A stretch of DNA of 57,263 bases from a bacterium (GTDB lineage Bacteria; Actinomycetota; Acidimicrobiia; Spongiisociales; Spongiisociaceae), in the NCBI GenBank assembly GCA_028820935.1, contig JAPPHZ010000014.1, forward strand, positions 1 through 57,263, given 5' to 3'. A program made the translations under genes and the position numbers. The notes below the pieces were generated by a model. The model ran no database searches. It was not told where the DNA came from and saw only the letters and a program-made list of their open reading frames with translations. Shown in pieces: positions 1-57,263 of the stretch; the first letter of the stretch is position 1, and the number at the start of each line of letters is the position of its first letter.

Positions 1-291
1 CTGGTCGTAGTCCTCCGGCAGGTCGGCGAAGCCGACCACCCAGCCATCGGCGTCGATCGCGAAGGAGAAGTCGAACTCGACCACCTCCGGTGAAGACGCG
101 GGGTCCTCCGGCTCGGCAGTGGCCGGCTGAGTGGTAGTTGTCTCAGCCACGGTCGTCGCCGGCGTCTCCGGCTCAGTAGTGGCCGGCTGGGTGCTGGTTG
201 TGCCCGGTGCATCCGGAATGGTGGGAGACTCGGTGGGGGCGCAGCCCGCCAGCGAGATCGCCACCAGTGCGATCATCAGCCGGCTTCGCAT
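1..291 (-). CDS. Putative lipoprotein, 3' end cut by window edge
   Basis: The first 97 codons are visible and the gene runs off the left edge in frame. The N-terminus is a short basic stretch, a hydrophobic run and the lipobox LAGC with Cys17, so it should be a lipid-anchored exported protein. Residues 18 to about 70 are a Thr/Pro/Glu-rich linker containing two copies of a TTQPATxEPE-type repeat, typical of a spacer lifting a domain off the membrane. The segment after it (VVEFDFSFAIDADGWVVGF) starts a folded domain that cannot be identified from this fragment. The start is the ATG just before the signal peptide. Confidence 0.75.
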   Translation of the reverse strand, partial: MRSRLMIALVAISLAGCAPTESPTIPDAPGTTSTQPATTEPETPATTVAETTTTQPATAEPEDPASSPEVVEFDFSFAIDADGWVVGFADLPEDYDQ

Positions 292-535
292 CCCGACCCG
301 GGCAGACCGAAGTCCCCACCTCGCCGCTGTCACAGGAACCCGGCGGCGTGTTGTAAGTCGGCCCCTGCGGGATGCCGGCCGGCCGGGACGTGCCATGCGG
401 GGCCGATCTCGAGATGCCGACACACTAAGCGCAAGAATCCCGCCGCAATCATCCCTTCTTCATGATATGGCGTGGTTGTGGCCCGGCGCGAGATCATCGG
501 AGCATCGCCGGGCGGGAGCCGGTCCGTGGACGGTG

Positions 536-943
536 TTAAGCCGCGGGGCCAGTCTCGGGCTTGGTGGGTAGCCGGAGGATGTAGACGATCAGGCCCACCC
601 CGAACAGCCCCAGTAGCACCCGCATCATCGGGCTGTCGAGCGCGAACCCGAGCGTGACCGTGAACGACAGGATGATGGCGATCACCGCGGTCGCTTTGAG
701 GCGGATGCTGAATCCGCGGCCGGATCTCCAGTCCCTGATGATCGGTCCGAACACCCGATGCTCGACAACCCATCGATCGAAGCGGGCAGAAGATTTGGAG
801 AACAGGAAGGCGGCCAGAAGGATCGGCCCAGTGGTGGGGATCAGGGGGACCCAGATGCCGACGATGCCGATCGCGGCAAACAGGAGGCCCAGCCCCAGGA
901 GGACCCACCTCAGAACCCGGTTCTGCACTAGTCCCGTCGGCAT
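536..943 (-). CDS. DUF454 (YbaN-like) small membrane protein
   Basis: This 135-residue protein has an N-terminal pair of hydrophobic segments (about 12-48) with the motif GIVGIWVPLIPTTGPILLAA. A polar stretch SKSSARFDRWVVEHRVFGP follows, then a second hydrophobic pair (about 85-124). That pattern and length match the DUF454/YbaN inner-membrane family, whose function is unknown. It is transcribed divergently from the NhaA gene. The family call rests on the Leu/Pro-rich hairpin and the F..S..R...W pattern after it; no function is proposed. Confidence 0.8.
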   Translation of the reverse strand: MPTGLVQNRVLRWVLLGLGLLFAAIGIVGIWVPLIPTTGPILLAAFLFSKSSARFDRWVVEHRVFGPIIRDWRSGRGFSIRLKATAVIAIILSFTVTLGFALDSPMMRVLLGLFGVGLIVYILRLPTKPETGPAA

Positions 944-1087
944 ATCCGTGGACGTTAGGCACGGTGGATGACAACAGAAAGTCGGAAACGTTGCTTGACC
1001 CGAACATCCGCCCGGCTCGGGTGATGGTTGCCCTGGGTGACACCGGGCAGCCGAGGATTGCCACAGGATTGTCTAGACTCCCGAGCT

Positions 1088-2467
1088 GTGGATCGGACTC
1101 GCAAGAACTGGATCGATTCCGATCGCTTTATCCCGGCCAGGTTCGTCCGCCCGGTCCTACGGCTGACCCATATCGAGGCTTCATCGGGAGTGGTCCTGGT
1201 GGTGGCCGCCGTAGCCGCCATGCTCTGGGCGAACCTTCCGGTATTCGGGGACTCCTACACCAACTTCTGGCACCATCACCACCTCGAGGTATCCCTCGGG
1301 CCCATCCACTTCGCCGAAGACCTCAAGGACCTGGTCAACGACGGGTTGATGGCGATTTTCTTTCTCGTCGTGGGACTGGAGATCAAGAGGGAACTCGTCC
1401 TGGGGGAACTCCGCGATCCGCGCAAGGCCGCCCTCCCGGTGGTGGCCGCCCTGGGCGGTATGGTCCTGCCGGCGCTCATCTACCTGGCTTTCAACGCCGG
1501 CGATCCGGCCGCCCTGCGTGGATGGGGGGTCCCGATGGCGACCGATATCGCCTTCTCGCTCGGCGTGCTGGCCCTGGTCGGCTCGCGGGTGCCGGTCGGC
1601 GCGCGGCTGTTCCTGCTGGCAGTGGCCATCGCCGATGATATCGGCGCGATCGCCGTCATCGCCATCTTCTACACCGACGATCTCAGCCTCGGTTACCTGG
1701 GATTGGGTGTCGCCGTACTGGTCCTGATCGCAGTAGCAACCAGGGTCAACATCCGGTCCCACATCCTCTACGCCCCGCTGGCGCTGATCGCCTGGTTCTG
1801 TTTCCTGGAGTCCGGCGTCCACAGCACCATCGCCGGCGTGATCCTCGGCTTCCTCACCCCCTCCCGCCCCCTGTACGACAACCGCGAGTTCGACCGCGCC
1901 GCCCGGGAAATCGTCGACATCTATCCGACACACTCCACCGAGCCGGGGTTCCACGAAAAGGTCGAGTACGAGGCGCGGCAGCTCGCGGACGTGGCGAGGG
2001 AGTCCATCTCCCCGCTGTCCCGCCTCCAGCACCTGCTCCACAACTGGAGCGCCTTCGTCATCGTTCCGATATTCGCACTGGCCAATGCGGGCATATCCCT
2101 TGCCGGGATCGACCTGGTCGATTCCGTCACCTCGAGAGTCGCGCTGGGAGTAGCGATCGGCCTGGTGGTCGGCAAGACGATCGGCGTGGCGGGTTTCGCC
2201 TGGCTGGTGGTCAAGCTGGGTTGGGGCCGCCTGCCCTCCGGTATCGGATGGCAGCACATGATCGGCACCGCAGCGCTGGCCGGCATCGGGTTCACGGTGG
2301 CCCTTTTCATCGGTGATCTGGCCTTCACGGACCATACGATCATCGATCTGTCCAAGATCGGCATCTTCACGGGCTCGATCCTCGCCGGGACGATCGGTTA
2401 CCTGATCCTGCGATCGACACCCAAAGCCGACCGGCCCTCCGAGACAGCGGACGGTACCGTCCGCTGA
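1088..2467 (+). CDS. nhaA: Na+/H+ antiporter NhaA
   Basis: A 459-residue multi-spanning protein with clear NhaA hallmarks: an early IEASSG segment, MATDIAFSLGVLAL, and the ion-binding pair in AIADDIGAIAVIA, equivalent to Asp163/Asp164 of E. coli NhaA. The family exchanges cytoplasmic Na+ for external H+ and supports pH and salt homeostasis. The loop after TM8 is long and charged. The GTG at 1088 was chosen because the conserved N-terminus starts soon after; a TTG at 1028 would add 20 unconserved residues. The downstream FAD oxidoreductase starts 2 nt after the stop, so the two are probably co-transcribed. Confidence 0.93.
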   Translation: MDRTRKNWIDSDRFIPARFVRPVLRLTHIEASSGVVLVVAAVAAMLWANLPVFGDSYTNFWHHHHLEVSLGPIHFAEDLKDLVNDGLMAIFFLVVGLEIKRELVLGELRDPRKAALPVVAALGGMVLPALIYLAFNAGDPAALRGWGVPMATDIAFSLGVLALVGSRVPVGARLFLLAVAIADDIGAIAVIAIFYTDDLSLGYLGLGVAVLVLIAVATRVNIRSHILYAPLALIAWFCFLESGVHSTIAGVILGFLTPSRPLYDNREFDRAAREIVDIYPTHSTEPGFHEKVEYEARQLADVARESISPLSRLQHLLHNWSAFVIVPIFALANAGISLAGIDLVDSVTSRVALGVAIGLVVGKTIGVAGFAWLVVKLGWGRLPSGIGWQHMIGTAALAGIGFTVALFIGDLAFTDHTIIDLSKIGIFTGSILAGTIGYLILRSTPKADRPSETADGTVR

Positions 2468-2469
2468 TC

Positions 2470-3876
2470 ATGGCCGCCCACGACGCGGTTGTCGTCGGCT
2501 CGGGACCCAACGGGCTGGCCGCGGCCGTCGTGCTGGCGGAACGCGGGCACCGGGTGGTGGTGCTGGAGGCCGCCCGGACCATCGGCGGGGGCACTCGAAC
2601 CGAGGAGTTGACGCTCCCGGGCTTCCGGCACGACGTGTGCTCCGGCTTCCATCCGCTGGGCGCCGCCTCCCCGCTCTTCGGCCGGCTACCCATGGAACGG
2701 CACGGGCTCCGCTGGATCGTGCCGGAGATCCAGTTGGCGCATCCGTTCGACACCGGCGGCGCGGCGGCACTGTGGCGCTCGCTGGACCGGACCTGCCAGG
2801 GCCTCGGCGCCGATTCGGACGCGTGGCGGCGGGCCGTGGGATGGATCGTCACCGGCTGGGATGACTTCGCCGCGCGGACGATGAAACCCCTGGCGGCGCG
2901 GCCCCTGCCACCGCCCGGCGCCCTCCGGGCGGCCCTGCCGGCGGCCACCTTCGCCAAGCGGTTCCGTACCCCCGCCGGCCGTGCCCTCCTCGCCGGGCTG
3001 GCCGCGCACGCGATGGCTCCTCTGGAGACTCCCGGCACCGCCGGCATCGGCCTGGTACTGGGTGCCCTGTCCCACGTCGGTGGATGGCCGATCGCGGGGG
3101 GTGGGTCCGACGCGGTCGCCGGTGCCCTCGCCCGTCACCTCGAAGGGTTGGGCGGGTCGATACGGACCGGCCATCCGGTCAGGACACCGGCGGACATCCC
3201 GGATGCGAGAGCGGTCCTGTTCGACACCCATCCCCGGGCGCTGATCGCCGTCTACGGCTCTCGAGCGCCCGGCCGCGCCGCCCACCGCCGGATCCGCCGC
3301 TACCGGAGCGGCGCAGCCTCCTACAAGATCGACTACGCATTGGACGGCCCGATCCCGTGGACCGCGCCGGAGTGTCGCCGGGCCGGAACGGTGCACGTGG
3401 GAGGGACCTATGAGGAGATCGCCGGGGCGGAGAGGTCGGTCGCGGACGGCGTAGTCCCGGAACGCCCCTTCGTGCTGGTCGGCCAGCAGAGCCTCTTCGA
3501 TCCGACCCGGGCGCCGGAGGGTCGGCACACCGCCTGGGTCTATACCCACGTGCCCTTGGGAAACACCGAGCCGGTCAGGAAACGGGTCGAGCACCAGATC
3601 GAGCGTTTCGCGCCCGGTTTCCGCGACTCGGTCCTGGCGGCGCAGGTCACCACGCCCGACGACTTCGAGTCCTACAACCCCAACTACCTGGCAGGCGACA
3701 CCGCCACGGGCGCTTACAACATCAGCCGGATGCTGGGCCGTCCGGGCCCGTTCCTCAATCCATACCGCACCGGCATCCCGGGCGTCTTCCTGTGCTCGGC
3801 GGCTACCCCGCCCGGACCCGGCGTCCACGGGATGTGCGGCGCCAACGCCGCCGTCGCCGCCATGCGGGAGCTCTAG
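2470..3876 (+). CDS. Phytoene dehydrogenase-like FAD/NAD(P) oxidoreductase
   Basis: A 468-residue protein opening with the Rossmann FAD motif GSGPNGLAAAVVLAERG and a following LEA acidic strand end, then GGGTRT, as in the CrtI/phytoene desaturase branch of flavin amine oxidases. The C-terminus has the second FAD contact region (GVFLCSAATPPGPGVHGMCG). Members include carotenoid desaturases and many uncharacterised actinobacterial oxidoreductases. No other carotenoid gene is nearby, so carotenoid synthesis is not inferred. The gene follows nhaA by 2 nt. Its TAG stop lies inside the first unit of a heptamer tandem array. Confidence 0.8.
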   Translation: MAAHDAVVVGSGPNGLAAAVVLAERGHRVVVLEAARTIGGGTRTEELTLPGFRHDVCSGFHPLGAASPLFGRLPMERHGLRWIVPEIQLAHPFDTGGAAALWRSLDRTCQGLGADSDAWRRAVGWIVTGWDDFAARTMKPLAARPLPPPGALRAALPAATFAKRFRTPAGRALLAGLAAHAMAPLETPGTAGIGLVLGALSHVGGWPIAGGGSDAVAGALARHLEGLGGSIRTGHPVRTPADIPDARAVLFDTHPRALIAVYGSRAPGRAAHRRIRRYRSGAASYKIDYALDGPIPWTAPECRRAGTVHVGGTYEEIAGAERSVADGVVPERPFVLVGQQSLFDPTRAPEGRHTAWVYTHVPLGNTEPVRKRVEHQIERFAPGFRDSVLAAQVTTPDDFESYNPNYLAGDTATGAYNISRMLGRPGPFLNPYRTGIPGVFLCSAATPPGPGVHGMCGANAAVAAMREL

Positions 3877-3934
3877 TTGCTAGTTGCTAGTTGCTAGTTG
3901 CTAGTTGCTAGTTGCTAGTTGCTAGTTGCTAGTT
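3873..3934. repeat. Heptanucleotide tandem array (CTAGTTG)n
   Basis: Eight perfect head-to-tail copies of CTAGTTG run from 3873 to 3928, followed by a ninth copy that matches six of seven bases. The first copy supplies the TAG stop of the upstream FAD oxidoreductase. The unit is AT-richer than its surroundings and has no coding role. A 7-bp unit can change copy number by slippage without altering the upstream protein, since the stop sits in the first unit. The remainder up to 3993 shows nothing else recognisable. Confidence 0.97.
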
Positions 3935-3993
3935 ATATTAGCTTACGCTGACCACGGCTACCGGCCTATGGAACCAGCCACCTGGCGGTGGGG

Positions 3994-5028
3994 CTACCCG
4001 ATGGGTGTGTCGAGACGGCCCTTCCTCCAGGCCATGATGTAGTTCATGCACATCTCGTCCCGGCCCAGCAGGGTGTCCTCGGCCAGCCCATAGGCCTCGG
4101 AGTCGCGATCCACCGAGAAGACTGCGGCCGGCGGGTTCATGACCGGATCGATGATGCCGCTGTCCGCACCCGCCTCGACGGCCAGGTTGATGAAGGCGGC
4201 GTTCATCAGCTTGCGGGCGGGTATGCCGAACGAGACGTTGCTCATGCCCCCGGTGATATGGATGTCCCGCCCGTAGCGCTCCCGGAGGGCACGGATCGCC
4301 TCCAGAGTGTGCAGCCCGAAGCTGCTGTCCACCGAGATCGGGAAGACGAGCGGATCCACGAACAGGTCCCCGATGTGCAGGCCGGCACCGAGCGCCCTCT
4401 CCACCATCCGGGAGGCGTTGTCGATCCGCTCCCCGGCGCTGGACGGCATGCCGTCGGCCCCGGCCGCGGTGACGATCGCCCTGGCCCCGTATTCGACCGC
4501 GAGCTCCACCGCCTCGGTCCGCTCTAGGGAGGCCGAGTTGAGGATCGGCGGGGCGTCGCCAGCCCGGCGAGCGGCGGCCAGCCCGGCCTCGATGACGGTG
4601 ATGTCGGAGGAGTCCACCGAAATGGGGAGAGCGGTCAGCGAGCCCAAGTAACCGACCAGCCACTCCATGGCCGCCCGCTGCTCGGCTGTCCGGAGCGAGA
4701 TCTCGTCTACGTTGACGTCCAGGTAATGGGCGCCGGTCCGCTCCTGATCGGCCACCACCCGGCGCAGGTACTCCAGGCCCACGTCCGGGTCGCCCCCTCT
4801 GCCCATGGCGGCATCCACCGCCAGGGCGATGTGCTTGATCCGGCCCTCGTCATAGGCCTTAGTGGTCCGCATCGCGTCGGAGATCGGGAGGAGCCCCGTC
4901 CCCCCGTCCAGGGTCTCGAAGGTGACGCCCTCCACGCCGTTCTCGACCGCGAAGCGCTTGCCCTTTCTGAGGACGATGCGGCTGGTGTGTACGTTCTCGC
5001 CGATGACGACGAACCTCGGTTCCTTCAT
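3994..5028 (-). CDS. Pterin-binding (methyltetrahydrofolate:corrinoid) methyltransferase
   Basis: A 344-residue protein with the TIM-barrel pterin-binding fold of the MeTr/dihydropteroate-synthase superfamily. Visible motifs are VIGENVHTSR at the start, HYLDVNVDE, PISVDSSD, PILNSAS, IVTAAG, DPLVFPIS and GGMSNVSFGIPAR, the last typical of methyltetrahydrofolate:corrinoid methyltransferases. It would take the methyl group from the methyl-corrinoid protein to tetrahydrofolate, or the reverse. It is longer than AcsE (about 262 residues). The ATG at 5028 overlaps the stop of the activator gene by 4 nt (ATGA), which fixes the start. It is last in a five-gene operon. Confidence 0.87.
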   Translation of the reverse strand: MKEPRFVVIGENVHTSRIVLRKGKRFAVENGVEGVTFETLDGGTGLLPISDAMRTTKAYDEGRIKHIALAVDAAMGRGGDPDVGLEYLRRVVADQERTGAHYLDVNVDEISLRTAEQRAAMEWLVGYLGSLTALPISVDSSDITVIEAGLAAARRAGDAPPILNSASLERTEAVELAVEYGARAIVTAAGADGMPSSAGERIDNASRMVERALGAGLHIGDLFVDPLVFPISVDSSFGLHTLEAIRALRERYGRDIHITGGMSNVSFGIPARKLMNAAFINLAVEAGADSGIIDPVMNPPAAVFSVDRDSEAYGLAEDTLLGRDEMCMNYIMAWRKGRLDTPIG

Positions 5029-6716
5029 CGCATCATGAACTCGGGCGCAGCCGGGCTCCCGCCCTCGGGGGCCGGCGGGAGGGTATCGGGCATGGGCTTC
5101 ATCTGGCATCCCTCCACGAATATCTCGAAGAAGTCGGGCGTGGTCTCCAGTTCGAGGTGGGTCACCCGCTTGGCCAGTTCCTCCGCCCGCGGACGTCTCG
5201 TCCTGTCCAGAAGCAGGGCGCGCGCCCCATCGATCGATGCGTTCCCCACCTTCACCACCCGCTCCTCGGGCACCGGCGCGATGAGGCCGATCTCGATGGC
5301 GTTGCGGACGTCCAGGTAGTTGGCGAACCCTCCCGCCAGGTAGAGGCGGTCGATACCGGATGGAGTGACCCCGGCCGTGCGCATCACGATGAACTGGCCG
5401 CAGTAGTTGGCGGCCTTGGCCTGGGCAAGGTTGCCGATGTCACGCCTCGAGAAGGTGATGCCCCGATCGGGCACCAGGTCGATGGCGCCCAGCTTGCGGT
5501 CGCTGGTGAACACGCCCAGGGGTGTCATCAGTTCCAGGCGGCGAAGCTCAGCCAGCAGGTCGGCAAGGCCGGATCCGCAGATTCCGGACGCCGGAGCGTC
5601 GCCGATGGTCCGGTAGGTATCGGCCGATCCGTCGCGGTCGAGCCGGATCGACTCGATGGCCCCGTCGTACGCCCGCATGCCGTAGGTGACCAGCCCCCCC
5701 TCGAAGGCCGGTCCCGCCGGGCAGGAGGCCGCGTAGAGACGGCCCTCATGGTGGAGCACGACCTCGGTGTTGGTGCCGATGTCCACCAGCATCTCGGTCT
5801 CCCCGGTCCGGCCCAACCGGACGGTCTCGAGGCAGGCCACCGCATCGGCGCCCACGTGGCTGGCAATGAGCGGAAGGCCGTAGACACGGGCACGACGGTT
5901 GGCGCGCAGGCCCAGATCGCGGCTCGGAGCAAGCAGGGCGGTGTGGGAACGCCGGCCGTCCAGGTACTCGTGCTCGATAAGCGACTTGTACGGCTTCTGG
6001 CCGATGCTCTGGACATCGATGCCGAACAGGATGTCGCGCATGGTGGAGTTGGCCGCCACCACGATCTCGTAGACATGGGGAGGGCGCTTGCCGAGGTGGG
6101 CGACCATCTCGCGGATACCCTGGCCGACGGCCGCCACGGCGGCGTTCCGCAACTCACCGGCCACGCCCTGCCTGGCCTCGTAGGAAATACGGTTCATGAC
6201 GTCGCTGCCGCCGAACTGCTGAGGGTTCTCGAAGCTGGTGACGGCGACGGTCTCGCCCGACTCGAGGTCGACCAACTCCAGCACCACCGTCGTGGTTCCC
6301 AGGTCGACCGCCACGCCGAGGATGGCCCCGCGGTAGGTGTCGATCACCTCGCCCGCATACCTGACCTGGTCGCCGGTCCTGGTCACCACCGGATCGAGCC
6401 GTTCCTCCGGATCGGGGCGCCGGCGGCCGGATTCGAGGATCCTCGGACGGCGGCGGAGCGGCTCGAAGCTGATCGGGCGCTCGTCGCTCACGATCCTGGC
6501 CTGGCAGGCCAGCCGGAAGCTGCCCCGGAGGAAGCTCTCCGGTTCGGTGCGCGGCCCCAGCGACTCCATGCCTCTTGTCACCTCGACCACGCACTCGTGG
6601 CACCGGCCGGTACGCAGGCAGGAGGTGGGAACCTCGACCGACAGCTCATCGGCATAGTCGAAGATGGTCCGGCCGATCCGCAGCTCCCTGGTCGTGCCCA
6701 GGTGGGAGACGGTCAC
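5025..6716 (-). CDS. RACo-type corrinoid activation protein (2Fe-2S ferredoxin + ASKHA)
   Basis: A 563-residue protein. Residues 1-80 are a ferredoxin-like domain with Cys33, Cys39, Cys42 and Cys71 (CX5CX2CX28C), suited to a [2Fe-2S] cluster. The remainder is the linker plus ASKHA-type ATPase domain of reductive activators of corrinoid proteins (AVDLGTTTVVLELVD, MLVDIGTNTEVVL, SGICGSGLADLLAEL, LAGGFANYLDV). Such proteins use ATP to reduce cob(II)alamin back to cob(I)alamin when a corrinoid methyltransferase is accidentally oxidised. The GTG start overlaps the preceding stop by 4 nt (GTGA), indicating translational coupling. Confidence 0.9.
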   Translation of the reverse strand: MTVSHLGTTRELRIGRTIFDYADELSVEVPTSCLRTGRCHECVVEVTRGMESLGPRTEPESFLRGSFRLACQARIVSDERPISFEPLRRRPRILESGRRRPDPEERLDPVVTRTGDQVRYAGEVIDTYRGAILGVAVDLGTTTVVLELVDLESGETVAVTSFENPQQFGGSDVMNRISYEARQGVAGELRNAAVAAVGQGIREMVAHLGKRPPHVYEIVVAANSTMRDILFGIDVQSIGQKPYKSLIEHEYLDGRRSHTALLAPSRDLGLRANRRARVYGLPLIASHVGADAVACLETVRLGRTGETEMLVDIGTNTEVVLHHEGRLYAASCPAGPAFEGGLVTYGMRAYDGAIESIRLDRDGSADTYRTIGDAPASGICGSGLADLLAELRRLELMTPLGVFTSDRKLGAIDLVPDRGITFSRRDIGNLAQAKAANYCGQFIVMRTAGVTPSGIDRLYLAGGFANYLDVRNAIEIGLIAPVPEERVVKVGNASIDGARALLLDRTRRPRAEELAKRVTHLELETTPDFFEIFVEGCQMKPMPDTLPPAPEGGSPAAPEFMMR

Positions 6717-7051
6717 GCCTGTGGCTCTTCTCCGGCTGCCTCCCGCCGGCGGGAGGCGGCCTCCTCCTTGATGGCGGATATCTTCTCCCCGGCCCTCTGC
6801 CGGGCGCGGGGATGGCTCTCCCAGGCCGTGCGGTAGTCGAAGGTTCCGTCGTGGCCGCAGGTCAGCAGATCCGCTTCAGGGTCTGTCGCGATCTGGTTGC
6901 GACACCTGAACAGCGCCGTGCATAGGTCGTGGCGGTCCCGGTAGGGGCAGCGGGTCCGGGATGACACTTCGGCATGGCTGACGATGCCGGTGAAGATACG
7001 GCCGATCCGGTCGAGCCGTTCCTGGAAGGCCTGCTGGTCCTGGTCCGCCAT
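6713..7051 (-). CDS. Small Cys-rich protein of corrinoid methyltransferase operon, unknown function
   Basis: A 112-residue soluble protein that I do not recognise. Four cysteines and a histidine cluster in the middle (Cys35, Cys44, Cys50, Cys65, with His67 in TCGHDG), a pattern that could hold zinc or an iron-sulfur cluster. The C-terminal 35 residues are highly charged and helical. It ends 4 nt inside the activator gene and starts 19 nt after the corrinoid-protein gene, so it is embedded in the methyl-transfer operon. A role in corrinoid reduction or assembly is a guess from position only. Confidence 0.7.
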   Translation of the reverse strand: MADQDQQAFQERLDRIGRIFTGIVSHAEVSSRTRCPYRDRHDLCTALFRCRNQIATDPEADLLTCGHDGTFDYRTAWESHPRARQRAGEKISAIKEEAASRRREAAGEEPQA

Positions 7052-7070
7052 GGCGTAGCTCGGGTTGGGG

Positions 7071-7823
7071 TCAGCCGCGGACTTGGGGCGCCAGCTGCTT
7101 GGCCAGCGCCACGCAGTCCAGGGCGTCCTTGCCGTAGCCGTCCGCCCCCACCTCTTCGCCGAACTCCGGCGTCACCGGGGCTCCACCCACCATGAACCGC
7201 ACCTGCTCCCGGAGGCCGGCATCCTTGAAGGCCTCCACAGTCTTGGCCATGTTGGGCATGGTGGTGGTGAGAAGGGCCGACATCCCGATCAGGCGGGCCT
7301 CGCTGTCCTTGACAGCGGCGAGAAACTCATCCGGCGAGGTATTGACCCCGAGGTCGATCACCGTGAACCCGCCGCCGCGGAGCATCATGATGCAGAGGTT
7401 CTTGCCGATGTCGTGCAGGTCGCCCTGGACGGTTCCCATGATGACGGTACCGACCGGTTCCACTCCCGAGGCGGCCAGGATCGGCTCGATATGGGCCATA
7501 CCGGCCTTCATGGCCCGGGCCGACACCAGTACCTCGGGGACGAAGACGTATCCCTCCCGGAACTTGATGCCCACGATCCCCATGCCGGCGATCAGGCCGT
7601 CGTCCATGATCTCCAGGGCGTGCACGCCGTCCGCGAGGGCCGCGGCGGTGAGCCGGTCCACCGTCTCGTTGTCCCCCTCGATGAGGGCGGCGGCGATGTC
7701 CTGCATGGCCGGAGAGGCGCGGCTGAACAACTCCACGTTGCGTTCGATCTCTTCGGGCCGCTCGAGGAACTCCTCGATCTCGGCCCGTATCGTCTCGTTC
7801 GCTATACCGGATAGCTGAACCAT
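7071..7823 (-). CDS. Corrinoid (B12-binding) methyl-carrier protein
   Basis: A 250-residue protein of the MtaC/MtbC/MttC type. The N-terminal half (about 30-120) is the helical cap domain. The C-terminal half is a Rossmann-like B12 domain with DLHDIGKN at 135-142, in which His137 is the lower axial cobalt ligand. GMSALLTTTMPNM and GGAPVTPEF complete the base-off cobalamin motif set. It would accept a methyl group from a substrate via the UroD-family protein and pass it to the pterin-binding enzyme. It has about 30 extra N-terminal residues compared with short family members. Confidence 0.92.
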   Translation of the reverse strand: MVQLSGIANETIRAEIEEFLERPEEIERNVELFSRASPAMQDIAAALIEGDNETVDRLTAAALADGVHALEIMDDGLIAGMGIVGIKFREGYVFVPEVLVSARAMKAGMAHIEPILAASGVEPVGTVIMGTVQGDLHDIGKNLCIMMLRGGGFTVIDLGVNTSPDEFLAAVKDSEARLIGMSALLTTTMPNMAKTVEAFKDAGLREQVRFMVGGAPVTPEFGEEVGADGYGKDALDCVALAKQLAPQVRG

Positions 7824-7952
7824 TGGAATCGATCAATCCTGCGTAATCGGTTGGAAGCGGTTTCTGGGTGACCCTTACGAACTCGGAAAGGCTACCCCGA
7901 TCAGGTCGGGCAGGCAAAGGTGGCGGGGACCGGCGATCTCCCGTCGGCCGGG

Positions 7953-9050
7953 CTAGCCGCCACCACCGGCCTCCGGCGGATCGTGGACCACGAACCGGCC
8001 ATCCGGGCGGTGCGCGTTGGAATAGTCCCGGGCGGAGTCGGCCAGCGCCGCCAGGACCTCCATCTTCGTCCCGAGCGGGACCGAACCCTCGGGCGCCACT
8101 CCCTGCACCCCGGCGTTGAGCACGGTCATGCAGGCCTCGTAACAGTCCTCGTAGGTACCACTGAACAGGATGGTCGGGTTGTTGATGTTCCCGAACAGCG
8201 ACATGCGGTCGCCGGCGATCTCCTTCGCCTTGACCGGATCGACCTGCGACTCGAAGTGGAAGCAGTCCCAGCCCGCCTCGGCGAAGTAGTCGATGCGATC
8301 GGTGGTCTCGCCACAGCAGTGGAGGATGCTGGGACCGCCCACCTCGGCCTGGATCTGCTGGTGCATCTCGAGGAGAAAGTCCCTGTACATGTCGGGGCTG
8401 ACCAGTTCCCGGTTGGCGTGATCGCACCACATGATGGCGTCGGCCCCGGCTTCGAGCTGGGCATGGGCGGACATCATCGACGCCGGCAGCAGGACCTCCA
8501 GATAGCGGCGGATCTTGTCCGGATCGAGGATGGTGTCCATCAGGAAGTTCTCGATACCGACCAGATGGAAGCCCACCGACCAGGCTCCGTAGACCTTGCC
8601 GACGATGCCCACGTCCGGGTAGCGCTTCCTGAGCAGGCGAATGGCCCCAAGGGCCGCCTTGAACGAGCGCCGCTCCAGGTAGTCGGACGGGACCTTGAAG
8701 TCCTCGGGGTCGGTCAGGACGTGATCGTCGACCGCCGGCCAGTTGTCTTTGGTGCCCCACCAGGTGGAGGCGTCAAGAGCGTCGGCCTCGAGCTGGGAGT
8801 GGAACACGGGCATCACCGTGTCGAGCCCCAGGTTCTCGTGGGCCGTGGCGGCCAGGCGAGCCATCTTCTCGGCATCCAGATGGGCCTCCGGAAACTCGGC
8901 GTCCGCGATCTCCATGGCTTCGAGGGTGATCACCGAGCTCAAAGTCATGGCCGGAACCTTGTCAACCCGGCCACCGTACAGGGCCGACAGGAAGCGTCGG
9001 CGGGGAGTCATCCATTCGCCGCTGAGTCGGGGGTACTGCTGTTCGGTCAT
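7953..9050 (-). CDS. UroD-family corrinoid methyltransferase (MT I-like)
   Basis: A 365-residue member of the uroporphyrinogen decarboxylase superfamily branch that contains MtaA/MtbA and the substrate-specific MT I of O-demethylase systems. The HCCG motif in SILHCCGETTDRID corresponds to the zinc-binding His-x-Cys of that branch. The usual later Cys in an APGCG-like motif is replaced (VAPEGSVPLGT), so the zinc site differs or uses another ligand. True UroD of heme synthesis is unlikely given the operon. The ATG at 9050 was chosen for the AGAGGCAGG sequence before it. First gene of the operon, 129 nt ahead of the corrinoid protein. Confidence 0.82.
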   Translation of the reverse strand: MTEQQYPRLSGEWMTPRRRFLSALYGGRVDKVPAMTLSSVITLEAMEIADAEFPEAHLDAEKMARLAATAHENLGLDTVMPVFHSQLEADALDASTWWGTKDNWPAVDDHVLTDPEDFKVPSDYLERRSFKAALGAIRLLRKRYPDVGIVGKVYGAWSVGFHLVGIENFLMDTILDPDKIRRYLEVLLPASMMSAHAQLEAGADAIMWCDHANRELVSPDMYRDFLLEMHQQIQAEVGGPSILHCCGETTDRIDYFAEAGWDCFHFESQVDPVKAKEIAGDRMSLFGNINNPTILFSGTYEDCYEACMTVLNAGVQGVAPEGSVPLGTKMEVLAALADSARDYSNAHRPDGRFVVHDPPEAGGGG

Positions 9051-9250
9051 GCCTGCCTCTTTGCCTTGCTCTGGTGGAGTCCTGCCCGGTGGGTCGGATG
9101 CGTCGAAGATAGTAGTTGCCCCGCTCCTGCTGTGGCTGAGGGCACGAGTGAGGAGTGTGCGCGATTGAAACCGGTCCACTTGAGCGGTGGCTTGCCCGCG
9201 TCCGGCTATGTACAGCGCGGGGATAGACTCGGCGACCAGGGAGGTTTGAC

Positions 9251-10486
9251 GTGAGCAAGGAGAGAGAGCACGCCAAACGCGAAGGCCCGTGGGAGGAAGG
9301 CTCCACCGGGTTCGCGGAGCTGGGCGACCTGTTGCGATCCGGTTTCGGTGACGGCCGCAAGGGAGGGTCGGCAGCCGGTGCCGATCTTCGCTCGGCCTGG
9401 AGCGGTTTTGTGGATGCCGCCCGCGACCTGGGCCAGGCGCTAGCGGCGACCGCCAACGACCCCGAGGTCCGGGCGGCCATGAAGACCGCCATGCAGACCG
9501 TGGTCGAGGCGGTCGGAACGGCTGCTCGCGATGCCGCCGGCACCGCCGCCGAACGAGTACGGCAAACGGCGGAGCGGCGCAAGGAGTCCGAAGCCGAAGA
9601 GGGTGAAGTAGATCATTTGACCCGTCCCATCGTCACCTGTTCCTGGTTGGCCGACCATCTGGACGACCCCGACATCCGGATTGTGGATACCCGATGGTTC
9701 CTGGGGCAGCCTGGCGCCGGAAAGCTTCGCTACGAGGAGGATCACCTCCCCGGAGCGGTGTTCCTGGACCTCGACGATGACCTGGCGGCCTCCGAGGGTC
9801 CAGGTCGCCACCCGCTCCTATCCCAGGCCGACTTGACCGAGCTCCTAGGCCGCCACGGAATCGGCAACCACCATCACGTGGTGGTCTACGACCAGGGGCC
9901 AGGGGCCATAGCCGCCCGGCTCTGGTGGATGCTCAGGAGCGTCGGTCACGAACGGGTGAGCGTGCTCGACGGCGGGTACGGTCGCTGGTCCGACCAGGAC
10001 CATCCGCTCACCACAGGCCCGCCCGACGTCGTCCCCACCACCTACGAGACCAAGGAAGGCCCCACGCTCACCGTCGATCGCGACCAGCTTCTCGAGCGCC
10101 TGGGAGCCGCCCAGGTGATCGACGCCCGGGAACCGGAGCGCTACCGGGGTGAGACGGAGCCGATCGACAGCGTGGCCGGCCACATCCCGACCGCGCTGTC
10201 GGCTCCCACCGCGGGGAACGTCGGCCCGGACGGCACCTTCAAGCCGGCACACGTGCTGGCGGCCCGCTTCTTCGAAATGGGCTTGGATCGGGACGAGCCG
10301 GTGGTCAGCTACTGCGGGAGCGGGGTCACCGCCTGCCACAACCTCCTGGCCCTCCACATCGCCGGCTACCCGGAAGGCATCCTCTACCCCGGATCCTGGT
10401 CGGACTGGTCCGCCGCAGGCATGCCGGTAGCAGTAGGTCCCGACCCCGGCCCACCCCCCGAGCCCCACCCAAACGACGTCGCCTGA
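9251..10486 (+). CDS. Tandem-rhodanese sulfurtransferase with helical N-terminal extension
   Basis: A 411-residue protein. Residues about 124-240 and 265-400 are two rhodanese folds. The second carries the catalytic Cys355 in SYCGSGVTAC, as in thiosulfate/3-mercaptopyruvate sulfurtransferases, which move sulfane sulfur from a donor to a thiophile. The first 120 residues are not rhodanese: they are charged, Ala/Arg-rich and helical (ATANDPEVRAAMKTAMQ), resembling a stand-alone actinobacterial helical protein. GTG start with GGGAGG seven bases upstream. The gene is divergent from the corrinoid operon. Confidence 0.87.
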   Translation: MSKEREHAKREGPWEEGSTGFAELGDLLRSGFGDGRKGGSAAGADLRSAWSGFVDAARDLGQALAATANDPEVRAAMKTAMQTVVEAVGTAARDAAGTAAERVRQTAERRKESEAEEGEVDHLTRPIVTCSWLADHLDDPDIRIVDTRWFLGQPGAGKLRYEEDHLPGAVFLDLDDDLAASEGPGRHPLLSQADLTELLGRHGIGNHHHVVVYDQGPGAIAARLWWMLRSVGHERVSVLDGGYGRWSDQDHPLTTGPPDVVPTTYETKEGPTLTVDRDQLLERLGAAQVIDAREPERYRGETEPIDSVAGHIPTALSAPTAGNVGPDGTFKPAHVLAARFFEMGLDRDEPVVSYCGSGVTACHNLLALHIAGYPEGILYPGSWSDWSAAGMPVAVGPDPGPPPEPHPNDVA

Positions 10487-10550
10487 CGACTCCCTTCGCT
10501 GGAGGCGGGGCGGGACCGCAGGTAGCAGCTATCGTGCGACGATCCGACCC

Positions 10551-11489
10551 TTGAACGCATTCCGGTCATGGGTGGGCTCCCGCACGAGCCGCCCGAAGCG
10601 GATCAGACGGGTTGCTATCCCGGTGGTGATCCTTGCCCTGCTCTACGCGGCCCTGTCCTTCTACATCGTCGACAGCGCCCTGGACGCGGAGGCGATCGCG
10701 CTCGAGGAACGCCCGCAGGACTTCGCCCTGGCCTACGAGGACGTCGAGTTCTCCCCTCGCGGTTGGCCCACGATCGTCCTGCGGGGCTGGTGGATGCCGG
10801 CGCCTGAGTCCCGCGGGACGGTGGTCCGCGTGCACGGCATCGACAGCAACCGCAGCTCCCGGCTCGCCATCGCGGCGGCGCTGGTAAAGAGCGGATACTC
10901 GGTGCTCGCCTTCGACCTGCGCGGCCACGGTGAGTCCGACCCGGCCCAGATGGGCGCCGGAATCCATGAGCGGGATGATGTGCTGGGCGCGGTCGACTAC
11001 CTGACCGCGCAACGCGGCGCCGAGCGCGGAACGATCTTCCTGCACGGCCACTCCTATGGTGGGGCGATCGTTCTTATGGCGGGCTGGCGCGAACCTGCCA
11101 TCGCCGGTGTCTTCGCCGATTCGGCTTTCGCCTCGCTGTCCGATCTGGTCGTCCAGGAAGTAGCGCGGCGCACCTCTGCGCCCTCCTGGCTGGCCTCCGT
11201 CCTGCGGCCCGGCGTGATCCTGATGGCCCGCCTCTCCAAGGGCATCGACATCGAAGGGGTCTACCCGGCGGGAGACGCCGCCAGATACTCCTACTCCATC
11301 GGGCTTGCCCATTGCGAGATGGATGACCGCATCCCGATCAGCCACCTGGAACTTATCCGAACCGGGCTCCGGTACCCGCCGCGACTCACCGTCTACGAAG
11401 GCTGCGCCCATGGCGACGCCTGGGACGACCACCCACGGCGCTACGAGGCAACCCTCATCGCCTATCTCGACGAACGGCTGGGAATCTGA
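10551..11489 (+). CDS. Membrane-anchored alpha/beta hydrolase
   Basis: A 312-residue protein with one N-terminal hydrophobic segment (about 21-40), probably a signal anchor placing the catalytic domain outside. The alpha/beta-hydrolase domain shows VVRVHGIDSNRSS, FDLRGHGESDP and the nucleophile elbow GHSYGG with Ser168. The catalytic His is probably in EGCAHGDAWDDH. It resembles the BEM46/YqkD-like serine hydrolases, whose substrates are mostly unknown. The first possible start is TTG 10551, with GTG 10572 as an alternative; neither has a strong ribosome-binding site. Confidence 0.83.
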   Translation: MNAFRSWVGSRTSRPKRIRRVAIPVVILALLYAALSFYIVDSALDAEAIALEERPQDFALAYEDVEFSPRGWPTIVLRGWWMPAPESRGTVVRVHGIDSNRSSRLAIAAALVKSGYSVLAFDLRGHGESDPAQMGAGIHERDDVLGAVDYLTAQRGAERGTIFLHGHSYGGAIVLMAGWREPAIAGVFADSAFASLSDLVVQEVARRTSAPSWLASVLRPGVILMARLSKGIDIEGVYPAGDAARYSYSIGLAHCEMDDRIPISHLELIRTGLRYPPRLTVYEGCAHGDAWDDHPRRYEATLIAYLDERLGI

Positions 11490-11619
11490 TCGGGCGAGCT
11501 CCCGCGGTGGACTGCGGTCACCGATTCGAAGGCTTGGCCTTGACGGTCGCGGGCGCACGTCGGGCGGTACTGTCGAACCGACGTCTGCGAGCCGGACTCG
11601 GCATGTGAAGGAGGTGACC

Positions 11620-12585
11620 ATGGTGGACTTCGATGATCGTCTCGATGAAGCGCACAAGGCCGTTCTCGAGATGATTCCGGATGCCCTGCTGGATCTCACG
11701 GACATACCCAAGGCGCGGCGGGCGCTCGACAGCTTCTTGGCCGCCAGGGCCGCACAGGCTCCTGGGTTTCCCGGCGTTGAGGTCGAGGACCACTGGGCTC
11801 CTGGGGCGGCCGGGGACCCGGATGTGATGGTTCGGGTCTACACACCGTCGGGTCTAGACGCCGGTGCGCCGGCTCTGTACTGGATCCACGGCGGGGGAAT
11901 GGTGATGGGAAGTGTCGCCAGGAACGACATCGAATGCAAGGGTTGGGCCACCGACATGCGGTGCGTGGTGGCGTCCGTGGAGTACCGCCTCGCCCCCGAG
12001 AATCCGCATCCCTCGCCGATCGAGGATTGCTTCGCCGGGCTGGCGTGGTTGGTATCCAAAGCGGAGAGCCTCGGAGTCGACACCGGTCGGATAGCCGTGG
12101 GTGGCGCTTCTGCCGGGGGCGGGCTGGCGGCTGCTCTGGCTTTGATTGCGAGGGATCGGGGTGTCGACATCATCTTCCAGCAACTGATCTGCCCGATGCT
12201 GGACGACCGCAACATCACCCGCTCCAGCCACTGGGTCCAGCATCCCAAGGTTTGGAACCGGGTGGTGAACATCGCCGGCTGGAGCGCCCTGCTGGGCAAA
12301 CCGGCCGGTTCCGATGACGTTTCCCCCTACGCTTCCCCCGCCCGAGCCGAGGACCTGTCCGGGCTGGCGCCGGCCTTCATCATCGTCGGGGACCTGGACC
12401 TGTTCGTTGACGAGTCCATCGAGTACGCCCAGCGGTTGGCGGCGGCCGGCGTGCCGACCGAGTTGCACATCCTCCCCGGTGCCGTACACGGCACGCAGTT
12501 CTACCTCCCGACGGCGGAAGTGAGCATGCGGTGGAAGGCCATCGAGGCTGACGCCTTGCGCGTCGCCCTGCACGGGAGCGGGTGA
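11620..12585 (+). CDS. Alpha/beta hydrolase, HSL/acetyl-esterase family
   Basis: A 321-residue hydrolase of the hormone-sensitive-lipase group (Abhydrolase_3). It shows the oxyanion-hole motif HGGG at 90-93, the elbow GGASAGGG with Ser164, an Asp in IIVGDLDLFVDE, and the His in AVHGTQ. Such enzymes hydrolyse short-chain acyl esters. The ATG at 11620 is preceded by a near-perfect ribosome-binding site (AAGGAGGTGACC), so longer reading through upstream sequence is not used. No signal peptide is present, so it should be cytoplasmic. Confidence 0.9.
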   Translation: MVDFDDRLDEAHKAVLEMIPDALLDLTDIPKARRALDSFLAARAAQAPGFPGVEVEDHWAPGAAGDPDVMVRVYTPSGLDAGAPALYWIHGGGMVMGSVARNDIECKGWATDMRCVVASVEYRLAPENPHPSPIEDCFAGLAWLVSKAESLGVDTGRIAVGGASAGGGLAAALALIARDRGVDIIFQQLICPMLDDRNITRSSHWVQHPKVWNRVVNIAGWSALLGKPAGSDDVSPYASPARAEDLSGLAPAFIIVGDLDLFVDESIEYAQRLAAAGVPTELHILPGAVHGTQFYLPTAEVSMRWKAIEADALRVALHGSG

Positions 12586-12716
12586 CTCGGGGCGAGCAGG
12601 CCCGTCATGGTCAGAGGCCACGCATCCCCGCGTACCGTGAGTATCTACTGCAGGGGTGTCGTACGGGCTGGCCGCCGGAGGTACAGGTGGCGAGGATGTG
12701 GCAAGATCGGGGGGAC

Positions 12717-13313
12717 ATGACGGGTTCTGGAAGCATCGCCGGGGACCTGCCCGAGGGCGCAGAGGAGGAGTTCACCTCGCTGGCGGGGAGGTTGCTGGTG
12801 GCCATGCCGGGGATGGTCGATCCCAACTTCAACCGGACGGTGGTGCTGATGATCGAGCACACCCCTGAGGGTGCGGTCGGGCTGGTGCTGAACCGGCCTA
12901 CTGAGGCCGACCTGCTGGATCACCTACCCGGGTGGTGGTCGGCGGCGGCCAATCCACGTGTCGTGTTCGTGGGCGGTCCGGTGGGGGAAGGCGGCGGTCT
13001 GGGTCTGGCCAGGGGCGCCGGGGCGCAGCCGCTGGAGGGGTGGCCGGAAGTGGTGGGTGTCCAGGTGGTCGATCTGGAAGCCGTGCCTGACGTGGACTCC
13101 GGTCTGGAGGCCAGGGTCTTCTCCGGTTACAGCGGGTGGGGTCCCGGGCAGCTCGAATCCGAACTGGAGGCCAGGGGATGGTTCGTGGTCGACGGCGAGT
13201 CCGAGGACGTGTTCACCTCCCAACCGGAGAAGCTGTGGCAAGAGGTGCTGATGCGGGCAGGAGGCCGGTACGCCTTCTTCTCCACCTACCCGGAGAACCC
13301 TCGGCTCAACTAG
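12717..13313 (+). CDS. YqgE/AlgH family protein
   Basis: A 198-residue protein matching the compact YqgE/AlgH family (about 187 residues). Diagnostic stretches are LAGRLLVAMPGMVDPNFNRT, HTPEGAVGLVLNRP, VFVGGPV and a late SGYSGWGPGQLESEL. The fold is known from structures, but the biochemical role is unsettled; AlgH was named for an effect on alginate genes in Pseudomonas. The ATG at 12717 gives the expected length and begins about 20 residues before the conserved core. Confidence 0.92.
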   Translation: MTGSGSIAGDLPEGAEEEFTSLAGRLLVAMPGMVDPNFNRTVVLMIEHTPEGAVGLVLNRPTEADLLDHLPGWWSAAANPRVVFVGGPVGEGGGLGLARGAGAQPLEGWPEVVGVQVVDLEAVPDVDSGLEARVFSGYSGWGPGQLESELEARGWFVVDGESEDVFTSQPEKLWQEVLMRAGGRYAFFSTYPENPRLN

Positions 13314-13394
13314 AGGTCGGCCGGCGGCGGCGTTCCTCGCCGGTTCGCTCGTCACGCGGTGGGATGGCCCCTGGGCAACTAGGGTATCCCGACA

Positions 13395-14456
13395 GTGCGT
13401 TCGACCGACCCGGATACCCTCAAGGAATACACCCTCAGGATCTGGCATTACAAGCAGGGCGAGGTGGTCAGCCTCATGGTTCACTTGGGGGATCGGCTCG
13501 GCCTCTACCGGGCTATGGCCGGCGGCGAGGAGATGACCTCCGGTGAGTTGGCCGAGCGGACGGGACTGTCTGAGCGCTGGGTCCGCGAATGGCTCCTTGG
13601 CCAGGCCGCGGCCGGGCTGATCGAGCGCACGCCCGAGAACGGATTCTCGCTCAGCCCCGAGGGCGAGGAGGTACTGGTCGACGAAGACGCTCTGGCCTTC
13701 GCCGCCGGCGCTTTCATCGGAGGGTTCCATCCGGAACGCATCGACGAGGTGGTCAACGCCTTCCGCACCGGAATCGGCATCACCTACCACGAGATGGGGG
13801 AGTCGGTGGCGCGCAAGGTGGACCGCATGAACAGGGTGTGGGTGGGCCCCTTCCTGGTGGAGCGGGTGCTGCCCTCCGTGGACGGGCTGGTGGGGAAGCT
13901 GGAGGCCGGGTGCCGGGTGGCCGAAGTGGGGAGCGGAGGGGGCGTAGCCCTCCAAACCCTCGCCGAACGATTCCCGGCCAGCACCGTGGATGGCTACGAA
14001 CCCTCCGGTATCGCCTGCTCGAGGGCCCGGCCCCGCATCCGCGACCTGCCCAACGCCACCATCCACCAGGCCGGGGGGGAGAGCCTGGCGGACGACGGCC
14101 GCTACGACCTGGTACTGGCCCTCGACTGCATGCATGACGTGCCCTTCCCGGATCGAATCGCAGCCGCGGTCCGGCGATCCCTGAAGGACGACGGGGTGTG
14201 GTTGATCAAGGACACGCATTGCTACGAAGGGTTCGAGGAGAACCTGAGGAACCCCATGCTGGCCATGCAGTACGGCTACAGCCTCTCGGGGTGCCTGCTC
14301 TCGGCCGCCTCCGAGGAGGGCGCCGCCGGGCTCGGCACCCTAGGATTCCATCCCGTCGAAGCTGAGCGCATCGTCAGGAAGGCCGGTTTCACCTCTTTCC
14401 GCATGTTCCGCCTCGAAGACGACCCGATCCACAACTACTACGAGGTCCGCCCTTGA
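13395..14456 (+). CDS. SAM-dependent methyltransferase with N-terminal winged helix (Rv2258c-like)
   Basis: A 353-residue protein. Residues about 20-95 form a dimerisation/winged-helix domain (SGELAERTGLSERWVREWL). This precedes a class I methyltransferase domain with SAM motif I AEVGSGGGVALQTLAERFP near 180-198 and DLVLALDCMHDVP as motif II/III. The arrangement matches mycobacterial Rv2258c, an SAM-binding protein of unknown substrate. The C-terminal part, including MLAMQYGYSLSGCLLSA, probably forms the substrate lid. GTG start. It sits in a same-strand run with the hydrolase, AlgH-like and 192-residue genes. Confidence 0.87.
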   Translation: MRSTDPDTLKEYTLRIWHYKQGEVVSLMVHLGDRLGLYRAMAGGEEMTSGELAERTGLSERWVREWLLGQAAAGLIERTPENGFSLSPEGEEVLVDEDALAFAAGAFIGGFHPERIDEVVNAFRTGIGITYHEMGESVARKVDRMNRVWVGPFLVERVLPSVDGLVGKLEAGCRVAEVGSGGGVALQTLAERFPASTVDGYEPSGIACSRARPRIRDLPNATIHQAGGESLADDGRYDLVLALDCMHDVPFPDRIAAAVRRSLKDDGVWLIKDTHCYEGFEENLRNPMLAMQYGYSLSGCLLSAASEEGAAGLGTLGFHPVEAERIVRKAGFTSFRMFRLEDDPIHNYYEVRP

Positions 14457-14487
14457 CCGCACCCGCCCTCGAAGGGATGCGCCCCCC

Positions 14488-15066
14488 ATGGCAGTAGATA
14501 TCGCCGGCTTCATCACCGACATGAAGGCTCATGCGGTGGACCACGGATTCCACGTGCATGCCGAGCGGCACTTCATCGAGTCCTTCTCGCTGGGCCAGGC
14601 CTGGGAGGTAGACCTGCATCCGGAGGAGGCCTGCGAGGGACCGCTGGAGATGCTGATGGTGCTCGAGGTGGAACCCAGGGTGATCCTGGCCTTCGAGGAC
14701 CTCATGGCACAGCATCTCGAGATGGACGAGGAGCAGGAACGCCAACTGGAGCTGCCTCTGTTCTTCAAGTGGGCCTTGCCGCCGCTGCCCAACCCACCCG
14801 ACCTGCTCATCCTCGCCACCGAATTGGCCGGGGTCTCGGGCACGACGCTGCCGGTGGAGGTGTCCGCCACCGACACTTACATGTCGGTGACCGACCCGGC
14901 TCGGCGGAGCCTGTCACTGGTGGGCCGGCTCGACTTCCGGCTCCGGGACATGTTCATGCGGGAAGTAAATGTGTGCGACGTCCTCGAGTGCGCCCACGGC
15001 CTGAGCATGTGGCTCCTGGAACAGTCGGAGTCCTGGCTGGAGGGACTGGACCCTACCGGCCTCTGA
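14488..15066 (+). CDS. Conserved hypothetical protein
   Basis: A 192-residue soluble, acidic protein I cannot assign. It lacks signal peptide, membrane segment or metal-binding Cys pattern. Recognisable stretches are HVHAERHFIESFSLGQAW, LEVEPRVILAFEDLMAQH and a C-terminal HGLSMWLLEQSESWLEGLD. It reads as a real gene: ATG start, no compositional break, and it begins 31 nt after the methyltransferase gene on the same strand. It could be an actinobacterial single-domain family without a known role. Confidence 0.65.
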   Translation: MAVDIAGFITDMKAHAVDHGFHVHAERHFIESFSLGQAWEVDLHPEEACEGPLEMLMVLEVEPRVILAFEDLMAQHLEMDEEQERQLELPLFFKWALPPLPNPPDLLILATELAGVSGTTLPVEVSATDTYMSVTDPARRSLSLVGRLDFRLRDMFMREVNVCDVLECAHGLSMWLLEQSESWLEGLDPTGL

Positions 15067-15089
15067 GGCCTACCCGACCGGACTGGAGG

Positions 15090-16178
15090 TCAGGAGCGGC
15101 GTCGCCGCAGAACCAGGTCGAGATCCTCTACGAAACGTTGGTTCTCCGGCTCGGTGCCTATGGACACGCGGGTCCACTCTTCGGTTCCCTTGCGAATGAG
15201 GGTGCCCATCTCCAGGAGTTCCTGGACGATCCCCGGCGTGCCGGGACCGAGCCGGAACCAGATGAAGTTGGCCTGGGTGGGAACGTACCGGATGGCCCGG
15301 TCGGCCAGGGCGCCCTCGAGGTAGTCGACTCCCCGGCGGTTGAGCTCGAACCGTTCCTTGACCCGCTCGGGGAAGCGGAGGGCGGTGGTAGCGGCCACCT
15401 CGGCCAGAGAACCGACCACGAACGGGCTCTGGGCCTTGCGGAGGGACCGGAGCGTGGCGGCCTGGCCCACCATATAACCGACCCGGAGGCCCGCCAGCCC
15501 GTAGATCTTGGAGAAGGTGCGCGCCACCACCAGGTTGGAGCGTTCGACGGCGAGGGGGACCAGGCTGGAATCCTCCTCGGCGGCCACGAACTCCCCGTAG
15601 GCCTCGTCGACCAGAACGAGGACGGACTCGGGAACCCGATCGGCGAACTCGTGGATCTCAGCCCGGGTCAGGTAGCTCCCCGTCGGGTTGTTCGGGTTGC
15701 AGATGATCACGAGGGTGGTGTCGTCCCGGATCGCGGCGTACATCGCCTCTAGGTCAGCCCGCAGGGAATCATCGAGCGGGACCATGATGCTCTCCGCATC
15801 TGCGTACACCGCGTTGATGGGGTACATGGCGAACGAGGGCCACGGGTAGACGAAGCTGTTGCCCGGGCCTCCCACAGCCCGGGCCGCCGTAGTGAGGTTC
15901 TCCGAGCTACCGGCGCCGGTCCACACGCAGTCCGGGGTGGTGCCCAACGTCTCGGCCAGAGCCTCCCTCAGGCGGACCGTACCCGCGTCGGGGTACCGGT
16001 TGATGCCTGCGGCTGCCCCGGCGATGGCGTCCAGAACCTCGGGGAAGGGAGGAGTCGGGTACTCGTTGCCGGCCAGCATGGCGATCCCTCTGGCACCGAA
16101 GCGGCGGGCGAACTCCTCGAAGCCCGGGCCGCCGTCGTAGGGAACGAGGTCATCGATGGCGGCTCGTATGCGGACCAC
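15090..16178 (-). CDS. hisC: Histidinol-phosphate-type aminotransferase (PLP)
   Basis: A 362-residue fold-type I aminotransferase of the HisC group. Supporting motifs are GNEYPTPPFPEVLDAIA and GINRYPDAGTVRLREALAE at the N-terminus, the GAGSSENLT cofactor site, IICNPNNPTGSYL with the conserved Asn, LVDEAYGEF, and the Schiff-base lysine in ARTFSKIYGLAGLRVGYMV. HisC converts imidazole-acetol phosphate and glutamate to histidinol phosphate; related enzymes act on aromatic amino acids. No other his gene is here, so a phenylalanine/tyrosine role remains possible. The GTG at 16178 gives normal length. Confidence 0.87.
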   Translation of the reverse strand: MVRIRAAIDDLVPYDGGPGFEEFARRFGARGIAMLAGNEYPTPPFPEVLDAIAGAAAGINRYPDAGTVRLREALAETLGTTPDCVWTGAGSSENLTTAARAVGGPGNSFVYPWPSFAMYPINAVYADAESIMVPLDDSLRADLEAMYAAIRDDTTLVIICNPNNPTGSYLTRAEIHEFADRVPESVLVLVDEAYGEFVAAEEDSSLVPLAVERSNLVVARTFSKIYGLAGLRVGYMVGQAATLRSLRKAQSPFVVGSLAEVAATTALRFPERVKERFELNRRGVDYLEGALADRAIRYVPTQANFIWFRLGPGTPGIVQELLEMGTLIRKGTEEWTRVSIGTEPENQRFVEDLDLVLRRRRS

Positions 16179-16340
16179 TGACAGAAGCTTAGTGAGGCGG
16201 GCGCGCACCGGGCCAGGGCCTCCGTATCGCTCCCGGCGAGAAACTATTCGCTCGTCCCGGTGGTCATAAACGGAGTCGAGTGCTCTGGAGCCCAGCCGTT
16301 GACTCGGTGGGTAGCGGGCGGTGAATCGTCCCTCCTTAAA

Positions 16341-18440
16341 ATGCCGCCAGCAAGCGGAAGGAAAAGTTCGGTGTTGCAGATCCTGGACCCTGCGGGGAAG
16401 CTGGTCGGCAAGCCGCCCGATCTGGACAGCAAGGACCTCTTGGAGATGTACCGGTTCATGGCGCTGGGACGGCGCTTCGACCGGCGGGCCATGAGGTTGC
16501 AGCGCCAGGGCCGTCTCGGAACCTTCCCGCCGGGGGAGGGACAGGAGGCCGCCCAGGTCGGTTCGGCCTACGCTCTCGAGCCCGATGACTGGGTCTACCC
16601 CAGCTACCGGGAGCACGCCACCCAGCTGCTCAGGGGGATGCCGTGGTCGGTGATGCTGTCCTATTACCGGGGCCTTCCGAACCGCGACTGGGATGTGCAC
16701 CGCTACCGCATGAACATCCACACCATCCCGATCGCCACCCAGCTACCCCACGCCGTGGGGCACGCCCATGCCGCCCGCCTGGCCGGGGAGAACCTGATCA
16801 CCATGGTCTACTTCGGCGACGGGGCCACTTCCGAGAGCGACTTCCACTCGGCCATGAACTTCGCGGGGGTCTGGAAGGCCCCGACCGTGTTCCTGTGCTC
16901 GAACAACGGCTGGGCGATCTCGATGCCGACCCGGCGACAGACAGCCGCCACCGACCTGGCCGACAAGGCGATCGGCTACGGAATGCCCGGCGTCAAGGTC
17001 GACGGGATGGACGTGCTGGCCGTCTACTCGGCCACCAGGGAGGCAGTGGACCGGGCGCGGCGGGGCGAGGGGCCCACCTTCATCGAGGCCATCACGTACC
17101 GGTTCGGCCCTCATGCCACCGCCGACGACCCGAGCCTGTACCGGGACGAGAGCGAGGTGGAGGCCTGGCGGGCCCGTGACCCGCTCGACCGCATGCGCCG
17201 GTACCTCGACAGCCTGGACCTGTGGTCGGACGACATCGACGAGCAGGTGACAGACGAGGCGAGCGAGATGGACCTGGCCCTGGCGGAGATCGAGGGGAGG
17301 GAGCCGCCGCCCCGGGAGGAAGCGGTACGGCATGTCTACGCCAGGGTGCCCGAGGCGCTGTGCCGCCAGTACGAGACGGCTCTGAGACGCGAGGAATCCG
17401 GCCCTTCCGGGCTGGAGCCCGGCGAGCGGTGGCGGATAGGACACGATCCGGTGCTCGAGGGTCCGACCGCCCACTGGAACATGGCCGAGGCGATCAACGC
17501 CGCACTGGCGGAGGCCATGGATCGCCATCCGGAGGCGATCATCATGGGGGAGGATGTGGGCCGGACCGGAGGCGTGTTCCGCATCACAGCCGGCCTCCTG
17601 GATCGATTCGGCGCCGACCGGGTCATCGACTCACCGCTGTGCGAGACCGGTATCGCGGGCACCGCGGTGGGAATGGCGATCGGCGGGGCTCGGCCCTTGG
17701 TTGAGATCCAGTTCGACGGGTTCGTGTATCCGGCCTTCGACCAGATCGTCAGCCACATGGCCCGGTTCCGTTTCCGGACCAGGGGCAACGTGTCCCTCCC
17801 CATCGTGGTGCGCTGGCCCAACGGCGGTGGCATCGCTCCCCACGAGTTCCACGGCGACAGCCCGGAGGCCTACTTCGTCCACACTCCGGGCCTGACGGTG
17901 GTGATCCCGTCCACCGCGGTGGACGCGAAGGGCCTGCTGGCCGCGGCGGCGGAGAGCCCGGACCCGGTGCTCTTCCTGGAGCCCAAGGTGCTCTACCGGG
18001 CCGGGCGCGAGGACGTCCCCACCGGCCATTACACCCTTCCGATCGGACGGGCGCGGATCCGAAGAGCCGGGGACGACGTCACGATGGTCACCTACGGGGG
18101 CATGGTCCGTGTGGCCATGGCGGCAGCCGGTGAGCTGGAACGGGAGGGGGTGTCGTGCGAGGTTGTCGACCTGCGCACCCTGAAGCCCTGGGACCGCGAC
18201 ACCGTGCTCGACTCGGTGGTCAGGACGGGGCGTCTGGTACTGGTGCAAGAACCTCCCCGGACCGCCGGGATCGCCGCCGAGGTAGCGGCCACGGTGGCGG
18301 AGGAGGCCCTTTACGACCTCGAGGCGCCGATCGTGCGGGTGACCGGCTTCGACGCCCCCTGGCCGCAGTTCGGCGTGGAGGATCACGCCATCATCACCCC
18401 GCGCCGGGTGGTCTCGGCCATCAAGGAGACCCTCGGCTAG
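16341..18440 (+). CDS. 2-oxoacid dehydrogenase E1, alpha and beta subunits fused
   Basis: A 699-residue single-chain E1 of the branched-chain/pyruvate dehydrogenase type. Roughly residues 10-340 are the alpha part, with the TPP motif GDGATSESDFHSAMNFA...NN and EAITYRFGPHATADDP. Residues about 370-699 are the beta part (MGEDVGRTGGVFRIT, CETGIAGTAVGMAIGG, EPKVLYR, PWPQFGVEDHAIITPRRV). The enzyme would decarboxylate a 2-oxoacid and acylate the lipoyl E2. Most relatives encode the two parts separately. No E2 or E3 is in the window. The start could also be GTG 16371, which has GGAAGG before it. Confidence 0.9.
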   Translation: MPPASGRKSSVLQILDPAGKLVGKPPDLDSKDLLEMYRFMALGRRFDRRAMRLQRQGRLGTFPPGEGQEAAQVGSAYALEPDDWVYPSYREHATQLLRGMPWSVMLSYYRGLPNRDWDVHRYRMNIHTIPIATQLPHAVGHAHAARLAGENLITMVYFGDGATSESDFHSAMNFAGVWKAPTVFLCSNNGWAISMPTRRQTAATDLADKAIGYGMPGVKVDGMDVLAVYSATREAVDRARRGEGPTFIEAITYRFGPHATADDPSLYRDESEVEAWRARDPLDRMRRYLDSLDLWSDDIDEQVTDEASEMDLALAEIEGREPPPREEAVRHVYARVPEALCRQYETALRREESGPSGLEPGERWRIGHDPVLEGPTAHWNMAEAINAALAEAMDRHPEAIIMGEDVGRTGGVFRITAGLLDRFGADRVIDSPLCETGIAGTAVGMAIGGARPLVEIQFDGFVYPAFDQIVSHMARFRFRTRGNVSLPIVVRWPNGGGIAPHEFHGDSPEAYFVHTPGLTVVIPSTAVDAKGLLAAAAESPDPVLFLEPKVLYRAGREDVPTGHYTLPIGRARIRRAGDDVTMVTYGGMVRVAMAAAGELEREGVSCEVVDLRTLKPWDRDTVLDSVVRTGRLVLVQEPPRTAGIAAEVAATVAEEALYDLEAPIVRVTGFDAPWPQFGVEDHAIITPRRVVSAIKETLG

Positions 18441-18487
18441 CCGGGTGCGGCTCGGCCTCCAGGCCGGGCGGCGCCCACGTCAGGTGT

Positions 18488-19180
18488 CTATGCCGGACGC
18501 CCCGCCTTGAGGAATCTCGAACCGAGCATGATGAACCAGATCACCCACGGGAAGTAGCAGGCGCGTCCGACCGCGATCATGGTCTCGCTCGGGGTGGTAT
18601 ACCCGATGATCAGCGCTGCAATGGAGATGGCGGACACCGCGGCGATCACCAGGGCGGCGGTCCTGTGGAGGCCACGACGTTCCCTGGCCGCCAGGCTCAG
18701 GCTGAAGGCCAGCAGGCCCAGCGATACGGCGATACCAGATACCAGCGTGATGCCCAGCCCGGTCCGGTAGATCGGTATGGCCGCTTCGAGAGCCTCCGCT
18801 GACGATATCCGGGTCTGGACGAGAAGGTGGTCAAGCCCGGCGGCGAGAATCCATCCGACACCGCCCACGGTTGCGCTCAGCAGACCGAATCTCGTTCCGG
18901 CGGCGGCGTAATCAGGCCCCGTGGTCACCCGGCTTACACCGGACAACCCGTACAGCAGGAGGAGCAGGCCGAGTGACACGAAGAGCGCGGACAGATGCGC
19001 CAGGAAGGGACTCGACGCCAGGGCGGTGATCCTGCCGGCGGAGTCCATCGAGTCTGCAGGGTCGATGAGCATCCCTCCCGGCTCGACCAGGAAGAAGACG
19101 AGGGCCATGGCCGGCCCCACCATGAGCGCCCAGGACTCCAGCCTGTGGATCGCATCGGTTCTCATGGAATCGGTTCTCAT
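18488..19180 (-). CDS. Multi-spanning membrane protein, unknown function
   Basis: A 230-residue integral membrane protein with about six hydrophobic segments separated by short polar loops. The pattern (an MVGPAMALVFFLVEPGG first span, SSPFLAHLSALFVSLG, LAAGLDHLLVQ and a last span with WVIWFIMLGSRFL) resembles DUF4386-like proteins, but this is not certain. The N-terminus MRTDSMRTD comes from a 15-bp tandem duplication covering the start codon, so initiation could occur at either ATG. It is convergent with the E1 gene. Confidence 0.7.
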   Translation of the reverse strand: MRTDSMRTDAIHRLESWALMVGPAMALVFFLVEPGGMLIDPADSMDSAGRITALASSPFLAHLSALFVSLGLLLLLYGLSGVSRVTTGPDYAAAGTRFGLLSATVGGVGWILAAGLDHLLVQTRISSAEALEAAIPIYRTGLGITLVSGIAVSLGLLAFSLSLAARERRGLHRTAALVIAAVSAISIAALIIGYTTPSETMIAVGRACYFPWVIWFIMLGSRFLKAGRPA

Positions 19181-19397
19181 GGTTGACCCCTTTCCCCCGA
19201 ACGCCTGAAGCAGAACTCCATCCCTGCGCCGGATGGTAGCTGCCGCCCGTCGCTCACTCCGGGGTTTCCGGGCAGGAATCCGCCGTTGGAAGGGCATGAC
19301 ACGCGGGCTCTCGGCTTCCGGACCGACCCGCCCACCCCCATCAGCGACCCGGACGACGTTCAACGGTCGCCCGGCGATCGAGGCGGCTCTCCTCCTC

Positions 19398-19650
19398 AGA
19401 ACGCGAAAATCGCGGGAACCCGTCGCCGCCCGCCGGGCCCGGCCCCCACCACCACCTGTCCTTGCTCGGAGCGTGGCCGGACATGCCCGGCCGGTGCCGA
19501 GGAATCGGCCTTCGCTCCTGGAAGCGCGTATGTCCCTTGGCCGGCAAACCGATCGTCGGTAGCCGCTCGCCGGCGTAGGTGATTAGCGGTAAGCAAGGTA
19601 CGTCGGGGCTGTGACAGGTTCGACCCACTCCCGTGAGAACGCGAAAAGTC
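19398..19650 (+). repeat. Dispersed intergenic repeat, copy A (full-length)
   Basis: This lies in the 564-nt gap 19181-19744, which holds no credible gene. The element begins with AACGCGAAAATCGCGGG and passes through CCCCCACCACCACCTGTCC and GGAGCGTGGCCGGACATGCC. It then carries a distal block ATTAGCGGTAAGCAAGG and closes with GAGAACGCGAAAA. A copy with the same order of blocks lies at 28884-29132, and shorter copies lie at 22120-22215 and, inverted, at 40270-40395. The GAACGCGAAAA motif at both ends is a direct repeat about 240 bp apart. Confidence 0.8.
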
Positions 19651-19744
19651 GCGTGACAGCGTCGCCTGGGCCGTCGAGGATCGTCTCCGTAGCCCGTTAC
19701 TCGGGCCGGCAGGACCCGTCCGGGTTCATGGTCTTCAAGCCCGG

Positions 19745-20500
19745 TCAGGCCAGCTCTGCGGTCGTGAACACCACGTGGAACGGCACGCAGTAGATCACCA
19801 GGGTCAGCTGGTCGGGGATCACATAGTCAGCCGGCACCTCGTAGTTCTGCGAGCCGATGTTCCCCTTGAGGGGTCCTAGGTCCACGTAGCCGGCCTCCTG
19901 CAGGTGGTCGCGGCCGGAGAGGCCGTGGACCGGAGTCAGTAGGACGTGGAGTTGGGGACCGTTGGTCACCTCGATGTCCTCCAGCCGGATGATCCTCGAC
20001 CCGTCCTCGAGCTGATACAGGACGACCTGGCCGGATCCCTTGTGGAAAGAGTCCGCGTCCATCAAGTTCCCGGAGGCCAGGGCTACCGGGCCGGTGGGCT
20101 CGGGTGGCAGGGTCGTCGTCGGCTCGGGCGGCACGGTTGTGGACGGCTCGGTTGCGGCCACCTCCGTGGTCGTCGGCGCCTCGCCTTCCGGAGTCGCGGT
20201 CGTGGCCGGAGCAGTGGTGCCGGCGGTGACGGACGCCGCGGTCGTCGGCATCTCGGGCATCTCCTCTTCGACGGGCTCGTCTATCGCCGCAGCCTCGAGC
20301 ATGATCTCCTCCACCTCCTCGGCGGTCATGTCGGACGGGACGACCGCCACGGCGGCGATGGGGAAGGGTTCATCCACGACTTGATCGATGAAGAGCGGCG
20401 AGCCGAGCCACCAGGCGAAGCCGATTATCGGTATGGCGACGATCACCGCCGCCACCTGGATGGAACGTCGCTTGTAGAACGGAGTACGGTCGCTTCTCAT
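19745..20500 (-). CDS. Membrane-anchored DM13-domain protein
   Basis: A 251-residue protein. Residues about 15-33 are an N-terminal membrane anchor. A Thr/Pro/Glu-rich linker (about 85-140) follows, then a DM13 domain (about 143-250) with GSGQVVLYQLEDGSRIIRLE, VTNGPQLHVLL, AGYVDLGPLKGNIGSQNYEV and a final VIYCVPFHVVFTTAEL holding the single conserved Cys. DM13 domains are proposed to act in extracytoplasmic electron transfer. The domain should face outside the membrane. The ATG at 20500 follows a short AT-richer intergenic stretch. Confidence 0.9.
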   Translation of the reverse strand: MRSDRTPFYKRRSIQVAAVIVAIPIIGFAWWLGSPLFIDQVVDEPFPIAAVAVVPSDMTAEEVEEIMLEAAAIDEPVEEEMPEMPTTAASVTAGTTAPATTATPEGEAPTTTEVAATEPSTTVPPEPTTTLPPEPTGPVALASGNLMDADSFHKGSGQVVLYQLEDGSRIIRLEDIEVTNGPQLHVLLTPVHGLSGRDHLQEAGYVDLGPLKGNIGSQNYEVPADYVIPDQLTLVIYCVPFHVVFTTAELA

Positions 20501-20613
20501 ACCGGCCTTCCTGTGTGCCTTTCTATGGCCTCTCTATACATGACAACACCTGGCCTCCAAGAATTGTTCCAGCGCGCGCGAGCGGCATCCCGGGGGTGCT
20601 GTACTCTGGCCTG

Positions 20614-21165
20614 ATGCGAGACAGGATGGTTGCAGTCTACGGCTCCTCGCGGGCTGTCCCCGGTGACGGTGTCTACGAGCAGGGCGTCGAGCTGGGCCGC
20701 CGGCTGGTCGAAGCCGGGTTCGGGGTCACCAACGGCGGCTACTCGGGGCTGATGGAGGCCGTGTCGAGGGGCGCGGCGATCGCGGGCGGCCGGGTCGTCG
20801 GGGTGACCGCCCCGGTGCTCTTCCCGCACAGACCGGGCGGGAACGGGTTCCTGACCGAGGAGATTCAGGCCGCCGGGCTGCTCGACCGGATCAGGACCAT
20901 GTCCGAGCTGGCCAGCGCCTACGTCGTGATGCCGGGCAGCATCGGAACCCTCACCGAACTGATGATCGCCTGGAACGACGCCTACCTCGCCGGCGCCCGG
21001 GGGGCGGCGCCGATGCCGATCCTCGCATTCGGGGACGCCTGGAGCGAGATCGTCGGTCGGCTGACCGGGGAACTCCGGACCACGGCCGGCCTGGTCACCA
21101 TGGTGGAGAGCCCTGCGGAGGCGGTGGAGGTACTGCGGCGCCGGCTCGGAGACCGGCCACGATAA
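20614..21165 (+). CDS. LOG family protein (lysine-decarboxylase-like nucleotide phosphoribohydrolase fold)
   Basis: A 183-residue Rossmann-like protein of the LOG/TIGR00730 superfamily. MVAVYGSSRAVPGD opens the fold and FGVTNGGYSGLMEAVSRGA is the nucleotide-binding segment. VMPGSIGTLTELMIAWND replaces the usual PGGxGTxxE, keeping Thr and Glu but with PGS in place of PGG. Family members cleave cytokinin nucleotides or related AMP derivatives; others are uncharacterised. The ATG at 20614 fits; a second ATG lies at 20626. It starts 113 nt from the divergent DM13 gene. Confidence 0.83.
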   Translation: MRDRMVAVYGSSRAVPGDGVYEQGVELGRRLVEAGFGVTNGGYSGLMEAVSRGAAIAGGRVVGVTAPVLFPHRPGGNGFLTEEIQAAGLLDRIRTMSELASAYVVMPGSIGTLTELMIAWNDAYLAGARGAAPMPILAFGDAWSEIVGRLTGELRTTAGLVTMVESPAEAVEVLRRRLGDRPR

Positions 21166-21250
21166 CTCTCGGCCTGGCAGTGACTGCCGGTGGGGCCGAT
21201 AAGATGTGGCATACCTCGATGACCCGACCTGCTCCCCGGTACCTGCCCGT

Positions 21251-22114
21251 ATGAGGGATTCTCCTGTCGAACAGGCAGCCGGCGGCGTGGTGTGGCGAGA
21301 GGGAGCGGCCGGGATAGAGGTTCTCCTGGTCCACCGGCCCGGATACGACGACTGGACGTTTCCCAAGGGCAAGCTCGAATCCGGCGAGTGTCTGTTGGAG
21401 TGCGCCAGGCGTGAGGTCCGAGAGGAGGCCGGAGTGCGCCCGCTGATCGGGCGCTACCTGGGTGACATCTCCTACACCAAGCAGGAGGGCCGGCGGAAGG
21501 TGGTCCACTACTGGGCGATGCAAGCCGGTGAGGTCGACTTCGTGCCCTCCTCCGAGGTGGACCGGGTCCGGTGGGTTGACGAAGCATCCCTGGCCGACCA
21601 TGTGTCGTACCCGACCGAGCGCAGTCTGAGCGAGGGCCTGATGGACGGCTGGCGGGATCCGGCCGACCGCATTCTCCTGGTCCGGCATGCCGATGCCGGC
21701 AAGCGAAACCGGGGGCCGCACCCCGACAGTGCCCGTCCTCTGTCGGAACGGGGCCGCGCCGAGGCCGCCGGTCTGATCGGGGCGCTGGAGGGCTTCCCGA
21801 TCGACGTGGTGCTCACCAGCTATGCGGCGCGCTGCCGCCAGACCGTCACACCCGTCGCCACCGCCCGCAAGCGCGTCCCGCAGCTGGCGATCGAGCTATG
21901 GGAGGAATCCGGCCCCGCCGAGGTGAGGGCACTGCTCCGTAATCGACCCGAGGGGACCAGCCTGCTCTGCTCCCATCGCCCGATAGTGGGAACGATCCTG
22001 CGAACGCTCGTGGAAGATAAGCAGGCTCTAGTACTAGAGAAGGGATCGACGTGGGTGCTCGACTTCGCGGATGGAGAACTGACCGCCGCCAACTACCTGT
22101 TCCCACCCCGCTAG
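21251..22114 (+). CDS. Nudix hydrolase fused to SixA-type histidine phosphatase (MutT1-like)
   Basis: A 287-residue two-domain protein. Residues 1-135 are a Nudix domain with the box GKLESGECLLECARREVREEAGV. Residues about 145-287 are a histidine phosphatase with LVRHADAG near its start and CSHRPIV as the second catalytic His region. This architecture is that of mycobacterial MutT1, which hydrolyses 8-oxo-guanine nucleotides and diadenosine polyphosphates. It would clean oxidised nucleotide pools in the cytoplasm. The ATG at 21251 begins just before the Nudix domain. Confidence 0.92.
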   Translation: MRDSPVEQAAGGVVWREGAAGIEVLLVHRPGYDDWTFPKGKLESGECLLECARREVREEAGVRPLIGRYLGDISYTKQEGRRKVVHYWAMQAGEVDFVPSSEVDRVRWVDEASLADHVSYPTERSLSEGLMDGWRDPADRILLVRHADAGKRNRGPHPDSARPLSERGRAEAAGLIGALEGFPIDVVLTSYAARCRQTVTPVATARKRVPQLAIELWEESGPAEVRALLRNRPEGTSLLCSHRPIVGTILRTLVEDKQALVLEKGSTWVLDFADGELTAANYLFPPR

Positions 22115-22119
22115 GAGTC

Positions 22120-22215
22120 GGAACTCGCGAAAAACCGGTGCTCCGCACCGGGCTCCCTCCCCCGCCACCACCCATCCGTTTCGGAGCGTGGCGGGCCGGG
22201 TCCGGCCTCCCGCCA
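22120..22215 (+). repeat. Dispersed intergenic repeat, copy C (short)
   Basis: Directly downstream of the Nudix-phosphatase stop. The segment GGAACTCGCGAAAAACCGG, CTCCGCACCGGGC, CCTCCCCCGCCACCACCC and CGGAGCGTGGCGGGCC follows the same order as the first third of the copy at 28884. The distal block (TTAGCGGTA...) and closing GAACGCGAAAA are absent, so this is a 5'-only copy. It lies just before the DUF3179 gene and could contribute to its leader. Confidence 0.7.
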
Positions 22216-22282
22216 GGATGATCTCCTGACCATGTCCGGGCTGTGTCGATTGGCCGGGCGGGGGAATATGCTGAGTCCTCGA

Positions 22283-23695
22283 ATGGGTACGGATCGTTTA
22301 GCCGGGTACGTATCGGTACGCTCGCCGATACTTCGCACGAGCCGCATCGCGTGGCTCGGAGTCCTGGTGGCGGGGTCGCTGCTGATAGCGGGGTGCGGGG
22401 CCGCCCAGAATGGAGCCGGGGTCCCGGCCGAGCCCTCGGCCACCACTGCCGAACCTGCCGCTATAGAAGGTTCGAGCACCGCTCCGGCGTCCACACAGGC
22501 GGCTACCACGACCAGCGCGACGACTGCTCCTTCGACCCCCACAACCACCGTGCCGGAGGGAGAGGAAACGGCGCCGGAGTTAGCGGAGCCGGCGGAGGTG
22601 GACCCGGAGGCCGGACCCGACCCGAAGCAGGGTCTGGACCCGGTAGTTGCTCATGCCACGGAGCCGTGGCCCACCGACTGGGCACGCCGCACCGTCGACC
22701 TGTCGGAACTGCTGCTCGGGATCGGCATGATCGATCCCCGGGATGCCATCCCGCCCATCGATGACCCGATCTTCGAGTCCCTCGACCATGCCTCGGAATG
22801 GCTCGACACCAGGGCGCCGGGGATGCTGGTCTCCATCGGCGGCGACTCCCGCTTCTACGCGCTCAGCATCCTCCACCGTCACGAGATCGTCAATGACCGG
22901 ATCGGGGGTATCCCTGTAGCGGTCACCTACTGCCCGTTATGCAACACCGCGCTGGCCTTCGACCGCCGGGTGGGCGGCGAGGAGCTTCGCTTCGGGGTGT
23001 CGGGGCTCCTCCGCAACTCCGACCTGGTCATGTGGGACGACCGGACCGTCTCGCTGTGGCAGCAGGTGACCGGCGAAGCGATCGTGGGCACCGCGGCGGG
23101 AACGGCCCTCACCCTCATCCCCAGCGCCATCGTGTCCTTCGGTGAGTTCGCCGCCGCCTATCCGGACGGGCAATCCCTGTCCCGGGACAACGGTCGCGGC
23201 ATACCGTACGGGTTCAATCCCTACGAGGGATACTCGAGCCGAGCGGCGCCCTATCCCTTCTTCACCGGCGAGATCGATCCCCGCTACGGAGCCCTGGAAC
23301 GGGTGGTGGGGGTGACCGTCGGCGGCGCCGCCACGGCCTACCCGTTCCCCCTGCTGGCCGAGGTCGGGGCGGTCAACGACTCCGTGGGAGGGGTTCCGAT
23401 CACGGTGTTCTGGGGAGGGGACACCGCCGATGCTCTCGACAGCCGGGTGGTGCGCGAGGGGCGGGCGATAGGCACGGGGATCGCCTACCTGCGCCAGGTG
23501 GACGGTCGCCCGCTGACGTTCGTCAAGGAAGGCGAGGTGTTCCGGGACCGGGAAACCTCGTCGACATGGACCCTCCTGGGCGAGGCGGTCAGCGGACCGC
23601 TGGCCGGGACCAGGCTGGAGATAGCCATCCATCGCAACGAATTCTGGTTCGCGTGGGGCGCCTTCTTCCCGGAGGGGGACCTGTACGAAGGGTGA
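22283..23695 (+). CDS. DUF3179 lipoprotein
   Basis: A 470-residue exported protein. The N-terminus has a hydrophobic signal ending in the lipobox LIAGC, then a Thr/Ala/Pro linker (about 45-105). The rest is a DUF3179 domain with the hallmark VTYCPLCNTALAFDRR, FGVSGLLRNSDLVMWD and SLWQQVTGEAIVG. The CPLC pair suggests metal or redox chemistry, but the function is not established. The start is uncertain: ATG 22283 or ATG 22268 both give a usable signal peptide. The dispersed repeat lies just upstream. Confidence 0.87.
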   Translation: MGTDRLAGYVSVRSPILRTSRIAWLGVLVAGSLLIAGCGAAQNGAGVPAEPSATTAEPAAIEGSSTAPASTQAATTTSATTAPSTPTTTVPEGEETAPELAEPAEVDPEAGPDPKQGLDPVVAHATEPWPTDWARRTVDLSELLLGIGMIDPRDAIPPIDDPIFESLDHASEWLDTRAPGMLVSIGGDSRFYALSILHRHEIVNDRIGGIPVAVTYCPLCNTALAFDRRVGGEELRFGVSGLLRNSDLVMWDDRTVSLWQQVTGEAIVGTAAGTALTLIPSAIVSFGEFAAAYPDGQSLSRDNGRGIPYGFNPYEGYSSRAAPYPFFTGEIDPRYGALERVVGVTVGGAATAYPFPLLAEVGAVNDSVGGVPITVFWGGDTADALDSRVVREGRAIGTGIAYLRQVDGRPLTFVKEGEVFRDRETSSTWTLLGEAVSGPLAGTRLEIAIHRNEFWFAWGAFFPEGDLYEG

Positions 23696-23878
23696 CCGTT
23701 ACCGGCTACGGCCCGAAGGTCACCCGGATGGTGTCGGTGACGCGCCACTCGACCCGACCTCGATCCGGTACCGCCCCGCCCGGCGTGCCGGGCTCGCTTC
23801 GCAACCACTTGGACCCGATCGGCGGCGTGATGGGGGACGGTCACCCCGTCCGGATACCGGCGGACCGGGAGAGTCCGG

Positions 23879-25012
23879 CTATATGAGGTCCTGCTCGCGG
23901 ATCCCGAACGAAGGGTGCCGCAGCCGGCAGAGGGCCAGCTTCTCCAGCTGACGGATCCGTTCCCTGGTGAGGTTGAACTCCTCCCCGATCTCCTCCAGCG
24001 TCCTCGGAACACCGTCCAGGAAACCGTACCGCAGGGAGAGTATCCGGCCCTCCCGGTAGGGAAGCCGGTCGATCGAGCGGCGCAGGCAGTCGGACACGTC
24101 CAACTCCACGGTGACCTGCACCGGATCATCGGCATCCTGGTCCTCGATGAAGTCCCCGAGCTGAGCTCCGTCCTCACCGACCGGCTTCTCGAGCGAGGCG
24201 GCATCCGAAACGCTCAGAGCCAACTCCACCTTGTCAAGGGTGACACCGGCCTCCTCGGCGATCTCGGCCGGCTTCGGATCGCGACCCAACTCCGCCTTGA
24301 GGCTGGCCTGGGCAGCCCTGACCGCAGCCAGCGTGTCGTGGAGGTGGACGGGGATGCGGACCGTACGGGACTTGTCGGCGATGGCCCGGGTGATGGCCTG
24401 GCGGATCCACCAGGTGGCATAGGTGGAGAACTTGAAGCCCTTGCGCCAGTCGAACTTCTCAACTGCCCGGATCAGACCCAGGTTTCCTTCCTGGATCAGA
24501 TCGAGGAAGTCGATTCCGGAGGTGTTGGCATACCTCCGGGCATTGGCGACCACCAGGCGGAGGTTGGCGGTGAGGAACTCGTCCTTGGCGCGGCGACCTC
24601 GGTCCCGCTTGCGCTTGAGCCGGAGCCGATCCTTCTGGAGCTCCTTCCGGTCGCCCTTGAGCCTGCTCCAGGACTTCTCGAGCTTGTGCCGCTCCTCCTC
24701 CGGGAGCTTCATCTCCCGGGTCCGGAGGCGGCGCTCCCTGACTCTTAGCCTGTTCTCCCTCTCGTCGAGATCGCCGTCCTCCAGCGCGGCGCCGGCCCTC
24801 AGCCCCTCCTCGATCGCCTGGGCCAACTCGACTTCCTTCTCGGCGTTGAGCAGCTCGTACTCGCCTATGGCGGCCAGGTACTGGCTCACGAGGTCGGTAG
24901 TGAGCCGACCCTTCTCGTCGGTCAGCTTGTTGGTGTTCCGGTCCCGCTCCCGCTTGGTTGCCGGGCCTGCGGGTGCTACCGGTTTCTGCCGGGTCGGGTT
25001 TGCGACAGCCAT
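23879..25012 (-). CDS. RNA polymerase sigma-70 family factor, group 1/2 type
   Basis: A 377-residue sigma factor with region 1.2 (about 35-70, [20 protein letters not shown]) and region 2 (about 147-217, [52 protein letters not shown]). Region 3 is about 226-300 and region 4 about 315-370 ([20 protein letters not shown]). It recognises -10/-35 promoters as part of holoenzyme. Between regions 1.2 and 2 lies a roughly 65-residue, very charged, helical insert. The ribosome-binding site GGAGGAACC precedes the ATG. Whether it is the housekeeping factor cannot be told here. Confidence 0.93.
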
Positions 25013-25407
25013 GCGGTTCCTCCACTCATCGCCCGCCGGCCGTTCCGGCGATTAACTCCTTGCGGTACGCCTGGCCCCGGGGCCAGTCCTTTACCGAGAC
25101 TACTCAACTCCTACCTGCCGCGTGTTCAGCGTGTGAAACCACCCCCCGCCGGTCCCGCAACATCGAACACGTTCATGCTACGCGCATCGGCGAGTAAACG
25201 AGGACGCCGGTTGGTCGGGGGTCCCGCGGCTAACGACTCCCGTCCGACATACTTCACAACGCCTTCCAGGCCGGATTCCTTCCACCTTTTTCGAGCAGCG
25301 ATGCCTTTCAGCGGTCGGAGCCCGTCGCGGACGGCAGGCTCTGGCACCTACGTAACATGGTGGTGACGACCCCGGGGGATATTCATGCGCCGAAACTGTG
25401 ACCTGCC
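25013..25407. other. 395-nt divergent intergenic region
   Basis: This gap separates the divergently transcribed sigma factor and YyaL-like genes and must hold both promoters. It contains a perfect 16-bp palindrome CTGGCCCCGGGGCCAG at 25071-25086, between the sigma-factor start and the middle of the gap. No reading frame in it has a credible protein, and no RNA gene was recognised. Confidence 0.6.
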
Positions 25408-27449
<2,042 letters not shown>

Positions 27450-27453
<4 letters not shown>

Positions 27454-28397
27454 TACACGAGAACGCCCTCGACGCCATCGGCCGGACGCCCCTGGTCCGG
27501 ATGGCCCGACTCCATCCACCAGGCAACCTGGTAGCCAAGCTGGACTACCTGAACCCGGCGGGGTCCGTCAAGGAGCGGATCGCGGTCAACATGATCGACC
27601 ACGCCGAGCGGGACGGGCTGCTGGGTCCGGGAGGGACGATCATCGAGCCCACCTCGGGTAACACCGGGGCCGGCCTGGCCATGGTCGGGGCGGTCCGGGG
27701 TTACCGGGTGATATGCACGGTCCCCGACAAGGTCGCGACCGAGAAGATCCGCCTGCTCGAGGCCTACGGAGCGGAGGTCATCGTCACCCCCACGAACCTG
27801 CTCCCGGAGGACGAAGACTCCTACTACGGCGTCGCCCGCCGCCTCACCGAGGAGATCGACGGTGCCTTCAGCCCCGACCAGTACTCCAACCCGTCCAACC
27901 CGGAGGCCCACTACCTGACGACCGGACCGGAGGTGTGGGAACAGACCGATGGGGAGATCGATGTGTTCGTGGCGGGTGTTGGCACGGGTGGGACGATCTC
28001 GGGGACGGGACGGTACCTGCGGGAGCGCAAGCCGTCGGTGGAACTGGTGGGGGCCGATCCGGAAGGATCGATATACACCGCGCCTCGCGAGGAGGACATC
28101 CACCAGTACCGGGTGGAGGGCGTCGGGGAGGACTTCTGGCCTGAAACTCTCGACCGGGACATCGTCGACCGCTACATCATGGTCGACGACCAGCAGTCGT
28201 TCGACATGGCCAGGCGGGTAGCCGAGTGCGAGGGACTGTTGATCGGCGGCTCCGGGGGGATGGCGGTGCATGCGGCGCTCGAGGTTGCGGCGGAGGACAC
28301 CGGCCGCCTGGTGGTGGTCCTGCTGCCCGATTCGGGCCGGGGCTACCTGTCGAAGATCTGGAGCGAGGAGTGGCTGGCTGAACACGGCCTCGTGTGA
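27450..28397 (+). CDS. Cysteine synthase / cystathionine beta-synthase family PLP enzyme
   Basis: A 315-residue fold-type II PLP enzyme. The lysine is in [16 protein letters not shown], the substrate loop is [11 protein letters not shown] and the phosphate-binding loop is [15 protein letters not shown]. The ending ([23 protein letters not shown]) is closer to cystathionine beta-synthases than to CysK. The C-terminal CBS-domain pair of many actinobacterial CBS proteins is absent. It would make cysteine or cystathionine from an activated serine. The GTG at 27450 overlaps the upstream stop by 4 nt, so the two proteins are translationally coupled. Confidence 0.88.
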
Positions 28398-28430
28398 GCG
28401 GGCCAGCACTCGCCGACCACCGACGAAAGA

Positions 28431-28461
28431 AGTCCGGGACCCCATAATGGGGCCCCGGACT
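28431..28461 (-). terminator. Rho-independent terminator, minus strand (possibly two-way)
   Basis: Two 13-nt arms, 28431-28443 and 28449-28461, pair at 12 of 13 positions around the 5-nt loop ATAAT. Read on the minus strand the stem is followed by TCTTTCGTC, a modest U-rich tail, so it ends a minus-strand transcript best. It also lies 34 nt past the cysteine/cystathionine synthase stop on the plus strand and could stop that transcript, though no T run follows on that side. Confidence 0.8.
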
Positions 28462-28479
28462 ACGTTCAATCCAGAATGC

Positions 28480-28611
28480 TTACCCGTACTTCATCGTGAG
28501 ATCCTTAACCCCACCTGATGCCGCATGAGGACCGGCATGCGGACGGGAAAGCTCGGTGGTCCGAGTTGGAGTCGCCACCTGACCGGCGGTCACGCCCTTG
28601 AGGGCGGCCAC
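28480..28611 (-). CDS. Candidate 43-residue small protein under attenuator-like leader
   Basis: Reading from GTG 28611 to TAA 28480 gives 43 residues beginning MAALKGVTAG and ending GGVKDLTMKYG. No known family is recognised and there is no signal peptide or Cys. It is included because of its setting: a 14-residue leader ORF with a very strong ribosome-binding site lies 19 nt upstream, its start codon lies in a hairpin arm, and a terminator follows. In-frame GTG codons at 28593 and 28581 are alternative starts. Equally, the whole segment may be a structured non-coding RNA, since several perfect short hairpins fill it. Confidence 0.35.
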   Translation of the reverse strand: MAALKGVTAGQVATPTRTTELSRPHAGPHAASGGVKDLTMKYG

Positions 28612-28645
28612 CGGTAGCGACCCGTGGCCGCTAGCGCTCGGCCAC
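28604..28645 (-). promoter_or_regulatory. Mutually exclusive hairpins (attenuator-like)
   Basis: On the minus strand three arms occur in order: GTGGCCG (28645-28639, inside the leader ORF), CGGCCAC (28630-28624) and GTGGCCGC (28611-28604). Arm 2 can pair perfectly with arm 1 (7 bp, with the leader stop codon in the loop). It can also pair with arm 3 (8 bp counting the preceding G), but not with both. Arm 3 contains the GTG start of the 43-residue frame. This is the arrangement expected of a translational attenuator; regulation itself is inferred. Confidence 0.5.
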
Positions 28646-28675
28646 CTCCAGGGTCCTACAAGAACTGTCTAACAA
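28631..28675 (-). CDS. Candidate 14-residue leader peptide
   Basis: A TTG start at 28675 is placed nine bases after AGGAGG in AGAAAGGAGGTGATCC, a 16-nt match to the full anti-Shine-Dalgarno tail of 16S rRNA and the strongest ribosome-binding site in the window. It encodes MLDSSCRTLEVAER, with one Cys codon, and stops at TAG 28633-28631. An overlapping frame starting at GTG 28685 would give nine residues. A TATATT hexamer at 28712-28707 is a possible -10 element. Confidence 0.4.
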   Translation of the reverse strand: MLDSSCRTLEVAER

Positions 28676-28883
28676 GTCGGATCACCTCCTTTCTCTGGTA
28701 GGCGCCAATATAGCGGCCCGTTGTGCATGAGAGGTGCATGGCGGGCCGGCGGGACCTTCCCGAGGACCCAGCCCGCAGGCGACGACCGGCCACCCTCAGG
28801 CTCACAACGTCACACACGGTGCCGTGAACCTGAGGCTCAGAACGTCACATATGACGCCCTCTGCCTCAAGAACCGCCTAGCGC

Positions 28884-29132
28884 CGCAAGTCGCGAAAATC
28901 CGTGCCCCGCACCGGGCCCTCCCCCACCACCACCTGTCCTGTTGGAGCGTGGTCGGCCATGCCCGGCTGGATGCCGGGAATCGGCTGTTCGCTCCATCGA
29001 GCTGTCATGTCCCCTCGGGCCGGCCGCTCCGATCGGTCTCTGTCCATCGGCCGGTATTGGTGCTTAGCGGTAGACAATATATATCAGGGGTGTGACGAGT
29101 TCGGCCCTCTTCCCCGAGAACGCGAAAATATC
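28884..29132 (+). repeat. Dispersed intergenic repeat, copy B (full-length)
   Basis: This occupies the right half of the 808-nt gap 28398-29205. Ordered blocks are GTCGCGAAAATCCG, CCGCACCGGGCCC, CCCCCACCACCACCTGTCC, GGAGCGTGGTCGGCCATGCC, CTTAGCGGTAGACAA with an AT-rich core (TATATATCAGGGGTGTGAC), and a closing GAGAACGCGAAAATA. It shares this order with copy A at 19398. Just upstream, 28798-28817 and 28833-28852 form a separate direct repeat (AGGCTCAxAACGTCACA). No gene is supported in this part of the gap. Confidence 0.8.
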
Positions 29133-29205
29133 CGGAAGGACTTGGAGGGCACCATGATGCTCCGACGACCCGTCAACTTGGCATTGCCCGGATGGGAGAC
29201 GGCAG

Positions 29206-29814
29206 TCAGAGGGCGTCCGCCAGGGCGCCCCACAGGTCGGCCAAGGCGGACCCCAACCCTCCCAGCGCCCAGCGCAGGACGAGCGCCACCACGGCGACCC
29301 CGGCGGCGGCGAAGATCATCCGGAGCCGGTAGGTGATCGTCTCCTCGCTGTCCTCCAGGTAGGAGGGATTGGCCACCGGCGCCCGCGCCAAGGCACGCCG
29401 GCGCCCTAGGGATTGCCTGGCGGCCGAGATCAGCTTCGACTGGGGGGACTCGGGGAAATCGAGAGGTTCCCGATCCGGATGTGTCAGGAGGTTCGGCTCC
29501 TCCTGCAACTCCACGATCTCGATGTCGTACAGGGTGTCCTCATCCAGCCCGGCCTCCGGCTCGGGCGGCGGCAACAGCTTCCTGTGCTCGTGGACCCGCC
29601 GCAGGGCTTCCTCCAGGAGGGGCATCGGCAGCTTCAGCGTCGTGGACAGATCAACCAACTCATCGCTGTCGGGAATAGCCGAGCCCTGCTCCCAGCCGAC
29701 CACCACCTCGATCGGCCGGCCGGTCCGGGCGGCGATGTCCACCACGGAGACATCCATCTCCTCGCGGCGCTTCGCGAACAGGCGTGCGAACGCCAGCCCT
29801 CCGTCCGGAGACAT
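29206..29814 (-). CDS. XRE-type HTH protein with C-terminal membrane anchor
   Basis: A 202-residue protein. Residues about 8-70 form a helix-turn-helix domain (FAKRREEMDVSVVDIAARTG, VVVGWEQGSAIPDSDEL). A charged linker follows, with a hydrophobic segment near 166-190. HTH plus a single C-terminal membrane span recalls RodZ-like topology, but the RodZ periplasmic domain is missing. It may be a membrane-tethered regulator or partner protein. The ATG overlaps the stop of the upstream 134-residue gene by 1 nt (TGATG), so the pair is coupled. Confidence 0.75.
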   Translation of the reverse strand: MSPDGGLAFARLFAKRREEMDVSVVDIAARTGRPIEVVVGWEQGSAIPDSDELVDLSTTLKLPMPLLEEALRRVHEHRKLLPPPEPEAGLDEDTLYDIEIVELQEEPNLLTHPDREPLDFPESPQSKLISAARQSLGRRRALARAPVANPSYLEDSEETITYRLRMIFAAAGVAVVALVLRWALGGLGSALADLWGALADAL

Positions 29815-30218
29815 CAGTGGGTCAGGATCTCGGGGAGGCTATCGGGCTCGGGTCCGGCGGTCACCCGTAGCAGACCGAGGTCCTTGACGTTCCAGCACAG
29901 GGTCATGCCACCGGGGACCCGGAGCCGCAGGATCGGCTCCTCGTCGGCGCTGCCGGTGTGAACCTCGCCGAGTGCCATCGCGTCGGTCAGGGGGATAGAA
30001 GCGGAATAGGCGCCGTCGCCACTGAGAGCCGTGACGTGGGTGGCGGCTGTCCCCGGCCGGGCCGCCTCGATCAACGGGCGTACGGCCACCACCACGCCCG
30101 CGGCGCCCTCTTCCGGAGTTCCAATATCGTGGAGGGTCTCCAGGTCGTAGCCGCGGGGACGATCGACCAAGCCGGTCACCCGCAGAACAGGTCGCCCCGG
30201 AGATCTTCGATCAGCCAT
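29814..30218 (-). CDS. Small protein resembling the molybdopterin-binding (sulfite oxidase/YedY) fold, no cofactor ligand
   Basis: A 134-residue protein. The run LRVTGLVDRPRGYDLETL, GVVVAVRPLIEAARPG, THVTALSGDGAYSASIPL and the later GGMTLCWNVKDLG resemble the core of oxidoreductase molybdopterin-binding domains. It is shorter, and the Cys ligand and pterin-binding basic residues of the active enzymes are not evident. It could be a non-catalytic relative. It is the first gene of a two-gene unit with the HTH protein. The resemblance is by eye and uncertain. Confidence 0.55.
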   Translation of the reverse strand: MADRRSPGRPVLRVTGLVDRPRGYDLETLHDIGTPEEGAAGVVVAVRPLIEAARPGTAATHVTALSGDGAYSASIPLTDAMALGEVHTGSADEEPILRLRVPGGMTLCWNVKDLGLLRVTAGPEPDSLPEILTH

Positions 30219-30462
30219 GTTCCAACGGTAGCGCTACGAGGGTGCCTAACCGCGCCTTGAAACGATGGCGAGAGGCACCCGTCCAACGGCTTGGACCGTG
30301 ATCGTCCGAAGTCCCGGATGCCCGATCGGGTCAATCCGGGCCCTCACTCCGGCCACCTCGATCGACTCGCCTCCGCCTGGCGGTTCCCCCATAGCGTCGC
30401 AGCAACCCCTACAGTGATCAGAGGCGCCCAGCAGCACCGCCTGAACAGCCGGAAGGTAACGG

Positions 30463-31056
30463 ATGACGGAAGGGACAGCGGCAGGCGACCGCCGACGCCC
30501 CGACCACAGGCCGGGAAAGGTCGGGGTGTTCGGAACGGTCACCGCAGTTGTGGCCGGCTCCTTACTTGTCGCCGCATGTGGCACCGACCCGCCCCCAGGC
30601 CCCGACCGTGCCGCCGCCGAGTCTGCGATCCACGCGGCCGCGGTACGCCAACTCGTGGAGTTCGACAACACATTCGGTCCTGATCATCGATTCACCGAAG
30701 TGCTGATAGTGGACCACGTAGAAACCCACGCAGGCGACCCGAGCCGGCAAGGCGAGCCAGGAGAGTCGTTCACCGACGGCCAGCGTTCCGCTATCCGCGC
30801 CGCCGTCGAACACCTCGCACCGGTCAGGTTCATCAGCAACCGGAACGACTACATACGACAAGATGTTCTACAGCCCACCATTCCCGGGAGCGCCATAATC
30901 ACCGTCGAGCCGGTCGGGTTCGACGACAAAGGAGCAACCGTCGGGGTGGAGCTCTGGTGCGGCGGGACCTGCGGTCTGTGGCTCACCTACCGTGTCGCTG
31001 AAGAACCCGACGGTTGGGCCATCACCGGCACCGAAGGGCCCTGGGCCATCTCCTAG
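30463..31056 (+). CDS. Putative lipoprotein, unknown function
   Basis: A 197-residue protein with a basic N-region, a hydrophobic stretch and the lipobox LVAAC (Cys39), so it should be anchored to the outer face of the cytoplasmic membrane. The mature part shows FTEVLIVDHVETHAGD, VRFISNRNDYI, SAIITVEPVGF and a CGGTCGLWLTYRV segment with a close Cys pair. The overall look, with a conserved end GWAITGTEGPWAIS, is of a small extracellular domain, but the family was not recognised. Confidence 0.7.
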   Translation: MTEGTAAGDRRRPDHRPGKVGVFGTVTAVVAGSLLVAACGTDPPPGPDRAAAESAIHAAAVRQLVEFDNTFGPDHRFTEVLIVDHVETHAGDPSRQGEPGESFTDGQRSAIRAAVEHLAPVRFISNRNDYIRQDVLQPTIPGSAIITVEPVGFDDKGATVGVELWCGGTCGLWLTYRVAEEPDGWAITGTEGPWAIS

Positions 31057-31183
31057 ACCAGCCCGCCGATTGCCCCCTAACCAACCCGTGTTTCCCCGGT
31101 AATCCGTCTCGACAGGGTAATTCCGACCAGCCGCCGGACTCTTGGTCCTGACTGGTGAGCACGCCGACGCCTTAGACAACCGA

Positions 31184-31278
31184 TGGCGGAGGCGGACGGG
31201 AATCGAACCCGCCGGGGCACTCTCGCACCCCCACTGGTTTTGAAGACCAGGGAGCCCACCAGGCGCTCGTTCGCCTCC
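31184..31278 (-). tRNA. selC: tRNA-Sec (anticodon UCA)
   Basis: A 95-nt tRNA gene with an encoded 3' CCA. On the minus strand it starts GGAGGCGA and has the anticodon arm CTGGTCTTCAAAACCAG with anticodon TCA in loop CTTCAAA. A long variable arm (about TGGGGGTGCGAGAGTGCCCC) and a T arm GCGGGTTCGATTCCCGT follow. The anticodon and long acceptor and variable arms identify selenocysteine tRNA, which is charged with Ser and converted to Sec. The eighth acceptor pair looks like A-C. A Sec-containing gene lies at 38745; selA, selB and selD are not in the window. Confidence 0.95.
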
Positions 31279-31388
31279 ACCGCGGAGCATACCCGGCGCC
31301 GATGTCGTCGGACCGGTGTGTTCAGGTCTTCCGTGGACGCGGCTACGCTCATGCGACCGGAACACCGGAACACCGGAAACACGAGGGT

Positions 31389-31697
31389 ATGGCTGCTGGC
31401 AGAAACGACAAACACGATTCGAACGGTTACCGGATCATGCCGGGATGGCGGGTCGGTCACCTGATGGAGCAGTCGACCACCCGGTCCGGGTTGCTGGTGC
31501 CACCGGGGACCGAGTCCACCAGCGACGCTCTGGCACTGGTGGACATCCACACCGGCCGCCGGTTCTGGGCGGTGCCGACGGGGGCCTGGCGCTTCCTGTG
31601 GCCCGAGAACAACCGGCTGGCGGTGGCCGTGAGAAACTCCCAGATCATCGCCGAGGAGCAGGACGACCCGCCGACCGGCAAGGACTCCTATCTGTGA
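31389..31697 (+). CDS. Small hypothetical protein
   Basis: A 102-residue soluble protein, not recognised. The core (MPGWRVGHLMEQSTTRSGLL, DIHTGRRFWAVPTGAWRFLWPE) is Trp/Arg-rich and looks like a small beta-rich domain. It starts 111 nt upstream of the divergent selC 5' end and ends 35 nt before hflX on the same strand. No ribosome-binding site is strong; the ATG at 31389 is preceded by GAGGGT. An upstream in-frame extension through low-complexity sequence is unlikely. Confidence 0.55.
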   Translation: MAAGRNDKHDSNGYRIMPGWRVGHLMEQSTTRSGLLVPPGTESTSDALALVDIHTGRRFWAVPTGAWRFLWPENNRLAVAVRNSQIIAEEQDDPPTGKDSYL

Positions 31698-31731
31698 CCT
31701 TTCCCGCCTGCCATCTTCGGGTTAGCAGGGC

Positions 31732-33039
31732 ATGATCGCCGAAGGTCGCCGGGGACGGCGCCTCACCGCCACCGTCACCGACCTCGACGTAGCCCGGCAG
31801 AAGGCATACCTCATCAGCGTCGACTTCGACGGGGCCGGCATCGGCGACGCCGATCGGTCGCTCGAGGAACTGGTCCTCCTGACGGATACGGCCGGATCGA
31901 CCCCGGTGGCGACCGCGCCGGTCCGGCGCCGCTCCCCGCACGCGGCCACCCTGATCGGTCCGGGCCAGGCCGCGGACCTGGCACGAGACGCCCAGGCTCT
32001 GGACGTGGACGTCGTGGTGTTCGACAACGACCTGACGCCGGGCCAGCAGCGCAACCTCCAGCAGGTCTTCGAGTGTGACGTGGTCGACCGGGTGGCCGTG
32101 ATCCTGGACATCTTCGCCCAGCACGCGACCAGCCGGGAGGGCATGCTCCAGGTGGAATCGGCTCTCCTCCGCTACCACCTGCCCCGGCTGCGCGGCAAGG
32201 GGACCGAACTGAGCCGGCTCGGTGGAGGCATCGGCACTAGGGGACCCGGTGAGACCAAGCTGGAAACCGACCGGCGGCGGATTAGGCAGCGCATCACCTA
32301 TGTGGAAAAGCGCCTGAAGGAGGTCCAAACCGTCCGGGAGGCCCAGCGCAAGACACGCACCGGTTCGGCCATCCCCCTGGTCTCGCTGGTCGGATACACC
32401 AACGCAGGCAAGTCCACGCTGCTGAATTCCCTCACGGGCGCCGGCGTGCTCACCCAGGACCGCCTGTTCTCCACCCTCGACTCCACCACCCGCCGACTCG
32501 AGCTTCCCAACGGGCGCCAGGTCTTGCTATCCGACACGGTGGGGTTCGTCCGCAGGCTGCCCCATCAGCTGGTCGAGGCCTTCCGTTCCACCCTCCAGGA
32601 GACGGTCCAGGCCGACCTGCTGCTCCATGTGGTGGACGTCTCCGAACCCGGTGCATCCGACCAGGTCTCTGCGGTAAGGGAGGTGCTCGACTCGATCGGC
32701 GCCGGCCACATTCCCGAGCTCCTGGTGCTCAACAAGGCCGACTCCGCGGACCGGGCGAGTATCTCTCGCCTCGAGCAGCTGTATCCGGACGCGGTGCTCG
32801 TCTCGGCTGCGGAGGCCACCGGCCTCGAGGAACTGGAGGATCGGATCGCCGGCGTGCTGGCTCGAGGCTTCATGAAGATCGACCTGGTGATTCCCTACAC
32901 CGAGGGATCCGTCCTTGGGGAGCTTCGCCGCGAGGCCGAAGTCCTGACCGAGGACCATAGGGCGGAGGGCACCCTGATCAGCGTCCGGCTGCCTCCCGAG
33001 CGGGCCGGACGCTACCGGCGCTTCGCGGCGGTCGGCTGA
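31732..33039 (+). CDS. hflX: GTPase HflX
   Basis: A 435-residue P-loop GTPase. The N-terminal half is the HflX domain (ATLIGPGQAADLARDAQ, VVVFDNDLTPGQQRNLQ, RVAVILDIFAQHATSREG, GGIGTRGPGETKLETDRR). The G domain follows with G1 GYTNAGKST, switch region STLDSTTRRL, G3 DTVGFVRRLPHQLVEAF and G4 NKAD. HflX binds 50S subunits and splits stalled or heat-stressed ribosomes. Its ATG start follows closely after the small hypothetical gene. Confidence 0.97.
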   Translation: MIAEGRRGRRLTATVTDLDVARQKAYLISVDFDGAGIGDADRSLEELVLLTDTAGSTPVATAPVRRRSPHAATLIGPGQAADLARDAQALDVDVVVFDNDLTPGQQRNLQQVFECDVVDRVAVILDIFAQHATSREGMLQVESALLRYHLPRLRGKGTELSRLGGGIGTRGPGETKLETDRRRIRQRITYVEKRLKEVQTVREAQRKTRTGSAIPLVSLVGYTNAGKSTLLNSLTGAGVLTQDRLFSTLDSTTRRLELPNGRQVLLSDTVGFVRRLPHQLVEAFRSTLQETVQADLLLHVVDVSEPGASDQVSAVREVLDSIGAGHIPELLVLNKADSADRASISRLEQLYPDAVLVSAAEATGLEELEDRIAGVLARGFMKIDLVIPYTEGSVLGELRREAEVLTEDHRAEGTLISVRLPPERAGRYRRFAAVG

Positions 33040-33059
33040 GCGACCCGGGACCCGGCGGG

Positions 33060-33262
33060 CCACAGGGCGCACCTACCATGCCGACGTCGTTCCGCAGCGC
33101 GGCGGGCACCGCCTCGGCCCTGGGAACGCAGGCGGGGGCCGAACTTCGTGACACGCTTCGAGATACCCCCGCCGATCACCACCGGATCGGGCGAGAGCAG
33201 CCGGTCCGGGCGGGCCAGGAACTCGTTGAGCCGCTCCGTCCGCTCACCGCGCGAAGGCTGTA
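33060..33262 (-). pseudogene. C-terminal remnant of a ROK-family polyphosphate glucokinase
   Basis: Within the gap between hflX and gnd the minus strand encodes ERLNEFLARPDR, then PDPVVIGGGISKRVTKFGPR. This matches the end of polyphosphate/ATP glucokinases (IIGGGISK...KF motif). The expected ending VPAALRNDVGMVGA appears in another frame about 15 residues later, so at least one frameshift separates the two parts. The N-terminal catalytic region is missing: the fragment stops just before the start of gnd. It is a decayed gene relic, fitting the hexose-phosphate genes nearby. Confidence 0.7.
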
Positions 33263-33290
33263 GATTCGGGCCTGCTACCCGAGGGGACAC

Positions 33291-34715
33291 GTGAGAACCG
33301 CTGACATCGGATTGATCGGGCTGGCCGTCATGGGCCAGAACCTGGTGTTGAACATGGCTGACCGCGGGTACACCGTGGCCGTCTACAACCGGACCACCAG
33401 TCGAACGACCGAATTCCTCAACGGCCCGGCCGCCGGCGCCGCCGTGATCGGAACCGAGACCATGGAGGAGTTCGTGGCATGCCTCACGAGGCCCCGCCGG
33501 GTAATGGTGATGGTCAAGGCCGGACGGGCGGTGGACGCCGTCCTCGAGGGACTGGTCCCGCTGCTCGATGAGGGGGACATCGTCATCGACGGCGGCAACT
33601 CCCACTTCGAGGACTCGGCGCGGCGGGTGGAGGAGCTCCGGGATCGGGGTCTGTCCTTCGTGGGTGCCGGCGTGTCGGGGGGTGAGGACGGCGCCCGCAA
33701 TGGCCCTTCCATCATGCCGGGCGGCGACCAGGCGGCATGGCCTAAGGTGAAGGACGTGCTCCAGTCCATCGCCGCCAAGGTGGCGGACGGAACGCCGTGC
33801 TGCGACTGGGTGGGCCCGGACGGCTCGGGCCACTACACCAAGATGGTCCACAACGGCATCGAGTACGGCGACATGCAGGTGATCGCCGAGGCGTACCACC
33901 TCATGAGGGTGGTGCTGGGCATGACCTGCGAGCAGATGGCCGCGGTGTTCCGGACCTGGGGGCGGGGTCTGCTCGATTCCTACCTGGTCAACATCACCGC
34001 CGACATCCTGGGCCACGTAGACGCGAGCGGTGAGCCGACCCTCGAGCGGATCCTGGACGCCGCCGGCCAGAAGGGGACGGGTAAGTGGGCGGTCATCTCC
34101 TCGCTCGACCTCGGTTACCCCTTGACCCTGGTGGCGGAGGCTGTCTACGCCCGGGTGGTGTCCTCCCTGCGGGACCAGCGGTTCGAGGCGGCGGAGTTGG
34201 TGGGCTCCGGCGTGAGGCAGGCCGACCGCCTGGGCGCGGACTTCGTCAGCGACATTCACGACGCCCTGTACGCCTCGAAGATCGTTTCCTACGCCCAGGG
34301 CTTCATGCTGCTCGGCGCGGCCGCCTCCGAGTACGGCTGGAATCTCGACTACGGACGGATCGCCCAGCTCTGGCGCGAGGGATGCATCATCAAGGCGGCC
34401 TTCCTGGACGACATAACCGCCGCCTTCCGGAGGAGACCCGACCTGCCCAACCTCATCCTTGACCGCTTCTTCGCCGAGGCACTCGGCCAGGCGGAGTCGG
34501 GGTGGCGGCGGGTGGTGGCGACCGCCGTCCAGGTCGGCCTACCCGTCCCGGCGTACGCCTCGGCCCTGGCGTTCTACGACTCCTACCGGTCGAAGCGGCT
34601 TCCGGCCAACCTCATCCAGGCCCAGCGGGACTACTTCGGCGCCCATACCTACGAACGGGTCGACCGCCCACGCGGAGAGTTCTTCCACACCGACTGGAGC
34701 CGCCCGGGCGGGTAG
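33291..34715 (+). CDS. gnd: 6-phosphogluconate dehydrogenase, decarboxylating
   Basis: A 474-residue enzyme of full length. The NADP Rossmann motif is GLAVMGQNLVLNMADRG, followed by VYNRTTSRT. The substrate site has the signature IMPGGDQAAWPKVKDVL, GSGHYTKMVHNGIEYGDMQ with the catalytic Lys, and GTGKWAVISSLDLGYPLTL. The C-terminal tail has the AQRDYFGAHTYER motif. It oxidises 6-phosphogluconate to ribulose 5-phosphate in the pentose phosphate pathway. GTG start preceded by GAGGGGA. It precedes the convergent manA gene by 73 nt. Confidence 0.97.
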   Translation: MRTADIGLIGLAVMGQNLVLNMADRGYTVAVYNRTTSRTTEFLNGPAAGAAVIGTETMEEFVACLTRPRRVMVMVKAGRAVDAVLEGLVPLLDEGDIVIDGGNSHFEDSARRVEELRDRGLSFVGAGVSGGEDGARNGPSIMPGGDQAAWPKVKDVLQSIAAKVADGTPCCDWVGPDGSGHYTKMVHNGIEYGDMQVIAEAYHLMRVVLGMTCEQMAAVFRTWGRGLLDSYLVNITADILGHVDASGEPTLERILDAAGQKGTGKWAVISSLDLGYPLTLVAEAVYARVVSSLRDQRFEAAELVGSGVRQADRLGADFVSDIHDALYASKIVSYAQGFMLLGAAASEYGWNLDYGRIAQLWREGCIIKAAFLDDITAAFRRRPDLPNLILDRFFAEALGQAESGWRRVVATAVQVGLPVPAYASALAFYDSYRSKRLPANLIQAQRDYFGAHTYERVDRPRGEFFHTDWSRPGG

Positions 34716-34788
34716 CACGCGATGAGACATCCAGGTCCAGTGGCCGGCATCCGCCATCCGGCACCGGACATGAGAAGCGGAAGCGACG

Positions 34789-35808
34789 CTACCCGGCCGG
34801 TACCAGACCGATCTCCAGGAGTGTGGTTCCCTCCCTGGCAATGACCACCGCAGAGAGCGCTCGGGCGGCTGGGATCAGAGCGGTGCCTCCGGCCGGGACT
34901 CCGGTGGCGGAAGCGTTCTCGTTCCCGACGGAGACCGAGCCACGGGTGACCATGAGGATCCGAAGCTCCGACTTCCGGACGAGCGCCGCCCCGTCCCCTG
35001 CCGCAGGGCGATGCTCCCTGATCCAGTAGTGGGGTGTGGATACCAGCAGGCGACTCCCGCTGCCGTCCACGGGCGGGAGCGCTGGGGCCGGCCCATGCTC
35101 GACGACTACCGCCGCGAGGCCGTCCTCGACATGGAGCGGGCGCTCGGGACGCCCGTACTCCTCGGTCCAGTCGTAGAGGCGAAGGGTCGTGTCCGACGGG
35201 GTCTGGACCTCGGCAACGGTTACGCCGGCGCCGAGGGCGTGCACCGTCCCGGCCGGAAGATGGTGGAAGTCCCCCCGTTTCACGAGGGTTCTCTGCAGGA
35301 GCCCGGCCAAAGCGGGCGTTCCCGCTGCCGCCCGGACGTCATCCAACGTGACTCCGGTACGCAAGCCCTTGAAGATGGCGGCGCCGGGTTCGGCGTCAAT
35401 CACGTACCAGGACTCGGTCTTGGGGAACCACTCACGGCGCGGGCCGGCGCGCTCCTCGTCGGGATGGACCTGGATCGAGAGGTGTTCGGCGGTGTCGAGC
35501 AGCTTGAACAGGAGAGGAAAGTCACCGGCCGCGGTGGGTGAAGCGGAGCCCAAGAGCTCGGGTCCAAACTCCACGATCAGCTGCCGGAGGCTCTTGCCAC
35601 GATGAGGGCCGTCCGCCACCAGCGTCCGGCCCTTGGCGGCTGCCGACAGGGCATCGTCCGGCAGGTCCGCCACCTCCCAGGACTCCCCGTAGACGGTTCC
35701 GGCGGGCAGGTAGTCCGGCAGCTTCTTACCGAGCCCTTCCAGCCGGCGCCCGCCCCACGGCTTGGGGACGAGGATGGGCTCGAGGGCGAGCGGGCCGCTG
35801 CCCTTCAT
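34789..35808 (-). CDS. manA: Mannose-6-phosphate isomerase, class I
   Basis: A 339-residue cupin-type isomerase. Recognised segments are LVPKPWGGRRLEGLG and GTVYGESWEVAD at the N-terminus. The zinc ligands lie in LSIQVHPDEERAG (His) and FHHLPAGTVHALGAGVTVAEVQTPSDTTLRLYDW (Glu/His plus the Arg motif). It interconverts mannose 6-phosphate and fructose 6-phosphate. The ATG at 35808 (MKGSGPLALEP) was chosen since conserved sequence starts there; upstream sequence is arginine-rich and unlike protein. It is divergent from the M1 aminopeptidase. Confidence 0.92.
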   Translation of the reverse strand: MKGSGPLALEPILVPKPWGGRRLEGLGKKLPDYLPAGTVYGESWEVADLPDDALSAAAKGRTLVADGPHRGKSLRQLIVEFGPELLGSASPTAAGDFPLLFKLLDTAEHLSIQVHPDEERAGPRREWFPKTESWYVIDAEPGAAIFKGLRTGVTLDDVRAAAGTPALAGLLQRTLVKRGDFHHLPAGTVHALGAGVTVAEVQTPSDTTLRLYDWTEEYGRPERPLHVEDGLAAVVVEHGPAPALPPVDGSGSRLLVSTPHYWIREHRPAAGDGAALVRKSELRILMVTRGSVSVGNENASATGVPAGGTALIPAARALSAVVIAREGTTLLEIGLVPAG

Positions 35809-35954
35809 GCCCGGCCACCGGACGGCCGGGCGACCGCTCCGCCGGGCACGGTCACGGTGCGGCGTAACATGGCGGCGATGCCGGGCTGGTACATGCATCG
35901 GATCGTATCCCGTTTGGACATCTTCCTCTCCGATTCCCGAGCCATGGAGTCACG

Positions 35955-38504
35955 ATGACCGAACCTTCCTACCGGTTGCCCCGCCAAGTGGTCCCTCGCC
36001 ATTACCGATTGCGGATGGAACCCGACCTCGATACCGCCACCTTCACCGGGTCCGAGGTGGTGACCCTGGACGTGGTCGAGGCTACCGACCGGGTGGTGCT
36101 AAACGCCGCCGAGCTGCAGATCGTCGAAGCCCGGTTCGTCCGCGGCGACGCCAGTGCCCAAGCCGAGGTCGAGTATGACGAGGAACTGCAGCGAGCCGTC
36201 CTCCTGGTCTCCGAGCCGCTATCGACCGGACGATGGGAGCTCCGGTGCCGGTTCACCGGGATCCTGAACGATCAGCTCCGGGGCTTCTACCGGTCAACGT
36301 TCGACGACGAGGACGGGAACGAGCAGGTAATTGCCACCACCCAGTTCGAGGCCACCGATGCCCGCCGTGCCTTCCCGTGCTGGGACGAGCCGGACTTCAA
36401 GGCCTCATTCGGGGTCACCCTGGTGGTGCCGGAGGACCTGATGGCGGTGTCGAACGGCGCCGAGATCGAACGGGTGCCTCTAGATGACGGCCGGGTGGCG
36501 GTCACGTTCGCCGACACCATCGTGATGTCGACCTACCTGGTGGCCTTCGTGGTGGGTCCGTTCGAGGCAACCGCGCCGATCGACGTGAACGGGGTGCCGG
36601 TCCGTATCGTGGCGCCCAGGGGCAAGTTGCGCCTGACCGGGTACGCGCTGGAGTGCAGCCGGTTCTGCCTCGACTACCTGGCCACCTACTACGGCATCCC
36701 TTACCCGGGCGACAAGGTGGACATGGTGGCGATCCCCGACTTCGCGTTCGGCGCCATGGAGAACCTCGGATGCATCACCTACCGGGAATCGGTGCTGCTG
36801 GTCGACGAAGAGATCGCCACCTCGGCGGAGAAGATGCGGATCCTGGACGTGATCGGGCACGAACTGGCCCACATGTGGTTCGGGGACCTGGTCACGATGA
36901 AGTGGTGGAACGGCATCTGGCTGAACGAGGCCTTCGCCACCTTCATGGAGATGAAGGCCGTCGATGCCTTCCGTCCCGAGTGGAAGCGCTGGCTGGAGTT
37001 CGCGGCGGCCGAGCGTCCCTGGGCGTTCAAGACCGACGAACTGGCCGGCACGAGGCCGGTGGAGTTCGAGGTGCGCTCTCCCGCGCAGGCGGAGGGGATG
37101 TTCGACGGCATCACCTACGGCAAGGGCTCGGCCGTGCTCAGAATGATGGAGCAGTACCTGGGCGAGGAGCCGTTCCGGGCCGGGGTCGAGAGCTACCTGC
37201 GGCGGCACGCCTACGGCAACACCGAGACGAGGGATCTGTGGGAGAGCCTGGATGATTCCTCGGGTCGCCCGGTGGGCGAGATCATGGACACCTGGATCCT
37301 CCAGGGCGGCTACCCGCAGCTGACCGTCGGGATCACCGACGGCGGCCTTTCCCTGGAGCAGAGCCGGTTCCTGCTGATCCCCGATCCTGCCGATACCCGC
37401 ACCTGGAAGGTCCCGGTCCGGTTACGAGGGATGGCGGGCGGAGACCCGTTCGAGACCAGCGTGCTGGTGGAAAGGTCGCGGATCACCGTCCCTCTGGACG
37501 GCCCGGTGGATTGGGTGATCGCCAACGCGGGCGGCCACGGGTTCTACCGGTCGCGATACGAGGAGACGTTGCTGGACGCTCTGGTGGACCGGCTCCAACT
37601 GCTGGACCCGGTGGAGCGGTTCGTGCTGGTGGACGACGCCTGGACCTTCGTCGAGGCGGGACGATCCGGAGTGTCCGGTTTCGTGAGCCTGGCCTCCGCC
37701 TTCAGGGAGGAGCAGGAGCAGGCGGTCTGGGGGGCCTTGCTGGGCGCCATCGCCGCCATCGGGCACCATCTGGTCACCGACGACGCCCGGCCCCGTTACG
37801 AGCGGTGGGTGGCCGGCCTCCTCGCCCCCCTGGCCGATCGGCTGGGATGGGCGCCCGCCGCAGGGGAGACCGATCTGGTACGCCGCCTCCGCGGGCGGGT
37901 GATCGACGCGCTGGGCCGGATGGCCAACCTTCCCGAGGTCGTCGAGCGGGCCGGGAGCGTCTACGAGCGGCGGCTTGCCAACCCCACCTCGGTGGATCCC
38001 GAGGTGGCCGGGGCGGTCATATCGGTCTGCGCCGCGCACGGGGACGCCGAGACCTACGAGAGGTTCCTCGACCGTCACCGGACCGTCCGCAACCCCCAGG
38101 AATCCCTCAAGTACCTGCGGGCGCTGGCGTCGTTCGACGCCGAGGATGCGGTGGATCGCACCTTCGAGCTCATCGAGGACCGCACCGTCCGCAACCAGGA
38201 CACCAGCTGGGTGCTGGCCCGGATGCTCGCCAACCGGGGCACCGGTTCCTATGCCTGGTCGAAGTTCAAGGATCGCTGGGACACCGTCCTCGAGATCGCC
38301 CCGCCGATGACCCAGTCCCGCATAGCGGACGGTTTCCCCGCCCTTTCCCATCCCGAGGTGGCCGCCGACGTGGCGGCCTTCCTGGCCGAGAACCCTCTCC
38401 CCCATGCCGCCAAGGCCGTGGAGCAGAAGCTGGAGCGCCTCTCGGCCCTGGTGCAGATGAGGGAACGCGAGACGGGAGCGATGGCCGGGGCTCTCCCCGC
38501 GTAA
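35955..38504 (+). CDS. M1 family zinc aminopeptidase (PepN-like)
   Basis: An 849-residue gluzincin aminopeptidase. The substrate-recognition motif FGAMENLG and the zinc site HELAHMWFGDLVTMKWWNGI...NEAF (HEXXH-18-E) are both present, with a Tyr in GITYGKGSAVLRMMEQYL. An N-terminal beta domain (1-190) and an ERAP1-like helical C-terminal domain (about 520-840) complete the full-length architecture. It removes N-terminal residues from peptides in the cytoplasm, since no signal peptide is visible. ATG start. Confidence 0.95.
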   Translation: MTEPSYRLPRQVVPRHYRLRMEPDLDTATFTGSEVVTLDVVEATDRVVLNAAELQIVEARFVRGDASAQAEVEYDEELQRAVLLVSEPLSTGRWELRCRFTGILNDQLRGFYRSTFDDEDGNEQVIATTQFEATDARRAFPCWDEPDFKASFGVTLVVPEDLMAVSNGAEIERVPLDDGRVAVTFADTIVMSTYLVAFVVGPFEATAPIDVNGVPVRIVAPRGKLRLTGYALECSRFCLDYLATYYGIPYPGDKVDMVAIPDFAFGAMENLGCITYRESVLLVDEEIATSAEKMRILDVIGHELAHMWFGDLVTMKWWNGIWLNEAFATFMEMKAVDAFRPEWKRWLEFAAAERPWAFKTDELAGTRPVEFEVRSPAQAEGMFDGITYGKGSAVLRMMEQYLGEEPFRAGVESYLRRHAYGNTETRDLWESLDDSSGRPVGEIMDTWILQGGYPQLTVGITDGGLSLEQSRFLLIPDPADTRTWKVPVRLRGMAGGDPFETSVLVERSRITVPLDGPVDWVIANAGGHGFYRSRYEETLLDALVDRLQLLDPVERFVLVDDAWTFVEAGRSGVSGFVSLASAFREEQEQAVWGALLGAIAAIGHHLVTDDARPRYERWVAGLLAPLADRLGWAPAAGETDLVRRLRGRVIDALGRMANLPEVVERAGSVYERRLANPTSVDPEVAGAVISVCAAHGDAETYERFLDRHRTVRNPQESLKYLRALASFDAEDAVDRTFELIEDRTVRNQDTSWVLARMLANRGTGSYAWSKFKDRWDTVLEIAPPMTQSRIADGFPALSHPEVAADVAAFLAENPLPHAAKAVEQKLERLSALVQMRERETGAMAGALPA

Positions 38505-38744
38505 GGCGGTTCGATGGATCGAATCATCCGGTTTCCCGGCCGCTAGTGGTCTGTCTGTGGAATGGCGGTGTGGTATGGCGTCGGCATCGGTGTTCATCGC
38601 AAGGCCCGCTGACGAAGGCGTACCCGCAGCGGTACGTTGAGGAAGCGGAACGCAGCGACGGGACGCCGATGACCGCCAGAGCGCACCAAGCTGTTCCGCA
38701 GACAGATCACTAACGTCCAAGACACACAGGAGAGGAAACAGGTG

Positions 38745-39380
38745 ATGGATATTTCGTTCTGGGTTGACCCGCTCTGACCGTGGTGCTGGGTGACGGCCCG
38801 GTGGGTCGTCGACGAGGTTACGCCGCAAAGGGACGTGCGGGTGGTGTGGGAACCCATCAGCCTCATGTTCAAGAACGATCCGGAGCCGGGCTCGGACCGG
38901 CACCGGACCACCTCCCGGAGCCACGGCATGTTGCGGGTGATGGAGTCGGTGAGGACGGAACTCGGCAACGAGGGCGTGTTTCAGGCCTACTGGGCGTTCG
39001 GCACCCACATCCACAACGACCAGAACCTGTTCGACTTCGACGTGGCCGAGGTATTGGGCGCCGTCGGTATCGACCCCGGCCATGCCGGGGCCTTCGCGGA
39101 CGCCTCGTGGGACGGGGAGATCCGCCGCCGCATGGATTTCGGGCTCGCGCTGGTGGGCGATGACGTGGGCACCCCGATCATCGCCATGGAGGATGCCCGG
39201 GGCGACCGGGTCGGGATGTTCGGCCCCGTGATCACCCGTGTGCCCAGCCGTGATGACTCCTTGCGGCTCTGGGACGGTCTGGTGGCGGTCACCACCGTGC
39301 CGGGATTCTGGGAGCTGAAGCGAACCCGCACCGAAGGCCCCGAGTTCGGTGAGCGGCCGGTCGGGATCCCACCCCTCTAG
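38745..39380 (+). CDS. Selenoprotein: Rv2466c-like DsbA-family oxidoreductase with UPWC active site
   Basis: Read from ATG 38745 with the in-frame TGA 38775-38777 as selenocysteine, the gene gives 211 residues starting MDISFWVDPLUPWCWVTARW. Mycobacterial Rv2466c (mycothiol-dependent nitroreductase) has DPLCPWCWITSRW here, so Sec11 replaces the nucleophilic Cys and Cys14 resolves. The rest matches that family to the end (ELKRTRTEGPEF). A SECIS-like hairpin starts 14 nt after the UGA, and selC lies at 31184. Starting at GTG 38790 would delete the active site. AGGAG lies upstream. It probably reduces disulfides or nitro compounds in a thiol-dependent way. Confidence 0.93.
38792..38810 (+). promoter_or_regulatory. 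Bacterial SECIS element
   Basis: The 19 nt GACGGCCCGGTGGGTCGTC fold into an 8-bp stem (one G-U pair) closed by the three-base loop GGU. It begins 14 nt after the UGA, and the loop G lies 23 nt past it. A short stem with a GG/GU loop at this distance is the known bacterial SECIS form bound by SelB. The stem also encodes conserved residues downstream of CxxC. Confidence 0.87.
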
Positions 39381-39397
39381 GCAGCCACGGAGGAGAT

Positions 39398-40192
39398 ATG
39401 AGCTATCCCGTCAGGATCGCGGTGCAGATCCGCCCCCAGCACGGCGACTACCGGGACATCAGGGCGGCCGCCGTCCGGGCCGAGGAGATGGGCGTGGACG
39501 CGGTATTCAACTGGGACCACTTCTACCCGCTGTACGGGGATCCGGACGGCAAGCACTTCGAGTGCTGGACCATGCTCGCCTCGTTCGCCGAGGCGACCGA
39601 GCGGGTCGAGATCGGCGCCCTGGTCACCTGCTACTCGTACCGCAACGCCCACCTGCTGGCCGACATGGCGCGCACGGTGGACCACATCAGCGACGGTCGC
39701 CTCATCCTGGGTCTCGGCGCCGGATGGTTCGAGAAGGATTACACCGAGTACGAGTACCCGTACGGCACCGGCGGCACCCGGCTCCGGGACTTCGAATCCG
39801 GTCTGTACCGCATCACCAAGCGCCTCCGGCTCCTCAACCCTCCCCCGGTAAGGGACATCCCCATGCTGATCGGCGGCATGGGCGAGAAGCACACCCTGCG
39901 GCTCGCAGGCCTTTACGCCGACATCTGGCACGGGTTCGGCGGTCCGGAGACGCTCACCCGCAAGAACCGGATACTGGACGGCTGGTGCCGCGAGGCCGGA
40001 CGTGACCCGGCCGAGGTGGAACGCGCCATCGAGGTCGAGGACCCGACGGAAATCGACCGCGCCGACGGGCTTCTGGCGGCCGGGGCCACCCTGATAACGC
40101 TGTCGATCAACGGACCCCGCTACGACCTGTCGGCGGTGCCGGACTGGCTCGACTGGCGGGACGCCCGCAACGCCGCCCGACAGGGGGGTTGA
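39398..40192 (+). CDS. LLM-class (F420-type) oxidoreductase
   Basis: A 264-residue member of the luciferase-like monooxygenase superfamily. Typical segments are RAAAVRAEEMGVDAVFNWDH, FECWTMLASFAEATERVEIG, LVTCYSYRNAHLLADMARTVDHISDGRLILGLGAGW and PMLIGGMGEKHTLRLAGLYADIWH. Such proteins in actinobacteria usually use F420 as hydride carrier, but FMN cannot be excluded. GGAGGAGAT precedes the ATG closely, and the gene starts 17 nt after the selenoprotein, so the two are probably co-transcribed and may share a redox pathway. Confidence 0.88.
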   Translation: MSYPVRIAVQIRPQHGDYRDIRAAAVRAEEMGVDAVFNWDHFYPLYGDPDGKHFECWTMLASFAEATERVEIGALVTCYSYRNAHLLADMARTVDHISDGRLILGLGAGWFEKDYTEYEYPYGTGGTRLRDFESGLYRITKRLRLLNPPPVRDIPMLIGGMGEKHTLRLAGLYADIWHGFGGPETLTRKNRILDGWCREAGRDPAEVERAIEVEDPTEIDRADGLLAAGATLITLSINGPRYDLSAVPDWLDWRDARNAARQGG

Positions 40193-40269
40193 ACCCGCCG
40201 CCGTCCCGCCCCATACTGCCCGGCAGTCACAAACACCACCGGGCTCTTGTCTTACGACGTCGGAGGGAC

Positions 40270-40395
40270 CGGACAGGGATCAATCGGGAGCGGACCCGTG
40301 CGGGGATGGCGGAACGCGCTCGGACCGAAGGAGGTGGTGGCTGGGGGCCGGGCCCGCCGGGTGGGGTGTAGTCCGGCGATTTTCGCGTTCTCTTC
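40270..40395 (-). repeat. Dispersed intergenic repeat, copy D (inverted, short)
   Basis: In the 344-nt gap 40193-40536, which has no supported gene. Read on the minus strand it starts GAGAACGCGAAAATCGCCGG and passes through CGGCGGGCCCGGCCCCCAGC, CACCACCTCCTTCGGTCCGAGCG. This matches copy A's first third (GAACGCGAAAATCGCGGG, CGCCGGGCCCGGCCCCCACC). The distal block is not evident. It is the only copy in the minus orientation. Confidence 0.65.
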
Positions 40396-40536
40396 GACCG
40401 GGAAAGGTCACGGCATGTCCGAGGATCCGGTTCGTGGGTTGGCCGGTGTAGTGGCCAAGGGGATTCTGGGTCGCTTCACGTGGCAGGCCGGGCCCGGCCG
40501 CAGCCATGCCATCCCCGGCTCTCTCCGTTTGCCCTT

Positions 40537-41745
40537 CTACACCCGCTCGATCACCAGAGCGATTCCCTGGCCGACCCCGATGCACATCGTGGCCAGGCCG
40601 TAGCGTCCCTTACGGCGGGCCAGCTCGTGCACCAGGGTGGTGACGATGCGCGCCCCCGAGCACCCGAGCGGATGGCCCAGGGCTATCGCCCCGCCGTTGA
40701 CGTTGACCCGGTCCGGATCCAGGCCCAGCTCGTCGCGGCAGGCCACAGCCTGGGCGGCGAAGGCTTCGTTCAGTTCCACCAGGTCGAGGTCGGACACGTT
40801 AAGGCCGGCTCGCGCCAGCGCCATGCGGGAGGCCGGAACCGGGCCGATTCCCATCACGTCCGGGGGCACCCCGGCCGCCGCCGACGACACCAGGCGGACC
40901 ATCGGGGCCAGCCCGGTCCGCTCCAGCCCGGCGGCCGTTGCGAGGATCAGGCCGGCGGCCCCGTCGTTCATCGGGGATGAATTGCCGGCTGTGACCGTGC
41001 CTCCCTCGACAAAGACGGGCCGGAGCTTGGCCAGGGCTTCCAGGGAGGTGTCCGGTCTCGGGCCCTCATCATGTTCGATCAGCGCCATAGTGCGCCCCTT
41101 GGGCCCGGCAGGCGCCTCGATGGGAATGATCTCGGCCTCGAAACGGCCCGACTCCTGCGCGGCGACCGCCCTCCGGTGGCTGGTCAGGGAGAAGCTGTCC
41201 TGCTGGTGGCGGGTGACGCCGTAGGTCGAGGCGACCTTCTCGGCGGTCTCGCCCAGGCTGATCGGCGGGTAGGCGGCCTGCATCCGGCGGTTGACCAGGC
41301 GCCATCCCAGCACGGTGTCGACCATCTGCGGCGCTCCCACCCCGTAGGCCCGCTCCGGCTTGGTCACCACGTATGGCGCCCGGCTCATCGACTCGGAGCC
41401 CCCTGCCACCGTCACGTCTCCCCATCCCGCCATGAGCGAGTGGGCGGCGGTGATCACCGCCTGCATACCCGAACCGCACAGCCGGTTCACGGTCTGGCCG
41501 GGCGTCTCGATACCCAGGCCACCCAGGAGCGCCGCCATCCGGCCCACGTTCCGGTTGTCCTCGCCGGCCTGGTTGGCCGCACCCCAGACCACATCGCCGA
41601 CCATCTCGGGCGAAAGGCCCGGGTTGCGTTCCAAGAGCGAGCGGATCACGTGAGCAGCCAGGTCGTCGGGCCGGACTGCGGCCAGCTGGCCGCCCAGGCG
41701 ACCCATCGGGGTGCGGCAGGCGTCGGCTATGAAGACATCAGGCAT
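40537..41745 (-). CDS. Thiolase (acetyl-CoA C-acyltransferase)
   Basis: A 402-residue thiolase of normal length. The acyl-accepting Cys is in [16 protein letters not shown], the catalytic His in [18 protein letters not shown], and the second Cys in [12 protein letters not shown]. It forms or cleaves 3-oxoacyl-CoA, in beta-oxidation or acetoacetyl-CoA synthesis; chain-length preference cannot be read from the sequence. The ATG at 41745 ([16 protein letters not shown]) matches thiolase starts. No hydratase or dehydrogenase partner is adjacent. Confidence 0.94.
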
Positions 41746-41799
41746 AATCAGTCCCGTAGGAGGATCGCCTCGCAAGCGGGAGGCGTAGGCCGCTTACGC

Positions 41800-42005
41800 T
41801 AGCCCTGATTATTCCTGTTCCCAGCACACCAGCACGAATCAGGCCACTTCAACCACATCATCCGCAAGCGGCCACCCTTCACCCGGCGGTTGATTCGACG
41901 CCGGCCGGAAGATGGGGCCGTCGAATGGCCATGACTCCAGGCCAGGATCATGGAACAACCGATTCCGTCACCCGACACACCCCCACCATGAATAATCGGG
42001 GCTAG
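41800..42005. mobile_element. MITE-like or decayed IS element with terminal inverted repeats
   Basis: The gap 41746-42067 holds a 206-bp segment bounded by inverted repeats. TAGCCCTGATTATTCCTG on the left and the complement of TAGCCCCGATTATTCATG on the right match at 16 of 18 positions. The interior has no credible transposase. No clear target duplication is visible. The structure resembles a miniature inverted-repeat element or an IS reduced to its ends, placed between the thiolase and the catabolic island. Confidence 0.55.
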
Positions 42006-42067
42006 GCCTGCCCACGAACTGCGGAGCGGCTGGTTCATGGGTCGGAGAGTCCAGACCGCCGTGGCAG

Positions 42068-43129
42068 TTAGCTCGAATCGACGGCGAAGATCCGTTTCGG
42101 GTTTTCGATGAGCATGTCGTCGATCTGGCCTTGGGTAACACCGGCATCGAGAAGCTGCGGAACGATATCGGTGAGAATGTACGCGTAGCCCTTGCCGCCG
42201 TAGGCGACCAGGTGCGTTTTCAGACACCGATCCTGGGCGAGCATGATCTGGCGGCTGTAGCCGTCGGCGCAGAGGCGGGCCAGCGTCTCGACGCGTTCCC
42301 GGTCCGAGATCCAGTGGTCGCCTCCGAAGAGGAGGTGTGTGTCGTTCCAAGATGTGTCCCCGAAGCAGTCATAGTCGATGGAGACGCCCCGGTCCATCAC
42401 GGACTCGTGGTACTCGTAGTCGGGGCAGCTGCCGTCCATGTGGCTGATGTAGACCTTGTCGAGGTTGGCGCCCTCCTCCTCGAGGATGTCGATGTATCGG
42501 TGGGCCTCCTTCTTGAAGACCATGGGATGCACGGTAAGGGGAACCCCGGTTCGTCCCTGGGCGCGGGCGCCGGCGCGGAGCACCTTCTCTTCTTGGGGAT
42601 GGAGCGGCTCGGTCATGCCGAGCTCGCCGATGACCCCGGCGCGCACATCGGTGCCCTCGATACCCACCTCGATGTGGCTGACCATCACCTCCGCCAGATC
42701 GTCCACGCCGGCCTGGGCGTGGCTGGGCGGGTGGGCAGGTGAGATATACCAACCGGTGGAGGCCACGATGTTGACTCCGGTGGCTTCGCTGGCGACGACG
42801 AGGTCATCGGGGTGCCAGCCGGGGATCCGGCCGCTGACATCGACGAAGCTCCTCCCCCCGGCGTCCCTGTACAGCTGCAGCTCCCGGATGGCGACGTCCA
42901 GCTCCGTCATCCGCAGGTTGTCCTTCGATACATACGGCCGGGCGATCACGGCGTCGGCGTTGTCCGGGGTCACCGGGGCCGTTGCCAGAGCCTGGATCTC
43001 GGGCGGATCGCTGGTGGAGGGCTCGTCCCAGAACAGATGTGACGTGTCGAGCAGCAGGTGCTCGTGGCTCATAGTGACGCCGAGGTCATCCGGTGAGATC
43101 TCGCCGAGGACGGTACGGACGGTGGCCAT
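42068..43129 (-). CDS. Phosphotriesterase-family metal-dependent hydrolase
   Basis: A 353-residue member of the phosphotriesterase/PHP family. Motifs are TVRTVLGEISPDDLGVTMSHEHL (HxH metal pair), GVIGELGMTEPLHPQEEKVLRA, PLTVHPM, YISHMDGSC (His ligands) and AQDRC (Asp). A Glu in GELG may serve as bridging ligand instead of the carboxylated Lys of true phosphotriesterase, as in E. coli PHP. Natural substrates are probably lactones or other esters. A broken second copy of its C-terminus lies at 49813. It starts 17 nt after the upstream amidohydrolase. Confidence 0.85.
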   Translation of the reverse strand: MATVRTVLGEISPDDLGVTMSHEHLLLDTSHLFWDEPSTSDPPEIQALATAPVTPDNADAVIARPYVSKDNLRMTELDVAIRELQLYRDAGGRSFVDVSGRIPGWHPDDLVVASEATGVNIVASTGWYISPAHPPSHAQAGVDDLAEVMVSHIEVGIEGTDVRAGVIGELGMTEPLHPQEEKVLRAGARAQGRTGVPLTVHPMVFKKEAHRYIDILEEEGANLDKVYISHMDGSCPDYEYHESVMDRGVSIDYDCFGDTSWNDTHLLFGGDHWISDRERVETLARLCADGYSRQIMLAQDRCLKTHLVAYGGKGYAYILTDIVPQLLDAGVTQGQIDDMLIENPKRIFAVDSS

Positions 43130-43146
43130 GAGCTACGAGCTTCCCC

Positions 43147-44049
43147 TCAGTTCTGCCGATCCTGATCGGAGCCGTCGAGTTGGAGGAGGCGGGCTGCGTT
43201 ACCGCCGAGGTAGGCGGCGATGTCGTCGTCGGTCAGGTCGGGGAGGCCGGGGGCGATGTTGAGTTCCTTGGCGAGGCGGGGGAAGGACTTGATGTAGGGG
43301 ACGTCTTCGCGGCAGTCGTAGTTGTCGGTGCCCCAGAGACACTTGTCGAGGACCTTGAAGTGCTTGGCGTACTTCAAGAACCGCACGTTGGCCTCCAACG
43401 GTTGGAGGAACCCCCACCAGCCGGTCCCGGCGTACATGTTGCGGTTCTTCAGCATCATCATCACGACTTCTTCGTAGTAGTTGAATCCGGCGTGGACCAC
43501 GATCAGCTTCAAGTCGGGGAACCGAACCGAAACCCTGTCCAGATGCAGGGGATGCTGCTGGCTCAACAAGTCGTATCCGGCCCACCCGGTGTGGACCTGG
43601 ATGATCATCCCGAGCTCCTCGGCCTTCTCGTAGATGGGCATGATCCGCTCGTCGTCGAGGTTCATGTCGTAGTCAGGCGCCGGTGTGATCTTCATGCCGA
43701 TGAGACCCATATCTACGATCTCTTCCATCTCCCGCAGTGCGGGGAGGCCGCCGAGGAGGTCGACGCTGCCCATGCCGATCAGCCGATCGGGGAACTTGGC
43801 CACCTCGCCCGCCACGAACTCGGACGGCACGTGGGCATTGAGATGAGGCATCTTGATCGCGTGACTGATGGCTTTGTCGACGCCTGCTTCGTCCATACGG
43901 GCGACCATCTGTTCGCCGCTCATCCCCTGGTTAAGGCCCGTCTTCTCACCGATTTCGGTCCAACCGGCGTCGATCATCGCGTCGTCCATCATGGTCAGGT
44001 CGCCCCAACTGTCCGGCTCCGATAGCCAGACGTGGGTGTCGATGATCAT
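43147..44049 (-). CDS. Amidohydrolase-2 family (ACMSD-like) hydrolase/decarboxylase
   Basis: A 300-residue TIM-barrel protein of the amidohydrolase-related family. It starts MIIDTHVWLSEPDSWGDLT, with the usual HxH partly replaced (THVW), then GLIGMKITPAP, IIQVHTGWAG (metal His), DLKLIVVHAGFNYYEEVV (metal His) and LWGTDNYD (Asp). Members decarboxylate or hydrolyse aromatic and related carboxylic acids. Loss of the second His of HxH is a notable deviation, although some ACMSD-like proteins tolerate it. It precedes the phosphotriesterase-like gene by 17 nt in one unit. Confidence 0.82.
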   Translation of the reverse strand: MIIDTHVWLSEPDSWGDLTMMDDAMIDAGWTEIGEKTGLNQGMSGEQMVARMDEAGVDKAISHAIKMPHLNAHVPSEFVAGEVAKFPDRLIGMGSVDLLGGLPALREMEEIVDMGLIGMKITPAPDYDMNLDDERIMPIYEKAEELGMIIQVHTGWAGYDLLSQQHPLHLDRVSVRFPDLKLIVVHAGFNYYEEVVMMMLKNRNMYAGTGWWGFLQPLEANVRFLKYAKHFKVLDKCLWGTDNYDCREDVPYIKSFPRLAKELNIAPGLPDLTDDDIAAYLGGNAARLLQLDGSDQDRQN

Positions 44050-44302
44050 GGATACTCCCCTTTCAAGCGTTCGCGGTTGCTCCGCCCGGATCGCGGGCGC
44101 CGATGCCTAGCCGCGTTCACGATACCTAGCTCGTATGGGCGGGCGCTGCAGAGTGCAATCCCTTGCCGCGAGCCACTCCGGTGACGAGCTGGACTCGATT
44201 CCTACAATGCCAATCACGACCCGGCCATCAACGATGCGCCGAAGGCGTTTGTTGCATAGAAGGAAGCGATGCCGGGCGGTCGGCACTGACGAGGGTGGGC
44301 GC

Positions 44303-45487
44303 ATGAAGATCACCAGCATCCGTGTGACGCACGTGAACGTCCCCTTCGATGCGCCGTTCTGGTGGACCGCTGGTCTCTATCCGGGTGCGTCGAAGTCGAT
44401 CGTCGAGGTGGAAACCGACGAGGGCATCGTCGGCCTCGGGGAGGCACCGTGGTGGCATTTCGGCGAGGTGATCGAGCGAGAGATCGCGCCCGCCCTCATC
44501 GGTGCCGACCCGTTCGATCTCGCAGACTGCGAGGCGCGCTGCGTACCTGCTTATCAGATCACCGCGAACACCGGCGAGACTGCCTCGATGGTCGCTTTCG
44601 GCGCCGTCGAAGTGGCACTTTGGGACATCATGGGCAAGGCCCTCGACATGCCCCTCTACAAGCTGCTGGGTGGAGCCGTGCGCAAGGACATCCCTTTCAC
44701 CGAATACTTCTCGTTCCGGCCTGAGCACGAGGGCGCGGGCGGCGAGATGTCGGCCGAGGCCATCGTCGAATACTGCCTGAGGATGCGCGAGGAACATGGC
44801 TCGACCTACTTCGAGGGCAAGCTGATTCTGGGCGACCCCGAGTTGGAGATACGGACTGTCGCCATGTTGCGCGAGGCGCTCGGCGCGGACGCCATGATCC
44901 GCCTCGACTCGAACATGCAATGGTCGCTGACCACCGCCCGCTGGGTGTTGCGCGAGGTCGAGGCGTTCAACATCCGCAACTACGAGGACCCCGTCGCAAC
45001 GTTTGAGGAGATGGCAGAGTTGCGCCGCCATACGATGATCCCCTTCTCCACCCATGTGCCGGACCTGCGCCGCGCCGTCGCGCTGGGGGCGCCGGATGCC
45101 TTTGTCTGCAACTTCGCGGCGCTCGGCGGCATCAGGGCGACGCTCAGATTCGTGGCCGCTTGCGAGGCGATGGGCAAGGACTTCTGGTGCTACTCGAATG
45201 ACCTCGGCATCATGACCGCGGCCTATCTACATCTGACGGCTGGGACGCAGTGGATCACCGAGCCGTCGCAGTCGTTGTTCCGGTGGCAGATCGGGGACGT
45301 GGTCTACGGCGGACCCTTCCGCCAGACCGACAACACCATCCGCGTTCCCGAAGGACCCGGCCTCGGCGTCGAGCTCGATCCCGAGTCGATGGCGCGCTGG
45401 CACCAGCACTTCGTGGATAACGGGCCGATGAGCCATTTCCATCATCCGGAGAGCCCGGACCATTACACGCGTTTGCCGCTCAACTGA
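44303..45487 (+). CDS. Enolase-superfamily enzyme (mandelate racemase/muconate lactonizing type)
   Basis: A 394-residue protein. The N-terminal capping domain (1-130) begins MKITSIRVTHVNVPFDAPFW. The barrel shows TYFEGKLILGD (Lys position), IRLDSNMQWSLTTARWVL (Asp ligand, NMQW), IRNYEDPVATFEEMAEL (Glu ligand), FSTHVPDLRRAVALGAPDAFVCN and CYSNDLGIMTAAYLHL. It would abstract a proton alpha to a carboxylate, giving dehydration, racemisation or cycloisomerisation. The substrate is unknown. The ATG at 44303 matches family starts. Divergent from the amidohydrolase, upstream of the flavoprotein. Confidence 0.87.
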   Translation: MKITSIRVTHVNVPFDAPFWWTAGLYPGASKSIVEVETDEGIVGLGEAPWWHFGEVIEREIAPALIGADPFDLADCEARCVPAYQITANTGETASMVAFGAVEVALWDIMGKALDMPLYKLLGGAVRKDIPFTEYFSFRPEHEGAGGEMSAEAIVEYCLRMREEHGSTYFEGKLILGDPELEIRTVAMLREALGADAMIRLDSNMQWSLTTARWVLREVEAFNIRNYEDPVATFEEMAELRRHTMIPFSTHVPDLRRAVALGAPDAFVCNFAALGGIRATLRFVAACEAMGKDFWCYSNDLGIMTAAYLHLTAGTQWITEPSQSLFRWQIGDVVYGGPFRQTDNTIRVPEGPGLGVELDPESMARWHQHFVDNGPMSHFHHPESPDHYTRLPLN

Positions 45488-45521
45488 TGCGCTCCATCGT
45501 GAAGCCGGGACTGGAGGGATC

Positions 45522-47963
45522 GTGAAGTCGCAGTACCGGGTGGTGGTGATCGGGGGCGGCGTGGTCGGCGCCAGCGTGCTGTATCACTTGACGAAGCTGG
45601 GTTGGAGCGACGTGGCGATCGTGGAGCGAGAGGTGTTGACAGCCGGGTCGAGTTGGCACGCCGCCGGCGCTGTGCATGCTCTCAACGCCGATCCGAATAT
45701 CGCGGCTCTGCAGGCGTACACGATCGATCTGCTTTCCGAGATCGGGGAGGAGTCCGGCCTCGACGTGGGGATGCACATGACGGGTGGCATCTCGGTGGCT
45801 TCGGCGCCGGAGCGGTGGGAGTGGTTGCAGGCGGCGTACCGGGTGTTCCAGACGATGGGTATCGAGGACGTGCGCCTGATCGGCCCCGATGAGATCGAGC
45901 AGTGGTGTCCGATCATGAACGTCTCCGATGTGCTCGGGGGTCTGTGGGCGGATCGTGAGGGCTATATCGATCCGTCGGCGGTGGTCCACGCCTACGCCAA
46001 GGCTGCCCGGTTGCGGGGTGGAGACGTGATCGAGCACAACCGGGTGGTCGAGCTGCTCCCACGCCGTGACGGGTCGTGGGAGGCGGTGACCGAGGGGGGA
46101 ACCATCGTCGCTGAGCACGTTGTGAACGCCGCCGGGCTGTGGGCCAAGCAGGCGGGGCGGATGGCGGGGGTGGAGCTCCCCGTCTCGCCGATGCAGCATC
46201 ACTACCTGGTCACCGAGACGATCCCCGAGATCGCGGCCCTCAACTTCGAGGTGCCGATCATGATCGACCTGGAGGGCTACACCTACCTGCGTCAGGAGCT
46301 CCAGGGGGTGTTGGTCGGGGTCTACGAGCGCGATTGCCGGCATTGGAACATGGACGGTGCGCCGTGGGACTACGGCTTGGAGCTGATCCCACCGGAGGTG
46401 GATCGGATCTCGAGCGAGCTGTCGTTTGCGATGTCCCGCTACCCGGTCCTCGAGCACACCGGTATCAGCCGCTGGGTGAACGGGGCGTTCACCTTCTCGC
46501 CGGACGGCAACCCCCTGGTGGGTCCGGTGCCCGGGTTGCGCAACTACTGGTCGGCGTGTGCGGTGATGGCCGGCTTCCTCCAGGGCGGCGGCGTGGGCAA
46601 GTCGCTGGCGGAGTGGATGATAGAGGGGGAACCGGAGGAGGACATCTTCGCGATGGACGTGGCGCGCTTCGGGTCCTACGCCGAGAACCGTGAGTACATC
46701 CGGCAGATGACCGCGCAGTTCTACTCGCGCCGGTTCGTGATCACCTACCCCAACGAGGAGTTGTGGGCGGGCCGGCCGTTGCGCATGGCCCCGGCGTACG
46801 ATGCGATGACCGAGGCGGGGGCGCAATGGGGGTGCTCGTACGGTCTCGAGGTCCCGATCTACTTCGCCCCCAAGGGATTCGAAGAGGTGCCTACGTTGCG
46901 CCGCTCCAACGCGTTCGACATCGTCGGCGAAGAGTGCCGCCGGGTGCGTTCCACCGTCGGGATCCTCGACATCGCCGGGTTCTCCCGCTACGAGGTCGCC
47001 GGTCCCGGCGCCGCGGCATGGCTCGACCGGCTCTTCGCCAGCGCGTTGCCCGCACCCGGGCGGATCAAGCTCGCCCCGATGCTGGGCCACGACGGCCGGC
47101 TCAAAGGAGACCTGACGTTGTTCAACTGGGGGGACGGCACGTGGTGGATCGTGGGCTCGTACTACCTGCGAGCCTGGCATATGCGCTGGTTCAACGATCA
47201 CCTCTCGGACGGGGTGACGGTGCGTGACATCTCCGATTCAGTCGTCGGCTTTTCGCTCTCCGGGCCGAGTTCTCGTGATCTGTTGCAACGGGTCACGCCG
47301 GATGACGTCTCGGCGGAGGGGATGGGTTTCATGAGGTGTCGTGAGCTCGACGTGGGCATGATCCGCGCCCGGGTGGGCCGGATCTCGGTCACCGGAGAGC
47401 TCGGATACGAGATCCAATGCCCGGCCGCCGAGCACATCGCCCTGCGCCGCCTCCTTCTCGCCGCCGCCGAGGGTCTCGATGCGATCGAGTATGGCTATAA
47501 CGCGATGCTCTCGCTCCGGATCGAGAAGAGCTTCGGCATCTGGTCGACCGAGTTCCGCCAGGAGTACACCCCGGCCATGACCGGATTGGACCGATGGATC
47601 GACTGGTCCAAGGACGGCTTTATCGGTTCCGGGCCGGCCCGCAAGGAGCGGGACGAAGACACCGCCACCAGGAGGCTGGTCACCCTCGAAGTGGACGCCA
47701 CCGATGCGGACGCCACCGGGTACGAACCGGTATGGAACGGCGACCGGAGGGTCGGCTACATCACCTCGGGCAACTACGGCCATACCATCGGTAAGAGCCT
47801 CGCCATGGCCCTCATCGACCGGGAGCACACCGCAGAAGGAACCGAACTCACAACCCATATCGTCGGGGTCGAGCGCCCAGCCCGCGTGATCGCCCCCTCA
47901 CCCTACGACCCGAACGGCACGGCGATGCGAACCGGCAGCCCGGCCGGTCGGGCAGAGCCATGA
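45522..47963 (+). CDS. Dimethylglycine/sarcosine dehydrogenase-like flavoprotein with GCV_T domain
   Basis: An 813-residue protein. Residues 1-380 are the FAD oxidase fold with VVVIGGGVVGASVLYHLTK and SSWHAAGAVHALN, whose His is the covalent FAD site in dimethylglycine oxidase. A FAO_M linker and a folate-binding GCV_T domain (about 420-690: RRSNAFDIVGEECRRVRSTVGILD) and C-terminal GCV_T_C domain follow. These enzymes demethylate N-methyl amines and pass the one-carbon unit to tetrahydrofolate. GTG start with GGAGGG nearby. The 3' 70 bp are duplicated at 50033. Confidence 0.9.
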   Translation: MKSQYRVVVIGGGVVGASVLYHLTKLGWSDVAIVEREVLTAGSSWHAAGAVHALNADPNIAALQAYTIDLLSEIGEESGLDVGMHMTGGISVASAPERWEWLQAAYRVFQTMGIEDVRLIGPDEIEQWCPIMNVSDVLGGLWADREGYIDPSAVVHAYAKAARLRGGDVIEHNRVVELLPRRDGSWEAVTEGGTIVAEHVVNAAGLWAKQAGRMAGVELPVSPMQHHYLVTETIPEIAALNFEVPIMIDLEGYTYLRQELQGVLVGVYERDCRHWNMDGAPWDYGLELIPPEVDRISSELSFAMSRYPVLEHTGISRWVNGAFTFSPDGNPLVGPVPGLRNYWSACAVMAGFLQGGGVGKSLAEWMIEGEPEEDIFAMDVARFGSYAENREYIRQMTAQFYSRRFVITYPNEELWAGRPLRMAPAYDAMTEAGAQWGCSYGLEVPIYFAPKGFEEVPTLRRSNAFDIVGEECRRVRSTVGILDIAGFSRYEVAGPGAAAWLDRLFASALPAPGRIKLAPMLGHDGRLKGDLTLFNWGDGTWWIVGSYYLRAWHMRWFNDHLSDGVTVRDISDSVVGFSLSGPSSRDLLQRVTPDDVSAEGMGFMRCRELDVGMIRARVGRISVTGELGYEIQCPAAEHIALRRLLLAAAEGLDAIEYGYNAMLSLRIEKSFGIWSTEFRQEYTPAMTGLDRWIDWSKDGFIGSGPARKERDEDTATRRLVTLEVDATDADATGYEPVWNGDRRVGYITSGNYGHTIGKSLAMALIDREHTAEGTELTTHIVGVERPARVIAPSPYDPNGTAMRTGSPAGRAEP

Positions 47964-48011
47964 CACCCGAATCAGCGAAGCAATAGCCTCAGCCTGGACG
48001 AAGGGAGCCGG

Positions 48012-48131
48012 GTGAGGATCCTGAAGCGATTCCCGCACGAGGCACGGGTTCTCAAGGATGTGTGGACAATACCGCTGTCTGACGGGATTCGGCTGAGTGC
48101 CACGATCTGGCTACCTCCCCGACCTCCCTGA
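48012..48131 (+). pseudogene. N-terminal fragment of a CocE/NonD (S15) family hydrolase
   Basis: A 39-codon frame starting GTG 48012 reads VRILKRFPHEARVLKDVWTI, then PLSDGIRLSATIWLPPRPP and a stop. This is the usual opening of CocE/NonD-type acyl hydrolases (xxDVWxPMSDGxRLxAxxWLP). The roughly 500 remaining codons are absent; the following sequence belongs to the convergent amidohydrolase. GGGAGCC precedes the GTG. It is a relic after deletion or recombination. Confidence 0.75.
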
Positions 48132-48196
48132 TGCTCGGCTCCCGACCTTAGTAGTGAGTAAAGTTCGTTGACATGCCTGGAAATGGGCCTGGTCGC

Positions 48197-49438
48197 TTAC
48201 CGAGCGACACCGGGCAGTATGGCCCTGGCGTTGTCTCCGAGCACCATCCGGCCGACTTGTTCGGCCTCCGCCTCGGTCCACTCCAGGTCGGCAGAGAGAT
48301 CGCTCAGCACGAGTGCCAGATGTTTCCGCATCCGGTGTGCGCTGTAGCCGAGCCATTCGGCCGATGCGTAGGAATCGCTGCCGTAGAGCACCTTGTGCGC
48401 AGGAGCTATGGACAGAATGGTGCTCAGAATCGAATTGAGGCGCCCCGGTATCCGCATCGTGTGGGACAGGTCGACGTACACGTTGGGAAACTGCCAGGCC
48501 AGGTAGGCGGCGTTCTCGTGGTACGGCGCCCCGGCATGGAGCATGACGAACGTCGTTCCGTTCGAAGCCGGTTCCGAGAAAAGGGAGAACAAGCGTGCCG
48601 GATCCGCGGCGTGCAGGTTCTGGTTGGGCGAGTACTGGGCCCCGGTGTGAATCAGCTGCAGCAGGCCGAGATCGCCGGCGCGGGCGACGATGTGGCGGAT
48701 CACGAAGTCCTCGTATGCCCGCGCCGCGCGCCCGGTCGCCTCGTCGTAGGTCCCTATACGCCCGTACAGGAACGACTCTTTCACGTCGGCCGGGGGCGTC
48801 GCCGCTACCTGGCGCAGCCCGGAAGCGGCCTCATCGGCGGTGGGCCTCGAGACGTCGAGCGCGCGGTAGTAGCCCATCAGGTTCTTGAACCCGACGCACC
48901 CTTGCGCCACGGCAATGTCGATCGACTCGTCGACCCACCTGATGGCGTCGTCGAGCGAAGTGATGCCGCGCTCGATCACGGCAAGTGGAGAGAGCAACGG
49001 GGTGATTCCGTAGATCCACACATAACGGTCGTCCGGGAATCCGGCGGCCCCGTCACGCAACTCGCCGAGCAGATCGAGCACGACGAGGTCGATACGCTCC
49101 CGGTCGAGCACCGATTCGAGATACATGCTGAAGCCCTGCTCCATCGTGGCAGAGAGCGTTTCGTCAATCTCCACGACATCGGGCTCGCATCCCAGGGCCC
49201 CGGCCACGTACCTGATCAGCATGCGGTACTGCGAGTTGAGCGGGTGGGCCCACTGCGCCATGCCGCGCTCGTAGTCGGGAACCGGTTCAAGATCGTCCCA
49301 GCGATATGACCTGCCCGGCGTGCCGTGGAAGAGGTTCAGTTGCGCGGTCACGTCGCGCCGGATCAGTTCGCCCAGACCGATCTGGAGCGACATGTGGGCA
49401 TGGAAATCGACTACGCCGGCGTCGGTGAGGTCGATCAT
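48197..49438 (-). CDS. Amidohydrolase-related metal-dependent hydrolase
   Basis: A 413-residue protein of the amidohydrolase superfamily. HxH is in VVDFHAHMSLQIG, a possible Lys/carboxylate in GCVGFKNLMGYYRAL, His ligands in LLQLIHTGAQYSPN and FVMLHAGAPYHENAAYLAW, and Asp in LYGSDSYASAEWLGYSA. It resembles the uronate-isomerase/ACMSD-like side of the family; substrate not inferred. It starts with ATG overlapping the VOC gene's stop by 4 nt (ATGA), so they are translationally coupled. Confidence 0.82.
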   Translation of the reverse strand: MIDLTDAGVVDFHAHMSLQIGLGELIRRDVTAQLNLFHGTPGRSYRWDDLEPVPDYERGMAQWAHPLNSQYRMLIRYVAGALGCEPDVVEIDETLSATMEQGFSMYLESVLDRERIDLVVLDLLGELRDGAAGFPDDRYVWIYGITPLLSPLAVIERGITSLDDAIRWVDESIDIAVAQGCVGFKNLMGYYRALDVSRPTADEAASGLRQVAATPPADVKESFLYGRIGTYDEATGRAARAYEDFVIRHIVARAGDLGLLQLIHTGAQYSPNQNLHAADPARLFSLFSEPASNGTTFVMLHAGAPYHENAAYLAWQFPNVYVDLSHTMRIPGRLNSILSTILSIAPAHKVLYGSDSYASAEWLGYSAHRMRKHLALVLSDLSADLEWTEAEAEQVGRMVLGDNARAILPGVAR

Positions 49439-49803
49439 CCTTCGAACTGGTAGGCCTGTAGCCGGTTGCCTTCGGGGGCGGACAGGACGAAGTACGTCCC
49501 CCGGTCGCGGGTCTCGGTAGCGCCAATCGCGTTGAGGCGGGCCCTTTCCGTCGCCAGATCGGCCACTGCCAGCCCGATGTGCACCCGCCCTGCCTCATCG
49601 TCCGTGATGCCGGAGCCGTGGGTGGCGCGATCGAGTATCTCGAGCGCTGCTCGGTCCGACGTCAGGCATGCGAAGTCGACCAACGGCTGGTAACCGGCTC
49701 CGGGATCTATGTCGGCAACATCCAGGCCTACGGTGTTGCGATAGAGCTCGAGTGCCGTGTCGGAATCGTCGACGTAGAGCATGACCGCGCCGATCTTCAT
49801 CAT
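49435..49803 (-). CDS. VOC (glyoxalase/bleomycin-resistance fold) family protein
   Basis: A 122-residue vicinal-oxygen-chelate protein with the beta-alpha-beta-beta-beta repeat. It opens MMKIGAVMLYVDDSDTALEL, continues YRNTVGLDVADIDPG and has VHIGLAVADLATERARLNAIG at the start of the second module. It ends TYFVLSAPEGNRLQAYQFEG with the C-terminal Glu-type ligand zone. Reactions range from isomerisation to ring cleavage; none is assigned. It lies upstream of and coupled to the amidohydrolase. Confidence 0.88.
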   Translation of the reverse strand: MMKIGAVMLYVDDSDTALELYRNTVGLDVADIDPGAGYQPLVDFACLTSDRAALEILDRATHGSGITDDEAGRVHIGLAVADLATERARLNAIGATETRDRGTYFVLSAPEGNRLQAYQFEG

Positions 49804-49812
49804 CTCACCCCA

Positions 49813-50012
49813 TCAGACGGCGAACATCCGCTTCGGGTTCTCCACCAGGACATTTTCAACTGATCTTCGGTGACCCCGGCCTCGCGCAGCATCGGAACCA
49901 CCTCGGTCAGAGTGTATACCCATCCCTTGCCGCCGTGCTCGGCGAAGTGCACCTCGAGACAGTGGTCGTGCACAATCATGACCTGCTTGCTGTAACAGGT
50001 AGCGTGATTCAG
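49813..50012 (-). pseudogene. C-terminal fragment of a phosphotriesterase-family gene, frameshifted
   Basis: The minus strand reads SKQVMIVHDHCLEVHFAEHG and on to EVVPMLREAGVTEDQL. This parallels the end of the intact gene at 42068 (SRQIMLAQDRCLKTHL, DIVPQLLDAGVTQGQI). The expected last residues NVLVENPKRMFAV and stop follow in a frame shifted by one base at a run of A's. The N-terminal two thirds are missing. It sits just upstream of the VOC gene, so it once headed that transcript. Confidence 0.85.
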
Positions 50013-50032
50013 AGAGCAGCTTGTGCGAACGC

Positions 50033-50098
50033 CCCGCCCGGGTAATCGCCCCCTCACCCTATAACCCGAACGGCACGGCGATGCGAACCGGCGGCCCG
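50033..50098 (+). repeat. Degraded copy of the flavoprotein gene's 3' end
   Basis: The run ATCGCCCCCTCACCCTATAA, then CCCGAACGGCACGGCGATGC and GAACCGGC repeats, with a few substitutions, the coding sequence at about 47885-47950 near the end of the dimethylglycine-dehydrogenase-like gene. It is in the same orientation, 2.15 kb downstream, abutting the phosphotriesterase fragment. It therefore marks a past direct duplication or recombination joint. The nearby sequence up to the exchanger gene has nothing else recognisable. Confidence 0.85.
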
Positions 50099-50208
50099 GC
50101 CCATCAACCCGAGGCACCGGGAATGGGCCGGCCTAGCAGCGTATCGGATCTCACTTACACCAATATCGCCACAACATCGGGATAGGGCCGACTCGGTAGG
50201 CTTTGCCG

Positions 50209-51183
50209 GTGCTCTGGCTGGGTCTAGCTCTTATCGCCGCCGGCATCGTCCTGCTCTGGGTATCCGCAGATCCATTCGTGGTGGCGGCGGCCCGCCTGGC
50301 CCACATCTGGGGGGTCTCGCCGGTGCTGGTGGGAGCGCTCGTGATCGGGTTCGGCACCTCCGCCCCGGAGATGGTGGTGAGCGCGGTGGCGGCGGTCCGG
50401 GGGGAGCTTGCCGAGTCGGTGGGCAACGTGGTGGGTTCCAACGCCGCCAACCTGTCACTGGTGCTGGGGGTCAGCGCGGTTATCTCGCCGGTGGTCGGGC
50501 AGCTGCGCACCATCCGCCGCGAGGGGATCATCACGCTGGTGGCCATGGCGGCGATGATGGCCGCGGCCTGGGATGACACGCTGGCCCGGTGGGAAGGCGT
50601 CCTGCTGTTGTCGGGCATGGCCGTCGCGACGGTGTTCCTGCTCGCCTGGTCCAGGCACGACGTCAAGGCCGGCGTAGCCGTCACGTCCTCCGGCTCTGCG
50701 TTCGAAGAGATGGTCGAGGGGGCCGGCGGCAAGGCGGCGCCGGAGATAGGACGCGCCGCGATGTCAATAGTCGGGATCGTGGTGGGGGCGTGGCTCCTCG
50801 TCGAGGGGGGTAGCCAGGTGGCCGACGTCTACGGGCTTGCCGGGGGGTTCGTGGGCGCCACCATCTTCGCCCTGGGAACCAGCCTGCCCGAGCTGGTGAC
50901 CGCCGTGGCCGCCGCCCGCCGGAAGGCCAACGAGCTGGTCATCGGCAACCTTCTGGGGTCCAACCTCTTCAACTCCTTCCTGGTGGTGGGGGTGGCCGGG
51001 GTGGTCGGCGCCGGTCCGATCGGGGAGCGGCGGGTGTGGGAGCACGTCATGATGATGGTGATCGGCGTTGCGGTGGGCGTCATGGCCGCTACCCGGCCCC
51101 GCCTGGGACGTTTCCACGGCGTGGTCCTGCTGGGATTGTTCGGGCTGTTCATCGTGGTGGTAGGGACCAACGCCACGGTGTGA
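50209..51183 (+). CDS. Calcium/sodium antiporter (CaCA family, YrbG-like)
   Basis: A 324-residue membrane protein with about ten spans and the two inverted alpha repeats of cation/Ca2+ exchangers: GFGTSAPEMVVSA with GNVVGSNAANL, and ALGTSLPELVTAVAAARR with NELVIGNLLGSNLFN. The conserved Glu in each repeat binds the cation. It would exchange Ca2+ for Na+ or H+ across the cytoplasmic membrane. GTG 50209 is preferred; TTG 50203 would add two residues. Confidence 0.92.
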   Translation: MLWLGLALIAAGIVLLWVSADPFVVAAARLAHIWGVSPVLVGALVIGFGTSAPEMVVSAVAAVRGELAESVGNVVGSNAANLSLVLGVSAVISPVVGQLRTIRREGIITLVAMAAMMAAAWDDTLARWEGVLLLSGMAVATVFLLAWSRHDVKAGVAVTSSGSAFEEMVEGAGGKAAPEIGRAAMSIVGIVVGAWLLVEGGSQVADVYGLAGGFVGATIFALGTSLPELVTAVAAARRKANELVIGNLLGSNLFNSFLVVGVAGVVGAGPIGERRVWEHVMMMVIGVAVGVMAATRPRLGRFHGVVLLGLFGLFIVVVGTNATV

Positions 51184-51278
51184 CCCGGTTGCCTCGCGGT
51201 GCGCCCCGGCAGCGGGGCGGGTAGGGTTCTGCCCAGTGGCACATCAACGGCCAACAGCCTCCGAAGTGACCGGATAGC

Positions 51279-51869
51279 GTGCAAGCGATCGGTGCCTTTC
51301 TGGACGCGATCGCCCGGACCGTGGTGATGGTCGCCGACACCGTCACCGAAAGTTGCGGCTGGATCGCCCGGGTGCTGGTGGCGATCCTCATCCCGGTGGG
51401 TTTTTTCAATGTCTTCCTGCGCTACGTCGGGCGCTATACCGAAACCCAGTTGGTTAACAACACGTGGATCGAGGCGCAGTGGTACATATATGGAGTCATC
51501 TTCCTGCTCATGTTCCCCGTCCTGCTGCGCCATGACGGGAACGTGCGGGTCGACTTCTGGTATGCCGAACGTTCGGAGAGGGTAAAGACCAGGATCGACC
51601 TGGTCGGCCATCTAGTCGCCCTGGCGCCCTTCGTCACCCTGGCCGTATGGGTGTCGTACAAGCCGGTACTGGAGTCCTGGCGCCACTGGGAACTCTCGCC
51701 CGATCCGGGCGGCCTGCCGCGGGCGCCTCTCAAGGCGATGATCCTCGTGGCATTCCTGTTGCTGGGCCTCCAGACGATCGCCACGCTGATCCGGCTCGGG
51801 GCCCGCCTAACCGGTAGGGAGATCGGCATAAGGGAAAGACGCTCCGACGCGCCGCTGAGGATCGAGTAA
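51279..51869 (+). CDS. TRAP transporter small permease (DctQ)
   Basis: A 196-residue protein with four membrane segments and the DctQ pattern: a long first span ending [46 protein letters not shown] before the second pair, then [10 protein letters not shown] and a final span. It pairs with the large permease as the membrane part of a tripartite Na+- or H+-driven importer of carboxylates or similar solutes. GTG start. Its TAA overlaps the next ATG by one base. Confidence 0.9.
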
Positions 51870-53233
51870 TGGGCGCGGAATGGCTCGCCATGATCATGTT
51901 CGCCATCTTCCTGGTGTTATTGCTGGTGGGCTACCCGGTGGCCTTCTCGTTCGCCGGTACGGCCGTCATCTTCGGAGCCATCGGCCTCCTTTTGGGAGAG
52001 TTCGACCTGAACCGCCTGATCATCCTGTTCAGCCGCTGGTTCAAGGCGGTGGACAACTTCACGCTGCTGGCAGTGCCCTTCTTCGTGTTCATGGGGGCGA
52101 TCCTCGAGAAATCGGGGCTGGCGGAGCGCATGCTCACCACCATCGGGATGGCGCTGGGCCGGCTCAAGGGGGGTCTGGGCCTGACCGTGGTGATAGTCGG
52201 AGCCATGCTGGCGGCTGCCACCGGCGTGGTGGCGGCCACCGTGATCGTCATGGGCCTGCTGTCCCTTCCCACCATGGTGCGCTACGGGTACGACCACCGG
52301 CTCGCCACCGGCCTCATCACCGCCTCAGGAACCCTCGCCCAGCTACTCCCGCCCTCGCTGGTCCTGATCCTGCTGGCCCAAGTGGTGGGCGTCTCGGTGG
52401 GCGACCTGTTCCTTGGGGCGATGATCCCCGGGTTGATGCTGGCCACCATCTACGGCCTCTGGGTGATCTTCAAGGCCTACACCAAGGAAGGAGTGGCGCC
52501 GGCCCTTCCCGAGGAGGCGCGCACTATCCACGGCCTGGCCCTGGTGGGCGAGTTGCTGATCGCGGTGGTGCCCATCCTCCTCCTGATCCTGGCCGTGCTC
52601 GGGTCGATCTTCACCGGAATCGCCACGCCGACCGAGGCCGGGGCGGTGGGGGCTACCGCCGCAGTGGTCCTGGCCGCCCTGAACCGGAACCTGAAGATGC
52701 CGGTTCTGGCCGGCGCCACCCGTTCCACCGCTCACATCACCGGTCTGGTGCTGATGATCCTGTTCTGCTCGACCTTCTTCCAGCTGGTCTTCGACCAGCT
52801 CGGAGGCCAGCGGCTGGCTCAGGAGATACTCACCGGCCTGCCGGGCGGCTTCTGGGGATTCATCATCATCGCCAACATCGCGGTGTTCCTGCTCGGCATC
52901 AATCTGGAGTTCATCGAGATCACCTTCATCGTGATGCCGATCTTCGTTCCGGCGATCCGGGTGCTCCACGAGTTGGGAGAGACGCCCTTCGAGACCCTTC
53001 CGTCCCTGATGATCTGGTTCACCGTGATGATCGCCATCAACCTCAACATGGCCTTCATCTCGCCACCGGTCGGATTCTCGCTGTTCTACCTCCAGAGCGT
53101 GGCGCCACCCGAGGTCAAGACGCTCGACATCCACCGGGGCGCTCTTCCGTTCATGGCCCTCCAGGGCGTGGCGCTGATCCTGGTGATGGTCTTCCCCGCC
53201 ACCGTCCTCTGGCTGCCATCGGTGGTGGGCTGA
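51869..53233 (+). CDS. TRAP transporter large permease (DctM)
   Basis: A 454-residue protein with about twelve spans. Recognised segments are [84 protein letters not shown] and [20 protein letters not shown], all typical of DctM. It carries the transport pathway in the TRAP complex. It overlaps the small-permease gene by one base (TAATG). No DctP-type solute-binding protein is adjacent, so the substrate cannot be inferred from context. Confidence 0.94.
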
Positions 53234-53433
53234 CCGGCGGCCACGGCCCGGAATCTCGCCTGAAGGATCGAATTACACATATGTAGCTGTTGTTCTGTTC
53301 CTTTATTTTGTGGGCAGCGCAACAATTTCAAACTTTGCGGCCGGCCCAACGGTGGGGCACTGTCCGTCGGTAGGACTCCTTGAAGCATCCGACACGCCTG
53401 AACCGCACAATTGTTCGGTATCATTATTTTCCG
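53234..53433. other. AT-rich intergenic junction upstream of fic
   Basis: This 200-nt stretch is visibly poorer in GC than its neighbours, with runs such as TTACACATATGTAGC, TTCCTTTATTTTGTGG and CAATTGTTCGGTATCATTATTTT before the Fic start. ACAATTGT is a perfect palindrome and could be an operator, and TATCAT may be a -10 element. It sits at the change from the TRAP genes to the Fic/toxin genes and may mark an insertion boundary. Confidence 0.45.
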
Positions 53434-54450
53434 ATGAGCGAACAAATAACCGTTCCCAGGCCGGGTAGACCAACCCATAACGACGTCTATCACCGGCTCG
53501 CTGTCCAGATCCGGGAACTAAAGGATCGCTTGGGGGGGCTTCCCCGTCCGATCGAAGCAGCCGGTATCTGGAAGGGAATCTGGCATGGAGAAGTCCATCA
53601 CTCAACTGCCATCGAAGGCAACACGCTGGTTCAGCGCGAGGTGGAGCGTTTGCTCGAAGAAGGAAGGGCTGTTGGTAATCGGACTCTGCGCGAGTACCTG
53701 GAGGTCAAGGGTTACGCGGATGCCGCGGAGTGGGTGTACACACACGTAGCTCGGTCGCGTGGAGCATCCGAGACCGGCGCGATCCTGACTCTGGCCGATG
53801 TCAGAACGGTCCACCACATGGCCATGACGCCGGTGTGGGAGGTGGCGCCCCACTCCGAGGCCACCGCACGCGAATCGCCGGGCGCTTATCGAGAGCACGA
53901 GATTAGGCCTTTCCCCACAGGGATGATCCCTCCGTCATGGCCGCTCGTCCCCGGTGAGATGACGGCGTGGATCGACGAGGTGAACTCGCTCGATCCCACG
54001 GTTCTCGACTTCCCCGAGCAACTGGCCTTACTTCACTGTCGTTTCGAGCAGATCCATCCGTTCCTCGACGGCAACGGGCGGGCAGGAAGATTGGTACTCA
54101 ATCTGATTCTCGTCCGGCTCGGCTACCCCCCGGCAATCATCTACAAGCGCGACAGGGAACGGTACCTCCGCGCGCTGCGGCGGGCCGATACGGGCGAGCC
54201 GGGAACCCTGGGCGTCCTGATCGCCCGCGCCATCCTGGACACCCTCTACCAGCATGTGATACCGGCCGTAGCTGGGCCGGCGCGCTTGGTTCCGCTCGCC
54301 GCGCTGGCCGCACCCGACCTCACGGCTCCGGCTCTGCGAACCGCAGCCTCCCGCGGCAGGCTGCAGGCGACACGAGGACCCGACGGCCAGTGGCGAAGCT
54401 CGCGTATCTGGGTCGAGGAGTACAAGGCGAGTCGCTGGACTCGAACCTAG
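53434..54450 (+). CDS. Fic family protein (AMP-transferase fold)
   Basis: A 338-residue Fic protein. The active-site motif HPFLDGNGRAGRL is complete, with catalytic His in QIHPF, followed by YLRALRRAD. An N-terminal helix with STAIEGNTL matches the (S/T)xxxE(G/N) inhibitory motif, indicating a self-restrained class II-type enzyme whose Glu blocks ATP. The C-terminus (about 285-338) looks like a winged-helix module. Such proteins AMPylate Tyr, Ser or Thr of targets. The ATG at 53434 follows an AT-rich leader. Confidence 0.92.
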   Translation: MSEQITVPRPGRPTHNDVYHRLAVQIRELKDRLGGLPRPIEAAGIWKGIWHGEVHHSTAIEGNTLVQREVERLLEEGRAVGNRTLREYLEVKGYADAAEWVYTHVARSRGASETGAILTLADVRTVHHMAMTPVWEVAPHSEATARESPGAYREHEIRPFPTGMIPPSWPLVPGEMTAWIDEVNSLDPTVLDFPEQLALLHCRFEQIHPFLDGNGRAGRLVLNLILVRLGYPPAIIYKRDRERYLRALRRADTGEPGTLGVLIARAILDTLYQHVIPAVAGPARLVPLAALAAPDLTAPALRTAASRGRLQATRGPDGQWRSSRIWVEEYKASRWTRT

Positions 54451-54512
54451 ATCGCGCGCCGCAAACCCCGATCGGCAAGGGATCACAGGCAGCATGGAAC
54501 GAGAGGGATCGC

Positions 54513-54896
54513 TCAGGCGACGAGCCGCCTGAGCTGATCCGCTAGCTGGTCGACATCGTCGTTTCCGCCAGCGACGCCGATCACGAACCGGTAGACATCT
54601 TCGTTGGTGGCGCCGGTTGCCGTGACCCCATTGATCTCGAGGAACGTGGCGGTGGCCAGCCAACCTAGGCGTTTGTTGCCATCCACCAGCGGATATCCCT
54701 TCACGATCGAATGCAGAAGAGCCGCAGCCTTCGTCCATAGGTCCGGATACGCTTCATCGCCGAATACGGTCGTTTGGGGCCGCGCGACCGCGGCGCCGAG
54801 TAGGCCCACCTCACGTACGGGCGGTGGATTCCCCAGCAGCCTCCCGGCCAGGTACAAGAGGTCCTCGAGGTCGAGATAGACGACCGGTCGGTTCAT
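54513..54896 (-). CDS. Doc (death-on-curing)-type toxin with altered catalytic His
   Basis: A 127-residue Fic-fold toxin: VYLDLEDLLYLAGRLLG, AAALLHSIVKGYPLVDGNKR, LGWLATATFLEINGV. The Fic/Doc motif should read HPFxDGNKR (HxFx[DN][AG]NK); here the His is Tyr (YPLVDGNKR, codon TAT instead of CAT or CAC). Doc phosphorylates EF-Tu using this His, so the protein is expected to be inactive or altered. It overlaps the upstream antitoxin gene by 4 nt (ATGA). Convergent with the Fic gene. Confidence 0.9.
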   Translation of the reverse strand: MNRPVVYLDLEDLLYLAGRLLGNPPPVREVGLLGAAVARPQTTVFGDEAYPDLWTKAAALLHSIVKGYPLVDGNKRLGWLATATFLEINGVTATGATNEDVYRFVIGVAGGNDDVDQLADQLRRLVA

Positions 54897-55096
54897 TCAC
54901 CCAGGCGTCTGAGCACGTCGGCGTGGGCCTCCATCACGCGCCGGGCAGCGGCGGACACCCGCTCTCGATGCTGTCCCCTCAGGACGTAGTCCCTGACAGC
55001 CCGCCGGGCAGCCTCCTGCATGGAGATCCCCTCACTCGCGGCGCGTTCCCGCAACGCCGTGTGCTCGTCTTCGGCCAGGCGAAGGGTCATGGCCAT
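54893..55096 (-). CDS. Antitoxin of the Doc module, ribbon-helix-helix type
   Basis: A 67-residue protein starting MAMTLRLAEDEHTALRERAA and continuing SEGISMQEAARRAVRDYVLR, the beta-strand plus two helices of a CopG/Arc-like DNA-binding antitoxin. A helical C-terminal tail (RRVMEAHADVLRRLGE) would bind the toxin. RHH antitoxins bind their own promoter as dimers of dimers. ATG 55096 was chosen; a second ATG lies two codons further in. It is the first gene of the pair. Confidence 0.85.
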   Translation of the reverse strand: MAMTLRLAEDEHTALRERAASEGISMQEAARRAVRDYVLRGQHRERVSAAARRVMEAHADVLRRLGE

Positions 55097-55097
55097 G

Positions 55098-55128
55098 GCA
55101 TGATGATACCAGATTGATACCACATGAT
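55098..55128. promoter_or_regulatory. Candidate antitoxin operator (TGATACCA direct repeat)
   Basis: Immediately upstream of the antitoxin start TGATACCA occurs twice, at 55104-55111 and 55115-55122. The period is 11 bp, one DNA turn, flanked on both sides by ATGAT. RHH antitoxins recognise short repeats with this spacing. The segment also lies 52-82 nt before the divergent dehydrogenase start, so binding could affect both genes. Confidence 0.5.
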
Positions 55129-55179
55129 CCTCCTCGCTCTGCCACGGGCCAGGCTGCGATCGGTACACTCCACCGGCTG

Positions 55180-56727
55180 ATGAACTATGACATCGTCTTT
55201 CTCGACCGGGTGGAGTTGACACCGGTCTCGCGCCGGGCGCTGGAGGGGGTCGGGACTGTGAGGACGGTTCCGGTGACCGTACAGGAGGACCTCTTGGCGG
55301 CTGTGCGGGATGCCGACGCCGCCGTCTACCACCTGTTCCCCAACCAGCTCACGCGAGACGTTCTGGAACGCTGCAGGCGGCTCAAGGTCATCGGTCGGAT
55401 CGGCATAGGCATGGACCAGGTGGACCTGGCGGCGGCCGGAGACTGCGGTGTCACGGTCGTCAACGCGGCCGGCACCCAGGCCGCGGCAGTGGCCGACCAC
55501 GCCATGGCCCTCATGCTGTGTTTGGCCCGTAACGTGGTGGCGTCCCACACTTCCCTCCTGGCCGGGGACCGGCGCCCTCCCTGGGACTTCATGGGGTTCG
55601 AACTGGAGGGCAAGACTCTGGGCATCATCGGCTTCGGCGCCATCGGGCGGCGTCTCGCCCAGCGCGCCTTCGGGTTCGGCATGGCGGTCCAGGCATACGA
55701 CCCCTACGTACCGCCTGACGCCATCGAGGAGGCCGGCGTGACACCCGCCGGTCTGGCCGAGTTGCTCGGCGGCAGCGACTTCGTCTCCATCCATGTCCCC
55801 CTCACGGACGAGACCTGGCATCTCATCGGCGCGGACGAACTCGCCGCCATGCGGCCCACTGCCTTCCTGGTCAACACCGCGCGAGGTCCCATCGTCGACG
55901 AGGAGGCACTGGTAGCTGCCCTGCGGGATGGGGTGATCGCCGGCGCCGGACTCGACGTGTACGAGGAGGAGCCGCTGGCCCCCGGTAGCCCGTTGCTGGC
56001 GCTCGATCAGGTGGTACTCACCCCGCACATCGCCGGGTGGGCCATCGAGACCCAGGTCCGCTCCCAGGAGAGCGTCGTGAAGGACGTGGCCCGTGTGCTG
56101 CGGGGCGATACCCCGGTCAGCCCGGTCTCGAGTGCCGGCGGTTCTGGAGTACCGTCCTCACCTTCCGTGACCGGTGCCACGCATCGGCCCGGCGGACCCC
56201 GCAGGGCCTCCCGGCCCATGCTTCCGTACTCCGCATGGGAGGAGACCGGGCTTCCCCACCCCAGTGCCACCCATCCGTTCGGGGCCGTTCCGGGACTACG
56301 GAGGATTATCGAGACGGAAGGACCGGTCACGACCGATCGGGCCTACAAGGCTTACATACGGGGATCGGGCTCCACCCGGGTCACCAAGCTGGCCAGGTCC
56401 AAGCTGGATCAGGCTGTCAACCGTTTGCTCGCTCAGAAGCAGGTGCAGATCGACGAGTTGGGCAGCCCGGGAGACAGCGAGTACCAGCGCGTCCTCCGCG
56501 TCCCCGGGAGCGCCTCCGTAGTCGTTCGCGAGATCGGAGGCCGCGATCTCTACGAGGTGCCGTTGAACGAGGTCGTCGCCCTGATGCGGCACCGACTCGA
56601 AGTGTTTCCGAGCGCGTCACACGAGGAGCTGATGCGCTTCGTCCTTGATACCTACGGCTGGAAGCGCCTCACCGACAAGGCCCGCACCTACCTGACCGAT
56701 GCAATCCGCTTGATGTACGGGGACTAA
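55180..56727 (+). CDS. D-2-hydroxyacid dehydrogenase fused to a DUF3320-like domain
   Basis: A 515-residue protein. Residues 1-320 are an NAD-dependent D-isomer 2-hydroxyacid dehydrogenase of the PGDH-like branch: GKTLGIIGFGAIGRRLAQ, catalytic Arg in NTARGPIVDEEAL, Glu in DVYEEEPL, and His in LTPHIAGWA. A Ser/Pro/Gly-rich linker (about 320-360) leads to residues 365-515. The segment IIETEGPVTTDRAYKAYIRG, then RVTKLARSKLDQAVNRLLAQ, resembles DUF3320, a winged-helix domain usually at the end of helicase-like proteins. The fusion is unusual. No stop or frame break separates the parts. Confidence 0.83.
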   Translation: MNYDIVFLDRVELTPVSRRALEGVGTVRTVPVTVQEDLLAAVRDADAAVYHLFPNQLTRDVLERCRRLKVIGRIGIGMDQVDLAAAGDCGVTVVNAAGTQAAAVADHAMALMLCLARNVVASHTSLLAGDRRPPWDFMGFELEGKTLGIIGFGAIGRRLAQRAFGFGMAVQAYDPYVPPDAIEEAGVTPAGLAELLGGSDFVSIHVPLTDETWHLIGADELAAMRPTAFLVNTARGPIVDEEALVAALRDGVIAGAGLDVYEEEPLAPGSPLLALDQVVLTPHIAGWAIETQVRSQESVVKDVARVLRGDTPVSPVSSAGGSGVPSSPSVTGATHRPGGPRRASRPMLPYSAWEETGLPHPSATHPFGAVPGLRRIIETEGPVTTDRAYKAYIRGSGSTRVTKLARSKLDQAVNRLLAQKQVQIDELGSPGDSEYQRVLRVPGSASVVVREIGGRDLYEVPLNEVVALMRHRLEVFPSASHEELMRFVLDTYGWKRLTDKARTYLTDAIRLMYGD

Positions 56728-56766
56728 TCGCTACTTGAGCCCTCGCGAGTTGCCCACCGGCCGCTT

Positions 56767-57263
56767 CTACTCAAGGACGAGCGTGTGGACGAGGTCCCAG
56801 GAGGCCGACACCCGGTCGCCCGTTTGGAATGCGGACTCGTCCTCGTGGGACATGCGCTGGCTGACGAGCTGGCCCAGGCCCGGCACGTCGACGTGGAAGA
56901 GGCTCATCGCCCCGAGGTAGATGACCTCCTCCACCGTTCCTACGACCACGGATCCGTCGGGGTGGGCAGGAGCGCCGGCCGGACCCAGGGCGATGCGCTC
57001 GGGCCGGACCGCCGCCCGCAGCGTGGTACCGACCGCCACATCCGCATCCACACGAGCAATCACCCAGCCTTCACCGACCGTCATACCGCCGGTGCCGTCC
57101 TGTCGCTGCTGGATCTTCAGGTCCATGGCGTTGAGGGATCCGATGAAACCGGCCACGAAGGAGGAGTCGGGGTGCTCGTATATCTCCCGCGGAGTACCGA
57201 TCTGCTCCACCCGGCCCAGGTTCATGACCGCGATGCGGTCGGACATGGTGAGGGCTTCCTCCT
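56767..57263 (-). CDS. ABC transporter ATP-binding protein (MalK/PotA type), C-terminal part
   Basis: The gene enters from the right edge in frame; 165 codons to the stop are visible. [20 protein letters not shown] and [19 protein letters not shown] are the end of the ATPase domain after the H loop. The rest is a TOBE domain ([32 protein letters not shown]) as in spermidine/putrescine, iron or sugar importers. Walker motifs lie outside the window. The substrate cannot be assigned from this piece. Confidence 0.92.

Follow-up and report, generated by a model that had tools for sequence, protein, structure and literature searches.

The minus strand of the window, as the whole analysed stretch of 57,263 nt is called here, carries a small structured RNA with a short open reading frame (ORF) inside its fold. 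Comparative analysis indicates that the element is a real, stand-alone RNA gene of about 270 nt. It is well supported that this gene is a homologue of Ms_IGR-5 (RF02471, "Actinobacteria sRNA"), a family that on the same kind of evidence extends beyond Actinobacteria over several phyla. Tentatively, and with a probability a little short of even, we propose that the RNA works as a translation-gated structural switch. The features of the locus are the following:

27378-28397, plus strand: convergent PLP-dependent, cysteine-synthase-like gene outside the RNA unit (Pfam PALP, 261 bits)
28707-28712, minus strand: TATATT, putative -10 element, at the same position in congeners
28679-28694, minus strand: extended Shine-Dalgarno (SD) sequence AGAAAGGAGGTGATCC, seen in the sequence and near-invariant in the family as GAAAGGAGGTGRTCC
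28631-28675, minus strand: 14-codon mini-ORF TTG...TAG (MLDSSCRTLEVAER), start and stop positions conserved
28652-28657, minus strand: 5' strand of the pseudoknot, AGGACC, pairing with 28533-28528 (covariation)
28643-28648, minus strand: internal SD-like GAGGTG, 9 nt ahead of the stop codon, offset identical in all elements
28637-28646, minus strand: 5' strand of P1 (region 1), final ORF codons (covariation)
28632-28636, minus strand: 5' strand of P2, reaching into the stop codon (covariation)
28624-28630, minus strand: region 2, CGGCCAC, 3' arm of the alternative hairpin with 28645-28639 (strand-swap test)
28573-28577, minus strand: 3' strand of P2, TGGCG (region 3; covariation)
28566-28572, minus strand: unpaired conserved junction ACTCCAA, in most other clades AATCCCA (alignment)
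28555-28565, minus strand: 3' strand of P1, CTCGGACCACC (region 4; covariation)
28521-28542, minus strand: hairpin P3 with the 8-nt loop CCGGTCCT (double changes in six of seven pairs)
28528-28533, minus strand: 3' strand of the pseudoknot, GGTCCT, within the P3 loop (covariation)
28483-28547, minus strand: outer stem P4 around P3, CCCGT (28547-28543) with ACGGG (28487-28483) (sequence comparison only)
28431-28461, minus strand: intrinsic terminator, 14-bp stem followed by TCTTTC (prediction)

The RNA is flanked by the convergent gene on one side and by a hypothetical ORF (29206-29814, minus strand), for which no Pfam family was matched, on the other. Its 5' start would lie at about 28699. TATATT would serve as the -10 element; TGTGGCANNAT-like motifs are found with equal spacing in the rest of the order, and a sigma-70 consensus search gave no match with a -35. 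The window RNA has the stand-alone pattern of a promoter-like motif and a terminator of its own, and terminator-like hairpins are also present 3' of the element in many relatives. The minus strand folded at -137 kcal/mol, compared with -111 +/- 5.9 kcal/mol for dinucleotide shuffles (z -4.4). The counterpart of P4 in other families is GGAGAT/RTCTCC.

An earlier note on this DNA had listed a TATATT hexamer, a 16-nt anti-SD match, a 14-codon leader ORF with one Cys codon, three arms together with small stems, and a terminator with a U-rich tail. All of these are present in the sequence: TATATT lies at 28712-28707, the arms read GTGGCCG, CGGCCAC and GTGGCCG, AGAAAGGAGGTGATCC (28694-28679) is complementary to the 16S 3' end over 16 nt, the ORF is TTG-initiated (28675-28631), and the 14-bp terminator stem (28461-28431) is followed by TCTTTC. 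A 43-residue frame, which the note had considered as a translationally attenuated small protein, did not withstand the comparison. Besides the window, only one of nine congeners keeps 43 residues (L005); in the others the frame is frameshifted or truncated, in L010 it is without a start, and no same-strand gene lies downstream.

Two further observations were made around the locus. About 100-150 nt upstream of the RNA, at approximately 28852-28793 on the minus strand, a partly palindromic 21-nt sequence is present in two nearly identical copies, TGTGACGTTCTGAGCCTCAGG and TGTGACGTTGTGAGCCTGAGG. The sole tRNA gene of the window is a selenocysteine tRNA gene at 31188-31278 on the minus strand (Rfam tRNA-Sec 76.6 bits; ARAGORN tRNA-SeC).

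The assignment to Ms_IGR-5 was based on several searches. BLASTN with a 301-base query revealed single-copy homologues in 48 of 59 relatives from the same genus, family and order, and the SD, the ORF and the set of arms formed their constant core. A covariance model of 33 Acidimicrobiia elements (R1) had matches in 67 of 148 Acidimicrobiia genomes, with one copy in nearly all of them, including the genome of the window. Over this search and that of Actinomycetota with the model R2 described below, the genomes G140, G279 and G425 had two copies each. At the gathering threshold, Rfam gave no family at the RNA locus. In a permissive search, the window aligned end to end with RF02471 (positions 1-184, 21.6 bits, E 0.011), which is below the gathering cut-off of 45, and one homologue from the same class reached 45.9 bits. 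When 296 Actinomycetota genomes were searched with RF02471, matches were found in 56, the class of the window included, and the loci share the ORF ending of the window. Conversely, R1 recovered mycobacterial and streptomycete Ms_IGR-5 loci with E-values, derived from a short calibration as for all our models, of 1e-13 to 6e-4, most of them below 1e-5. Because a model built from Acidimicrobiia only recognises these copies, the homology is well supported, and the window RNA would be a homologue of Ms_IGR-5 whose Rfam score falls short of formal membership. The likeness comprises the end-to-end model alignment, the same extended SD, a downstream hairpin with GTCC in the loop, and similar ORF endings (TCEVAAR before the stop in mycobacterial Ms_IGR-5, TLEVAER in the window). 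The structured RNA of an unrecognised class that the earlier note had offered as its second option has therefore found a relative, and the Rfam search that it had proposed was fruitless at the gathering threshold and informative below it.

Further candidates were set aside. CC2171 (RF01867, a Caulobacter sRNA) also is a small structured RNA with GAAAGGAGGUGAUCC near its 5' end and a G+C-rich hairpin at its end, but its consensus lacks the GAGGTG-N9-stop arrangement and has another closing helix; as a member of the same family it was rejected on this consensus, and the window scored 21.9 bits against it, below the cut-off of 75. It looks unrelated, and with it Alphaproteobacteria may have arrived independently at a solution of this type. 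An 18-bit match to Pxr was mainly due to the terminator, and no tmRNA was found by ARAGORN or Rfam in the window.

A pattern scan of GTDB added elements from Nitrospinae, "Deltaproteobacteria", Spirochaetia, Zixibacteria, Sumerlaeota and Bryobacterales (Acidobacteria), and the Zixibacteria copy scored 55.9 bits with RF02471, above the cut-off. A second covariance model (R2) was built from 48 diverse elements. At a threshold of E <= 0.001, and with some of the matches belonging to the training set, it detected the RNA in 94 of 246 Actinomycetota genomes, in 30 of 149 genomes of the Bryobacterales phylum, in 7 of 149 of the Spirochaetia phylum, in 15 of 18 sampled genomes of the Nitrospinae phylum, and a few times in the phylum of two "Deltaproteobacteria". 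A strict pattern search of the phylum of one of the latter (L128) gave 2 matches in 118, one of them a false match inside a gene. The SD and the ORF sequence account for much of the model scores, and therefore the case for the remote matches draws on the stop-codon and pairing tests described below as well. Phylum names outside Actinobacteria were taken from the record titles of metagenome-assembled genomes, where misbinning can occur; for Nitrospinae, the Bryobacterales phylum and Spirochaetia, the repeated finds within each group argue against it, and this argument is weaker for the single finds in Zixibacteria and Sumerlaeota.

The mini-ORF was analyzed in 212 elements, a set that had been filtered beforehand for a stop at the expected place; just three pattern matches, in two genomes, had failed this filter. 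The start codon lies 9-12 nt past GGAGG in nearly all elements. It is in frame with the stop although the length from SD to stop occurs in all three phases (90, 67 and 55 elements). ATG, GTG or TTG is used in 183 of the 212, and nearly all of the remaining 29 have CTG, ATA, ATC, ATT or ACG at this position. The stop (TAG in 140 cases, TGA in 46, TAA in 26) follows exactly 15 nt after the G of the internal GAGGTG, and the 20 loci detected by the covariance model R2 only keep the start position and this same stop distance. The pattern-only match L221, which lies within a coding gene, is without this GAGGTG-stop signature. The leader ORF is genuine, and by every comparative sign it is translated.

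Its peptide is not conserved. Across the order, the amino acids encoded at the N-terminus change without visible constraint, which argues against a peptide function, and the final codons are fixed where RNA elements lie. A role of the RNA in encoding a functional micropeptide (12-14 residues) is hardly credible: the strong initiation site, the conserved frame and the E-V residues would fit, but the N-terminal half is free to vary, the conserved residues coincide with RNA elements (GGAC, GAGGTG, P1), and the peptide sequences differ among phyla. Likewise, the conservation of a nascent peptide that a ribosome-arrest peptide should show is absent, and only RNA-constrained positions are kept. The Cys codon gives way to Ser, Tyr, His, Asp, Leu and others in relatives. 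Cysteine sensing, suggested by this codon and the adjoining cysteine-synthase-like gene, was discarded, as neither the codon nor the neighbour is conserved.

The internal GAGGTG ends 9 nt before the stop, which would put it where an SD normally stands relative to the P site of a terminating ribosome. It is partly fixed by P1, and its role as an SD is therefore inseparable from the structure by these data. Two variants were seen. In L240-L243 of the Bryobacterales phylum, the extended SD has gained one base (GGAGGATGRTCC) and the ORF is longer, and the stop position is still 15 nt past GAG. L232 and L233 have an 18-codon ORF with two in-frame GAGGTG copies, only the second of which has the stop at the fixed distance.

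Covariation supports four interactions at the RNA level, namely P1, P2, the pseudoknot and a competing hairpin around the stop codon. P1 joins the last ORF codons with a strand about 90 nt downstream. Among Acidimicrobiia, 94.0% of the cells of P1, P3 and the pseudoknot were paired, both-side changes occurred in 9 of 23 pairs, and 61 double-change cells were counted versus 18.5 in shuffled data, a value that 0 of 500 shuffles reached. Across phyla, P1 and P2 were paired in 96.3% of the cells, with 57 double-change cells versus 16.8 (0 of 500), and a single P1/P2 pair was seen as GC, CG, AU, UG and UA.

A strand-swap test, in which each 5' strand was paired with the 3' strand from other species, was performed after removal of sequences more than 80% alike, and its permutations ignore relatedness. 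It gave z values of -15.1 for P1 (r1:r4) and -15.4 for P2, which are inflated since the 3' anchors had partly been chosen by complementarity; with motif-only anchors they were -10.8 and -7.5. The competing hairpin (r1:r2) had z -5.7. Unrelated pairs (r2:r4, r1:r3, SD with other regions) were near zero, as was r3:r4 (z -1.0), so that the classical terminator-type alternative was discarded. There was also no covariation between the SD and region 4 (z -0.8), and sequestration of the SD by a conserved anti-SD strand (GGACCACC, 16S-3'-end-like) was dismissed for lack of such a signal.

The pseudoknot covaried with z 6.6. Its strands are GGACC/GGTCC in Actinobacteria, TGAC/GTCA in Spirochaetes, CGGTGA/TCACCG in L223 and TACGGTG/CACCGTA in L238. 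An apparent terminator right after P1 replaces P3 in L128, Nitrospinae, Zixibacteria and Sumerlaeota. The single-sequence fold of the window favours the local hairpin over P1 (probability 0.14, SD part omitted), and P1 therefore rests on covariation. The mutually exclusive hairpins of the earlier note stand in principle, and arms 1 and 2 form the alternative hairpin that is conserved; the second partner had been misnamed, because it is the strand 28565-28555, and the third arm is missing even from L010, a member of the genus of the window. The pseudoknot, P1 and P2, the internal GAGGTG at a fixed distance from the stop, and the breadth of the family are absent from that note.

A leader ORF with mutually exclusive hairpins is reminiscent of the ribosome-mediated attenuators of the trp/cys type, which share the strong SD and the alternative pairings of a strand within the ORF, and about half of 28 inspected loci have a same-strand gene next (crude ORF calls). 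Nevertheless, a cis-acting attenuator or leader for a downstream gene is very improbable. The next gene is convergent in the window, where position 28397 is the end of that gene and no regulated same-strand gene was found downstream of the RNA, and in many relatives; no neighbour is conserved across the 28 loci (again by crude ORF calls), and neighbours differ between clades. Furthermore, the leader ORF is without a conserved run of regulatory codons, and the terminator is outside the switch, in neither of the alternative folds.

The comparative data show the translated frame, P1, P2, the pseudoknot, the alternative hairpin and the stand-alone context, and the switch proposed above would connect them as follows. 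While the RNA is being transcribed, the final stretch of the ORF (region 1, 28646-28637) would pair first with region 2 (28630-28624) around the stop codon. Once regions 3 and 4 are made, region 1 would refold into P1 and P2, and the pseudoknot between the ORF and the P3 loop would lock this state. A 30S subunit would bind to the extended SD, and the distance from the start codon to P1 in ORFs of 12-14 codons would just let the initiating ribosome sit before P1. Because the conserved fold runs through the mini-gene, translation and folding should be mutually exclusive: the pairing strands overlap or adjoin the ORF, and a ribosome that translates it would remove the pairings, and translation of the 12-14 codons would open the pseudoknot, P1 and P2. 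At the stop codon, GAGGTG at the canonical SD distance from the P site may hold the terminating ribosome. The RNA would thus have two states, folded with little translation, or open and ribosome-bound when ribosomes are plentiful or held. Since a conserved downstream gene is absent, the output is probably in trans or the ribosome itself, e.g., via the 3' domain, RNA stability or ribosome binding rather than regulation of a gene that follows it. It could also be that the alternative hairpin is just an intermediate of folding. A more far-reaching version, to which we give a probability of roughly a third, is that of a hitherto unrecognised multi-phylum class of translated, pseudoknotted, bistable RNAs that sense or buffer ribosome availability, in which translation of a meaningless mini-ORF is the signal and the SD inside the ORF holds the terminating ribosome.

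Homologues of Ms_IGR-5 were found to be ribosome-protected in M. abscessus and M. smegmatis; the authors cautioned that many ncRNAs show such footprints, which may be a general artefact for structured RNAs (PMC4974804). By RNA-seq, homologues were detected in S. lividans (PMC8079986) and S. avermitilis (PMC8780764), and expression has been published for Streptomyces and M. smegmatis (PMC8079986, PMC8780764, PMC10454040). The open-access papers on Ms_IGR-5 assign no function to it. No description of the ORF, the pseudoknot or the cross-phylum range was found in the open-access literature, to which the search was confined, and the consensus structure printed in Rfam is without P1, P2 and pseudoknot and marks no ORF.

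The ribosome protection would also suit a decoy or parking RNA, in which the extended and the internal SD hold 30S or 70S particles and the fold does no more than position or protect the molecule. For this unlikely reading speak also the 16S complement of 13-16 nt and the GAGGTG, which in every element is 9 nt away from the stop. However, a decoy role alone leaves the conserved alternative hairpin unexplained, and one copy per genome is a further point against it. Improbable as well is a trans-acting structured sRNA whose translation only stabilises or clears it, without switching; the stand-alone unit, the strong covariation and the absence of conserved neighbours agree with it, but the alternative hairpin and the exact placement of stop and internal SD are left unexplained.

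6S RNA and Ms1 are global stand-alone RNAs that engage a core machine, RNA polymerase. The RNA described here, also stand-alone, may likewise engage such a machine, in its case the ribosome; the comparison is one by analogy, not by sequence or structure.

An Rfam-listed "actinobacterial" sRNA hereby gains a fold of two helices, a pseudoknot and an alternative hairpin, and a mini-ORF with unusual rules, i.e., an extended SD, tolerance of near-cognate starts and a stop at a fixed distance from an internal SD. Its host range is widened to several phyla and includes mycobacteria and streptomycetes that are tractable in the laboratory, and direct tests by single-nucleotide mutants are now possible. 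If the translation-gated switch or the parking of ribosomes is true, the family would be to translation what 6S RNA is to transcription.
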